Made by a program: the position numbers and the translations under genes. DNA of 43,619 nt. Source: a virus. The notes under the pieces are model-generated. The model was not told the DNA's origin. It was given only the letters and a program-made list of their open reading frames with translations, and ran no database searches. The stretch spans positions 1 through 43,619 of IMG/VR virus record IMGVR_UViG_3300022925_000050, one strand, 5' to 3'. This document shows, piece after piece, positions 1 to 43,619 of the stretch. The stretch's first letter is position 1. The number at the start of each line of letters is the position of its first letter.

Positions 1-279
1 AACTACATCCCAATTCAAAAGAATGTAATCAACAAAACCTAATTCATCAAAAATATCAATTTCATATTTGGCCCTATCGTAGTATTCCTTCTTGTTGGAA
101 AGTTTGTCTATCCCTCTGTCTTTAATACCCTTTCTTGATAAGGCCTTTAAAACTTCTAAACTATCAGCCTTTTTTTCCAACCCAAGCTTTTTGAGAGTCT
201 TTTTTTCTAATTCAATCTTGGGCAACTCCAAACCTGCTGGTTCAAAATCCTCATAGGTTTCAAAACTGTCAAAATTCAT
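1..279 (-). CDS. dnaE: DNA polymerase III alpha subunit (family C), catalytic part, partial at window edge
   Basis: Only the first 93 codons are inside the window; the reading frame is open to base 1. After a linker of about 65 residues the protein reads YYDRAKYEIDIFDELGF then VDYILLNWDVV, which matches the DnaE segment just before the palm (family pattern: R-yE-l-vI---GF-~YFLiv-Df). The expected N-terminal PHP domain is missing, and the protein begins where the linker between PHP and palm would be. The PHP domain is instead encoded alone at 5677-6369, so the polymerase appears split in two genes. The ATG at 279 is preceded directly by an in-frame TGA, so no longer N terminus is possible. A separate TTGACA promoter lies 6 bases from the start codon. 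Assignment to family C rests on this short stretch; the catalytic aspartates are outside the window. Confidence 0.8.
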   Translation of the reverse strand, partial: MNFDSFETYEDFEPAGLELPKIELEKKTLKKLGLEKKADSLEVLKALSRKGIKDRGIDKLSNKKEYYDRAKYEIDIFDELGFVDYILLNWDVV

Positions 280-285
280 TCAATG

Positions 286-313
286 AACATACATCGAAAG
301 TAGGGTTTGTCAA
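286..313 (-). promoter_or_regulatory. sigma70-type promoter for the polymerase catalytic gene
   Basis: On the minus strand TTGACA (308-313) is followed after 16 bases by TATGTT (286-291), then 6 bases, then the ATG at 279. The TGA stop of the upstream glycosyltransferase gene lies inside the TTGACA box. The predicted transcription start falls about on the start codon. Confidence 0.6.
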
Positions 314-1095
314 GTCTTTATTTTGTTCCACACTTCAAACTCAGAGCCTTTCCACTGTTTGGGAACTTGCCCCCCTTCTGGCCAAAGTCCATTTATAGCC
401 ATTTCCCACTCCTCCTCATCCAAAGGAGGGAATGTGAAAATTTCGGTTGGAGGGTTTAAGCATTTAAGAAGTTTTGTGTCTGGATTGTGCAACCATTTTG
501 ATCCATCTGGATTTTCTCTAGCACTATCCCAACCGCAGTCTCTGAACGGCGGAATCAATTGATTGGGAATTGGGTAAAAAGAAAAGAATTTAAGCCCTTG
601 TTTTTTCATGTAGTCTTGAACGCTTTCTTCCGTCCATTTTAAATTGTCCAGAGGGCCGGGACCACCGAAATCTTTTTGTGCGATTAAGTAGTCTGAACGT
701 CTAATAAATTGCGCCCTTTCCGAATAATTCCCATGCCCTTGATTTCCTGCCAAATCAATATAGTAATTGTTTTCGAAAACAATCTTTTCTGTAAAAAAGT
801 CTATATGTTGTTCAGTTAATTGCATTTGCAGCAAGTGGTCTACCTGTATGTAAAAGGCAAATTCACTTTGGCACTGAGAAAATAATTGAACGGTTCCGGC
901 TCCGCAACCTATATTGATTGAATTATTGATAACCCTATCACACAGTCCTTCTTTGAGAAACTTGTCAGCGTATTTATCTCCCCCGTTGTTCAATACAACA
1001 ATCTTTTTTTCAAATAAAGCATTCTCTTTCAGAGAATTCAGTAAATTCTTTAATTCATTTGGCCTATTGTAATCTAAAATTAGGATTTCAGTCAT
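310..1095 (-). CDS. glycosyltransferase family 2-like protein
   Basis: This is a 261-residue protein. It opens with MTEILILDYNRPNELKNLL, the usual first strand and helix of a GT-A nucleotide-sugar transferase, followed by a second strand KIVVLNNGG and the segment NINIGCGAGT resembling the family's 'N-G~a~a~N' region. A clean DxD is not obvious; FYIQVDHLL may take its place. The start at 1095 is chosen because the GT fold begins exactly there; an upstream ATG at 1182 would add 29 residues unlike the family and overlap the gene before it. The acceptor is unknown. It sits between a small FmdB-like gene and the polymerase gene, so a sugar-transfer gene lies inside the replication block. Confidence 0.65.
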   Translation of the reverse strand: MTEILILDYNRPNELKNLLNSLKENALFEKKIVVLNNGGDKYADKFLKEGLCDRVINNSINIGCGAGTVQLFSQCQSEFAFYIQVDHLLQMQLTEQHIDFFTEKIVFENNYYIDLAGNQGHGNYSERAQFIRRSDYLIAQKDFGGPGPLDNLKWTEESVQDYMKKQGLKFFSFYPIPNQLIPPFRDCGWDSARENPDGSKWLHNPDTKLLKCLNPPTEIFTFPPLDEEEWEMAINGLWPEGGQVPKQWKGSEFEVWNKIKT

Positions 1096-1141
1096 TTTTT
1101 TGATTCTTTCGATAAATAGTTTATTGTGGTAACAGGGTAAA

Positions 1142-1558
1142 TTAATCCAATTTAGGTTCAACAAATGGCTTTGAAAAGTCAATTGTCGCCCCTTTCATTT
1201 TAATCACTTCCGGCCTGTCTGCAAAGTGTTTTGTTTTGTTTTGTTTTTGGTATTTATCAAAGAACTTTCTTTTTACAGGGTCTTCTGCTCCAATTTTTTC
1301 TGCCCTCTTTTCCGACATTTCTTTGCTTGCATTCCACAAGTCTCCAATGGTTCCTTTCATGTTTCCAGTCTTCTCCACATGAGATCGTTTATCAAATGGG
1401 TCACAATTAGAAAGAGAGTCGATAGAGGCGTTTGGGACGGTCCATACCCTCTCCCATTCTTCACCGTCTTCTCCAAAATAAACGTGCTTCTCGTCCATTT
1501 TTTGAAGAACTTCCCGAACTTCTTCGGTGTCTTTGTTTTTGTATAGATAAATAGGCAT
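1142..1558 (-). CDS. FmdB-like small phage protein (zinc ligands missing)
   Basis: This is a 138-residue protein that begins MPIYLYKNKDTEEV, like the FmdB-type regulatory zinc-ribbon proteins (MPIYEYxCxxC) and their marine-phage relatives, which likewise lose the CxxC pairs. No cysteine pair is present here: the only cysteine is in SNCDPF. The C-terminal half is rich in K, E and D, with no recognisable domain. It has its own promoter with an inverted repeat over the -10 box, which suggests separate control. The function is unknown; the FmdB resemblance is limited to about 45 residues. Confidence 0.6.
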   Translation of the reverse strand: MPIYLYKNKDTEEVREVLQKMDEKHVYFGEDGEEWERVWTVPNASIDSLSNCDPFDKRSHVEKTGNMKGTIGDLWNASKEMSEKRAEKIGAEDPVKRKFFDKYQKQNKTKHFADRPEVIKMKGATIDFSKPFVEPKLD

Positions 1559-1580
1559 CCTACTTAAATTTTAGTAGGAT
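1557..1580 (-). promoter_or_regulatory. operator-like inverted repeat at the start of the FmdB-like gene
   Basis: A perfect 8-bp inverted repeat (arms ATCCTACT at 1557-1564 and AGTAGGAT at 1573-1580, spacer 8) covers the -10 box and reaches the start codon. It could be a repressor site or a hairpin that hides the start codon. Confidence 0.4.
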
Positions 1581-1596
1581 TATCCATAATAATCAA
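1568..1596 (-). promoter_or_regulatory. sigma70-type promoter for the FmdB-like gene
   Basis: On the minus strand TTGATT (1591-1596) is followed after 17 bases by TAAAAT (1568-1573), then 9 bases to the ATG at 1558. Confidence 0.55.
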
Positions 1597-1633
1597 CTTG
1601 CGTTTTTATTTAATGATAAAAGCAGTGTTGATT

Positions 1634-2851
1634 TTACCACAAGTCTCTAGCTTCTGGTTTTGAACAACCTTGGCCTTGAGGGTCTTCGACTTCAAACCCC
1701 TGATCTTTTGCTTTTGCAATTATATCTTTATTGTATTTTAAGTTATTGAAAGCTGGACATCCTCCATAGAACTTCTTTTCTATTTTTTGACCCTTTAACG
1801 GTTTAAGGTCTTTTTTTAATTTAGAGGTTTTTACAATCTTATCGCCTTCCTTTAGCTCGTAATAAAAATAACCAAACTTCATTGGGCAATGCCACATCTT
1901 GTCGCCGTTGACTTTTTTTTGCTTGGGGTTCTCTGCTCTTCCGCACTTGATAAGGCCAGCAAATCCTTCGTATTTTTCAGGCCAACCTTTTTCTGAGGCC
2001 ATGTTTGAAATTGCCAATTTTTCATCGAAATTGTCTACGATTTTCTGAATATCAGTTAAGTAATACTCTAAGCCCTTCATTTCCCCTTCTGACATTTCTG
2101 GTGTTACTAATATTCCTCCATCATTCGATTTGATGCCCACTAAATATTCATTTTCTCCTTCTACTAGGTAAGTCCAAGCTTCTTCGCAGTGCTTTTCGCA
2201 ATCATATTGCAAAAAAACGAATTCCATCCACCCCTTGCTATATTTAGGATATAGCTTTTTCACTACCAACCTGTAAATCTGATCTTGAATATTATCTTCA
2301 AGTTCTTTTCCTTGAAATTTGTTTTTACTACTTTTGAAGTCTCTAATGATAGCCAACGACTTATCTTCAAAAAGAAATAATTTATCAATAAATCCTCTTA
2401 CCCTGTAGGAGAACTCACCCTCTTCCACATCAATATCGAAAGATATTTCAGAGTGAGACTCTGTAGGTTCGCCCTTGTCTTTTCCAAAAAAGTCGTAATT
2501 CAAGCCTTCTAAAAGCATTCTTTCCACTAAGTCGAAATGAGATATTTCTTCGCCGTGGGCAGACTTTGCAAGGTCTTTTGGAGGAAACCCTTCTTTCTTT
2601 AAGAAGGAGTTTATGTATCTCTCCACTTGTGGGCAGCAACTTACGTTTTGATGTTTAACTAATTTATCGAAAATCTTTTTTCTTTTTTCTTCGCCTAAAT
2701 ATTCATAAAGGTTATGACAACAAGACCCCATCACCGCGCCAGAATTCGTCTGATCTGGAAGTTTTAATACATAATTGCAATAATACTCCCAACTGCAAGA
2801 ATCTAGGGTTTTTATCCTGCTTGCGGACAATGGAATTTTGTTTTGGTTCAT
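1634..2851 (-). CDS. RecB/Cas4-like PD-(D/E)XK nuclease
   Basis: This is a 405-residue protein with the ordered motifs of the RecB/Cas4 nuclease family: MGSCCHNLYEYL with H46, RGFIDK with D156, IIRDFKSSK with D171 and K173 forming the DxK pair, and QDQIYRLVV with Q190/Y193. This set binds the metal and cleaves DNA, usually as an exonuclease acting with recombination proteins. Cysteines at both ends (SCSWEYYCN near residue 20, and WHCPM, GGCPAF and GQGCSK near the C terminus) could form an iron-sulfur cluster as in AddB and Cas4 proteins; this is inference. It follows the primase in the same direction with a 25-base gap. Confidence 0.75.
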   Translation of the reverse strand: MNQNKIPLSASRIKTLDSCSWEYYCNYVLKLPDQTNSGAVMGSCCHNLYEYLGEEKRKKIFDKLVKHQNVSCCPQVERYINSFLKKEGFPPKDLAKSAHGEEISHFDLVERMLLEGLNYDFFGKDKGEPTESHSEISFDIDVEEGEFSYRVRGFIDKLFLFEDKSLAIIRDFKSSKNKFQGKELEDNIQDQIYRLVVKKLYPKYSKGWMEFVFLQYDCEKHCEEAWTYLVEGENEYLVGIKSNDGGILVTPEMSEGEMKGLEYYLTDIQKIVDNFDEKLAISNMASEKGWPEKYEGFAGLIKCGRAENPKQKKVNGDKMWHCPMKFGYFYYELKEGDKIVKTSKLKKDLKPLKGQKIEKKFYGGCPAFNNLKYNKDIIAKAKDQGFEVEDPQGQGCSKPEARDLW

Positions 2852-2876
2852 TTTGCTTTTTCTACTTTAAGGCGTT

Positions 2877-3902
2877 CTACTCATAATTGAATTCATACTC
2901 TTTTATTAGCTTTTTTATTTTGCTCTTTAGCTTTTGAGTAATTTTAGCGTTGGGCGCATAATCAATCAATTCTTTAATTGCCTTCTTTTGTGATTCTGAA
3001 TCAAATTTCAGAGAAGACCTCCAAGCTTTAATTTCTTCTGTCGTCATATCTCCAAAGTCGTAGCCTTTTCGCGGACAAGGACAGAACCAAATTCTATCAA
3101 GGTCTATCGAATCAATCATTCTCAACAATGAAGCCAAAGCTCCATCAAATCCTCTATTTTGACCGTTATCATTGTTAAATGATAAAATGACATCTTTGTT
3201 CATTCCATTTAATTTAGAAATCAAATGAGGGTTCATTGAGTTTGTGAAAGCAACACAATTATTTTTAATTCCAGCCTGATAAAGAGACATGGAATCTCCA
3301 ATGGATTCAACTACAAAAATTCGACCCTCCTCGTTTATTTGCTCTTTAACTCCGTCTACAGAAAAATAAGGGTAAAGCCAGTTTGCAGTTTTTCCTCTAT
3401 GGAGCCATTTCGGGTAATCATTATCCTCTACGACTTTTCTTCCAGAAAATCCATGAATTAAACCGTCTTCTCGAAATATCGGAAAGACCATTCTCCTGAA
3501 GAACTTTCCATTTGTGGCCAAACCGCATTTGTATGCTTTTTGGGTAGCAACGGAGATTCCTCTATTGTTAAAGAAATCGAAATCTGGAAGCAGTCTTTCT
3601 AAAACTGAATTATTGAATATCTTTTCTTCTTTCAAAAGTTCTCTCCTTTTTGTTGTATAATTAAACTCTTCACCTTTTATGATGTGCGACACATCGTTTG
3701 TTTTTAAAGTTTTTTTTAGTAAAAGCTCGAAAGGCAAAGCTACAGAACCAGCCACAAAATCAGTCCATACGCCACTGTCTTTGTAAATAGAGATCGCTGT
3801 TTTATTGTCTCCACCCCTGTATATTGCAGAAGTTTGCCAATAGCTGCCTCGATCAGACAATGTGTATCCTAAATTTCTAAGTATGGATGCATAATCAATC
3901 AT
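2877..3902 (-). CDS. DnaG-like DNA primase
   Basis: This is a 341-residue protein. Residues 1-60 look like the zinc-binding domain of primases (SILRNLGYTL...GVWTDFVAG...PFELLLK) but without the zinc-ligand cysteines and histidine. Residues 100-160 match the DnaG core (FFNNRGISVATQKAYKCGL, then VFPIFREDGLIHGFSGRKV). A TOPRIM domain follows, with E199 in RIFVVESIGDS and a degenerate DxD segment, SFNNDNGQ, where the first Asp is Asn243 and the second is D245. It would make RNA primers for the helicase-polymerase complex. The helicase gene lies directly upstream (gap of 20 bases). A weak AGGA ribosome-binding sequence precedes the ATG. Confidence 0.8.
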   Translation of the reverse strand: MIDYASILRNLGYTLSDRGSYWQTSAIYRGGDNKTAISIYKDSGVWTDFVAGSVALPFELLLKKTLKTNDVSHIIKGEEFNYTTKRRELLKEEKIFNNSVLERLLPDFDFFNNRGISVATQKAYKCGLATNGKFFRRMVFPIFREDGLIHGFSGRKVVEDNDYPKWLHRGKTANWLYPYFSVDGVKEQINEEGRIFVVESIGDSMSLYQAGIKNNCVAFTNSMNPHLISKLNGMNKDVILSFNNDNGQNRGFDGALASLLRMIDSIDLDRIWFCPCPRKGYDFGDMTTEEIKAWRSSLKFDSESQKKAIKELIDYAPNAKITQKLKSKIKKLIKEYEFNYE

Positions 3903-3922
3903 TTCCTAAAACCTTTTTATAA

Positions 3923-5452
3923 TTAAAAGCCTTGAGGTAAGTCACCTTCTTCTGTTTCTGTATTCGCGTCTAAATCTTGGCCTAATCTAGTTTTTACAAT
4001 GTCTCTTAAATCTCCACGATCTTCGACATTAAAGTTATCAATTTTTAAATTAATAAAATTATCTCTTTTTTCTCCGTCTTCCATTTCTACTGCATTTAAA
4101 TGGCCAAAAGGGTCTTCTCCCAAGTGTCTTGCTACAGTAGGTATAAGTTTATGAGTGCCAAAGGATTCTCCCTCTTCTTGCATTTCTTCAATACTCTTTT
4201 TTCTAAGAATAAAAAGGTGAGAGCAAAACTGAGTAATCTGGTCTGACAAAGATACGATTGATTCGTCATCTGTCGCTGCATTTCTTGCATTTGAAATTCC
4301 AGTCCTGTTTGCTTGAACAGAAGTCGCCATAGAGACAACGGGTTTTCCATCAAATTTCAATTCTCTACTAATGCACTGTTTGAAGTCGTGAAGGGTTTTT
4401 CCTACAAAAGCCCATTCGCTTCCTTTTCCTAAATTTGAGAAATCTGTCTTTAAATAGTCAAAAGAAAATACTAACTCATTGCCGCGCCCGACTTCTGCGT
4501 AGTAGATTCTTTTTAAAGTTGCCACCATTTCTTCTGAAGTCATTCCTGCTACATTTTTATACAGAATTTTAATATCTTTAACTTTGTCCCAAACTTCTCT
4601 AACTTTTTGAACAACCTGTTCCGCACTTAGGTCGTTAAATCCATGAGTTCTCCACTTACCACTTTCCAATAAGTGAACTGGAATCCCTGAAGCCCCAGCA
4701 ACCATTCTAAAAACAAGTTCTTCTTCCGACATTTCTCCGTTATCAAAATGAAGAATTGGAACTTTGTATTTATAAGCTGTTTTTAATAACAAATCTAAAG
4801 CTAGGGTAGTTTTTCCTGCCTTACTTCTGGCGCAAATTACTAAGATGTTTGCGGGTCTTAAAACTGAACCATAAATTTTATTAATAGTTTGATACGGACC
4901 CATAAATCCAACCTCTTTTGGCGGATTTTCTCCCCTGTCTTCAACAATGCTTTCAGCGATTTCTGCTAAGTTAACTAATACATCGTCTTCTCTCTCAAAA
5001 GAAGAGATTGTCTCATTATGAATTTTATCCAATTCATCAATTATTTCACAATATTTTAAATTAGGATCGGTGCTTTTTGCAAAAGCTTGAATTCTTTTCG
5101 CTTCTTCAAACGCTTCTCTTCTAACAGAGAATTTTTTAAGCTCTCTGATCGAATTTAAGAAAACTTCCTTATTAACCTTGTTAAAGGATAGGCTTCTTAT
5201 GTATTCAGAAATGTCAATAGAGTCGGGGAATGAAATTCCTAAATTAACAACTCTTTCGATCAGAATTGTATCGTCAAGAGCTTCCGCGTTATTTAACGCG
5301 GATCGCATCATTTTAAACAGTGTGACGTTTACTTCCGAGTCTTCCGAATAAAAATCTTGCTCTTTAATTAAAAGATTGACTTGATGCCACTCTTCTTGGT
5401 GCTGCAAGATTCCCGAAAGAACGCTTTTTTCTATTGTTAGGCTTTTAATCAT
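3923..5452 (-). CDS. dnaB: DnaB-like replicative DNA helicase
   Basis: This is a 509-residue protein, close to the length of bacterial DnaB. It has an N-terminal helical domain (EKSVLSGILQ..., residues 1-120) and a RecA-like ATPase domain from about residue 185. Walker A is ARSKAGKTT at residues 208-216; Walker B is ELVFSFDYLK; downstream VVSMATSVQANR and SLSDQITQFCSHLF match the DnaB H3/H4 region. It unwinds the replication fork and recruits primase. Its ATG overlaps the end of the preceding small gene by 8 bases (ATGATTAA), which suggests translational coupling. Confidence 0.9.
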   Translation of the reverse strand: MIKSLTIEKSVLSGILQHQEEWHQVNLLIKEQDFYSEDSEVNVTLFKMMRSALNNAEALDDTILIERVVNLGISFPDSIDISEYIRSLSFNKVNKEVFLNSIRELKKFSVRREAFEEAKRIQAFAKSTDPNLKYCEIIDELDKIHNETISSFEREDDVLVNLAEIAESIVEDRGENPPKEVGFMGPYQTINKIYGSVLRPANILVICARSKAGKTTLALDLLLKTAYKYKVPILHFDNGEMSEEELVFRMVAGASGIPVHLLESGKWRTHGFNDLSAEQVVQKVREVWDKVKDIKILYKNVAGMTSEEMVATLKRIYYAEVGRGNELVFSFDYLKTDFSNLGKGSEWAFVGKTLHDFKQCISRELKFDGKPVVSMATSVQANRTGISNARNAATDDESIVSLSDQITQFCSHLFILRKKSIEEMQEEGESFGTHKLIPTVARHLGEDPFGHLNAVEMEDGEKRDNFINLKIDNFNVEDRGDLRDIVKTRLGQDLDANTETEEGDLPQGF

Positions 5453-5690
5453 CTAATTGAAAATCTGCAAAAAATTCTTCTCCTCTTTTTTCTTCCTTTA
5501 GAAAGTTTTTGATACCACCTTTGACGGCCATCCTTGTTGCCTGATTTTCGAAATTCTCTGCACAAGTTGGATTTCCTGATGAGTCCACGTAGAAAATAAA
5601 AAATCCTTTATTCCCTCCTGCGTGATAGCCTGTCCTATCATAGAGCTTCGAAAACAAGCTCTCTGGTATATTTAGTTTACTTTTTTCCAT
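5445..5690 (-). CDS. small hypothetical protein between PHP domain and helicase
   Basis: This is an 81-residue protein of no family I recognise; it starts MEKSKLNIPESL and contains a plausible strand GFFIFYVDSSGNPTC. The start at 5690 is preferred over ATG 5813 because it overlaps the PHP gene by only 14 bases. Its stop overlaps the helicase start by 8 bases. The tight coupling PHP - this gene - helicase suggests a replication accessory role, which is inference. Confidence 0.6.
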   Translation of the reverse strand: MEKSKLNIPESLFSKLYDRTGYHAGGNKGFFIFYVDSSGNPTCAENFENQATRMAVKGGIKNFLKEEKRGEEFFADFQLDD

Positions 5691-6369
5691 AATCCTCCCA
5701 ACAAAATCTCTTCGTATTACAATCTTCAATTTCGGGTGCGTCAAATTTTCTTGGCCTCCCTCCAGTGCCTCTTCCGCACATGGACTTATAAGCTTGGAAT
5801 GCCGGAAAGTCAAGTTCTTTTTCGTAAAGAATTGTTTTGGCAGTTTGAAATTTTACGCTGTCTAAATTTAACTTCTTCAATTTGTCTATTTCTCTTTGAA
5901 TTTGATAATCAAACGGATGACCGTTTTCTTCCTCAAAAACAACGCATTCCTTTAGCTTTTCTATTGGAAGGTTTGAGTTGCCGAAATTATGAATTCTTTT
6001 ATGCAAAAAACTGTCGTAAAAAGGTATCGCAACCAAAACATCACAAGATTGAATGCTTTCAAAATTAAGAATTCCATCGTTTTTAACGTATGCTTCAGAA
6101 AATAACTTTCTAAGTTCTTTAAGTCCACTATCGTTCTTAGCAAAAAGAACGATCTTGCTTGAAGCGTTGTCTTCGTGACTGCAATCTATTCTCAACCCGA
6201 AAATCAACTTTTTACCCTGTTCTTTTGCCTTTTTTACGGTTTTGCGGAAACCTGCAAAAGAGTCTTCTACCACAACTACTTGCTCCTCGTCTTTTGCTAG
6301 TTCAAAAATTCTATCAATAGATAGGATCGACTTTCCTATTGAAAAATGAGTCTTAAATAAGGGTATCAT
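5677..6369 (-). CDS. stand-alone PHP domain of family C DNA polymerase (DnaE N-terminal part)
   Basis: This is a 230-residue protein. The opening IPLFKTHFSIGKSILS, the next strand/helix VVVVEDSFAGFRKTVKKAKE and then GKKLIFGLRI follow the DnaE PHP order (LHtHSeyS - lTDh---fG----y--ak--GiKpI-G-E-). The metal ligands are degraded: the first His of HxH is Lys and the TDH motif reads VEDS, so phosphoesterase activity is unlikely. The later segment FPAFQAYKSMCGR matches the post-PHP part of DnaE. The protein stops where DnaE would run on into the linker before the palm; the catalytic remainder starts at base 279. It heads an operon with a TTGACA promoter 5 bases from the ATG. A free PHP-fold phosphatase is less likely because of the lost ligands. 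Confidence 0.7.
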   Translation of the reverse strand: MIPLFKTHFSIGKSILSIDRIFELAKDEEQVVVVEDSFAGFRKTVKKAKEQGKKLIFGLRIDCSHEDNASSKIVLFAKNDSGLKELRKLFSEAYVKNDGILNFESIQSCDVLVAIPFYDSFLHKRIHNFGNSNLPIEKLKECVVFEEENGHPFDYQIQREIDKLKKLNLDSVKFQTAKTILYEKELDFPAFQAYKSMCGRGTGGRPRKFDAPEIEDCNTKRFCWEDYGKK

Positions 6370-6374
6370 GCCTA

Positions 6375-6403
6375 ACGATACGTCATCACTTAGCAGTTGT
6401 CAA
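6375..6403 (-). promoter_or_regulatory. sigma70-type promoter of the replication operon
   Basis: On the minus strand TTGACA (6398-6403), 17 bases, TATCGT (6375-6380), 5 bases, ATG (6369). The predicted start of transcription coincides with the start codon, so the mRNA would be leaderless. Confidence 0.65.
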
Positions 6404-6404
6404 G

Positions 6405-6806
6405 TTAAAGATTTAAAGACTCTATCTGATCTTTTATACTTTCTCCTTCTACGACTCTGTATAGAGTTATATTGTTTGCTTCACAAAATCTTTCTTTGGT
6501 GTCGTCTCTTCTTAATTGATCTAAGAAGTTCTGGCGGCTATTGGAATGAAAGTGTTTGTTGAATTTATAATGCTGCCTACCGTCAACTTCTAAAGCTATC
6601 TTTTTTGAAGCATTGTAAAAATCAAAGGAGAGTCTGGTTCCTGCAACGGGAAACTCTTCATAAACAAAGTCAGAACACCAATATTCATAAAGGATTTCCT
6701 TTGCTTGTTTTTGTAATTTTGATAACGACTTTCCTTCCCAATCAATAATATACTTGTGGGTAGACCTTACTTTTTTTTCAAAACCTTTTAAAGTCAAAAA
6801 AACCAT
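6405..6806 (-). CDS. PD-(D/E)XK endonuclease (DUF559/Vsr-like)
   Basis: This is a 133-residue single-domain protein. The motif LSFDFYNASKKIALEVDGRQHY followed by RRDDTKERFCEANNITLYRV is the signature of Vsr/DUF559-type nucleases: D of FDF, E and D of EVDG, the H of QHY, and a following R/D-rich helix ending in a hydrophobic strand. It probably nicks or cuts DNA in repair or recombination. Its ATG overlaps the stop of the RecA gene (ATAATG-type overlap, 1 base), which supports a recombination role. A free-standing homing-type endonuclease is an alternative. Confidence 0.6.
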   Translation of the reverse strand: MVFLTLKGFEKKVRSTHKYIIDWEGKSLSKLQKQAKEILYEYWCSDFVYEEFPVAGTRLSFDFYNASKKIALEVDGRQHYKFNKHFHSNSRQNFLDQLRRDDTKERFCEANNITLYRVVEGESIKDQIESLNL

Positions 6807-7909
6807 TATAAAGCATCAAAAATTTCCTTATTGCAAAACTTATTAAACTTTTTATAAAGTTCTGGATTCTTTTCTACTTCGTTATACAAATTGTCTAAGC
6901 CTTGTATTCTAAATTCTTCTCCTAAAAATTCTGTTAAAGATTTTTCAGACTTGATCCAGCTTCCTTTTTTCTCAAGAAAAGACCAAGCCATTAAAAGGTC
7001 TACCACTTCTCTTTCAACCCAAATTGATTTTCCATTTTTTCTTCCAAATTTAATTGGATAAGAAACTGGAATCATAGTTGTTTCGTTTGTTGATTTGCAG
7101 ATTTTAATTTTAGCCATTCTCCCGATAGGTCTGTTATTTGCGCCAATATTTGATTTAGGGTCTGGCAGTATGAAATCATCATTATTGGGTCTGATAAATT
7201 CAAAAACCCAATCAGGATAATGAACTGCCGCGTTTCCTCCAGAAGCTCCTCCTAGTTTATTCCTATCCTTTGCTATATATTGAGACGCTCTAATTTCCGC
7301 CCTGACTTGGCCCATCATAATACATTGATGACCTCTTTTTGAAAGTCCAAGATTCGTTCTTCTCAAGAAATCTCCAGTCATTAATGCTCCTGCTGCTACT
7401 TTGGGCGCATCCTCTGTTCCTTTATCCAATGCTGCTCTTGGAATAAGCCCGTCCATAGAGTCGATGATGATATGGTATCTAATCTTTTTTTCGTTTTTGA
7501 TTAACATTCTTAGCCAATCAAAAACAACTTCATATACGTTCGACTCAAAAACTAAGGAAGTTCCCACCTCCCATTCTTCGGGATCATGGACGAATTTTAT
7601 TTTCGTCCTTTCTTTCATCGCATCCGAAAGCCTTCCTTCTGCTTTTACAAAAATTCCTTTTGAGTCCTCGACTGTTTCTAGAAAGTTGCCTTGAATTTCT
7701 AAAGCTTCAGCAGTCTTTCCGCTCTCTGTTGGTCCTACAAATCTAATAAGCCCTGAAGAAACGCCTCCACCAACTACCTGATCTAAAATCTTAGAACCAG
7801 TTGATACGGAGTAATTGCCCCTAAATTCCTCAAAGTTATAATGAAACTCTCTATTTGATTCAAAATACTGTTTTGTTGTCGCTTTGTCGGATACGTCTTG
7901 TTTACTCAT
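6806..7909 (-). CDS. RecA/UvsX-like recombinase
   Basis: This is a 367-residue protein. The RecA core shows Walker A GPTESGKT (residues 59-66) and Walker B YHIIIDS (near 145-151); a loop segment GGASGGNAAVHYPDWVFEF corresponds to the L2 region before the last core strands. The C terminus (MAWSFLEKKGSWI...GLDNLYNEVEKNPEL) resembles the end of phage RecA proteins. It forms filaments on ssDNA and promotes strand exchange, which can prime recombination-dependent replication. The start overlaps the previous gene by 8 bases (ATGAGTAA). Confidence 0.85.
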   Translation of the reverse strand: MSKQDVSDKATTKQYFESNREFHYNFEEFRGNYSVSTGSKILDQVVGGGVSSGLIRFVGPTESGKTAEALEIQGNFLETVEDSKGIFVKAEGRLSDAMKERTKIKFVHDPEEWEVGTSLVFESNVYEVVFDWLRMLIKNEKKIRYHIIIDSMDGLIPRAALDKGTEDAPKVAAGALMTGDFLRRTNLGLSKRGHQCIMMGQVRAEIRASQYIAKDRNKLGGASGGNAAVHYPDWVFEFIRPNNDDFILPDPKSNIGANNRPIGRMAKIKICKSTNETTMIPVSYPIKFGRKNGKSIWVEREVVDLLMAWSFLEKKGSWIKSEKSLTEFLGEEFRIQGLDNLYNEVEKNPELYKKFNKFCNKEIFDAL

Positions 7910-8234
7910 CTAAAAATTCCCTAAATTTCTTAATCTTTTTCTTTGCAAAATTATAACCTTTTTTTTCAGTTCCTGCAACTATTTTATCCTCTTTTGGTTT
8001 GTATAAAAACCTACTTAATTCTTTTTTCAAATACTGCTCTCCATCTTTCGAGAGAAACCAAGCTAGACTATTTAAATCAAACGGTTGCTTGACCATATTT
8101 AAAAAATCAACCGGATATTTTTCAAAAATATCCTTTGCTAATTTCTGCTCTCTTGCGTAAACCACTTTCACAGAAGGGTTTATCATTTTTTTGATGAAAG
8201 CCTTTCTTTCCTTAAAGAATGTTGGTTTTTTCAT
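7902..8234 (-). CDS. small basic hypothetical protein upstream of recA
   Basis: This is a 110-residue, lysine-rich protein of unknown function (MKKPTFFKERKAFIKK at the start; C-terminal KKGYNFAKKKIKKFREFLDE). The start at 8234 overlaps the GT9-part gene by 23 bases; an alternative ATG at 8288 would overlap by 77. Its stop is inside the recA start. High positive charge and linkage to recA suggest a nucleic-acid-binding partner, which is inference. Confidence 0.55.
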   Translation of the reverse strand: MKKPTFFKERKAFIKKMINPSVKVVYAREQKLAKDIFEKYPVDFLNMVKQPFDLNSLAWFLSKDGEQYLKKELSRFLYKPKEDKIVAGTEKKGYNFAKKKIKKFREFLDE

Positions 8235-9390
8235 TGATGCTAATTTCTTGATGTTCTTCAAGATAACACATGAAATAAGGAAGGTCAAGCCAAAAGTTTA
8301 AATCATTTTTTGGATCACCCAAGAACGTATGAACTTTATCTCCAATAATATAAAATTTTCCAGAAAATGCCTTTATGTCTCCGACATTTATTTTATCGCC
8401 TATTTCCTTCTTTAATTTTTTGGCCTTTTTGTTGTCATCATCCAACTCTATCTCGTAATTAAAATACTTGTTTCTAAATTCTTTTAATTTCGATTTGCGC
8501 TTGAGTCTTAATCTAAATTCAATTCCAGAACTTTTTAATGACTCCAAAAAATCAGGGTCAAATTCTTTTGAAGAATATTGAATTTGATCTATTTTTGCGC
8601 CAAAGTTTTGTAAAAATACTTTTGATATAGGCTTGTCTGTCTTGATGGATAATTTCTTATCTGTTTGTTGTAAAATTTGAAGCAGAATATTTTCATTAAA
8701 AACTTTATCCATTCTAACTCTAATTTTGCAATCTTCAGGAATATTTACTTTCGGTATCTCAACTGGTATAATATCAACAGTTTTGTGCAAGAATTTATCT
8801 CCAATATAAATTGTTTTAATACTTTTCCAAGAATCAAAATTTAATTTTTTAAACACTTCGTTTGCTATCTCTTCAGGTTTGATGATGTCAATTTTTTTAG
8901 GGTCTTCGTTGTAAGAATAAGAAGGCCTATCTCCATTTCTATGTGATTCTATAGTTTTTGATTTAGATTGATTCCACATTGGCTTGCAGCTACTTTCGTA
9001 AGTGTGGGCATACAGACTTACAGTTGGGATATTATAAGCAGAAGCCACATGAACGGGGCAAGAGTCTATTCCAACATGGCATTTCGCGTTTTCAACTAAA
9101 AAGAACATCTGATGCATAGATGTTTTATTCATAAATAAATCCACACCATTTATTTTTGGGTCTTCCTGTGTTCCAACTTGAATTATTTTAATACCTCGCT
9201 TTTCTAATTCGCGCTTTAAAATCGAAACGACTTCAGGCCAATAACTATAATTTTTTGCAGGAACTTTATTGCTAGTATGTATAGTTATATAATTTTCAAA
9301 TGGGATAGGCACAAAATGGCTTCGAATAGAAGGTTTATGTTCTATTTGCACTCCCAAATCTTTTGCATAAAGCTCTAATAAATGACTCAT
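8212..9390 (-). CDS. glycosyltransferase family 9, C-terminal (nucleotide-sugar) domain plus extra domain
   Basis: This is a 392-residue protein. Residues 1-160 form the second Rossmann domain of GT9 (heptosyltransferase-like) enzymes: YITIHTSNKVPAKNYSYWP, then KIIQVGTQED, then the donor-site block CHVGIDSCPVHVASAYNIP followed by TVSLYAHT. The first Rossmann domain is absent; it is found at the end of the preceding gene, and the two genes join with an ATGA overlap, so this looks like a GT9 enzyme broken between its domains. About 200 further residues (ending KFYIIGDKVHTFLGDP...DLNFWLDLPYF) form an uncharacterised C-terminal domain. The acceptor is unknown. Confidence 0.7.
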   Translation of the reverse strand: MSHLLELYAKDLGVQIEHKPSIRSHFVPIPFENYITIHTSNKVPAKNYSYWPEVVSILKRELEKRGIKIIQVGTQEDPKINGVDLFMNKTSMHQMFFLVENAKCHVGIDSCPVHVASAYNIPTVSLYAHTYESSCKPMWNQSKSKTIESHRNGDRPSYSYNEDPKKIDIIKPEEIANEVFKKLNFDSWKSIKTIYIGDKFLHKTVDIIPVEIPKVNIPEDCKIRVRMDKVFNENILLQILQQTDKKLSIKTDKPISKVFLQNFGAKIDQIQYSSKEFDPDFLESLKSSGIEFRLRLKRKSKLKEFRNKYFNYEIELDDDNKKAKKLKKEIGDKINVGDIKAFSGKFYIIGDKVHTFLGDPKNDLNFWLDLPYFMCYLEEHQEISINEKTNIL

Positions 9391-11309
9391 CTTTCGAAAT
9401 TTGTTGAATATAAGTTGAATTGAAATTCTTCGTCTTCTGGACCATGTAAATAATTAAGAAATCTTTGACTGCCAACAAACGGCAAGTAAGCTATATCTGC
9501 ATATCCTTTATATTCTCCTTTTCCTTCCCAAAAAAGGAAGTTATCCATTCCGTTTTGATAAGGAATCAGGTTCTCAATATCTGGATGAGAACTTATCATA
9601 GGATAAAACTTAGGGTCTGTAACGAAATAGATTTTGTGTTCCTTGTGTTTCTTTTTTAAATTAGAAATTAAGGAATTAACAAGTAATACATCTCCCGCGC
9701 TTTCTGGCATTACGACAACTACTCTTTTTTCGTCTTCTTCAGAAAAGAAGTCTTCGATTTTTGATTTCTTCTTTGTTAACTCTTCTTTTTTCTCTAATGC
9801 GGTTTTTTTTAAAAAATTAAACAATGCTTGTCTTCCATTTTTCTTAATAATTTCACACGCCTTTTCAACCTCTATATCTTTTTCTGACAATTTTTTATCG
9901 AAAAATCCTTTATAAACAAGGGCGACCCATTTTTCGTCACTTACGTTTTTGTCAACTTCTATTGAGAACTCGCAATTTGGAATTGTATCTTCAAAATCAA
10001 AATCCCAATCAGTTTTTCCTAGTTCTAGAAATATTTCCTTTAATCTGCCTACTGCCTTTTCTACAGAAAACCTTTGTGAAACGCAATTGATAGCATTTTC
10101 AACTAATGTATGTTTATCTAATTTAGATAAATTCTTGACCTTTTCTAAATTTTCTGCAATAGAAGTTGGAAGTGTAGTAGCCTTAATGAATTGAGTTAAA
10201 GGTTCTCTATAAGAGACCCATTTTAGAGGCATTCCTCCGTCCTTTTCATAGCAGGAATCTGTCCCGCAAGAATACTCAGTGGCTAAAGTTATTAATCCAG
10301 CACTTTTTGCTTCTTGAATTGGAAGCTCTTGCCCTCCGCTCGTAAACGGATGACAATAAACATCCATTAAGTTGTAAATTTCATTTAACTGCTCTTCTGA
10401 AACTCCAAAGCCGTTATTTTTTGTTACTTGTCCTTTTTCTATGCCGCAGCAATCACAAGTTATTTCCTCTCCTTGGTATGGTTTAATGGAATAATCCTTG
10501 CAAGACCTGCAAATATAGGTTGCCAAAATGTCATTTTTATCTAAATTTAATTCATTAATGTATTTTTCAATATCCCACGCATTTGCATTATGTGGCCAAT
10601 CTGTATGTAAAAGTAATTTTGCGTTTTTACCAGATTCTGTTTCTTTGAATAACTTAAAGCCCTCAAGGAGATTTGGAACGGATTTTCTTAATTGATTTTT
10701 AAAGACGAAGCCTATAAGGAATGATTCATCAACTGAATGTTTTTTTCTAAGCTCTTCTCTATTCTTTAACGGGAAGAAGGAAGAGTAATCAATTGCGCCG
10801 TGAACTGTTTCTACATCGAACCCTCTTTTGGACATTTCCTCTTCTGCGAAAGAAGCCCATACTAAAAATTTGTTAACCTTTGGAGCTAACCAGTAAGCTT
10901 GATCTAAAATTGGAGAACTATCTAGAGTGGTCCAAATAACTGTATTTAGTTTGTCAAACCATTTCTTTTTTACCCAATCGAATGCCCATACATCTTCCAC
11001 ACCAAGAACGATATCTGGCTTTTCTTTTTTGATAATTTGATCAATGGTGAAATTTCCATATTCAGCAAGCCTCTTTTTGTGCTGATCTTGTTCTATTTCT
11101 TGAAGGATTCTTGGATCGTTTGGATAAGTTCCGTAAGATTTCCAAGGAGTCTTTAAATCTGCTGAAAAAGAAACTCCATTAGCCGCCTCTACTACCTCAA
11201 ACCTTTCGTCTTCAGACAATAGCCTTAAAACGTTTTTTGCATTTTTGCCAAAACCAGTTAATGCTCGACTGTAATTACTGTTGAACAGTATCTTGATTTT
11301 TTTGCTCAT
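9387..11309 (-). CDS. GT4 glycosyltransferase fused to the N-terminal domain of a GT9
   Basis: This is a 640-residue protein. Residues 1-430 are a GT-B glycosyltransferase of family 4: N domain ILFNSNYSRALTGFGKN, then IGFVFKNQLRKSVPNLLEGF at the second domain, and the donor-site region CHPFTSGGQELPIQEAKSAG near 319-338. A CxxC...CxxC zinc-ribbon-like insert (C267, C270, C285, C288) lies between the strands of the second domain. Residues 529-640 (RVVVVMPESAGDVLLVNSL, then HPDIENLIPY) are the first Rossmann domain of a GT9; its partner domain starts the next gene. The stop TGA overlaps the next ATG. The gene overlaps the upstream gene by 35 bases. Confidence 0.7.
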   Translation of the reverse strand: MSKKIKILFNSNYSRALTGFGKNAKNVLRLLSEDERFEVVEAANGVSFSADLKTPWKSYGTYPNDPRILQEIEQDQHKKRLAEYGNFTIDQIIKKEKPDIVLGVEDVWAFDWVKKKWFDKLNTVIWTTLDSSPILDQAYWLAPKVNKFLVWASFAEEEMSKRGFDVETVHGAIDYSSFFPLKNREELRKKHSVDESFLIGFVFKNQLRKSVPNLLEGFKLFKETESGKNAKLLLHTDWPHNANAWDIEKYINELNLDKNDILATYICRSCKDYSIKPYQGEEITCDCCGIEKGQVTKNNGFGVSEEQLNEIYNLMDVYCHPFTSGGQELPIQEAKSAGLITLATEYSCGTDSCYEKDGGMPLKWVSYREPLTQFIKATTLPTSIAENLEKVKNLSKLDKHTLVENAINCVSQRFSVEKAVGRLKEIFLELGKTDWDFDFEDTIPNCEFSIEVDKNVSDEKWVALVYKGFFDKKLSEKDIEVEKACEIIKKNGRQALFNFLKKTALEKKEELTKKKSKIEDFFSEEDEKRVVVVMPESAGDVLLVNSLISNLKKKHKEHKIYFVTDPKFYPMISSHPDIENLIPYQNGMDNFLFWEGKGEYKGYADIAYLPFVGSQRFLNYLHGPEDEEFQFNLYSTNFER

Positions 11310-11823
11310 TTCTTTTTTTAATTTCTTTTGCTAACTCAGAGGCGTCAATTGCCATTGCTTGTTTGATGTATGATTCTAGCAATACTTTTAAACATTGACA
11401 CTCTCCACAACTCAAGGATGCTGAAATAAAAATGTCTTTTCCAGTTAATCCAAAAGCAATATCAGATACAGTGTCAACTCGATGGCCTTTGGAGCCTTCT
11501 TGTCCAAACTGTCTTTTCTTTGTCCACGGCGCGAATTTAATCCAAACTCCGCTATCTCCGTTTTTGTGATAAGTTTGAAATGGGATTCCAGTCAAAATAG
11601 TATGAAGCATTTCACCAGCCTCCGTTGGGTTAATCATCACGCTTTTTTTATTAGCATAATCAAATACAGCTACTTGTTTTTCTTGATTAAATCCTTTTTG
11701 TGGAACTAATTCAACAAACAACCTTTCTTGCCAGCGGTCTTTATTATTTTTTACCTTAGAAGTGTTAAAAGAGATTCTTGCCCCTTTATTCGTGCCGTTG
11801 GGCTTAAAAACAGTGTAATTCAT
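11275..11823 (-). CDS. candidate ssDNA-binding protein with Whirly-like features
   Basis: This is a 182-residue protein at the head of the recombination operon. The order of segments resembles the Whirly/PUR-type ssDNA-binding fold: RLFVELVPQ, then VAVFDYANKKSVMINPTEAGEML (compare Whirly 'rqYDWsrKq-fsLSvtEiGtL'), then a strand with YHKNGDSGVWIKFAPW, then DIFISASLSCGECQCLKVLL as a strand and C-terminal helix. No OB-fold SSB gene is seen elsewhere in the window, so this protein could fill that role. The tail is polar (EIKKRNEQKNQDTVQQ). The resemblance is my reading of strand order, not a search result. Confidence 0.4.
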   Translation of the reverse strand: MNYTVFKPNGTNKGARISFNTSKVKNNKDRWQERLFVELVPQKGFNQEKQVAVFDYANKKSVMINPTEAGEMLHTILTGIPFQTYHKNGDSGVWIKFAPWTKKRQFGQEGSKGHRVDTVSDIAFGLTGKDIFISASLSCGECQCLKVLLESYIKQAMAIDASELAKEIKKRNEQKNQDTVQQ

Positions 11824-11842
11824 AATTGTATAGCTTTTAAAG

Positions 11843-11871
11843 AGTATAAAAAAAACTCATACAAAAATCAA
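11843..11871 (-). promoter_or_regulatory. sigma70-type promoter of the recombination operon
   Basis: On the minus strand TTGATT (11866-11871), 17 bases, TATACT (11843-11848). The start codon is 19 bases beyond the -10 box, so the leader would be about 12 bases. Confidence 0.5.
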
Positions 11872-12875
11872 TGGAAAATAAGATTAATCAAAGACAATAC
11901 GAGCCTTATTCTTTAAATACTCCAAGTGGCAATCTTCGTTTTGATGAATTTGTAGAAAGTTTTTCTTGTTATTTGTTGGAATCTTTAACTGGAAATTTTG
12001 ATATAACAGGGAATTTGACAGTTAATAACGGTCAAGTTTTGTTTTCCGATATATCTAACGACATACAAATAGGTTCTAATAATTCTGTCTTAAACTCTTT
12101 GGATTCTATTAACAGCGGTTCTAACTGCGCCATTGTTAATTCTAATGAAAGCTTCTTATCTGGAGATAAGAATACTATAATTGGAGGTTCTGATAACCAA
12201 ATTGTAGATTCTGACGACGCAGCAATTCTTTTTGGAACTCAAGCGATAATATCTAAAAGCACAGGCTCTGCCATCTTAGCAGATGGAAGCTCTTCGCGAG
12301 TAAAGGAGTCTGTTCAAAGAGAAAACTCTCTTACAATAGACTTTAATTCTGGACTTTTTATTAAAAATGATACTTTTGTAGAAGGCTCTCTTTTTTCAAC
12401 TGGAGACTTTTCTATATTCGACTCTGATGTTCACATTAACGCTTCGAACTCTGGACTTTTCAGTGGCGACTTTCAGGTTTTAGGCAATGCTTATCACACT
12501 GGAGTTTCACTTGCAGACTTTGGAGATTTAACATCTAGCAGTGGTGATTTATTGCAAATCATAACTGGAGCAAGTGGGGTGGCCTATGACGACTTAGCTG
12601 CCAGCGGAGCCTCTTTAGAGGCTAAATTATTCTCGACAGGACAAACTTTGGACGGGGCGATGGTAAAGAGGGTCACTCATCAAAACATAACTGGCCCAAA
12701 ATATTTCACAGCCTTAACTGGAGAAAGACTGAATATCGGAGCATCTGGAAGAACTGTCCCTACGGCAAGAACTGCATTTGGAAACAGTGGAGATATAAGT
12801 TTCGACCAAGAATATCTTTATTTATGCACTGGAAGCAGTTCGTGGGCTAGAGTAGCATTATCTTACTGGCCTTAA
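11871..12875 (+). CDS. phage fibre/adhesin-like protein with beta-roll repeats
   Basis: This is a 334-residue protein rich in G, S, N and D. Residues about 55-140 carry short repeats of the trimeric-adhesin head type (IQIGSNNSVLNSLDSINSG, NTIIGGSDNQIVDSDDAAIL), each turn built on I/V-x-x-G/S-x-N. A middle part is built of strand-turn units, and the C terminus (GNSGDISFDQEYLYLCTGS, then SWARVAL) is the kind of closing domain found on phage tail and fibre proteins. It is the only plus-strand gene between two minus-strand blocks and stands apart from the tail operon. It likely binds a host receptor or trims the tail tip. No TTGACA promoter is found upstream, which fits late expression. Confidence 0.6.
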   Translation: MENKINQRQYEPYSLNTPSGNLRFDEFVESFSCYLLESLTGNFDITGNLTVNNGQVLFSDISNDIQIGSNNSVLNSLDSINSGSNCAIVNSNESFLSGDKNTIIGGSDNQIVDSDDAAILFGTQAIISKSTGSAILADGSSSRVKESVQRENSLTIDFNSGLFIKNDTFVEGSLFSTGDFSIFDSDVHINASNSGLFSGDFQVLGNAYHTGVSLADFGDLTSSSGDLLQIITGASGVAYDDLAASGASLEAKLFSTGQTLDGAMVKRVTHQNITGPKYFTALTGERLNIGASGRTVPTARTAFGNSGDISFDQEYLYLCTGSSSWARVALSYWP

Positions 12876-12877
12876 TT

Positions 12878-14521
12878 TTATCCTTCGCAACTTTTACAGT
12901 CATTTAATTTTCTATAGAATGCTTGCGCTGCATTCGTCGAGTGCTGGTAATACAGGCCTTTGATTCCCGACTCCCAAGCGTAAATTAGGAGTTTATTTAT
13001 TTCTTTTGCTGGAGTTTCGGGAGGTATTGTAATATTCAAGCTTTGACCCTGATCAATGTATTTTTGACGCTGCGCCGCTTGAGTTACAATCTCTTTTTGA
13101 GAGATTTCTGCAAAAGTTCTAAACACTTGTTTCTCTTCTTCAGAGAGGCATTTTAATTGCTGGACTGATCCATTATTTCTAAGAATAGAAGCCCAAGTCT
13201 CTTCAGAGTCTTCCCCCTTTTCTCTTAATAATTTTTCTAGAAATGGATTTTTAATTGTAGATTTAAACTTTGCCAAATCTTTAACATAATAATTTGACTT
13301 ATACGGCTCAATACTTTGAGAGACTTGACCAAGAATAAACGCAGAAGAGGTATTTGGGGCTACAGCCATTCTCGTAGCCCATCTCTCTCCATAGCCTTTC
13401 AACAGAGGAGGTTCTCCATACTCTGCTGCCGCTCTTTTTGAAGCTTCCAAGCTTTGTTTGTGGATTGTCTCGAAAACTTCTGCGTTTAGCATTTGAGCCT
13501 CAAGGGACTCAAAAGGAATCATCTTGCTTTGAAGAAGAGAATGATAACCTGTTGCTCCTAACCCGATTGCTCTTTGATTCTCTGAGAATCTAACTGCTCT
13601 CTCTAGGTGTTTTACGCCTTTTGCTTTTTGAATGAATTCCTCTAAAACGGCATCTAAAAATAAGCACAAAACTTCAACAGCATCTGTGTCCTTCCACTCA
13701 TCGTAATTCAGTAAGTTCATGGACGCAAGACAGCATACAAATGATTCGTCTGGAGACGAAGAAAGCTGGATTTCATTACATAAATTTGAAGCATTGATTC
13801 TTCTTCCTTTGTCTTTGTAAACTTGAGGAGCTTGATTATTTGCGTTTCCTACAAAGTGAATATACGGAAGCCCCGTTTCTGATCTAGCTTTAAGCACAGC
13901 AGCCCAAATTTCACGTTTTTCAGTGTCTCCGTCAATCATGGATTTCATCCATTCGTCTTCTACACAAACCCCTGTGAAGAGATGTTGGATAGGATGTCCT
14001 TCTTGTTTGATTTTAAGAAATTCTTTAATATCTCCATGATCAATTGGAAGATAACAAGCCATTGCTCCTCGTCTTACAGAACTTTGCTTGCAAGTGTCAA
14101 CTAAAGTATCAAAAATTTTCATAAAGGAAACGGACCCATCTGACTTGCCTCCTGTCGAAATTTCTGCTCCTCTATGTCTTATGTCTCCAAAGTATGCAGA
14201 AGTGCCTCCTCCCATTTTTGTCATCATGCCGACTTCTGAAGTCGTATCTAAAATAGACTCCATATTATCACTTACGTAGCTTCCAAAGCAAGCGATGGGC
14301 AGACCTCTCTCCTTTCCAAAGTTAGCCCACTCTGGAGAAGAAAATAAGAAGTGACCTTTAGATGTGTAATCTAAAAACTTTTCTACATAACCTTCCTTTT
14401 TTAAAAATCTATTGGCCGTTTTTGCGAGTTCTTCAATTCTTTTCTCTGGACTCTCTCCTTCTGAAAGGTATCCGTTTTCTAGAAAGATTCGTGATTTTTT
14501 ATTAAGCCAAGGGTATTTCAT
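12878..14521 (-). CDS. nrdA: class I ribonucleoside-diphosphate reductase, alpha subunit (short form)
   Basis: This is a 547-residue protein that reduces NDPs to dNDPs with the beta subunit encoded upstream. Key residues: C78 (PIACFGSYV), the block INASNLCNE with N246, C248 and E250, the partner cysteine in FVCCLASMNL (263/264), the radical-path tyrosine pair in GLYYQHST, and a C-terminal redox pair in CKSCEG. It is shorter than E. coli NrdA (about 760 residues): the N-terminal ATP-cone is absent, so dATP feedback is probably lost, a common trait of phage enzymes. It converges with the fibre gene, the two stops being 2 bases apart. Confidence 0.9.
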   Translation of the reverse strand: MKYPWLNKKSRIFLENGYLSEGESPEKRIEELAKTANRFLKKEGYVEKFLDYTSKGHFLFSSPEWANFGKERGLPIACFGSYVSDNMESILDTTSEVGMMTKMGGGTSAYFGDIRHRGAEISTGGKSDGSVSFMKIFDTLVDTCKQSSVRRGAMACYLPIDHGDIKEFLKIKQEGHPIQHLFTGVCVEDEWMKSMIDGDTEKREIWAAVLKARSETGLPYIHFVGNANNQAPQVYKDKGRRINASNLCNEIQLSSSPDESFVCCLASMNLLNYDEWKDTDAVEVLCLFLDAVLEEFIQKAKGVKHLERAVRFSENQRAIGLGATGYHSLLQSKMIPFESLEAQMLNAEVFETIHKQSLEASKRAAAEYGEPPLLKGYGERWATRMAVAPNTSSAFILGQVSQSIEPYKSNYYVKDLAKFKSTIKNPFLEKLLREKGEDSEETWASILRNNGSVQQLKCLSEEEKQVFRTFAEISQKEIVTQAAQRQKYIDQGQSLNITIPPETPAKEINKLLIYAWESGIKGLYYQHSTNAAQAFYRKLNDCKSCEG

Positions 14522-14552
14522 ATTAATTAAAAGTATATGCGGGTTTTTGTCT

Positions 14553-14595
14553 CTGAGTAAGGGGGCGTTGTAGCCTTCACCCCTCCCGCTCTCAG
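14553..14595 (-). other. GC-rich hairpin between nrdB and nrdA
   Basis: The 93-base gap holds a strikingly GC-rich block. Two nested stems are visible: CTGAG/CTCAG (14553-14557 with 14591-14595) and AGGGG/CCCCT (14560-14564 with 14580-14584). No T-run follows on either strand, so a simple terminator is unlikely. It may modulate the nrdB:nrdA ratio by attenuation or RNA processing. Confidence 0.45.
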
Positions 14596-14614
14596 TCGGC
14601 TCCTCTGTGGGAAA

Positions 14615-15601
14615 TTAAAACAAGTCGTCTGCTGTAATGGATTTATTTTTCCTAGAATAAGCTGTTGGTCTCTGGTCAAAGAAATCGTAATGAGCGTCAC
14701 TAAACAGTTCTTCATTAAACCAATTAGTTTTTTCTAGTTCTGATTTATCCACATCGAAGATTGCATCTAATTTTATGCCGATTAACGACTGATTTAAACG
14801 ATCTTTTACAAATTCTTTAACTTGGTCCTTTTTAATAAAGTCTGTGTCTCCATTATCAAAAATCCAATCTAAAACTTTTTCTTCTGCCTTGTATGCTTTT
14901 TGGCAATACTTCACAATTAAAGATTTTAATTCATCTGTAAAAAACTCAGGATGCTCTTCGTGAATTTGGTTAATCAGGAAAGTGCCAAACTGTCCATGAA
15001 TGGCTTCTTCTTTGGATGTCGCAGCTACAACATTATTAATATCTTTTAAGAATTTCCTATGCTTGTTAAAAGACATAATGATAAAGAACTGAGAAAACAG
15101 AGATACATTTTCAATAAAAAGAGAAAACAAAATAATTGACTTTACGAAATTCTCTTCCAGTCTTGCGTTAGAAAATTCTTTATACTTCTTTAAGTAGTTG
15201 TGTCTATCTAAGATGACGGGAGTATCATACATTTTTTCAAACTCTTCATTTAGGCCCATCACTTCTAAAAGGTGGCTGTATGCTCTTTCGTGGCGAACCT
15301 CTGACTCAGAGAAGGTTGCTCCAACCATGTTAATTTCTGGCAAAGGCATGTGAGTATGCAAATGCCCCCAAAAAGTTTTTACGCTAACCTCAATTTGAGA
15401 AATAAGAAGAAGGCACTTCTTTACGATTTCTCTTTGGTAATCATCTAGTTCAGTATGAAATTGCTGAACGTCTGTTGTAAAGTTCCATTCTTTATGAGTC
15501 CAGTAGGACTCGTTTATCGCGTCTGTAAACTCTTCGCATTGCGGATAGTTGAATGGTTTAAAATGCTCTCTTGGTGTAAAAAGGGATTGTGATTTACTCA
15601 T
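14615..15601 (-). CDS. nrdB: class I ribonucleoside-diphosphate reductase, beta subunit
   Basis: This is a 328-residue ferritin-like protein carrying the metal-radical cofactor for NrdA. The ligand set is visible: E71 in ISQIEVSV, E101 and H104 in SESEVRHERAYS, E in FIENVSLF, and E/H in KEEAIHGQFG. The tyrosine Y108, placed E-x-x-H-x-x-x-Y as in E. coli Y122, is present, so a tyrosyl radical is likely. The first ligand is Glu where E. coli NrdB has Asp. The C terminus NKSITADDLF is the usual type of tail that docks into the alpha subunit. The start codon overlaps the stop of the upstream gene by one base (TAATG). Confidence 0.9.
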   Translation of the reverse strand: MSKSQSLFTPREHFKPFNYPQCEEFTDAINESYWTHKEWNFTTDVQQFHTELDDYQREIVKKCLLLISQIEVSVKTFWGHLHTHMPLPEINMVGATFSESEVRHERAYSHLLEVMGLNEEFEKMYDTPVILDRHNYLKKYKEFSNARLEENFVKSIILFSLFIENVSLFSQFFIIMSFNKHRKFLKDINNVVAATSKEEAIHGQFGTFLINQIHEEHPEFFTDELKSLIVKYCQKAYKAEEKVLDWIFDNGDTDFIKKDQVKEFVKDRLNQSLIGIKLDAIFDVDKSELEKTNWFNEELFSDAHYDFFDQRPTAYSRKNKSITADDLF

Positions 15602-16074
15602 TATACTTTGTCTAATTCAGAAATTTTCATATTATAGCAATCACCCCTGACAGTAAAGCCGTTGTCCCCATCTTTGTCTCCCTTTTTCAAAAATCTTGCT
15701 TGCTCAAAATAGTCTTTTGAAGCTTTTACTCCCAAAAACCAACCAACGGTTAAATCGTTTTTCACCCTAACGAAAGCATACATATCACAATCTTGCTTTC
15801 TGCTAAAACCAGATACAGAACAATCGTAATAATCCTTCGGCATTACTGAAGTTTGCTTAGATTTAACGTCGACCTTTGTTCCATCCTCTAATACCAAATC
15901 CCAATCAAACGTATTGCTAATTTTGCCACCCAAGACTTTTTGTGCAATAAACTCTCCAACAAATCCTGCCAAATTTCCGCCCCCGTTTAATATGCTTTTT
16001 CTAATTCGGCCCATTTCTTCTGCCTTTTTTCTGGCATCAATGAGCATTTTTTGAGTTACGGTTACTTCAATCAT
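15601..16074 (-). CDS. PD-(D/E)XK-fold protein, first gene of the nrd operon
   Basis: This is a 157-residue protein. NLAGFVGEFIAQKVLGG supplies the helix-1 Glu, FDWDLVLEDGTKVDVKSKQT the D...DxK pair of a PD-(D/E)XK nuclease, and DMYAFVRVKNDLTVGWFLGV a following core strand pair. Such small proteins are common in phages near nucleotide metabolism; the target is unknown. It has a perfect-spacing TTGACA/TAAAAT promoter 8 bases upstream and is directly followed by nrdB. Confidence 0.6.
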   Translation of the reverse strand: MIEVTVTQKMLIDARKKAEEMGRIRKSILNGGGNLAGFVGEFIAQKVLGGKISNTFDWDLVLEDGTKVDVKSKQTSVMPKDYYDCSVSGFSRKQDCDMYAFVRVKNDLTVGWFLGVKASKDYFEQARFLKKGDKDGDNGFTVRGDCYNMKISELDKV

Positions 16075-16082
16075 TGCTGCCT

Positions 16083-16111
16083 ATTTTACACGATTAATTC
16101 TCGTTTGTCAA
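16083..16111 (-). promoter_or_regulatory. sigma70-type promoter of the nrd operon
   Basis: On the minus strand TTGACA (16106-16111), 17 bases, TAAAAT (16083-16088), 8 bases, ATG (16074). The leader would be about 2 bases. Confidence 0.75.
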
Positions 16112-16170
16112 GATATTAAATAAGAAAAACATTAGGACGCCGCAAGGGTAATTTTAATCCATGTTTTTGT

Positions 16171-16224
16171 AAAAAAACGAGAAGAATGCGTTGGTAAAAA
16201 AAACTGATTAAAGCATTCTTCTCG
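16171..16224 (-). terminator. Rho-independent terminator of the hairpin-array RNA
   Basis: On the minus strand a perfect 12-bp stem, CGAGAAGAATGC (16213-16224) with GCATTCTTCTCG (16178-16189), loop of 23 bases, is followed directly by seven T (16177-16171). Confidence 0.75.
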
Positions 16225-16249
16225 TCCTCCTAGCGAAGCGTAGGAGGCT

Positions 16250-16333
16250 CGTATAGGTTACGTCGTATAGGTTACGTCGTATAGGTTACGTCGTATAGGT
16301 TACGTCGTATAGGTTACGTCGTATAGGTTACGT
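16250..16333. repeat. six perfect tandem copies of a 14-bp repeat
   Basis: The unit on the plus strand is CGTATAGGTTACGT, repeated six times with no mismatch. Each unit is itself a hairpin: CGTA, five-base loop, TACG, one linker base. On the transcribed minus strand the loop reads ACCTA. A seventh, enlarged unit with the same ends lies at 16407-16439 (CGTATAG and GTTACGT separated by 19 bases). Confidence 0.95.
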
Positions 16334-16443
16334 ATTCCAGCTTCGCTGGTCTCGGAAATCAAGATTTCCTCGTATTCTTTTGCAGATAGGGACTGATGAC
16401 TGAATCCGTATAGTGCCGAAGGACCGTTACCCGTTACGTATTA

Positions 16444-16472
16444 AGTATAGATACGTAAAAACATCTTGTCAA
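16444..16472 (-). promoter_or_regulatory. consensus sigma70 promoter of the hairpin-array RNA
   Basis: On the minus strand TTGACA (16467-16472), exactly 17 bases, TATACT (16444-16449). This is the best promoter in the window and points away from dut into the repeat region; no coding sequence begins after it. The -10 is flanked by an inverted repeat TACGTAT (16435-16441) / ATACGTA (16451-16457), a possible operator. Confidence 0.75.
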
Positions 16473-16496
16473 GCGTTTTTTTAATTTATTTTGTAA

Positions 16497-16525
16497 TTGC
16501 ATTTTTTGTTTTATAGTCGTATGAT
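16497..16525 (+). promoter_or_regulatory. sigma70-type promoter of the dut operon
   Basis: TTGCAT (16497-16502), 17 bases, TATGAT (16520-16525), then 5 bases to the dut ATG at 16531. The predicted mRNA is leaderless. It is divergent from the hairpin-RNA promoter, with 24 bases between the -35 boxes. Confidence 0.5.
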
Positions 16526-16530
16526 AATGC

Positions 16531-16974
16531 ATGGGACATTACGTAGAAATTTTAAACGAAAAGTATCTGGAGCAGCCGAAACAAGGGGATGCTGGTATAG
16601 ATTTAATAGCTAGGGATGATCCTGAATTTATCACAGATAAAGACGGTGATGTTCTTTTCGTTGAATACAATACTGGAGTAAGAATTGCGCCTTCATCTAA
16701 TTCAATGCATGGTCTTGTGTTTCCCCGATCCAGCATTAGCAAATATCATCTGTCACTCTGCAACTCTGTAGCAGTTATTGACTCAAGCTATCGTGGCGAA
16801 ATTAAACTAAGGTTCAGAACACTGAAGGAAATGGGCAACTTTTATCAAAAAGGAGATAAGATCGGCCAACTTATTTTCTTTTCCCCTTGTGTCCCTGAAT
16901 TAATTTTTGTTGACAAATTCGAAAATAAGACTACGCTAAGAGGTGAAAAGGGCTTTGGCTCCACAGGAAGATAA
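16531..16974 (+). CDS. dut: dUTP diphosphatase
   Basis: This is a 147-residue trimeric-type dUTPase that hydrolyses dUTP to dUMP, keeping uracil out of DNA. All five family motifs are present: DAGIDLIA, FPRSSISKY, SVAVIDSSYRGEI (Ser where most have Ala/Pro-Asp), KGDKIGQLIFF and the phosphate-binding RGEKGFGSTGR at the C terminus. It heads a plus-strand operon and is followed after 4 bases by a dNMP kinase, a partner in dNTP supply. Confidence 0.92.
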   Translation: MGHYVEILNEKYLEQPKQGDAGIDLIARDDPEFITDKDGDVLFVEYNTGVRIAPSSNSMHGLVFPRSSISKYHLSLCNSVAVIDSSYRGEIKLRFRTLKEMGNFYQKGDKIGQLIFFSPCVPELIFVDKFENKTTLRGEKGFGSTGR

Positions 16975-16978
16975 TTAC

Positions 16979-17578
16979 ATGGAAAATACAAAACTAATCG
17001 CAGTGACAGGTCTTGCCAGATCGGGTAAGGATTCTTTTGCGTCTGAAATTAAAAGACAAGTAACAGACTTAGCTCCAGACAAGTCAGTTGGCATTTTTGC
17101 TTTTGCCGAAGGAGTTAGAAAAGAGATTCAATTTTTCCTTCAAGAAAACTTGTCAATTTCTGCGTGGACAGAGGAAGAAGAAGAGAAAAAAATTATACGA
17201 CCCTTCCTTGTCGCCTATGGCAATGCCAAGAGGGACTTGTCTAAAAACAGGTATTGGATTGAAAAATTAGAAAAACAAATTCAACAAAGACAATGTGATG
17301 TTTCAATCATTTCGGATTTAAGATTTGCAGAAAACGAAACTGACGAACTGGCTTGGTTTAAAAAACAAAATGGACTTCACATTCATTTAGACAGACTTGT
17401 TGACGGGCAAGAAATGAAAGCCCCAAACGAATTTGAAGAAAAAAATAATCCTAAATTAAGAGAAGCGGCAGACGTTGTATTAAAGATGGAATACGAAGAA
17501 TCTCTTGATGCTTTCAAAAAAACAGTTAAAACAAATGTCGAAAACATTTTAGAAAAAGAAATCGGCAGAATATTATAA
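16979..17578 (+). CDS. deoxynucleoside monophosphate kinase
   Basis: This is a 199-residue P-loop kinase: LIAVTGLARSGKDSFA gives a GxxxSGKD Walker A typical of phage dNMP kinases (T4 gp1 type) that phosphorylate dNMPs to dNDPs. SIISDLRFAENE fits the DxRf strand of this family and HIHLDRL a late core strand. The ATG at 16979 is preferred to 16943, since it begins directly at the P-loop domain and does not overlap dut. The stop overlaps the sigma factor ATG by one base. Confidence 0.8.
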   Translation: MENTKLIAVTGLARSGKDSFASEIKRQVTDLAPDKSVGIFAFAEGVRKEIQFFLQENLSISAWTEEEEEKKIIRPFLVAYGNAKRDLSKNRYWIEKLEKQIQQRQCDVSIISDLRFAENETDELAWFKKQNGLHIHLDRLVDGQEMKAPNEFEEKNNPKLREAADVVLKMEYEESLDAFKKTVKTNVENILEKEIGRIL

Positions 17579-18159
17579 TGGAAGACGGAATTTTAATTAA
17601 AGATATTTTAGAAAAAAACTCTAGCGAAGCCCTTGTAGAGCTTTCAGAAAGGCACACTGGAATTTTTTATAATATAATTCAAAAATACCTGCCCAAGTAT
17701 GACAACTCTTCCTACTTTGACGATTTCGAATCACAAAAAGAGTCGATACTTTTTGATGCTGTAAAAACCTTTGACGAAGAAAAAGGAGTAAAGTTCGTAA
17801 CTTGGTTTGCTAATAAAACTAAATACCTCTGCTTAACAGAAAGAACTAAGCACACAAAAAGCCCATCATTCTATGAATTTTCTGAAGAAATGGGTGAAAC
17901 CTGTCAAGAAACTCCATTTAGTTATTGCGACCTAAAAGATGAAACGCAAGAAATTTTAAGAAAAGTAAAGTCTAGATTTGGAGAAAGAAATGCTGAAATG
18001 TTTTGTGACATATATTTTGGTGGAGAAAAAAAAGTAGGTCAGACTTTAAAGCAAGTAGGAGAGAAATACGGAATATCAACCCAAGCGGTGCAAGCCTGTC
18101 ACAAAAAGATTATTAATTTTTTAAAAAATGAAAATACAATTAAATTCCCCAATCAATAA
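17578..18159 (+). CDS. sigma-70 family RNA polymerase sigma factor
   Basis: This is a 193-residue protein. Region 2 is visible at about residues 15-90: ALVELSERHTGIFYNIIQ, then ESILFDAVKTFDEEKG, then VKFVTWFANKTKYLCL (the 'f-ty---~ir' segment that binds -10 DNA). A region-4 helix-turn-helix ends the protein: LKQVGEKYGISTQAVQACHK. Regions 1 and 3 are absent, as in small alternative sigma factors. It probably directs host RNA polymerase to late phage promoters; the tail operon lacks TTGACA promoters. Confidence 0.8.
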   Translation: MEDGILIKDILEKNSSEALVELSERHTGIFYNIIQKYLPKYDNSSYFDDFESQKESILFDAVKTFDEEKGVKFVTWFANKTKYLCLTERTKHTKSPSFYEFSEEMGETCQETPFSYCDLKDETQEILRKVKSRFGERNAEMFCDIYFGGEKKVGQTLKQVGEKYGISTQAVQACHKKIINFLKNENTIKFPNQ

Positions 18160-19216
18160 CCTTTCATTAGGAAATGTCTCGTTTAACTTTGCGAGGGAAT
18201 TGGTTAAAGACAAATCACTGTCTTGCTTTTTTCCTGAAAAAGACGCTCTAGACTTTTCGGCGTTTGACGAGGCTGATGATGAGATTAAAAAAGAAATCTT
18301 AATATCAGCGCAAAATAGATTAAAAAAGTTTAACGAAAACGACCCAACATTGAAGATTTGGCACATTAACGGTTCTGAATCTTCTTTTGGAGCTAATAGA
18401 TATTTATACACTTTTTACGAAGTAGATGAGCCTACCATTGAAGAAATCAATCTTGTTAAAAACCATAAGGCCGTTTTCTTCTCTAGTTCGGAAGCTTGCC
18501 AAATCTTTAAAGACAGAGGTTTGGATAATGTTTATTATATTCCTTTAGGATTTGATGAAGACATTTTAAAAGCTCAATGCCACAACAAGTTGAAAGACGT
18601 AGTTCATTTTGGTTTAATTGGAAAATTAGAAAGAAGAAAAAATACTCAACAAATAATTAAGCTTTGGCTTAAAAAGTATGGAAACAATCCAAAATACCAG
18701 TTAACCTGCTTGATCGACAACCCATTCTTTAGAAAAGAAATTTTTGAAAAAATAATTAACGAAACTTTGGGTGGAAAGCATTGGAATAATATCAATTTCC
18801 TTCCAAGATTAGAGAAAAACTCAGAAGTTAATTGCTTAATGAAAGCTATTGATATTGATTTGAGTGGCTGTAACTTTAACGAAGGCTGGAACTTGCCTAG
18901 TTTTAATTCTGCTTGCCTTGGTAATATCTGCGTGGTTGGAGATGGAATGGCCCACAAGGATTGGGCTGAAGGAGAAAATATTGTGAAGATAAGCCCCGAA
19001 ACAAAAGAGGAATGTTACGATGGAGTATTTTTCCAAAAAGGCAGTCCATTCAATCAAGGAAAATTTTACAGAGTTGGCGACGAATCTATTATAAAAAGTT
19101 TTGAAGAAGCTGAAGAAAAGCTAAAGACATATAATAAAGAAATCAGGAAAGACCTGATTGATAATTTTTCTTACAAAAATTCCTTGGTTAAAATCAAAGA
19201 AATTATCAACGCATGA
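18128..19216 (+). CDS. GT4-like glycosyltransferase
   Basis: This is a 362-residue GT-B protein. NLSLGNVSFNFARELVK resembles the first strand-helix, VFFSSSEACQIFKDRGL and VYYIPLGFDEDI the inter-domain region, VVHFGLIGKLERRKNTQQII the start of the second domain, and DIDLSGCNFNEGWNLPSFNS the donor-binding segment (usual E-x7-E, here only E of NEGW). It overlaps the sigma gene by 32 bases. The acceptor is unknown. Loss of the second Glu may mean a changed donor site. Confidence 0.7.
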   Translation: MKIQLNSPINNLSLGNVSFNFARELVKDKSLSCFFPEKDALDFSAFDEADDEIKKEILISAQNRLKKFNENDPTLKIWHINGSESSFGANRYLYTFYEVDEPTIEEINLVKNHKAVFFSSSEACQIFKDRGLDNVYYIPLGFDEDILKAQCHNKLKDVVHFGLIGKLERRKNTQQIIKLWLKKYGNNPKYQLTCLIDNPFFRKEIFEKIINETLGGKHWNNINFLPRLEKNSEVNCLMKAIDIDLSGCNFNEGWNLPSFNSACLGNICVVGDGMAHKDWAEGENIVKISPETKEECYDGVFFQKGSPFNQGKFYRVGDESIIKSFEEAEEKLKTYNKEIRKDLIDNFSYKNSLVKIKEIINA

Positions 19217-19542
19217 AGAGAGGAATTACAACGAGGGATGGCGAGGCGAGGATTTCCTGCTCTGACTTGTTCGCTGGATTTGATCCAGATGAACACGAAA
19301 TGCTTACTATGGACGGCTTTGATGACTGCATAGCTGGAGTGGTGGAGCGGTTTGGGCAGAACCCAATCGTCTGCTACGATAAGGAGAAGGTAATCCAACA
19401 CCTAGAATCAGACGGCATGGATAGGAACGAAGCAGAGGAATTTTTTCACTTCAATCAGATCGGCTCATGGATGGGCGACTCAACACCGTGTTTTTTATCA
19501 GCTAACGACCAAAGTTCTGCTACTGGCGAGGTCAGTTCGTAG
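19213..19542 (+). CDS. conserved hypothetical phage protein, GC-rich
   Basis: This is a 109-residue protein with the pattern HEMLTMDGFDDCIAGVVERFGQNPIVCYDKEKVI and DGMDRNEAEEFFHFNQIGSWMG, STPCFL. I recognise this as a widespread phage/bacterial small protein of unknown function (typical core: DG-DD---GV--RFG----YD---vI--L---GM---EA-E---FN--GaW-G-~TP). Its GC content is clearly higher than that of its neighbours, suggesting recent transfer. It overlaps the glycosyltransferase gene by 4 bases (ATGA). Confidence 0.65.
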   Translation: MKRGITTRDGEARISCSDLFAGFDPDEHEMLTMDGFDDCIAGVVERFGQNPIVCYDKEKVIQHLESDGMDRNEAEEFFHFNQIGSWMGDSTPCFLSANDQSSATGEVSS

Positions 19543-19567
19543 CAACGACTTGTTATCCAATTTTATT

Positions 19568-19615
19568 ATGAGAAAAATTAAATTCAATGGGAAAATAATT
19601 GAGATAACCGTTTGA
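19568..19615 (+). CDS. possible 15-residue peptide
   Basis: A short frame MRKIKFNGKIIEITV lies in the gap before the next gene; its TGA stop is part of the TTGACA box of the following promoter. It looks like one beta-hairpin. There is no strong ribosome-binding site. It may be a chance frame. Confidence 0.2.
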   Translation: MRKIKFNGKIIEITV

Positions 19616-19639
19616 CAAAAAAGACATTTGAATTATAGT
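19612..19639 (+). promoter_or_regulatory. sigma70-type promoter, leaderless
   Basis: TTGACA (19612-19617), 16 bases, TATAGT (19634-19639), 5 bases, ATG (19645). Same geometry as at 6375-6403 and 16497-16525. Confidence 0.65.
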
Positions 19640-19644
19640 ATACT

Positions 19645-20382
19645 ATGGCTAAAAACGAAAAAGGACCAAAGAAATTTAAAAGAGACGAATACGGACTTTT
19701 AGAAAGTCAAGAACACCTCTTTAAAGAAGATGGATCAGTTGATTGGAGAGGAATGGTTTCTGACGATCATCTTTATCCAAATAAAGATTGGTTTGAGTCA
19801 AGGCAAAAGCAGATTCCTAAATCAGTAGAAGGTTTAGAAGATTATCAACTTTTAATTAAACTCTCTGGAATTAGAGAGATTGCAAATATTAGAGGATTTA
19901 AAAATGTCGAATACAATGTTGTTGAGTCTTCTACTTCAAGGGCCGTTGTGAAATGCAAGATTACATTTCTGGAAAATTACGAATCTCCAGAAACTTGTTT
20001 TGAGAGCATTGCAAATGCAACTTTGGATAATACAGATAATTTTGCGAGAAAGTTTTTAGAATCTATTGCGGAAAATAGAGCTTTTGTAAGATGCGTTAGA
20101 GCGTTTTTAAATATACCAATCGTCGGTGCTGACGAAATCGACAAAAGCCAGAAGCCAGAAAAACAAGTCGAAACTGTTGACTCTGCAAGCTTTAGTCCTC
20201 AAAAAACTTTGGAAAGACATGCTCGCAATAGAAATCTTAACGATTTTGAAGACTTCAAATCGTTTTTAAGAACAGCTTGGAAGGCTGGAGAATTCAAAAG
20301 CGATAAAGTAAAAGACTGGAAATCTTTTAAGGATATCCCCGCAAAAGAGAGCAGAGTTTTGATAGACTTACTAAACAAGTAG
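19645..20382 (+). CDS. possible ssDNA-annealing (Rad52-like) protein
   Basis: This is a 245-residue protein. The core IREIANIRGFKNVEYNVV, AVVKCKITFL, then the helix FARKFLESIAENRAFVRCVRAFL is the layout of phage single-strand annealing proteins (beta sheet followed by a helix with A-x-x-x-A-L/F-x-R-A). The C-terminal domain (residues about 180-245) is helical and charged. Its gene is followed by a DnaQ-like exonuclease, a usual partner in phage recombination. The family is not certain; a different ssDNA-binding role is possible. Confidence 0.4.
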   Translation: MAKNEKGPKKFKRDEYGLLESQEHLFKEDGSVDWRGMVSDDHLYPNKDWFESRQKQIPKSVEGLEDYQLLIKLSGIREIANIRGFKNVEYNVVESSTSRAVVKCKITFLENYESPETCFESIANATLDNTDNFARKFLESIAENRAFVRCVRAFLNIPIVGADEIDKSQKPEKQVETVDSASFSPQKTLERHARNRNLNDFEDFKSFLRTAWKAGEFKSDKVKDWKSFKDIPAKESRVLIDLLNK

Positions 20383-20383
20383 A

Positions 20384-21004
20384 ATGCTACCGTTTGACCA
20401 AAAATACTTATTGTTTGACCTTGAGACGGAGGGTTTAAACTTGGCTTATTCAAGGCCTTGGGAGCTTTCCTACGTCTTGGGGCAAGGCAACAAGGTCATT
20501 GGCAAAAGACAAATTTACATTGACATACCCGATTTGGATTTGCCGTTCTTTATTAAGAAGCTTTGTGGTTTCGATCAAAAAAAATACGATAGAGAAAAAA
20601 TCTCTCCACAGGAAGCTTGGAATCATTTTAAAGAATACCTTTATAATCCTGAATATAAGGTTCTTGGCCAGAATATATTAAAATATGATGCAAACATTTT
20701 AGGAGTCTTGTCTGAGATGTGTGGAGAAAAAATTGATTATTCCTTTATTGACAGAATTTTAGACACAAGGCCTTTAGCAGTGGCGCATAAAGAAGGACTT
20801 GAGAAGCCGAGAGGCAATTCTTCAATGACTGAATGGCAATATAAAATTCTAAATGATAGGTCTTTAAAAGCCAAAGCGTCCCAAAAGGTCTTGTTAAAAC
20901 ACTTCGGCATTAAACACGATCCAAACTTGCTTCACGACGGACTGTATGACTGTGAAATGAGTTGGGAAATTTTCAAACAACTAAAAAATGCTTTGGAGTT
21001 ATGA
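20384..21004 (+). CDS. DnaQ-like 3'-5' exonuclease (DEDDh)
   Basis: This is a 206-residue RNase H-fold exonuclease. Motif I: LLFDLETEG (D12, E14); motif II: LGQNILKYDANIL (D); motif III: LLHDGLYDCEMSWEIF (H and D, DEDDh type). It is probably the proofreading subunit for the split family C polymerase, which itself has a degenerate PHP domain. It starts 2 bases after the previous stop and ends in an ATGA overlap with the next gene. Confidence 0.8.
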   Translation: MLPFDQKYLLFDLETEGLNLAYSRPWELSYVLGQGNKVIGKRQIYIDIPDLDLPFFIKKLCGFDQKKYDREKISPQEAWNHFKEYLYNPEYKVLGQNILKYDANILGVLSEMCGEKIDYSFIDRILDTRPLAVAHKEGLEKPRGNSSMTEWQYKILNDRSLKAKASQKVLLKHFGIKHDPNLLHDGLYDCEMSWEIFKQLKNALEL

Positions 21005-21783
21005 TATTTTTTGACGAAAAAAACCCAAACAAATATAATTTTTTAAAAAAACTATTAACGCCTTACTCTTTTAAACGCAGTTTGAATAAAAAAAAGATAG
21101 GGTGTGGTGATGGAGGCTACGTTATTGACCCATCTTATGTAGATGCTGTTTTATCTTATGGTATAGGCTCTGATCCAGAAGGCGTTTCGTTTGAAACTGA
21201 AATGCTAGACAAAGGATGCGAAGTCCATATGTATGATGGTTCAATAGGATTTCTTCCGGTTTCTGAAAGTTATTTTGGCGGCGTTGCTTATTTTAAATCG
21301 GAATATTTAACCGAAGAAAATTTCAAAGACCATTTGGATAAATTCCCTAACAGGCCTTTGATTAATTCCGTTCTTAAAATGGATATAGAAGGCAACGAAT
21401 ATAAATGGCTTACAGATAGAAATTTAAAGCTGCTCTCTGACAGGTTTGGCCAATTCACTATTGAGGTTCATTCTTTAATCGAAGAAACGCCAGAAGGATG
21501 GGTTTTAGAACCTCAAATTAAAGAGGCTAAAGAAAACAAAAAAGCAACAGCCTTATTTTTTGAAAGATTAAATAAAAAATTCACTCTATGGCATATTCAT
21601 GGAAATAATCATTCTCCGAGATATGTCGATTTTCCAGACTCTTTAGAACTAACCTATGTAAATAAGAAACTCGCAATGCCAAGCGGCAAAGAACCAGAAG
21701 GCTTTCCCGTAGAAGGGCTTGATGAACCCAATTTTAAAGAGAGGGATGATTATGTTTTAGATTGGTGGCTTTATACTCTATAA
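21001..21783 (+). CDS. FkbM-like SAM-dependent methyltransferase
   Basis: This is a 260-residue protein. VLSYGIGSDPEGVSFETEML is the SAM-binding first strand-loop and HMYDGSIG the second-strand acid; SVLKMDIEGNEYKWL is the LKmDIEG signature of FkbM/Methyltransf_21 proteins, which methylate sugars or small molecules. The ATG at 21001 is used since it overlaps the exonuclease stop (ATGA). It is embedded among glycosyltransferases, so a sugar O-methylation role is likely. Confidence 0.65.
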   Translation: MIFFDEKNPNKYNFLKKLLTPYSFKRSLNKKKIGCGDGGYVIDPSYVDAVLSYGIGSDPEGVSFETEMLDKGCEVHMYDGSIGFLPVSESYFGGVAYFKSEYLTEENFKDHLDKFPNRPLINSVLKMDIEGNEYKWLTDRNLKLLSDRFGQFTIEVHSLIEETPEGWVLEPQIKEAKENKKATALFFERLNKKFTLWHIHGNNHSPRYVDFPDSLELTYVNKKLAMPSGKEPEGFPVEGLDEPNFKERDDYVLDWWLYTL

Positions 21784-21790
21784 TAATAAA

Positions 21791-21988
21791 ATGACTTACG
21801 ACGAACAAATTAAAATCCTAAAAGCAGCAAGGGACGGAAAAAGACTCTTCGCCAAGGAAAAAGGAAACGACTCTAAGGATTGGGAGTTTTTTGATCCAAG
21901 ATGCACTTTTAGAAACTCTTTTAGAGCCGAAAGGGACGTTCAGTTTAATTTCCAAAAATATGAATACAAAGTTTACTCAGGATACTAA
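21791..21988 (+). CDS. small hypothetical protein
   Basis: This is a 65-residue protein, MTYDEQIKILKAARDGKRL at the start, aromatic-rich C terminus (NFQKYEYKVYSGY). The layout (helix, then basic/aromatic strand) is common among phage small proteins of unknown function. It abuts the next gene with no gap. Confidence 0.55.
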   Translation: MTYDEQIKILKAARDGKRLFAKEKGNDSKDWEFFDPRCTFRNSFRAERDVQFNFQKYEYKVYSGY

Positions 21989-22840
21989 ATGAGCAAAACA
22001 TATTTAATTGGGATAACACAAGATCAAAAAGAGAATATAAAATCTCTCACTGATCCTATTTGGAATTTCGTTGACGGCTTAATATTTGTTGATCATGGAT
22101 CAACAGACGGAACGAGAGAACTTTTAGAGGAAAGAAAAGGTTGTGGGAAAATAATCGACGAAGAATGGGTAAACTCTCACGATTATAGCATGAACCACCT
22201 TCTTTTAAAAGGAGGGCTTGAAAACGGAGACTGGTGTATTTTTAGAGACTCTATGGAGAGATTCAACGAAGAGTGGGCATCAAAGATAGAAGATTTTGTA
22301 GATCAATTAAGAATTAGGGGGATTAGAACTGTTTACAATTATGGAAAGATATTTATGTTTCAGTATAATGATTCAATGTTTTTTACCGGAAGCCCTCATT
22401 TTGGATTACAAGGAGCGCAAGCGCATTCTGTGGACTTAAAAGACCTTTATAACGAAGACAAAAAAGAACACACTTGGAGAATAAGAGACGGCGAAGAAGG
22501 AGGTAGGCCAATTGATAACAAAATAGATCACGAAGCGAAATACGCATGGGTTTACGGTAGGTCGAATCATCTACTTCTAGGTTACGAAAATAAGCTAGAG
22601 CAATATGAAAGGGCTGAAATCATAAGACAGCACATGAGAGATAATGCTAGGACTGCGGGTTTTGAAATGACAGTTGAAGGTCTTAAAGATTTTTTATCCT
22701 TCTTGCTGGATAAAGAGAAAGATTCATTTAAAAGTTTTATAAACTCTCACAGGGTTTGGAGGAATTTTTATAGATTTCATTTCTTAAAAGAGGACTTTGC
22801 AGAAATAGAGGAAACAGAAGAGGATTGGAAATATGAATAA
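21989..22840 (+). CDS. glycosyltransferase family 2-like protein
   Basis: This is a 283-residue protein. TYLIGITQDQKENI and LIFVDHGSTDGTRELLEE are the first strands of a GT-A enzyme, the latter with the well-known D-x-S-x-D-x-T nucleotide-binding motif. In place of the metal-binding DxD it has WCIFRDSMERF, so donor binding may differ. A histidine/glycine-rich middle (HFGLQGAQAHS) follows. It is in a run of four consecutive sugar-transferase-like genes. Confidence 0.65.
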   Translation: MSKTYLIGITQDQKENIKSLTDPIWNFVDGLIFVDHGSTDGTRELLEERKGCGKIIDEEWVNSHDYSMNHLLLKGGLENGDWCIFRDSMERFNEEWASKIEDFVDQLRIRGIRTVYNYGKIFMFQYNDSMFFTGSPHFGLQGAQAHSVDLKDLYNEDKKEHTWRIRDGEEGGRPIDNKIDHEAKYAWVYGRSNHLLLGYENKLEQYERAEIIRQHMRDNARTAGFEMTVEGLKDFLSFLLDKEKDSFKSFINSHRVWRNFYRFHFLKEDFAEIEETEEDWKYE

Positions 22841-22883
22841 AGAATGCCAATTTGTTAATTTCGATATGAAGGTAGTGGTTTAA
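22833..22883 (+). CDS. possible 16-residue peptide between glycosyltransferase genes
   Basis: The frame MNKECQFVNFDMKVVV overlaps the end of the previous gene by 8 bases and ends 1 base before the next ATG. It could serve as a coupling peptide or be a remnant; no independent support. Confidence 0.2.
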   Translation: MNKECQFVNFDMKVVV

Positions 22884-22884
22884 T

Positions 22885-23694
22885 ATGAAAATTTCTGTAT
22901 ACTCTTCTTTATTTAACGTTGAGAGCGGTCTTTTTGACTTGGAAGACGCTTTATTGAATTGGTCTAAATACGCAGACGAAATTGTAATAGCTACTTTTGA
23001 AGATGAAAAAAATAGTATCGTTACGGCGATTAAATACGCGGCAGAGGCTATAGGCTTCAAAGGCGGTATTAAAGTGGTTGTCAAAAAAGATACAAATTTA
23101 GACGACCCTCTTTTTGATGGAAAGTTAAAAAACGCAGCATTGCAAGCTTGCTCTAATGAAATCGTCATTCAACAGGATTTTGATGAAAGAATTGGTGGAG
23201 AAAAGATTTATTGGAAGGATTTGGCTGAAAGAATTATTCAGTTTAAAATGCCACTAGGATGTCATATTCCAGTAATTGATTTGTATAAAGACCTTGACTC
23301 TTATAAATCAGTAAATGCTAAATGGTATATCCACACCAAGGCTGGAACAAAAAGAGGGCCAGTAAATTTCGCAATAAGAAGCGACGGAACAATTGACGTT
23401 ACAAAGTCAGATACTTGCGAATTAATCAACCATAATGGAGATTTAACGTCTTCAATTGCCGAATTAAGTTTTAAAACAGAAACGCAAAACGGAAAATTCA
23501 ATACGCAATTTCCTCACATTATACATTTAGGTTATTTAAATTTAAACAACAGGATTGAAAACAATAAATTTTGGAGTAAAATTTGGAGCGCAAGAAACGG
23601 GAAAAAAGTTGAAGTTGCACAGGATTTAGATACTTTGGAAAAAGAAAACGACGCAAGACCTCATGGTTTAGAAAAGGAGTGGTGGAAAAAATAA
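22885..23694 (+). CDS. glycosyltransferase-like protein (GT-A type)
   Basis: This is a 269-residue protein. ISVYSSLFNVESGLFDLEDAL begins the fold; YADEIVIATFEDEKNS is the second strand, and EIVIQQDFDERIG places a DxD in the expected metal-binding position. The sequence is distant from standard GT2 in its nucleotide motif. Likely transfers a sugar to phage or host glycans. Confidence 0.55.
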   Translation: MKISVYSSLFNVESGLFDLEDALLNWSKYADEIVIATFEDEKNSIVTAIKYAAEAIGFKGGIKVVVKKDTNLDDPLFDGKLKNAALQACSNEIVIQQDFDERIGGEKIYWKDLAERIIQFKMPLGCHIPVIDLYKDLDSYKSVNAKWYIHTKAGTKRGPVNFAIRSDGTIDVTKSDTCELINHNGDLTSSIAELSFKTETQNGKFNTQFPHIIHLGYLNLNNRIENNKFWSKIWSARNGKKVEVAQDLDTLEKENDARPHGLEKEWWKK

Positions 23695-23695
23695 T

Positions 23696-24475
23696 ATGAT
23701 ATCAGACGCTTTAGCTATTGTGCTTTACACAAGCACAAAAGGGCATTTCGGTTACAAGGACTGCTACAAACACACTGTAGAAAGGATGATTGAAGAAATT
23801 CCATTCTTTGCAGATTATGAAAAAGTTGCACATATAAAGTATTCACTAGAAGACGGTGAAAAGCAACTTATTGAAATGAAAGACTTTTTAAAAAAGAGAG
23901 GCTTTGAAGTTTTGATTTCTCAAGGAGATTGGTCACACAACAAAGGCTCTCATGCAAAAGAGTATTACAAAGATATGTTTACGGCACTGTCTTCCGAAAA
24001 AATAAGAAAAAGGAGATTTACTTTAGTTTGTGAAGACGATTGGTTGTTAGATTTTAAATGCAAATGGCCCGTTGCCGTTTCCAAGGCTTTGCAGTTTTTA
24101 GATAAAGATAAAGACAGACTTTGTGTAAGAATAAATCACGACATTCACAAAGATGTCTCTAAAGCAGACGAAGTGGTGGACGGGTTAATACATCAACAAA
24201 ATACAGATTATACGCCTTGGGGTCCAACTTTTACCTTTCAGCCAACTATTGTAAAATCTTCGGAGTGGTTCAACAGCGTTAGGTTTATAAATAGAAATTT
24301 AGATGCTTTAGAAAAGGTTCATTGTGAAATTATCTCAGGAGAAATACTGTCGATGTTTTCTGATTCAAGAACTCCATTTTGCTTTTTTAATCCAGAAAAA
24401 GTTAATGCAGAACATATTGGAGAAATAGAGAAAGTCAAAAATTATGAATCTTTAGACAATCCAGCCGCATTATGA
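23696..24475 (+). CDS. glycosyltransferase-like protein (GT-A type)
   Basis: This is a 259-residue protein. ALAIVLYTSTKGHFGYKD is a GT-A-like opening; FTLVCEDDWLLDF contains the acidic EDD where a DxD is expected. Further segments (YTPWGPTFTFQPTIVKSSEW) resemble distal parts of phage-encoded transferases. The family is not certain. It overlaps the next gene by ATGA. Confidence 0.5.
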   Translation: MISDALAIVLYTSTKGHFGYKDCYKHTVERMIEEIPFFADYEKVAHIKYSLEDGEKQLIEMKDFLKKRGFEVLISQGDWSHNKGSHAKEYYKDMFTALSSEKIRKRRFTLVCEDDWLLDFKCKWPVAVSKALQFLDKDKDRLCVRINHDIHKDVSKADEVVDGLIHQQNTDYTPWGPTFTFQPTIVKSSEWFNSVRFINRNLDALEKVHCEIISGEILSMFSDSRTPFCFFNPEKVNAEHIGEIEKVKNYESLDNPAAL

Positions 24476-25236
24476 AGAAATACGGAATTTTATTTTGTGG
24501 ATACAACTCTGAAGAGTATGTAGAAAAGTCCTTGTCTCCCTTTTTAAATAAAGACAACTTCGTTATTTCAGCCGTATCTGTTCCATTTTTAGAATACAAG
24601 GACCAAGAGCCTTTCGAAGATGAGACTACGAACATTTTGAGGAGATATTTAGACGAAGGCAAGATTCACTATCTTGTTGATTTTCCGAAATTCATAAAAG
24701 AAGCAGAGGCTAGAGATTTGGCTTTAGATTATCTCCTTACAGAGGGAGTCGATTATTTCTGGATAGTAGATGCTGATGAAATTTATTCAGAAAAAGATAT
24801 TAAAAATATCTGTGAATTTGTAGGGCAGTCAAAAGAGGATTGGTTTAAAATTAGTTTAAAAAACTTTGTTTTCGATACTCAAACTTACTTGCAAGAACCG
24901 TTTTGCCCTCCAAGAATTTTCAAAACACAATCTAAAAATAAATTCAGTCATCCAAGGTTTATTTGGGATAATGATGTTATTTATTCCGATTCTAATTCAA
25001 ACGAAACGTTGCATTATACAATGCTGCCCAACATTTGCATACCGCAAGACGTAGCTTGGGTTGATCATTATAGTTGGATGAACGACAATATAGGAAGGAG
25101 AAAAGTTCAATACCAACAAGGTCATTTTGGACACTGCTCCTTCAAGTGGAATGAAGAAAAGAAAAGGCTTGAATTTGACGAGGAATACTTTGAAAAAACA
25201 AAAGAACCTCTCCCAAAAGTTTTTACAATAACATAA
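24472..25236 (+). CDS. glycosyltransferase family 2-like protein
   Basis: This is a 254-residue protein. YGILFCGYNSEEYVEKSL starts the GT-A fold, EAEARDLALDYLL is the helix before the metal site, and YFWIVDADEIY supplies the DxD. The C-terminal half has an aromatic and histidine-rich region (HYSWMNDNIGRRKVQYQQGH), common in GT2 proteins acting on surface glycans. Confidence 0.65.
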   Translation: MKKYGILFCGYNSEEYVEKSLSPFLNKDNFVISAVSVPFLEYKDQEPFEDETTNILRRYLDEGKIHYLVDFPKFIKEAEARDLALDYLLTEGVDYFWIVDADEIYSEKDIKNICEFVGQSKEDWFKISLKNFVFDTQTYLQEPFCPPRIFKTQSKNKFSHPRFIWDNDVIYSDSNSNETLHYTMLPNICIPQDVAWVDHYSWMNDNIGRRKVQYQQGHFGHCSFKWNEEKKRLEFDEEYFEKTKEPLPKVFTIT

Positions 25237-25241
25237 AAAGC

Positions 25242-25270
25242 TTGACATTTATTAAATTTTGCTCTAAAAT
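25242..25270 (+). promoter_or_regulatory. sigma70-type promoter
   Basis: TTGACA (25242-25247), 17 bases, TAAAAT (25265-25270), 13 bases to the ATG at 25284; leader about 7 bases. Confidence 0.7.
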
Positions 25271-25283
25271 AAAAATAGAGACA

Positions 25284-25526
25284 ATGAGAAGATTTAGTGC
25301 AAACAATTTTGAAAAACATAAAGAAGGAGAACTTGTTTGGTATCGCGATGTGGTGTGCTTCATACCGGACAATCTACTCGTTAGCTTGAACGATAAAATC
25401 GCAAAATTAGAAGAATCTCTCTGTCGCCTTGGCTACAAATGGAAGTCTGTTGATATGTTAGAAAACAGCTTTAATTTTAAAGTGGATTTCTCAAAATGGG
25501 TTGAGATAAAAAATGGAGTATGTTGA
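25284..25526 (+). CDS. hypothetical protein with possible in-frame UGA extension
   Basis: This is an 80-residue protein of unknown function (MRRFSANNFEKHKEGELVWY at the start). The start at 25284 is supported by the promoter just upstream. The frame ends in TGA at 25524, but the same frame continues without a stop for 31 good-looking codons (KNVDDKFVVEFEGKKFNCPL) to a TAA at 25622. So the gene is either broken by a nonsense change (TGG to TGA), extended by readthrough, or has a sequencing error. Confidence 0.6.
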   Translation: MRRFSANNFEKHKEGELVWYRDVVCFIPDNLLVSLNDKIAKLEESLCRLGYKWKSVDMLENSFNFKVDFSKWVEIKNGVC

Positions 25527-25622
25527 GGTAAAAATGTTGACGACAAGTTTGTTGTTGAGTTTGAGGGTAAAAAGTTCAACTGCCCACTAGAGGCTCTAGA
25601 ATATATTAAAAGTTATCAATAA
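25527..25622 (+). other. in-frame coding-like extension after a TGA
   Basis: Thirty-one sense codons followed by TAA, in the same frame as the gene ending at 25526, with protein-like composition (hydrophobic strands alternating with charged residues, then helix ALEYIKSY). See the 25284 gene. Confidence 0.5.
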
Positions 25623-25632
25623 ATAATAAAAT

Positions 25633-26676
25633 ATGAAAAAAGTTTTAATCACAGGGTTTACAGGCCAAGACGGATACCTAATGGCTTCTTATTTGCTTAG
25701 AAATACCGATAACGTTGTCGTCTGCGGAATCAGAAGAGTCGTTAGGGGAGAGATTGACGATCCAGAAAACTTGTTATCTAATGATAGGATCAAACTTATT
25801 GACCTAGACATAACTGACCAAATCAACGTAGAGAGAGTTATAGAAGAAGAATGTCCAGATTACTTTATCAATTTGGGCGCAAATTCATTTGTTGGAAATA
25901 GTTGGTCTATGCCAGTCAATCACATGGAAACAAATTTCATGGCAGTATTGTATCAATTGGAGGCCATTAAAAAACACGCGCCTCATTGCAGGTATTATAA
26001 TGCAGGAAGCAGTGAACAATTTGGCAACGTAGATTACTCACCACAAGATATTAAGCACCCTTTCAAGCCTCGTTCTCCTTACGGAGTTTCTAAGTGCGCC
26101 GCTCACCATTTGTTAAAAGTTTACAGAGAGTCCTACAACTTATACGCAGTTCAAGGAATCCTATTTAACCATGAAGGAATACGAAGGGGAGAAGAATTTG
26201 TTACTAGGAAGATCACCAAGGAAGTTGCAAGAATAAATGAAGAGCTTCTTTATAAAAAGCCGAAGCCACTAGAACTTGGAAATTTAGATGCAAAAAGGGA
26301 CTGGTCTGATTCAGAAGACTTCGTTAAAGGAATATGGCTCATGTTGAATCAAGAAAGAGGAGAAGAAAAAGACTACGTTTTGGCTTCGGGAGAAACTCAC
26401 TCGATTAGAGACTTCGTTGAACAAGCCTTCAAAGTCGCAGATTTAGAAGGAAGATGGGAAGGAGAAGGAGTTAATGAAAAATACATTTGCAAATTTGATA
26501 AATCTGAATTTGAAGCTGTTCTGATTAATCCTGACTTCTACAGGCCAGCAGAAGTTGAACTTTTATTAGGAGACTCGACTCCAGCAAGAAAAGAGTTAGG
26601 ATGGGAACCAAAAACGTCTTTTAATAAATTAGTAGAAAAGATGGTCGTTAACGACTTAAAGCAATACAATGAATAA
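25633..26676 (+). CDS. gmd: GDP-mannose 4,6-dehydratase
   Basis: This is a 347-residue SDR enzyme that turns GDP-mannose into GDP-4-keto-6-deoxymannose, precursor of fucose, rhamnose and perosamine. Visible motifs: NADP-binding GFTGQDGYLM near the N terminus; NAGSSEQFG with the catalytic Ser/Glu; SPYGVSKCAAH with the Tyr-xxx-Lys pair; LFNHEGIRRGEEFVTRKI (usual NHESPRRG); LGNLDAKRDW; and a C-terminal RPAEVELLLGD. Length matches the family. It closes a run of glycosyltransferase genes and likely supplies their sugar donor. Confidence 0.9.
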   Translation: MKKVLITGFTGQDGYLMASYLLRNTDNVVVCGIRRVVRGEIDDPENLLSNDRIKLIDLDITDQINVERVIEEECPDYFINLGANSFVGNSWSMPVNHMETNFMAVLYQLEAIKKHAPHCRYYNAGSSEQFGNVDYSPQDIKHPFKPRSPYGVSKCAAHHLLKVYRESYNLYAVQGILFNHEGIRRGEEFVTRKITKEVARINEELLYKKPKPLELGNLDAKRDWSDSEDFVKGIWLMLNQERGEEKDYVLASGETHSIRDFVEQAFKVADLEGRWEGEGVNEKYICKFDKSEFEAVLINPDFYRPAEVELLLGDSTPARKELGWEPKTSFNKLVEKMVVNDLKQYNE

Positions 26677-26824
26677 TCAAATAAAATCAAAAATGCAAAA
26701 AGCACTCCACTGGATGATGGAGCTTGAAGACACATGGAATGACTGCAATAATGATTACAGTGCCGATTACAACCAGTTAATCGAAGATATAGAAGAGCTT
26801 CAAGAATTGCTTGAAGATCAATAA
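26669..26824 (+). CDS. small acidic hypothetical protein
   Basis: This is a 51-residue protein overlapping the end of gmd by 8 bases (ATGAATAA). It is predicted to be helical throughout and ends with an acidic amphipathic helix (LIEDIEELQELLEDQ). It is the last gene of the plus-strand operon; 12 bases separate its stop from the convergent tail gene. The function is unknown. Confidence 0.5.
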   Translation: MNNQIKSKMQKALHWMMELEDTWNDCNNDYSADYNQLIEDIEELQELLEDQ

Positions 26825-26836
26825 AGCTATTCCGAA

Positions 26837-29242
26837 TTATTCAGACAATTCATTCTTAATGAACGCTCTTCGGTTTGAGGCTTTCAATACTTCTGACCCT
26901 AGTGTTCCAAGACTTTCTACAATGAAAGTCTTGTCTACTTTTGCAAATTTCCTCGACGAATAAGATATTTCAGTCGTAACTCCTTCATCAGAGATAGAGG
27001 AGCTTATAGATTCCACGCCCTTCTCTATTTGGAAGTCTTCAATGATTGGAGGGCGAAAATACGAAACTTTAGTAGAAACAAACGGCCCTTGAAATTGAGG
27101 GTTTAATTCGTTTATGTTTTCTAAAAACAAGTTTGTCTCAAATATAGGGCCAGTAATAACATTTAAAGTTCTTTTTGCAAAGTTCTTTATCTTTGATTGA
27201 AAGTTTCTTAAAGACAAGGTTTCAGAATCTTCTTCTGAACCTCCAGAACTACTGCCGTCGCCTCCTGCTAAATCAACTTTTACATAACTAGCTACAAGTT
27301 GATTCTTGACTTTTCTCTCCTCTTTTTTGAAAGCTTTCTCTGATTCTCGCGTTACATAGTTGATGGCATATCCTGCATCTTTCGTTACCATTAAGTAAGA
27401 CGCATTTGCCACTGGATCGTCAAAACTTAAAAGATTCTGTCTCACTGCTCTTTCTAAACTTTTTGTATCCATACCTGTTCCTTGAAATTGCTCCCTTCTT
27501 GCCATCACCACATATTCGCCAGAGCCTACAGCTCCTCTTGTCATTTCAGATGCTATTTCGCCAACCGTGTAATCCGTTCTTACGCCAGCCAAAGCCAATA
27601 ATTCATATAAAAATTTCAATTGAGGAACTTGAATTATTAAGTCGTCATTTTTAAGTGGGAAAAACTCAAATACATTTAATATACCACCAGATTTAGCGTG
27701 AGGAACAAAGTGTTTTGATTCAACTGCACCTTCGCTCATCGGTGCAGAGAAATAAATTCCACCCCATAATTCTCGATAGTTTCTAGCTTTATCATAGAAT
27801 CCAACTGAAGATGGACTTATTACAGGAGAGTTCGAAAACTGCTCAAAAGCTCCAACGACATTTCCGTAATTAAAAAAGCCATTTACAGTAGTCTCATCAC
27901 CATCTGCTTCAGCCTGTTCCCATCCCCTTTGCCATTGCGGAGCGTTTGACTCTACAGCTTGATTTCGATCAACCTCCTCTTTTTCTTCAAAGTCTCCGAA
28001 CTCGCTATTAGATGCAGGATAAAGTTCCCCATTATAACTAGGCGACGAGTTTATTAAGCCATAAACGTATAAATCTAAAAATTCCTCGGAAAATTCCCCC
28101 CCTAATAATGGAGCCAGTAACGTAAGTAATCTTATATCATCTTTGTTTAATAATCCAGTTAAAAAAGAACTTCTTAACTTATAAAATTTCTGCTTGCTCG
28201 CTCTTGGGGGTCTTCGTTCAAATCCTTTACTTTTATTTAAAGAATCTAAATCTCCTTTTAAGACAAAGTGATTCGCTTCTACATCTCTAATGCTTTTTGT
28301 TAAAGAAAGCTGTGTAGCAGCAGAAGTGTTGGTGAAATTAGAAAACTCATTAAGAAGAAGGGTATTTATTTGAGAAATGTCTTTATTCGAAATTACAACA
28401 ATCTTTTGAGAAAGTGGATCAACATAAAAAGACCTTCCTAACTTAGAAAGGCAAGCAGAAAGAACCTCTCTTATATTTCCATATTCAGAAAAGAAAAAAG
28501 ACTCATCACTCATAAACTGTTTAGATGAGTCGTCAAATTGAATGCCTTTAGATTCTATAAGTTTATATAAGTTATAAAGAGTGTAGCCAAACCTCGTAGT
28601 AATATTGCCGCTTTCATCACCTCCATAAGTAAAAGTTCCTTGGAAGGATGACAATTCAGGGCTTAAAGAACCTCCGGTAAATGTTATCCACTCATCATCT
28701 TTGGGTGGCAGGTCTGACACTCCTGTAATTTGTATTGGATACCTCTCTACAAATGTAGTTCTAGAACTGCCTATCAAATTAATGCCATTTCCAAAGTCCT
28801 TTATAAAGTTCTTCTTTAAAGAAGGGAATCTTACAAAAGAATTAAATACTGTATTCTCAGGATAGAAACTTTGAGGAACTAAAGACCCTTGTGTAATTGT
28901 ATATTTATCGTTATTTAAGTTGTAATCTAAATCAGAGTGAATGCCATAAATTAAAACGAGTTCCTTGTCTAAAACTTCAGAAGAAACCTCTTGAAGTTCT
29001 ACTTGCAAAACCCGTTGTTTAGAATCTTTCCTTTCTGTAAATTCAAGAACGTTCATTTGAAGACCGAATGGAGGTATAGAAACCAATTCTCCAAAATCTG
29101 GAAGTATGAATTGATTTTCCTCGCTCAATACAGTTAAGGTCGCAGAAGCTGGACTTGAAGAGGTTTGAAAATTATAGTTAATAGACGCTATTTTTCCGCC
29201 AAATAACTCTCCCAAACTTTCCTTTGAATTTATTGTTGGCAT
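26837..29242 (-). CDS. large distal tail / baseplate hub-like protein
   Basis: This is an 801-residue protein, last gene of the tail operon. The N-terminal segment (ASATLTVLSEENQF, ILPDFGELVSI, VLEFTERKDSKQRVLQVEL) resembles the hub-type beta-barrel start of tail-tip proteins; the middle (REVLSACLSKLGRSFYVDP) looks like a second barrel domain; a Gly/Ser linker (residues about 655-670) precedes the C-terminal beta-rich region. It likely forms the tail tip ring on which the tape measure ends. The assignment rests on position and general features, not a recognised family. Confidence 0.5.
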   Translation of the reverse strand: MPTINSKESLGELFGGKIASINYNFQTSSSPASATLTVLSEENQFILPDFGELVSIPPFGLQMNVLEFTERKDSKQRVLQVELQEVSSEVLDKELVLIYGIHSDLDYNLNNDKYTITQGSLVPQSFYPENTVFNSFVRFPSLKKNFIKDFGNGINLIGSSRTTFVERYPIQITGVSDLPPKDDEWITFTGGSLSPELSSFQGTFTYGGDESGNITTRFGYTLYNLYKLIESKGIQFDDSSKQFMSDESFFFSEYGNIREVLSACLSKLGRSFYVDPLSQKIVVISNKDISQINTLLLNEFSNFTNTSAATQLSLTKSIRDVEANHFVLKGDLDSLNKSKGFERRPPRASKQKFYKLRSSFLTGLLNKDDIRLLTLLAPLLGGEFSEEFLDLYVYGLINSSPSYNGELYPASNSEFGDFEEKEEVDRNQAVESNAPQWQRGWEQAEADGDETTVNGFFNYGNVVGAFEQFSNSPVISPSSVGFYDKARNYRELWGGIYFSAPMSEGAVESKHFVPHAKSGGILNVFEFFPLKNDDLIIQVPQLKFLYELLALAGVRTDYTVGEIASEMTRGAVGSGEYVVMARREQFQGTGMDTKSLERAVRQNLLSFDDPVANASYLMVTKDAGYAINYVTRESEKAFKKEERKVKNQLVASYVKVDLAGGDGSSSGGSEEDSETLSLRNFQSKIKNFAKRTLNVITGPIFETNLFLENINELNPQFQGPFVSTKVSYFRPPIIEDFQIEKGVESISSSISDEGVTTEISYSSRKFAKVDKTFIVESLGTLGSEVLKASNRRAFIKNELSE

Positions 29243-29958
29243 TATAAAAATATGGTAGTTAGATTGGGGTTTGAGTTAAACTCTAATTTATCGTTTAATC
29301 CAGTCTCTATAATGTCTGAAAGTATAGAACTTGTCTCTAATATATCTGAGTTTCCTATCCTCAACCCGTTTAAATAACCTATAGAAGTCCCTTTATTAAA
29401 CATTACACCGATAACATCGTAATAACCAGTATAATTAGCTTCATTTTTTGTGGCTTTTGAAAATAGAACTCCAGTAGCTTCGTTATCAGAATCTAACCAT
29501 AAAAAATTATCATTGTTATCAACCTCATAATGCTCGCCGCTGATTAATTTTACGCCATTTAAAAACATAGATTCTGTAGAAAGCAAAGTTCTTCCAGCAT
29601 CTCCGCTAAAGCCAGTAATGTATCCAGAATTACTCCACTCAAAGAATTTTGATTCGTAGATTTCCCCATTATCGAAGTTTAAATTAGCATCTTGAAATCC
29701 ATCTAAATTTAGAAAACCCGTTCCCTGCTTTAAATTAAATCCAGAAAGAAAGAAGTGGCCAGAATTAGTAATAATTTCTCTTTGACCAACAATTGAAACT
29801 ATAGGAGTTGTTTCTAAAAACGTCTGACCATCTATATAGACATCATTAGACAGCGGAGTGACACTGTTGATCGAGCCAATGCCATTTGTTATTTGACCTT
29901 GGTTTTGATAATTTTCTCCAGTGGCTTGATTGCCAGTTTGTAAGTAAAATTCTATCAT
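29242..29958 (-). CDS. virion tail protein, beta-rich
   Basis: This is a 238-residue protein, rich in G, N, S and T, with repeated SG(Y/F/H) and (T)G(F/Y) turns such as FLSGFNLKQGTGFLNLDGF and SGYITGFSG, typical of beta-stranded tail-tip or fibre subunits. It overlaps both neighbours by one base. Confidence 0.5.
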   Translation of the reverse strand: MIEFYLQTGNQATGENYQNQGQITNGIGSINSVTPLSNDVYIDGQTFLETTPIVSIVGQREIITNSGHFFLSGFNLKQGTGFLNLDGFQDANLNFDNGEIYESKFFEWSNSGYITGFSGDAGRTLLSTESMFLNGVKLISGEHYEVDNNDNFLWLDSDNEATGVLFSKATKNEANYTGYYDVIGVMFNKGTSIGYLNGLRIGNSDILETSSILSDIIETGLNDKLEFNSNPNLTTIFL

Positions 29959-31355
29959 TAAATTCTTTGATCTAAATAATGAACATAATCAAGTTTATAG
30001 TTATCAATTTTCCCCTCTATGAAAGAAAGGTTTTCTACCAAATCCCCCGTTTTTACTATTTCGTCGAATAGATAGGTTTTTTGATAACCAGTTGGCTCAG
30101 AAAACAATAATCCTGTGATCGGCTGAACTTGATATAAAGTTATATCATCAGAAGTAGTAACTTTTTTTGTTGATGTTATAGTGTATCTAGTTACGAAGTT
30201 GGAAGAATCCTCTAAACCTAAAGTTGCGAATGCGTCATTTCCAGTTGGGGTGTAATCAGTTTCTGGAATCAAAAAAGAAGTCTCTTCAAGATAAGAGCCA
30301 GAATTATTAGGCAATACGTATCCAGTTATAAATCTCTCTCCATCTTCCCTAGAATAAGGGGTTGCGTTTTCAACCAAAACAATTTCTACAAAGTCAGACT
30401 CTGTAATAACTCGTTGAGTTCCTGTAGCTACCAACTGGTATCCAGTAACTCCAACAGGGGCGACAAGTGTGATATCAAACCCTGTAATTACTTCATCAAT
30501 ATAAGATTGTCCAGAAACAGGAATTCCAGTAGCTACAAAACCAGAAGCTATAGCTTTTAAATCAGAAGACGGATACTCCCCAGATAAAACTAAAAATTGA
30601 TCAATTGCCCCAGAGAATGTTTGACCTTCCCTCAAGTAAGTTGGCGAGCCTCCAATTGTAAATTTTTGGCCAAAAGAGTTGTTTTCGATTCTAGAATCGG
30701 TTCTTAAATACTGCTCTTCAAACTCATCGTCAATTAAATTATATGAACAAAATTTAACAGAATATGGAGAAACAATGGCTGAACATATATTCTTGTTAGC
30801 CAATTCTAAATTGTCAGCGACAACCACATACTCTCCAATAGAAGAGTCTATGCCCTGAAAGAACAATTTATTTCTATCATTAATTCCAATATTAAAGCCT
30901 TTACCATAATTAAATTCAATACCGTCTTGGCTATAAGAAAACGAGTTTAACGAACCAAATATAACACCGTTTGTTTTATTAAATTTCTCAAAAGAAAACA
31001 AAAAAGTAGAAGTCGAGTCCAAATTATCTGGATTTAAAAAACCGTTATGAGAAAAGTCTTCAAATTGAATATTTGAGTAAGTCATGTCTACTCCAGAATT
31101 TTCACTCAAGTAGAACGATCCAGTCAATTTCTCTAAAGCAAGAGCAGAAGTTGAAGCATCAGTGTTTAGAACTATCCCCGTGTTTCTGTTTGGATTTGCA
31201 GCGGGAGAAGAATTTAAAAAACAACCAGTAAAATCTGTAGAAGATTCCCCTCCTACAAGTCCAGTTTGTCCAGAATTAAATTCATAGTAAAGCATGACAG
31301 AACCCGTTCCTCGGTCTGCATATGCATTTACTAAACTCTGAAGGGTTTTATTCAT
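29958..31355 (-). CDS. virion tail protein with LamG-like domain
   Basis: This is a 465-residue protein. Residues about 85-265 resemble a concanavalin/LamG jelly roll (FLFSFEKFNKTNGVIFG, FNIGINDRNKLFFQG, SGAIDQFLVLSGEYPS), a fold that binds glycans. The rest is made of TGY/TGF strand-turn repeats. It probably contributes to host-surface recognition. It overlaps the upstream gene by 8 bases. Confidence 0.5.
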   Translation of the reverse strand: MNKTLQSLVNAYADRGTGSVMLYYEFNSGQTGLVGGESSTDFTGCFLNSSPAANPNRNTGIVLNTDASTSALALEKLTGSFYLSENSGVDMTYSNIQFEDFSHNGFLNPDNLDSTSTFLFSFEKFNKTNGVIFGSLNSFSYSQDGIEFNYGKGFNIGINDRNKLFFQGIDSSIGEYVVVADNLELANKNICSAIVSPYSVKFCSYNLIDDEFEEQYLRTDSRIENNSFGQKFTIGGSPTYLREGQTFSGAIDQFLVLSGEYPSSDLKAIASGFVATGIPVSGQSYIDEVITGFDITLVAPVGVTGYQLVATGTQRVITESDFVEIVLVENATPYSREDGERFITGYVLPNNSGSYLEETSFLIPETDYTPTGNDAFATLGLEDSSNFVTRYTITSTKKVTTSDDITLYQVQPITGLLFSEPTGYQKTYLFDEIVKTGDLVENLSFIEGKIDNYKLDYVHYLDQRI

Positions 31356-32925
31356 TTTCTATTACAAAAGATTTGCTGAAAGATATTCTATTAGAGCCTG
31401 TTTGCAAAGTATCAGATGACACAAAGGAGTTTTGGCCGGAATATTGACTTACGAAAGAATTAAGATAAGAAACAGCTTCATCAGTTGTAAACCCGTCGTT
31501 TAAAATCCCATTAAAACTTACACTTGTTCTTTTTAAAGTGTCATATACTTCTTGAACAGAAAAGCTATTGTCTATAGTCTCTTTGATTGTAAAATTCGGA
31601 ATCGGATGTTGCGTATCTACATTTATACTTGCATTTTTAAATATTCCTGAAAACAAATCCTTTTTGTTAGAAAAATCAACAGAGTAATCTATTGACGATG
31701 AATTAGGAGATTTGTTAACAGTTTTTTTAATAAAATTTGAGTCTAATGGCCCATCGTAATAAGGTCCGTTGATTCCGGTAAAATAAGAAAAATGATTTTG
31801 AAGAATAGGAAATTGATCTAATCCTGAAAAATACTCTTGCACTTTTTGAAATCTAACTTCTGATTCTGGAGCCTGTCCAGTGAATATATCATTAGTTGAA
31901 TTATATTTAATTTCCCCCTTTATTGAAGCATTTATAAATCCGTCATCTTTTGATGCATTAAAGTCTGTAGAAAAATCGTGAATAACTTCTCCAGTTCTAA
32001 AATCAGTAGGATCATTAAATGTGAAATTGAATGAAATTTTGTTCGATCCAGTATCGACATTGTAATTAAACGATTGAGGAGACCTAAGTGCCTCTCCATA
32101 AAGGTCTTCTTCATATTCTGTTTTAAATCTAGTTAACGAATTTTTAAGAAACTCAGTAGCATCTGAAGGAGAAAAGTAACCAGTATCTACTACAACTCCA
32201 GTCAGGCCTCCTTCGATAAATCCATCAACAGAGGCAGAAAAAGAATCTTTATCATAAGATATCTTACAAGAAGGACGAACAATGACTCCGCTAATATCAG
32301 AATTAAGCGACTGGCTTAAAGAGAAAGACTCAGAAACTGAATAAGTATTTAAAGCCCTATCTATAGATTGAGAAGAGTTTGTTTTTACAACATTGTCTCC
32401 GCTAAAAAATATAGATAAATTCTGAAAGTCTCCGATTCTTCCCTCTACAAAAGATTTTGCCACTTCTAAGGATTCAGTTGCCGAAGCTTTAACACCCCTT
32501 GCGCTGACTGTATGGACGGCAGAAACTCTTCGCCCGTCTTCTTCTGAATATTCCCAAAAGTCTACAGGGTTCTCAATTCCATAAAATTGAGAAAAGTCCT
32601 TTTCTTCAAAAGCTTCAAATTGAATACTGTAAGGTATAGACTTCACCAAGTTAGAATCAGAAAAAGATATAGATACAGGCTTTGCAAAGGGATATGAAGT
32701 AGAGCCTACTGTTAAGGTTTTGAAACCGCTCGATAGTCCATCTATTAAAGAGTTTTTTGCAATTTTCAAATCTCCCAAATTGCATCCTGTTATTTCTCCA
32801 ACCAAATCTATACTAATTAGAGAGTGGTCCATTTCTCCACTTATATAAATGGGCGACTCATCAAGGCCGACAAATGGAAGAGGTGTTGGGAAATCAAAAT
32901 CTCCATATGAAATAGACAAACTCAT
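31348..32925 (-). CDS. distal tail protein, paralogue of the preceding gene product
   Basis: This is a 525-residue, beta-rich protein with repeated modules of the form N-K-I/V-S-F-x-F ... F-x-A-S. Segments such as TGSNKISFNFTFNDP and DFNASKDDGFINASIKGEI parallel segments of the 32925-34454 protein, so the two look like products of duplication. The start overlaps the upstream stop by one base (TAATG). A role in the tail tip is inferred from position after the tape measure gene. Confidence 0.5.
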   Translation of the reverse strand: MSLSISYGDFDFPTPLPFVGLDESPIYISGEMDHSLISIDLVGEITGCNLGDLKIAKNSLIDGLSSGFKTLTVGSTSYPFAKPVSISFSDSNLVKSIPYSIQFEAFEEKDFSQFYGIENPVDFWEYSEEDGRRVSAVHTVSARGVKASATESLEVAKSFVEGRIGDFQNLSIFFSGDNVVKTNSSQSIDRALNTYSVSESFSLSQSLNSDISGVIVRPSCKISYDKDSFSASVDGFIEGGLTGVVVDTGYFSPSDATEFLKNSLTRFKTEYEEDLYGEALRSPQSFNYNVDTGSNKISFNFTFNDPTDFRTGEVIHDFSTDFNASKDDGFINASIKGEIKYNSTNDIFTGQAPESEVRFQKVQEYFSGLDQFPILQNHFSYFTGINGPYYDGPLDSNFIKKTVNKSPNSSSIDYSVDFSNKKDLFSGIFKNASINVDTQHPIPNFTIKETIDNSFSVQEVYDTLKRTSVSFNGILNDGFTTDEAVSYLNSFVSQYSGQNSFVSSDTLQTGSNRISFSKSFVIENE

Positions 32926-34454
32926 TAATCAAAGAAATTGAAAGAAATTGAGGATTTTGCAGAGTTTTGTGCTGGTCTCTCTGAAGATTTTTTATCCTTC
33001 ATATAGTAGTAAGAACTAGCAGGAAGCTCTCCACTTGCTAATTGTAATCCCTCAAGAGATCGTGACTCATTTAATGAAACAATATCTACAGAGACAGTTT
33101 TTTGCCCCAAAGTTTTGGCAGGATTATTAATAATAATCTCCTTGTCTCCGTATATTGGGACAACTTGTGATCTATCCAATTGTTTGGTTTCGCCAACAGA
33201 TATTTTTCTTTTTAAGATTCCATCTCCTTCATATCTATAAGAAGGGTCTAACGTGTAAGTAAAGGAAGCGTTTATGCTTTTTTCAAATGGATTAAATGAG
33301 ACGCTCCTAGACTTCTCGTTGAGATTTCCAGATGTTACATCAAAAAGGTCTGGAATTTTAAGCAAAGGGGCGTCAGAATTATCCAATAGATAATCCTTTG
33401 AAGTTTGAAAGGCAACTTCTCTATTTGGGCCTTGAGAAGAAATCGAAGTTTGAAAAGAATATTCATCAAACTCTAGCCCCTCATCTTTCGAAGCAGAATA
33501 TTCAACATTTGTTATTTGATTTCTTCTAGGATCATTTGAAAAGGCGACAGATAATGAAGCCAATCCTCCATCTGAATTTATTGTTTTTTCTATTTGAAAA
33601 GGTCTTCCAAATCCAGTATTTTCCACAAGGAGTTCGTCTAGGGACAGCTTAACGCCTGATGCGACCACCGTTTCCAAAGGCTCTTGCAGTGCATTAATTT
33701 CAATTGAATAAATTTTATCTGTATATCCGTCTTCACTAAGGGTATTTGAGAACGTAGATTTTTTTGAAAAAACAATGCCATTGTCATCTTCAATTCTGGA
33801 AGAAGAAAAAGCCTCCGTCAAAGAAACTTCCTTATTTATTTGATCGTAAGATTCTGTAATCAATGGCTTGAGCCGCCTATCAACCCTTCCCTTTTCAGAA
33901 ATTCCATCTATTTCGTAACTGAAATTAGGACGATTTGTTAAGTAAGTATTTTTTAAGAACAAATAAGCTTTGTTTAAAAAATCACCCCCCTCATCTTTGC
34001 CATATTTTAAATTTACATTTCTATTGTAACTATAAGAATTTTCGCCTCGTTGAAAGGAATACTCTTCTGTAAATGAATCTACATTTTGCGGAGATGGAAC
34101 ATTGTCTGCAATCTCAGAAAGAACATTGTCGTCTTCTGTTTTTGTAAATTCTTCTATTGTTATAGATGCTGTAGTGCTACCAACCCTAGCAGATTCGGGA
34201 AGAGAAAGGGATGTGATTCTTCCATTTCTAATCTCATCGACGCCTATTTTTGCTGCAATCCCCTTTTTCGAATAAGCAAATTGAAGAGCTTCAATACCTT
34301 CAAGCAATGAATCACTTCCATCTTCAAAAGAACTATCTAAAATAGAAAAAGAATAATTATACGAAGTAGACTTCCCCCAAACATGCTCTGTGTCTAAAAA
34401 ATTAAACGAGGTATTTGAAGACGCACTTAATATCTTTGTAATTAAAAGAGCCAT
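32925..34454 (-). CDS. distal tail protein, first after the tape measure gene
   Basis: This is a 509-residue, beta-rich protein encoded 3 bases after the tape measure gene, the place of the distal tail protein in long-tailed phages. Internal modules recur (NKEVSLTEAFSSSRIED, SRSVSFNPFEKSINASFTY), matching those of the neighbouring 525-residue protein. No enzymatic motif is seen. Confidence 0.5.
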   Translation of the reverse strand: MALLITKILSASSNTSFNFLDTEHVWGKSTSYNYSFSILDSSFEDGSDSLLEGIEALQFAYSKKGIAAKIGVDEIRNGRITSLSLPESARVGSTTASITIEEFTKTEDDNVLSEIADNVPSPQNVDSFTEEYSFQRGENSYSYNRNVNLKYGKDEGGDFLNKAYLFLKNTYLTNRPNFSYEIDGISEKGRVDRRLKPLITESYDQINKEVSLTEAFSSSRIEDDNGIVFSKKSTFSNTLSEDGYTDKIYSIEINALQEPLETVVASGVKLSLDELLVENTGFGRPFQIEKTINSDGGLASLSVAFSNDPRRNQITNVEYSASKDEGLEFDEYSFQTSISSQGPNREVAFQTSKDYLLDNSDAPLLKIPDLFDVTSGNLNEKSRSVSFNPFEKSINASFTYTLDPSYRYEGDGILKRKISVGETKQLDRSQVVPIYGDKEIIINNPAKTLGQKTVSVDIVSLNESRSLEGLQLASGELPASSYYYMKDKKSSERPAQNSAKSSISFNFFD

Positions 34455-34457
34455 TAA

Positions 34458-37400
34458 TCAGGTTTTAGGTGGTGCTTTGGGGGTGGGGGGTATACCTATA
34501 TTGAATATTAAATTATTAATTTCTTGCAATTTCACTGCAAGTTTGTCTAGTTCACCGCTTACACCGTCTCCTCCACTTTCAAGAGCCTTTATTTGCCGCT
34601 GGTATGCCTTTCCTATGGCGATTAACCTATCCCTTTCTGTTTTATCGGCTGCGTCTTGCAGTTTCTTATTGTTAGCCATCCTATCTTCTTGCGCTTTTTT
34701 CTCCGCTTCTTGCATTTTCGCTATCCTATCTAGCCTATCTTTTTCTGCTTTTTTGGCCGCTTCTTCCATTTTCGCTATCCTATCTAGCCTATCTTTTTCT
34801 GCTTTTTTTTGCATGTCGTCAGTATCGACTTGTCCTGAAGGCAAGCGTTTTGGGGGGTTTCCGCCGTATGGGACAGGTTCGCTACCTGCGCCACCACCTG
34901 CGCCACCACCTGTGCCGCCACCTGTGCCGCCACCTGCGCCGCCACCTGCGCCGCCACCTGCGCCGCCTTCAATTTTCGTTTTTGGTGCGGTATTCTTTGC
35001 GATTTGTTCCAAGTATTGTGTCTGTTGCTCCTCATTAGACAAATTCGAATTAACCAAAATTGCCGCTTCTATTTGTTCTATTTGCGCCCCTAAAACAGTT
35101 GAGATTTCGTTTATGTCGCTCGCCTGTTTTTGGGTTGTAGGTCTTAATTGGGAAAGAGCTTTTAATGCAGAAGATAATCCCGCTAATCTTTGGCCAACCC
35201 CGCCGACTGTATCTACATTAGCGTTTGACAAACCGCTTTTTATCCTGTTTACGCCTGTTTGCGTAATAACCCTACCTGTTTGGTTTTGAAAACCAGTAAG
35301 CCTGTTTAAAATTTCTGGATCAAAACCAGAGGTAGCCTGTTTAAATAAATCCTTTTGCCCTTGAGTTAGTTGTTGACCGACAGGCAGAGTAGGCATTAGA
35401 CCCGTCTTCCTATCTCCAAATATAGCCTTTCTTATGTCCGTTCCGGCTCCTTGAAGAATAGCTTTTGCAAAAGAGCTAGTATCTTTTCCTCCTGCTGAAA
35501 TTACTCCTCGCACCCCTTTATCAGAAATTCCAGCATCCGTTAAAAAACGAGCAAGTTTGGCAGGGGAATCTGCCGACCTAAAAGCTTGAGTCACTTTTTG
35601 GTTAGTGTTTAATTTTTCTAGTTTTTCCAAATTAGTCAAGAAAGAATCTCTAAGATTTTCTATAAATTCTTTGTTTATTTTTCTTCTTTCTTCGTTTTCT
35701 TTTTTTCCAGCCTCAAGCGTGTCTTTTATAAAGTCATCGAGAGCAGAAGTAAGCTCTTCTTTTCCAGAAATAGAAAGGGAATTTAAAGACTCAATAAGCT
35801 CTTTTTGGACATTTAAAAACCTTGTCGCACCTGATTCAGAAAACTGTCCCGTTTTAATATTCGACGCTTCTGCCTCAAGGCTTCTGATTATTGTCTCTAC
35901 CGCATTGGAAGTGTCCACTAATCTGTTTTTAAGCTGGATGGCTCTTGTGTCGGCTATCTGTTTTTTAAAAAACGAATCAAGTGAAGTTTTAAATAATTCT
36001 AAATTAGATTCTGGCTTCTCTTCAGAAAAGAAAGACTTCATAAAGTTCTCTAATTCAATCGCTCTAGCGTCACCGCCTATTGCTCTTCTATTTCGCAGTT
36101 TAATTGGTCCGCTTTCTTCTCTCGCGGCTCTCATTTTAGCTAATTTTTCGTTAACTTCGGCCATCCTTTCTACTTGGTCCAGCGTGTCTTTTCCAATTAA
36201 AGTCTCTTCTTTTGCAAAAGCCGCAAATATAGTTTCCAAGGCAATTGTGGAAGTTCGTATTCCGTTAAGGCCTCTCAAGTTTCCATTTTTTAAATCAGAC
36301 ATTTGCTGCCCTATTGAGCCTAAAAGAACGCGAAATTGTTGGCCCATAAACTCTCCTTTTGTTTTTGGGGCGTTGTCTCCTGTAATATCAATTACGCTAG
36401 TGCCTAATTTTGATTGTATATCTGGCCCAAGAAGTTCGCCTCCGATACCTTGTCCAAGCTCAAAGGCCGCAGGAATCCCAATGAGAGCCGCACCTCCTTT
36501 TAGAGCATTTCTTGCGCCTTTATTTTTTCCACCTTGCACACCAAGCTTTTTACCAGCCTTTTTAACAGAACCTTCAGGAAGAAAGGAAGATACGACAGCT
36601 AAAGAGCTAATCGCAGCCCCTACTTTAGTAAACGCATCGCTAGTTTTTTGTATTTCATCTGAAGAGTCAGCAACAGCATTAGTTGTTTCTTTTAATGAAG
36701 ACTTTAGAGTTTTAATTTTATCATTAATTGCGTCCAAGGCTGGTCCTGCTTTTCCTTGAGATTCGGTTTCTAGTCTAGAAATTTGGGCGGATATTCTCTC
36801 CAAATCATTATTTAATTTTTGTAATTTTTTAGCCTCTCCAGACGTAGAAATGGAAGAAGCAGTTTGAATTATTTGGGGTAGAAAAAAGGATGCTAAAAGC
36901 AAACCGCGTGATCCACCGCCGCCAAAATCTGAATCGCCTCCACCTCCTCTAGCCATCCTTGGCATACGTCCAACAGCCTTGCTTCTTGGCATAAAACCTG
37001 AAGCTCTACCTTTCCCTTTTGCAGTTTTTTTAGGCCTCAGTGCTGCGTTTGTAGGGTGAGAGAGGATTTTACCGATAAAGCTTTTAATATTTCCGCTACT
37101 TGTCGAGTTTTTGAAATCCCCCGCTTTTTGCTTTCCTTCAATATTAAAAAGTTGCTTTAATTCTGTTTTATTTTTGAAGTTCGCAACATCAAATCTTCCG
37201 TTTTTTGGATTAGCTAATTTCAAAGCAGAGACTACGGCAGACTCAAAAGCAACTCCAACGGCAGCGGCTACAGTTCCCATGTTTAGATGTTTTTCAACAT
37301 CGGCTCTTGTTGGTTGGTTTTTTACGGGAGGGTCCAAAAGCTTTGCGTATTTTAAGGAGGAATCTGTAATGCCTTTTGTAACGTTTTCTTCTAATTTAAC

Positions 37401-39563
37401 ATCATGGGGGTCATCTACCTTGTCTAGATTAACAAGATTAGGAGTATAAACCGATGGAGTTTTCGAAAGTTTATAAGCTCTCCCTTTGATTGTTGTTTGT
37501 TTCGTTGTTTGTAAAGCGGGAGTTATTGCCGCTTTGGAGGGAACCATAAACGGAAAACCAGTAGGGTCTAAAATAGTCGGAGCTACGGACTGACTTTCTA
37601 TAACTTTGAGTCTAGCAGCAAGAGCTTCTTCGTCAGCTTGGCTATTTGCCCTCTTGCCTTGTTTGGCCATGACTTGTTTGGCGGTTGTTAAAAAATCAAA
37701 CTTTCCTCCTGCAAATCTAGGAATATTACCGCTCGCATACAGTGGAATAACAGCCGAATCTCCATTCATCCCAAAATTAGGAAGTTCGACTTCTTGACTG
37801 TTCATCAAGAATTTTTTGCCACCAATTGTTCCTTGCCCCATCTGAGGCTTTACAGAGCGAGACGCTCCCAAAGAAACGGCCTCCATAACCTCCATCATGC
37901 CGTCTTCTGGAGTAAACCCACCAGCAAATCTTTTTCCTTTTTTGCCTTTAAAACCTCCTGATGGACTAAATGAAGCAACTCCTCTGCGAGCAGACGCAGC
38001 AGCTAAAGAAGAGATTATAGCTTGTTGCTCTCTAAGCAAGGCGTTTTCTTGCTTAATGGCGTTTAAGACAAGTTGCTCTTTTTGAGACTGAGAGAGAGAC
38101 GCATTAGCGAGTTGTTTTCTTAAATTAACATCTTGAGTCAAAAGACTAACAATCCCCTGCTCAATACTTTTTATCTTTTCCTGCCCACTTCCCAAAGTAG
38201 AAAGGTCTTTAAATCCTTGTATCGCGAACTTAGAAACAATCTTGAATATATTAAGAAATGCTCCTGTAATTAAAATTAACCCCGGCCCTTGAATGAATGT
38301 GCCGATGCCTTTGAAGAAGTTTTTCACTATTGAAAAGCCCTTATCTTCAGACAGAGAGCTATCAAGAAAATTAGTCAATTTTTCTGCCAAACCAACTAGG
38401 TCGCTTATCACAGGTGCGAGAGTGATCGTTCCCACCTTTTCCGCCAAATTAGTTAATCCAACAACTAAAGAGTTGATTTGACTAGACAAGGTTTTGTTTA
38501 GTGCTTCATTTTTGACGAAAGCTTCGTTAGATGCTTTTGCGGCGATATTTGAAGCTTGTGCATATAAAGACGTTTCGCTAGACAAATCTTTAAGGGCAGC
38601 AGAAACTACGTTAATCTGGAAAACACCACCAGCCAACTCTTTAATTTTTGATGCTCTTGTTGGATCAGCGATATTGTCCAATGAAGAAGCTAATGCTTGT
38701 AATTTTTGAACCCCAGTTTGGTTAGAATCAATTGCAACCCCCAAATCTTGAAGTTCAGAAATGGTAGTGCTACGGCTAAGTCTTGTAAAGATAGACTTGA
38801 AGGCGTTTCCGATAACAGCACCTCCACGGGCCGTTTTTTGCTGAACGGCAGTGATTAGTCCTAAAAGTTCATCAAAGCTCACTCCTGCGTCCTCTGCTGT
38901 TGAACCAGCGCGTTGAAAACCGTCAGCCAAATCTTTTGCAGAAACAGCGAATGCCGTATCAACAGCAACCAGTTTATTAACAATCTGTTCGGCACTCAGC
39001 GCGGCAGAAGTATAACCGTTAATGGCGGCAGTCAAAGCATTCACAGAAGAGACTGAATCCAATCCTGAAATACGAGTAAGAATCAGGGCTGCGTTAAGTC
39101 TTTTTGCTGTCTGTTCTGCACTCAAACCTTGACGAGCGAGTTCTGCTGCGCCATCGGCAACTGTAGAAAATGATTGTTCGGTGTTTTTTGCTACATCAAA
39201 TATTGATTTTCTGAATTTAGAAAACTGCTGGTCACTAGCACCTAAAATAGAGTTAATCTCAACAAGTCTTTTCTCTACTTGAATTGTAGAGCTAACAAGG
39301 GCTTTAAATGACTGATTAATAGTCTGGATGACTGCGGCTGTTGCTCCGAAGGCGAATACGCGAGCAGTAGCGGCGTCCATTGACTTCTGAAATTCAGAAG
39401 CATTTCCAGTGATACGTCCCAAAGAATTGCCAAACTTGTCAAGACTTTGTGGATTAATCTTGATGTTATTAAATGCGCTCTGAACTTGAGAAGCGGATTT
39501 TTTAACACTAGCATTATTAATGTTTAGATTTCCATTAATATTAACCGTGGGAGAAGAAGCCAT
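34458..39563 (-). CDS. tail tape measure protein
   Basis: This is a 1,701-residue protein. Residues 80-320 carry the TP901-type tape measure core (FSTVADGAAELARQGLSAEQ, SAKDLADGFQRAGSTAEDAG, ARGGAVIGNAFKSIFTRL). Hydrophobic segments follow (FIQGPGLILITGAFLNIF near 423-440; LLLASFFLPQIIQ near 888-900; GGAALIGIPAAFELG near 1023). Residues about 745-840 look like an inserted PD-(D/E)XK-type domain. The C-terminal part has a GGAG/GGTG repeat and an 18-residue charged repeat (AEKDRLDRIAKM...). It sets tail length and is ejected with DNA. It is the longest gene in the window and follows the chaperone genes. Confidence 0.88.
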   Translation of the reverse strand: MASSPTVNINGNLNINNASVKKSASQVQSAFNNIKINPQSLDKFGNSLGRITGNASEFQKSMDAATARVFAFGATAAVIQTINQSFKALVSSTIQVEKRLVEINSILGASDQQFSKFRKSIFDVAKNTEQSFSTVADGAAELARQGLSAEQTAKRLNAALILTRISGLDSVSSVNALTAAINGYTSAALSAEQIVNKLVAVDTAFAVSAKDLADGFQRAGSTAEDAGVSFDELLGLITAVQQKTARGGAVIGNAFKSIFTRLSRSTTISELQDLGVAIDSNQTGVQKLQALASSLDNIADPTRASKIKELAGGVFQINVVSAALKDLSSETSLYAQASNIAAKASNEAFVKNEALNKTLSSQINSLVVGLTNLAEKVGTITLAPVISDLVGLAEKLTNFLDSSLSEDKGFSIVKNFFKGIGTFIQGPGLILITGAFLNIFKIVSKFAIQGFKDLSTLGSGQEKIKSIEQGIVSLLTQDVNLRKQLANASLSQSQKEQLVLNAIKQENALLREQQAIISSLAAASARRGVASFSPSGGFKGKKGKRFAGGFTPEDGMMEVMEAVSLGASRSVKPQMGQGTIGGKKFLMNSQEVELPNFGMNGDSAVIPLYASGNIPRFAGGKFDFLTTAKQVMAKQGKRANSQADEEALAARLKVIESQSVAPTILDPTGFPFMVPSKAAITPALQTTKQTTIKGRAYKLSKTPSVYTPNLVNLDKVDDPHDVKLEENVTKGITDSSLKYAKLLDPPVKNQPTRADVEKHLNMGTVAAAVGVAFESAVVSALKLANPKNGRFDVANFKNKTELKQLFNIEGKQKAGDFKNSTSSGNIKSFIGKILSHPTNAALRPKKTAKGKGRASGFMPRSKAVGRMPRMARGGGGDSDFGGGGSRGLLLASFFLPQIIQTASSISTSGEAKKLQKLNNDLERISAQISRLETESQGKAGPALDAINDKIKTLKSSLKETTNAVADSSDEIQKTSDAFTKVGAAISSLAVVSSFLPEGSVKKAGKKLGVQGGKNKGARNALKGGAALIGIPAAFELGQGIGGELLGPDIQSKLGTSVIDITGDNAPKTKGEFMGQQFRVLLGSIGQQMSDLKNGNLRGLNGIRTSTIALETIFAAFAKEETLIGKDTLDQVERMAEVNEKLAKMRAAREESGPIKLRNRRAIGGDARAIELENFMKSFFSEEKPESNLELFKTSLDSFFKKQIADTRAIQLKNRLVDTSNAVETIIRSLEAEASNIKTGQFSESGATRFLNVQKELIESLNSLSISGKEELTSALDDFIKDTLEAGKKENEERRKINKEFIENLRDSFLTNLEKLEKLNTNQKVTQAFRSADSPAKLARFLTDAGISDKGVRGVISAGGKDTSSFAKAILQGAGTDIRKAIFGDRKTGLMPTLPVGQQLTQGQKDLFKQATSGFDPEILNRLTGFQNQTGRVITQTGVNRIKSGLSNANVDTVGGVGQRLAGLSSALKALSQLRPTTQKQASDINEISTVLGAQIEQIEAAILVNSNLSNEEQQTQYLEQIAKNTAPKTKIEGGAGGGAGGGAGGGTGGGTGGGAGGGAGSEPVPYGGNPPKRLPSGQVDTDDMQKKAEKDRLDRIAKMEEAAKKAEKDRLDRIAKMQEAEKKAQEDRMANNKKLQDAADKTERDRLIAIGKAYQRQIKALESGGDGVSGELDKLAVKLQEINNLIFNIGIPPTPKAPPKT
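34713..34808. repeat. 54-bp direct repeat inside the tape measure gene
   Basis: The sequence CATTTTCGCTATCCTATCT and the bases after it recur at 34713 and 34767, offset 54 bases, encoding the 18-residue repeat EKDRLDRIAKM-x-EA-x-KKA. Confidence 0.8.
34884..34967. repeat. 12-bp tandem repeat encoding GGAG/GGTG
   Basis: About seven copies of a 12-base unit (plus strand type CTGCGCCGCCAC, with A/G and C/T variants) encode a glycine-rich linker in the tape measure protein. The block is much richer in GC than its surroundings and is prone to copy-number change. Confidence 0.85.
37044..37331 (-). other. possible PD-(D/E)XK-like domain inside the tape measure protein
   Basis: Tape measure residues about 745-840: VGVAFESAVVSAL (E774), GRFDVANF (D792), KAGDFKNS (D816, K818). 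The spacing and order fit a compact nuclease core; catalytic function is inferred. Confidence 0.35.
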
Positions 39564-39584
39564 ATACAGTTAATTACACAAAAA

Positions 39585-40439
39585 TCAAGTTAATTTGTCA
39601 GAAGGTGTCATGTTTTTTAATCCGCCTTTTTCTTCTACTAAATCTCTAATATTGGTTTCTTTAGCCTCTTGGTTGGCGGAAGGAATATAATGATATAGTA
39701 AAACAGCGTCGTTTAATATCTTTTTTGGTATATTGTCAATATTATCAATTTTTTGTTTTAAAATTTTTGCACATACCAAAAGGTCTCTTTGAAAAAGCGT
39801 GATATTTTTAGAGTTCTCACCAAAGACAAAAAGAGGGTCATCAGATAACCTAACTAACTCAAAAAAGTCTGGCAAATAACACGTTTCCAAAACACTATCC
39901 AGTTCTACTAAAGTATTGTATTTATTCAAATATTGTATAATATACTCGCCAATCCTTTCCTCATCTACCTTTGTGGACAAACCCTTGTCTAAAAAGCAAA
40001 AGTTCTTACAGGAATAAATGCAACTCTTTGAAGAAACAAACGTCTCCAAAGAGCTTTTGATAAAAGAGTTCCTTATTTCATTAATCTCTTTAATCCTTTC
40101 TGAGTCTTTTTTCATAGACTCCTCATTGGCTTTTAGCAAGGCATCATCTTGGAATTTGGAGGCAAGTTTTTTTTTCTTACCTAATGCCCATTCCAAATCT
40201 TCCTTTTCTAACTCATACTCTCTAGAATATTTACCGCAAGAAATGGCTTCTTCAAGAAGTTCCTCTTCGTTTAACAAGCCTATTTTTCGACCTCTTTTCT
40301 CCAACTCTTGGTGTAAAAAAGATTCCGAGAGCCTATCAAGAATGGTAGGATGCTTAAAGTAAAACCTATCTGGACCGTCTCCTAAGACGGAGTAACCTTG
40401 AAGAATTTCAAGTAGATTTATCTTCTTCTGGTTCTGCAT
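39585..40439 (-). CDS. tail assembly chaperone-like protein, second of two
   Basis: This is a 284-residue, mostly helical, charged protein directly upstream of the tape measure gene, the place of the gpT part of gpG/gpGT chaperones. It includes cysteines CIYSCKNFC. Its ATG lies 32 bases inside the previous gene, in the +1 (or -2) frame. It could be translated on its own or by frameshifting from the previous gene; no classical slippery heptamer is visible in the overlap. Confidence 0.45.
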   Translation of the reverse strand: MQNQKKINLLEILQGYSVLGDGPDRFYFKHPTILDRLSESFLHQELEKRGRKIGLLNEEELLEEAISCGKYSREYELEKEDLEWALGKKKKLASKFQDDALLKANEESMKKDSERIKEINEIRNSFIKSSLETFVSSKSCIYSCKNFCFLDKGLSTKVDEERIGEYIIQYLNKYNTLVELDSVLETCYLPDFFELVRLSDDPLFVFGENSKNITLFQRDLLVCAKILKQKIDNIDNIPKKILNDAVLLYHYIPSANQEAKETNIRDLVEEKGGLKNMTPSDKLT

Positions 40440-41175
40440 CGTCGCTTGACTCTTCTTCGCTTTCTGGGAAGAACTTTGCTAATGAAGATTCCGCACTTTC
40501 TTGATCTTTTGCATGACCATTATACCATAAAGAAACGATCCTTTGGATTAAGTAAAGGTATTTTTTTACAATTTTCTTTTTGCGAGAAATCATTGGGTCT
40601 TCCCCGCTTTCTTCTTCTTCCAGAAGGTCACTCAGTTGGTTATCCTTTTCTTTAAAAGTTGCCCCATCGAAAAGGGGGAAGGCCTCCTCCTTAATTTTCT
40701 TACCATCCTTGACTTTTTCGTAAAAGTAAGAGCAATTAACGACAAACCATTTAACTAAATACTCCTCTGCTTTAGCGTCTGCGCTTTGTGAATACATCTG
40801 TTCTAATTGAACATCATTTTCAATAATCCTCTTTTCAAGGGCAATGTAGCTTTTTTCTGCCTTTTCAAGCTCCTGCTTTTGCTCTTGTGATAGCTTTTTG
40901 GCCCCGCCAAAAAACTCAATAGTCTTTTTGGCTTCGAAAAGGCTTTTAATTTGAGATGCGATATCCTCATTCTTTTTATCGGAAAACATTCCGCCAATGT
41001 CATCAAATCGCTTAGTCATCATAGCCCTACTTAAAAAGCCATCATTAAGAAGTTTATTAAACCTTTGACTATAGATGTATTCAGCGTCCTCAATGTCTCC
41101 ATGACTTGGTTTTGCAAAACAGACTTTTACTTTTTCGTCTTCAATATCTGCTTCAAATGTATAAAGAGGTTTCAT
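40408..41175 (-). CDS. tail assembly chaperone-like protein, first of two
   Basis: This is a 255-residue protein. The opening beta segment MKPLYTFEADIEDEKVKVCF, then KPSHGDIEDAEYIYSQRFNKL is like the small tail chaperone/'tail assembly' proteins found just before tape measure genes of marine phages. The remainder is helical and charged, ending in an acidic tail (EEESSDDAEPEEDKST). Position between major tail protein and tape measure gene supports the role; sequence evidence alone is modest. Confidence 0.5.
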   Translation of the reverse strand: MKPLYTFEADIEDEKVKVCFAKPSHGDIEDAEYIYSQRFNKLLNDGFLSRAMMTKRFDDIGGMFSDKKNEDIASQIKSLFEAKKTIEFFGGAKKLSQEQKQELEKAEKSYIALEKRIIENDVQLEQMYSQSADAKAEEYLVKWFVVNCSYFYEKVKDGKKIKEEAFPLFDGATFKEKDNQLSDLLEEEESGEDPMISRKKKIVKKYLYLIQRIVSLWYNGHAKDQESAESSLAKFFPESEEESSDDAEPEEDKST

Positions 41176-41201
41176 ATATTATATTATAACCTTTTTAAAT
41201 A

Positions 41202-41708
41202 TTAAATGCAATTACTTGCTGCTAAATAGTAACCCTCGCTAGATAGAGTGTATGTTCCAGTATTGTCTGCAATAACACAGGGAGAACCTGTATCTAAAAA
41301 GATTTCTATGGATAATGTATTTTGATCGCCATAATCCTCAAAAATTATTGAATCAATAAATCCAGTTTGACCACTGATGTTATTTCTAATCAAGTTGTCA
41401 TTAATAAAATAAGAAAACCTAGCTATACCAGTGGAGTCTTCAAACACATTATCTCCAGAATCATACGCATCTCCATAAAAGTAGTTTCCAGATACGTTGA
41501 AAACTTGATTCTGTCTATATCCATGAACTAAAAGTCCCGATTGGTCGAATAGGTATCCACTATATCCAGAGAAGGAAACGACAGGATCAAATGAATTTTC
41601 TCCAGTTTTGCCGATTTCCATACTAAATCCGCTCTCTGGAACAGAGACGGCGATAGAAGCATTAAAGGAAAAGCTTTTATTATGATAACCTAAATTATAA
41701 CCTTTCAT
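41202..41708 (-). CDS. tail protein, beta-rich
   Basis: This is a 168-residue protein made of G/S/Y-rich strands (VVSFSGYSGYLFDQSGLLV, ISGQTGFIDSIIFEDYG). It follows the major tail protein after a terminator-like hairpin. It may be a minor tail or decoration protein; no family recognised. Confidence 0.45.
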   Translation of the reverse strand: MKGYNLGYHNKSFSFNASIAVSVPESGFSMEIGKTGENSFDPVVSFSGYSGYLFDQSGLLVHGYRQNQVFNVSGNYFYGDAYDSGDNVFEDSTGIARFSYFINDNLIRNNISGQTGFIDSIIFEDYGDQNTLSIEIFLDTGSPCVIADNTGTYTLSSEGYYLAASNCI

Positions 41709-41710
41709 AT

Positions 41711-41750
41711 TAAAAAAAGAAAAGAGAGAAGCTGCGAAGCCCCTCTCTTT
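41711..41750 (-). terminator. Rho-independent terminator after the major tail protein gene
   Basis: On the minus strand AAAGAGAG (41743-41750) pairs with CTCTCTTT (41721-41728) around a 14-base loop and is followed by a T-rich run (TCTTTTTTTA, 41711-41720). It lies 20 bases past the stop of the 41771-42982 gene and ends 2 bases before the next start codon, so it would reduce, not abolish, downstream transcription. Confidence 0.7.
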
Positions 41751-41770
41751 CCTAAACTATGAACGAAAGA

Positions 41771-42982
41771 TTATGAAGCAACTAATCCCGTAACCAAAGT
41801 GGGAGAAAGAGGAGAGCCTAAAGTAGTATCATAAGCTCCAGTGCAGAAAAATCCTTCTGTAGTAGTGGTCGCTCCACCAATTTGAGCAGAGAATTGAAGG
41901 TCGACAGTTTCGTTACCGTCTAAATCTTGACTGTTACTTGTGCTATCTAAAACGGCGTTCTTTAAAATGTAGCCATATTTAAGAACTCCCAATCCGCACC
42001 TGTCGAACATCTTAACAGAAATATCTCTTTTTTCTTGACCAGCGCAACCAGTCAAGAGTGTGGAAATACTTCCTTGATCTTGATTTGAAGCAATTGCGCT
42101 AACAGACAAGGTAACGTCAATTGGGAATGTAAGAGGTCTTGCGTAGCTAAACTCTTTTCCAATTTCCTTCAAAGGCTCTCTAGAAAGAGGAACCGAAAGA
42201 GAAACGCTTTGTGGGTGAATTGAAGCTAGAGAAGCTCCACCAATACCCAATGCAGTGTCTGATTGAAGGTCGAGAGTCACTTGACCGTCTCTAAGAACGT
42301 CCACAGTGCTATCTCCAGTAGATGGAAGTGGAAGCGCGACATGACCACTATCAGCCGCTTCTCCGTTTGAGGAATTTAAAGATGGATTATACAAGCCAGA
42401 ACTAACTCCAGTATAATATACCAAGTTCGATGCCTCAAAAGAAAGATCAGCGCGAGGAACTTCGCCAACAGAAAGTTCTACACTATAATCAGTTGGGAAG
42501 CAATTTCCAAATCCGACAACATCATGTTGTGTCCTGTCATCCCAAGATGAAGGCGCAAAAGCGTCTAAGCCTTCCCCGACTGTCGCTACAAATAAGTTTC
42601 TTTCTTTAAAATCGTCGTTTTCAGTAATAAATCCTGAAATGCCTTGAACATTTGAACTGAAAGGAGCGTTAATAGAATCTTTAATTTCAAAACCTAAGTG
42701 GTGTTCGTTTTCACCATCGGTAAGCAGGTATCCCAAAGATGCCGTTGCAGTAAGGTCATTGTTTACCAAAGTAGCAATTCTTGGTAAGGAACCGAAAACT
42801 CTAATGTCTTGTCTGGCTCCAGCGATGTCCACTTCATAAGAGAAGTTATCTACTCTATGAAGTTGAGTCGCTTCAACTCCAGACACTGCGCTTATTGGAA
42901 GGTGAGGACCACCATTGTTAAAAACGCCCGTTTTTGTGACGTAAACAGCCTTGTTGCTTGATAAAATTCTATTTTTAGCCAT
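41771..42982 (-). CDS. major tail (tube) protein
   Basis: This is a 403-residue protein. Start AKNRILSSNKAVYVTKTGVF and the pattern LHRVDNFSYEVDIAGARQDI fit tail-tube subunits of long-tailed phages, which stack as hexamer rings. Position (upstream of chaperones and tape measure), a terminator directly after it and good codon composition support high expression. A Gly/Ser-rich stretch (near residues 200-220) may be a surface loop or domain joint. A head-decoration protein is a less likely alternative. Confidence 0.65.
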   Translation of the reverse strand: MAKNRILSSNKAVYVTKTGVFNNGGPHLPISAVSGVEATQLHRVDNFSYEVDIAGARQDIRVFGSLPRIATLVNNDLTATASLGYLLTDGENEHHLGFEIKDSINAPFSSNVQGISGFITENDDFKERNLFVATVGEGLDAFAPSSWDDRTQHDVVGFGNCFPTDYSVELSVGEVPRADLSFEASNLVYYTGVSSGLYNPSLNSSNGEAADSGHVALPLPSTGDSTVDVLRDGQVTLDLQSDTALGIGGASLASIHPQSVSLSVPLSREPLKEIGKEFSYARPLTFPIDVTLSVSAIASNQDQGSISTLLTGCAGQEKRDISVKMFDRCGLGVLKYGYILKNAVLDSTSNSQDLDGNETVDLQFSAQIGGATTTTEGFFCTGAYDTTLGSPLSPTLVTGLVAS

Positions 42983-43006
42983 GAATTGGAAAAGTTAACT
43001 TATAAA

Positions 43007-43017
43007 TAATTACACAA
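43007..43017 (-). promoter_or_regulatory. shared 11-base motif upstream of tail genes
   Basis: TTGTGTAATTA (minus strand) lies 24 bases before the major tail gene and recurs 7 bases before the tape measure gene (39571-39581). It could be part of a late promoter read by the phage sigma factor; distances differ, so the case is weak. Confidence 0.25.
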
Positions 43018-43020
43018 GCT

Positions 43021-43619
43021 TTATGCTCTTGGGTAACGGTATGTTGATAAATCAAAGTCTATAAAACCTAATAATAAGTTTTCCTCGATCTTATCAAGGG
43101 TTACTGAATCGACAACTTTGGAAGTTGATACATTTTCAATAAATGTTTTTGAGTCATAATTAGAACTTAAAGATGAATAAGAGTAGGGAAAATTCTTTAA
43201 ATTATGAAAATATCCGTAAGGGAAGTCCTCAAAAGGGATTCTAGAAACACACTCTGTTTCTGTATTCGCGAATAAAGACAACACTCCATCCAAAAGATAG
43301 TTTGTTTTCGCCAAAACAATTACTCTTACTTTTGTTGTGGTATCATCTTCTCCACCAAACGATAGTCTTTCATTCGTCTCATTCAATAGTCTAATAAAAC
43401 AGGCTGGCAAAATATATGTTTTTTTATTACGCTTGCTGGTTTTTTCAAAAAGATTGCTTGAGGACAAGTCGGAAGAGTCAATGAAGTCGCTTGTCAACAA
43501 TATCTGCTCCTCATCCTCTTCTGAAAGATAAGTATTGATCTCCTTAACGGTATTATTGGCAGTTATATTTAAATTCTGTCCGCTTGCTTGAGGGACAATA
43601 ACTCTTCCATCGTTGTAGT
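43021..43619 (-). CDS. tail completion/connector-like protein, partial
   Basis: The frame is open to the right edge of the window, so only the C-terminal about 198 residues are seen; no ATG is present near 43500 (only TTG), and codons upstream (DGRVIVPQASGQNLNITANN) read as normal protein. It precedes the major tail protein gene, the usual place of a tail completion or neck protein. Contains SFGGEDDTTTKVRVIVLAKT and LGFIDFDLSTYRYP. No family recognised. Confidence 0.5.
   Translation of the reverse strand, partial: YNDGRVIVPQASGQNLNITANNTVKEINTYLSEEDEEQILLTSDFIDSSDLSSSNLFEKTSKRNKKTYILPACFIRLLNETNERLSFGGEDDTTTKVRVIVLAKTNYLLDGVLSLFANTETECVSRIPFEDFPYGYFHNLKNFPYSYSSLSSNYDSKTFIENVSTSKVVDSVTLDKIEENLLLGFIDFDLSTYRYPRA

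Follow-up and report, generated by a model that had tools for sequence, protein, structure and literature searches.

The window analysed here, that is, the whole stretch of 43,619 nt that makes up the IMG/VR record IMGVR_UViG_3300022925_000050, is assigned to a tailed phage, as a fragment, because it encodes a tape-measure protein, a DnaB-like helicase, a primase, an RNR, a dUTPase and a sigma-like protein. No DNA similarity to annotated phages was found for it, and protein searches retrieved no cultured phage of the clade. Positions 16075-16530, a stretch of 456 bp devoid of genes, separate two divergent operons. On the minus strand, the first operon starts with a gene without any family match, 'endo' (15604-16074), followed by nrdB (14618-15601) and nrdA (12881-14521). 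On the plus strand, the second one opens with the dUTPase gene (16531-16974) and continues with genes for a dNMP kinase, the sigma-like protein and a glycosyltransferase. This order, nrdA-nrdB-(endo) to the left and dUTPase-dNMP kinase-sigma-glycosyltransferase to the right of the gap, is conserved in many contigs of uncultured phages. The related lineages compared number about a dozen; in them, coding sequence is missing from the gap for hundreds of bases, and its strong promoters and repeats differ by lineage.

In the window, the gap harbours on its minus strand a non-coding transcription unit (within 16171-16472), which consists successively of a promoter, a 5' part, a GGAAATC/GATTTCC hairpin, a CCAGC-GAA-GCTGG hairpin, a series of tandem repeats, a CCTCCTA/TAGGAGG hairpin and a terminator. 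The sigma-70-type promoter, TTGACA-17-TATACT (16472-16444), matches the consensus at 11 of 12 positions and is one of just five sites that score at least 11/12 over both strands of the window; from its position, transcription would start at about 16437. The intrinsic-terminator-like end (16170-16225, minus strand) is made of a perfect 13-bp stem (16225-16213 paired with 16189-16177), a 23-nt loop and the run TTTTTTT, and is absent from a standard terminator scan because such a scan is limited to loops of 3-8 nt. No ORF of more than 32 aa overlaps the unit. The sequence-only reading, which had described a stand-alone unit with this promoter, a perfect terminator stem of 12 bp followed by seven T, and no reading frame, agrees with these data except for the length of the stem.

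Six identical 14-bp repeats (TCGTATAGGTTACG; CGTAACCTATACGA on the minus strand) occupy positions 16249-16332 and place an ACGT core every 14 bp. They are flanked on one side by the hairpins GGAAATC-aa-GATTTCC (16354-16369) and, on the minus strand, CCAGC-GAA-GCTGG (16337-16349), and on the other side by the hairpin CCTCCTA-GC-GAA-GC(G)-TAGGAGG (16226-16247), the arms of which resemble Shine-Dalgarno and anti-Shine-Dalgarno sequences. Besides this chain of six ACGT cores, two TACGTA sites, spaced by 17 bp, enclose the -10 box of the array promoter, one located just downstream of the box (16435-16440, ACGT at 16436) and the other inside the promoter spacer (16452-16457, ACGT at 16453). Next to the promoter, an A+T-rich segment (16473-16530) contains a weak promoter for the dUTPase gene, TTGCAT(16497)-17-TATGAT(16525), and the A+T content is no more than 76% over 16455-16530 versus 64% for the window overall. 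A promoter scan also assigned to endo, nrdB and nrdA a promoter of their own on the minus strand, TTGACA-17-TAAAAT (16111-16083), and the array unit is therefore not simply the leader of these genes.

The 267-nt transcript expected from the unit folds better than its dinucleotide shuffles (z -4.2, and z -4.7 for the whole region), although the repeat units themselves form marginal hairpins. As RNA, a lone repeat hairpin amounts to only -0.5 kcal/mol, the probability that a unit forms its own hairpin ranges from 0.02 to 0.70 across the six units (at most 0.25 in five of them), and the minimum-energy fold of the array prefers nested longer-range pairing. The earlier image of a transcript almost fully folded into separate hairpins is thus only partly right. 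Moreover, the plus strand of the locus folds as strongly as the minus strand, as is expected for palindromic DNA. The heptamer GCGAAGC, of which nine copies occur in the gaps for 0.28 expected, is found in the gap of the window (16226-16349) and in L009, L076, L081 and L043. The oligonucleotide d(GCGAAGC) is a DNA mini-hairpin of exceptional stability, and its occurrence would be consistent with hairpins extruded by supercoiled DNA at a control site.

The only close relative of the window, L003 (4.8 kb, 95-97% identical), possesses the same unit with an unchanged promoter and with seven repeats instead of six. Over the 4.3 kb compared, 3.3% of the sites differ, and the longest run free of substitutions, 373 bp in length (16164-16536), covers exactly the array unit, while the adjoining 96 bp contain 8 changes. 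Within this run, the differences are limited to a single A of the terminator loop, a single T lying upstream of the promoter and the extra 14-nt repeat, which itself departs from the other copies by one base; all stems are identical. Such a pattern suggests, from these two sequences, that constraint acts on the whole unit. A recombination patch is possible as another cause of the run, because positions 13998-14845, which comprise nrdA and part of nrdB, are also nearly unchanged. This second stretch, almost without substitutions between phages that are otherwise 3-8% divergent, suggests a recombination patch in its own right. As a separate observation, nrdB of L003 is interrupted by a deletion near 14947-14975.

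Two more distant types of relatives display the locus in other forms. In G001, the nrdB of which is 81% identical to that of the window, the equivalent place and direction are occupied by a promoter TTGACA-17-TATAAT (12/12), a 12-bp terminator stem with a T run and then a separate nrdB promoter, so that a promoter and an intrinsic terminator enclose a non-coding unit in both phages, and the stand-alone character claimed for the unit is supported beyond the window. The repeats of G001, CGTA-N5-TACG, keep the 14-nt spacing; their loops (ACAGU, AAUGU) are unlike the ACCUA loop of the window, and the GC-rich hairpins are different too. The folding z is about -6.0 on each strand, and an ACGT follows directly after the -10 box. 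Since the tandem array and the promoter/terminator layout are common to the window and G001, the chance that the feature arose by accident is negligible; its non-accidental status does not by itself make it a feature of the RNA level. In phages of the L007 type (nrdB 87% identical to that of the window), the hairpin-rich gap contains a single CGTA-TTCTA-TACG copy (loop UUCUA) and a weak candidate promoter only, and no terminator was found in it. A 40-bp promoter segment (ACAAAAA..GCAATTACAAAATAAA..GCTTGAC), partly taken from the A+T-rich segment of the window, is shared with L007: the local alignment scores 57, and the best of 200 shuffles 44. It lies in opposite orientations in the two phages (16455-16510 in the window, L007:2834-2900) and is the promoter of the array unit in the window and of the dUTPase gene in L007. 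Neither G001 nor L007 could be aligned to the window reliably enough for compensatory changes, and L007, L008 and L031 are too close to each other to be informative. The CCTCCT/AGGAGG hairpin, from which a link to ribosomes or mRNA had been proposed, does exist in the window; its arms are kept neither in G001 nor in L007, and the Shine-Dalgarno connection was dropped. G001 (L020) also contains other palindrome arrays, made of CGTAACTCGTT..AACGAGTTACG, TGTTCATTTGAACA and TATATCGC repeats, in the small-gene region of its left end (140-225, 856-1105, 1963-2160).

In 19 pooled gap sequences, the words ACGTA/TACGT occur 60 times, against 3.4 predicted by the remainder of each contig, an enrichment of about 17-fold that stems partly from tandem copies and partly from base composition, single-gap dinucleotide shuffles explaining part of it in several lineages. 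Together with the promoter word GTCAA, they are the leading 5-mers of the pooled gaps. They are enriched at least 2-fold in 14 of the 19 gaps, CGTA being enriched in 17. Outside this gap, intergenic stretches of the window contain no more than one such site each, as is also true of most contigs examined. The sites are absent from the gaps of L140, L042, L043 and L048. The divergent gap of L140 (L140:3960-4250, plus strand), noncoding and without ACGTA, shows long paired stems after TTGACA-17-TAAATG, with a z of -1.2 for the whole gap; the alignment that included L140 was poor.

The most regular arrangement is found in a distant group, in which five of the six distinct sequences (L166, L175, L184, L191 and L201; L193 is identical to L191 here, and the pattern of L197 is partial) have exactly four ACGT sites that succeed one another at intervals of 17-19 bp after a TTGACA-16 promoter. 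This chain was reached by 0-1 of 2000 shuffles. The first of the sites comes about 15 bp after the predicted start, and the series is followed by 44-48 bp of 78-95% A+T; by analogy, this is the layout expected of iterons with an adjacent unwinding element. The promoter points in the opposite way to that of the window, no terminator is found there, and structure-based covariation is close to nil. Relatives keeping the repeats without promoter, terminator or paired stems had been named beforehand as evidence against an RNA, and the distant group corresponds to this description in part: the repeats are retained with no terminator and almost no covariation, while a promoter, though reversed, is present. 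A weight matrix built from the sites of the distant group gave 3 weak hits in the gap of the window for 0.8 expected and no strong site, and the idea that the repeats are one shared longer motif was rejected. The proposed homology of the repeats between the window and the distant group relies on where they lie and on a core of 4-5 bp; it does not come from an alignment.

Database searches did not associate the unit with any known family. In Rfam, nothing was found at the gathering threshold, including the Csr/Rsm families, and at E up to 5 only a weak match to 6A appeared, lying upstream of the unit's promoter. The exact triple-repeat pattern, searched in about 85,000 bacterial and archaeal genomes, returned simple-repeat hits only, mostly from high-GC genomes and none similar, and there is therefore no sign of a host array that the phage would mimic. 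Viral matches to this pattern in L134 and L135 were set aside as belonging to an unrelated phage, in which dense palindromic repeats (TTATAGCTATAA, CGTAGATTCTACG) lie beside a DNA methyltransferase-like gene (L134:1100-1300, L135:4990-5190). TIGR-type guide arrays were dropped, the repeats having no spacers between them. A retron or Cas connection was likewise discarded: among the proteins scanned no such gene was found, as the first reading had noticed.

The reading to be preferred, at somewhat less than an even chance, is that of a lineage-specific iteron or operator array, most likely a transcribed replication origin or a control hub. According to this proposal, the element would be the version, proper to this lineage, of a conserved cis-acting control locus that a large clade of uncultured tailed phages would share, placed between the divergent RNR and dUTPase-kinase-sigma operons. 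From its position and composition, we infer that the array of ACGT-core repeats, adjoining an A+T-rich segment and strong host-type promoters, would be loaded like iterons by a DNA-binding protein of the phage or the host. Its main role would be that of a replication origin of which the repeats are also transcribed. Since the -10 box of the array promoter lies between two ACGT sites, the protein would likely also regulate the divergent promoters as a second role, and the pair of sites suggests a feedback on the promoter of the unit itself. Tandem short direct repeats, as expected for an iteron origin, are indeed present both in the window (six of 14 bp) and in the relatives (four ACGT at 17-19 bp). 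The shift from six to seven repeats while nearly everything else is fixed, the similar folding of both strands and the inversion of the promoter segment were all counted in favour of an origin or hub. Counted against it were the period of 14 bp in the window versus 17-19 bp in the distant group, and the terminator and GC-rich hairpins, which an iteron array would not need. No initiator protein was recognized among the genes scanned. The cumulative GC skew reaches its minimum at the locus in three records, and merely a local minimum in G001. This skew depends on the direction of the genes, with another reversal at 26.7 kb, and the third-position skew gives no replication signal; GC skew was consequently rejected as evidence for an origin, being confounded with gene direction.

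The closest parallel to a transcribed origin is offered by phage lambda, which possesses four 19-bp iterons near the pO promoter, responsible for the short OOP RNA, and in which the activity of pO, more than OOP RNA itself, affects replication (PMC3985674). The locus resembles the lambda origin in its tandem short repeats, its nearby promoter yielding a short terminated noncoding RNA and the A+T-rich DNA alongside, and the four repeats at 17-19 bp of the distant group are close in number and spacing to the lambda iterons. However, it is intergenic, between divergent operons, whereas the origin of lambda lies inside the initiator gene, and the window differs by its 14-bp period, its 6-7 copies, the inclusion of the repeats in the transcript and the lack of an O-like initiator among the scanned genes, its origin role being a prediction. 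A short terminated RNA is probably made from the array unit and may be important mainly through the act of transcription.

A trans-acting phage sRNA, in which host RNA polymerase would make a transcript of about 267 nt titrating a host protein or nuclease at a dose tuned by the copy number, is a possible but rather doubtful alternative. It accounts well for the promoter, the terminator and the separate downstream promoter found in the window and G001, for the folding excess of both, and for the 373-bp run that spans the unit, although that run could be a recombination patch. The change from six to seven repeats between near-identical phages is reminiscent of pseudo-ToxI, in which escape phages raise the number of 36-nt repeats from 1.5 to 5.5, ToxI having both a promoter and a stem-loop terminator (PMC3475682). 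Like these type III antitoxins, the array is phage-borne and its copy number varies between close phages, but the repeat measures 14 nt instead of 36, and no pseudoknot unit, sequence match or known toxin gene accompanies it. The CsrB/RsmZ type of multivalent decoy, initially suggested for the unit, is likewise a free-standing RNA that combines several similar hairpins with a terminator; the comparison does not hold for the repeats, the ACCUA loops of which lack GGA (present only in stem and linker), are not conserved in relatives and belong to units too weak for stable stem-loops. The marginal stability of the repeat hairpins, the equal folding of both strands, the different loops in the window, G001 and L007, the missing terminator and weak promoter candidate of L007, and the distant relatives in which repeats persist but the RNA architecture does not all tell against an sRNA. 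Its particular form, a tandem RNA of 14-nt units acting in trans as a decoy or antitoxin, without known family and replaced in each lineage by a different short RNA, which would suggest an arms race with host factors, is unlikely.

Sister phages of the clade do possess a well-supported structured RNA at the head of the corresponding operon, which was counted in favour of the sRNA reading. In L042 (905-1200, plus strand) and L043 (880-1190, plus strand), a structured RNA of about 300 nt lies upstream of the dNMPK...nrdB-nrdA operon and differs between these two sequences by 11 compensatory base pairs, both partners being changed in each; it has no match in Rfam. It resembles the unit of the window by heading the corresponding nucleotide-metabolism operon and by its own promoter-like sequence, but differs in sequence and fold and is deprived of tandem repeats and ACGTA sites. 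Judged by these changes, it appears better supported as an RNA than the element of the window.

Less probable than a trans-acting sRNA is an operator array only, in which a regulator bound to the ACGT sites would switch the divergent early and nucleotide-metabolism operons, with neither origin nor functional RNA. The bracketing of the -10 box in the window, the ACGT right after the -10 box in G001, the sites starting about 15 bp past the predicted start in the distant group and the usual location of the locus between divergent operons would all be explained. Yet the unit of the window terminates before the next promoter, so that its regulation would control no gene, and four to seven regular sites together with a block of 78-95% A+T exceed the needs of a simple operator. 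Selfish or neutral REP-like palindromic repeats, piling up in noncoding DNA with no dedicated function, are very improbable: the additional arrays among the left-end small genes of G001 and the rapid change of repeat sequences between lineages would suit them, but constraint is indicated by the fixed four-site spacing in five sequences, by the concentration of the sites in one syntenic gap and by the lack of any substitution between the window and L003 across the unit.

With respect to the iteron or control array favoured here, the comparison also illustrates that what looks in a single genome like a remarkable hairpin array can be a transcribed array of DNA sites. If the RNA proved to be functional, it would represent a new tandem-repeat phage RNA. 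The ACGT-core repeats with their lineage-specific spacing provide concrete candidate binding sites. In tailed phages of this widespread group, of which no cultured member was found, the gap between the RNR and dUTPase operons would constitute a conserved but fast-changing control locus that is a candidate for the replication origin.
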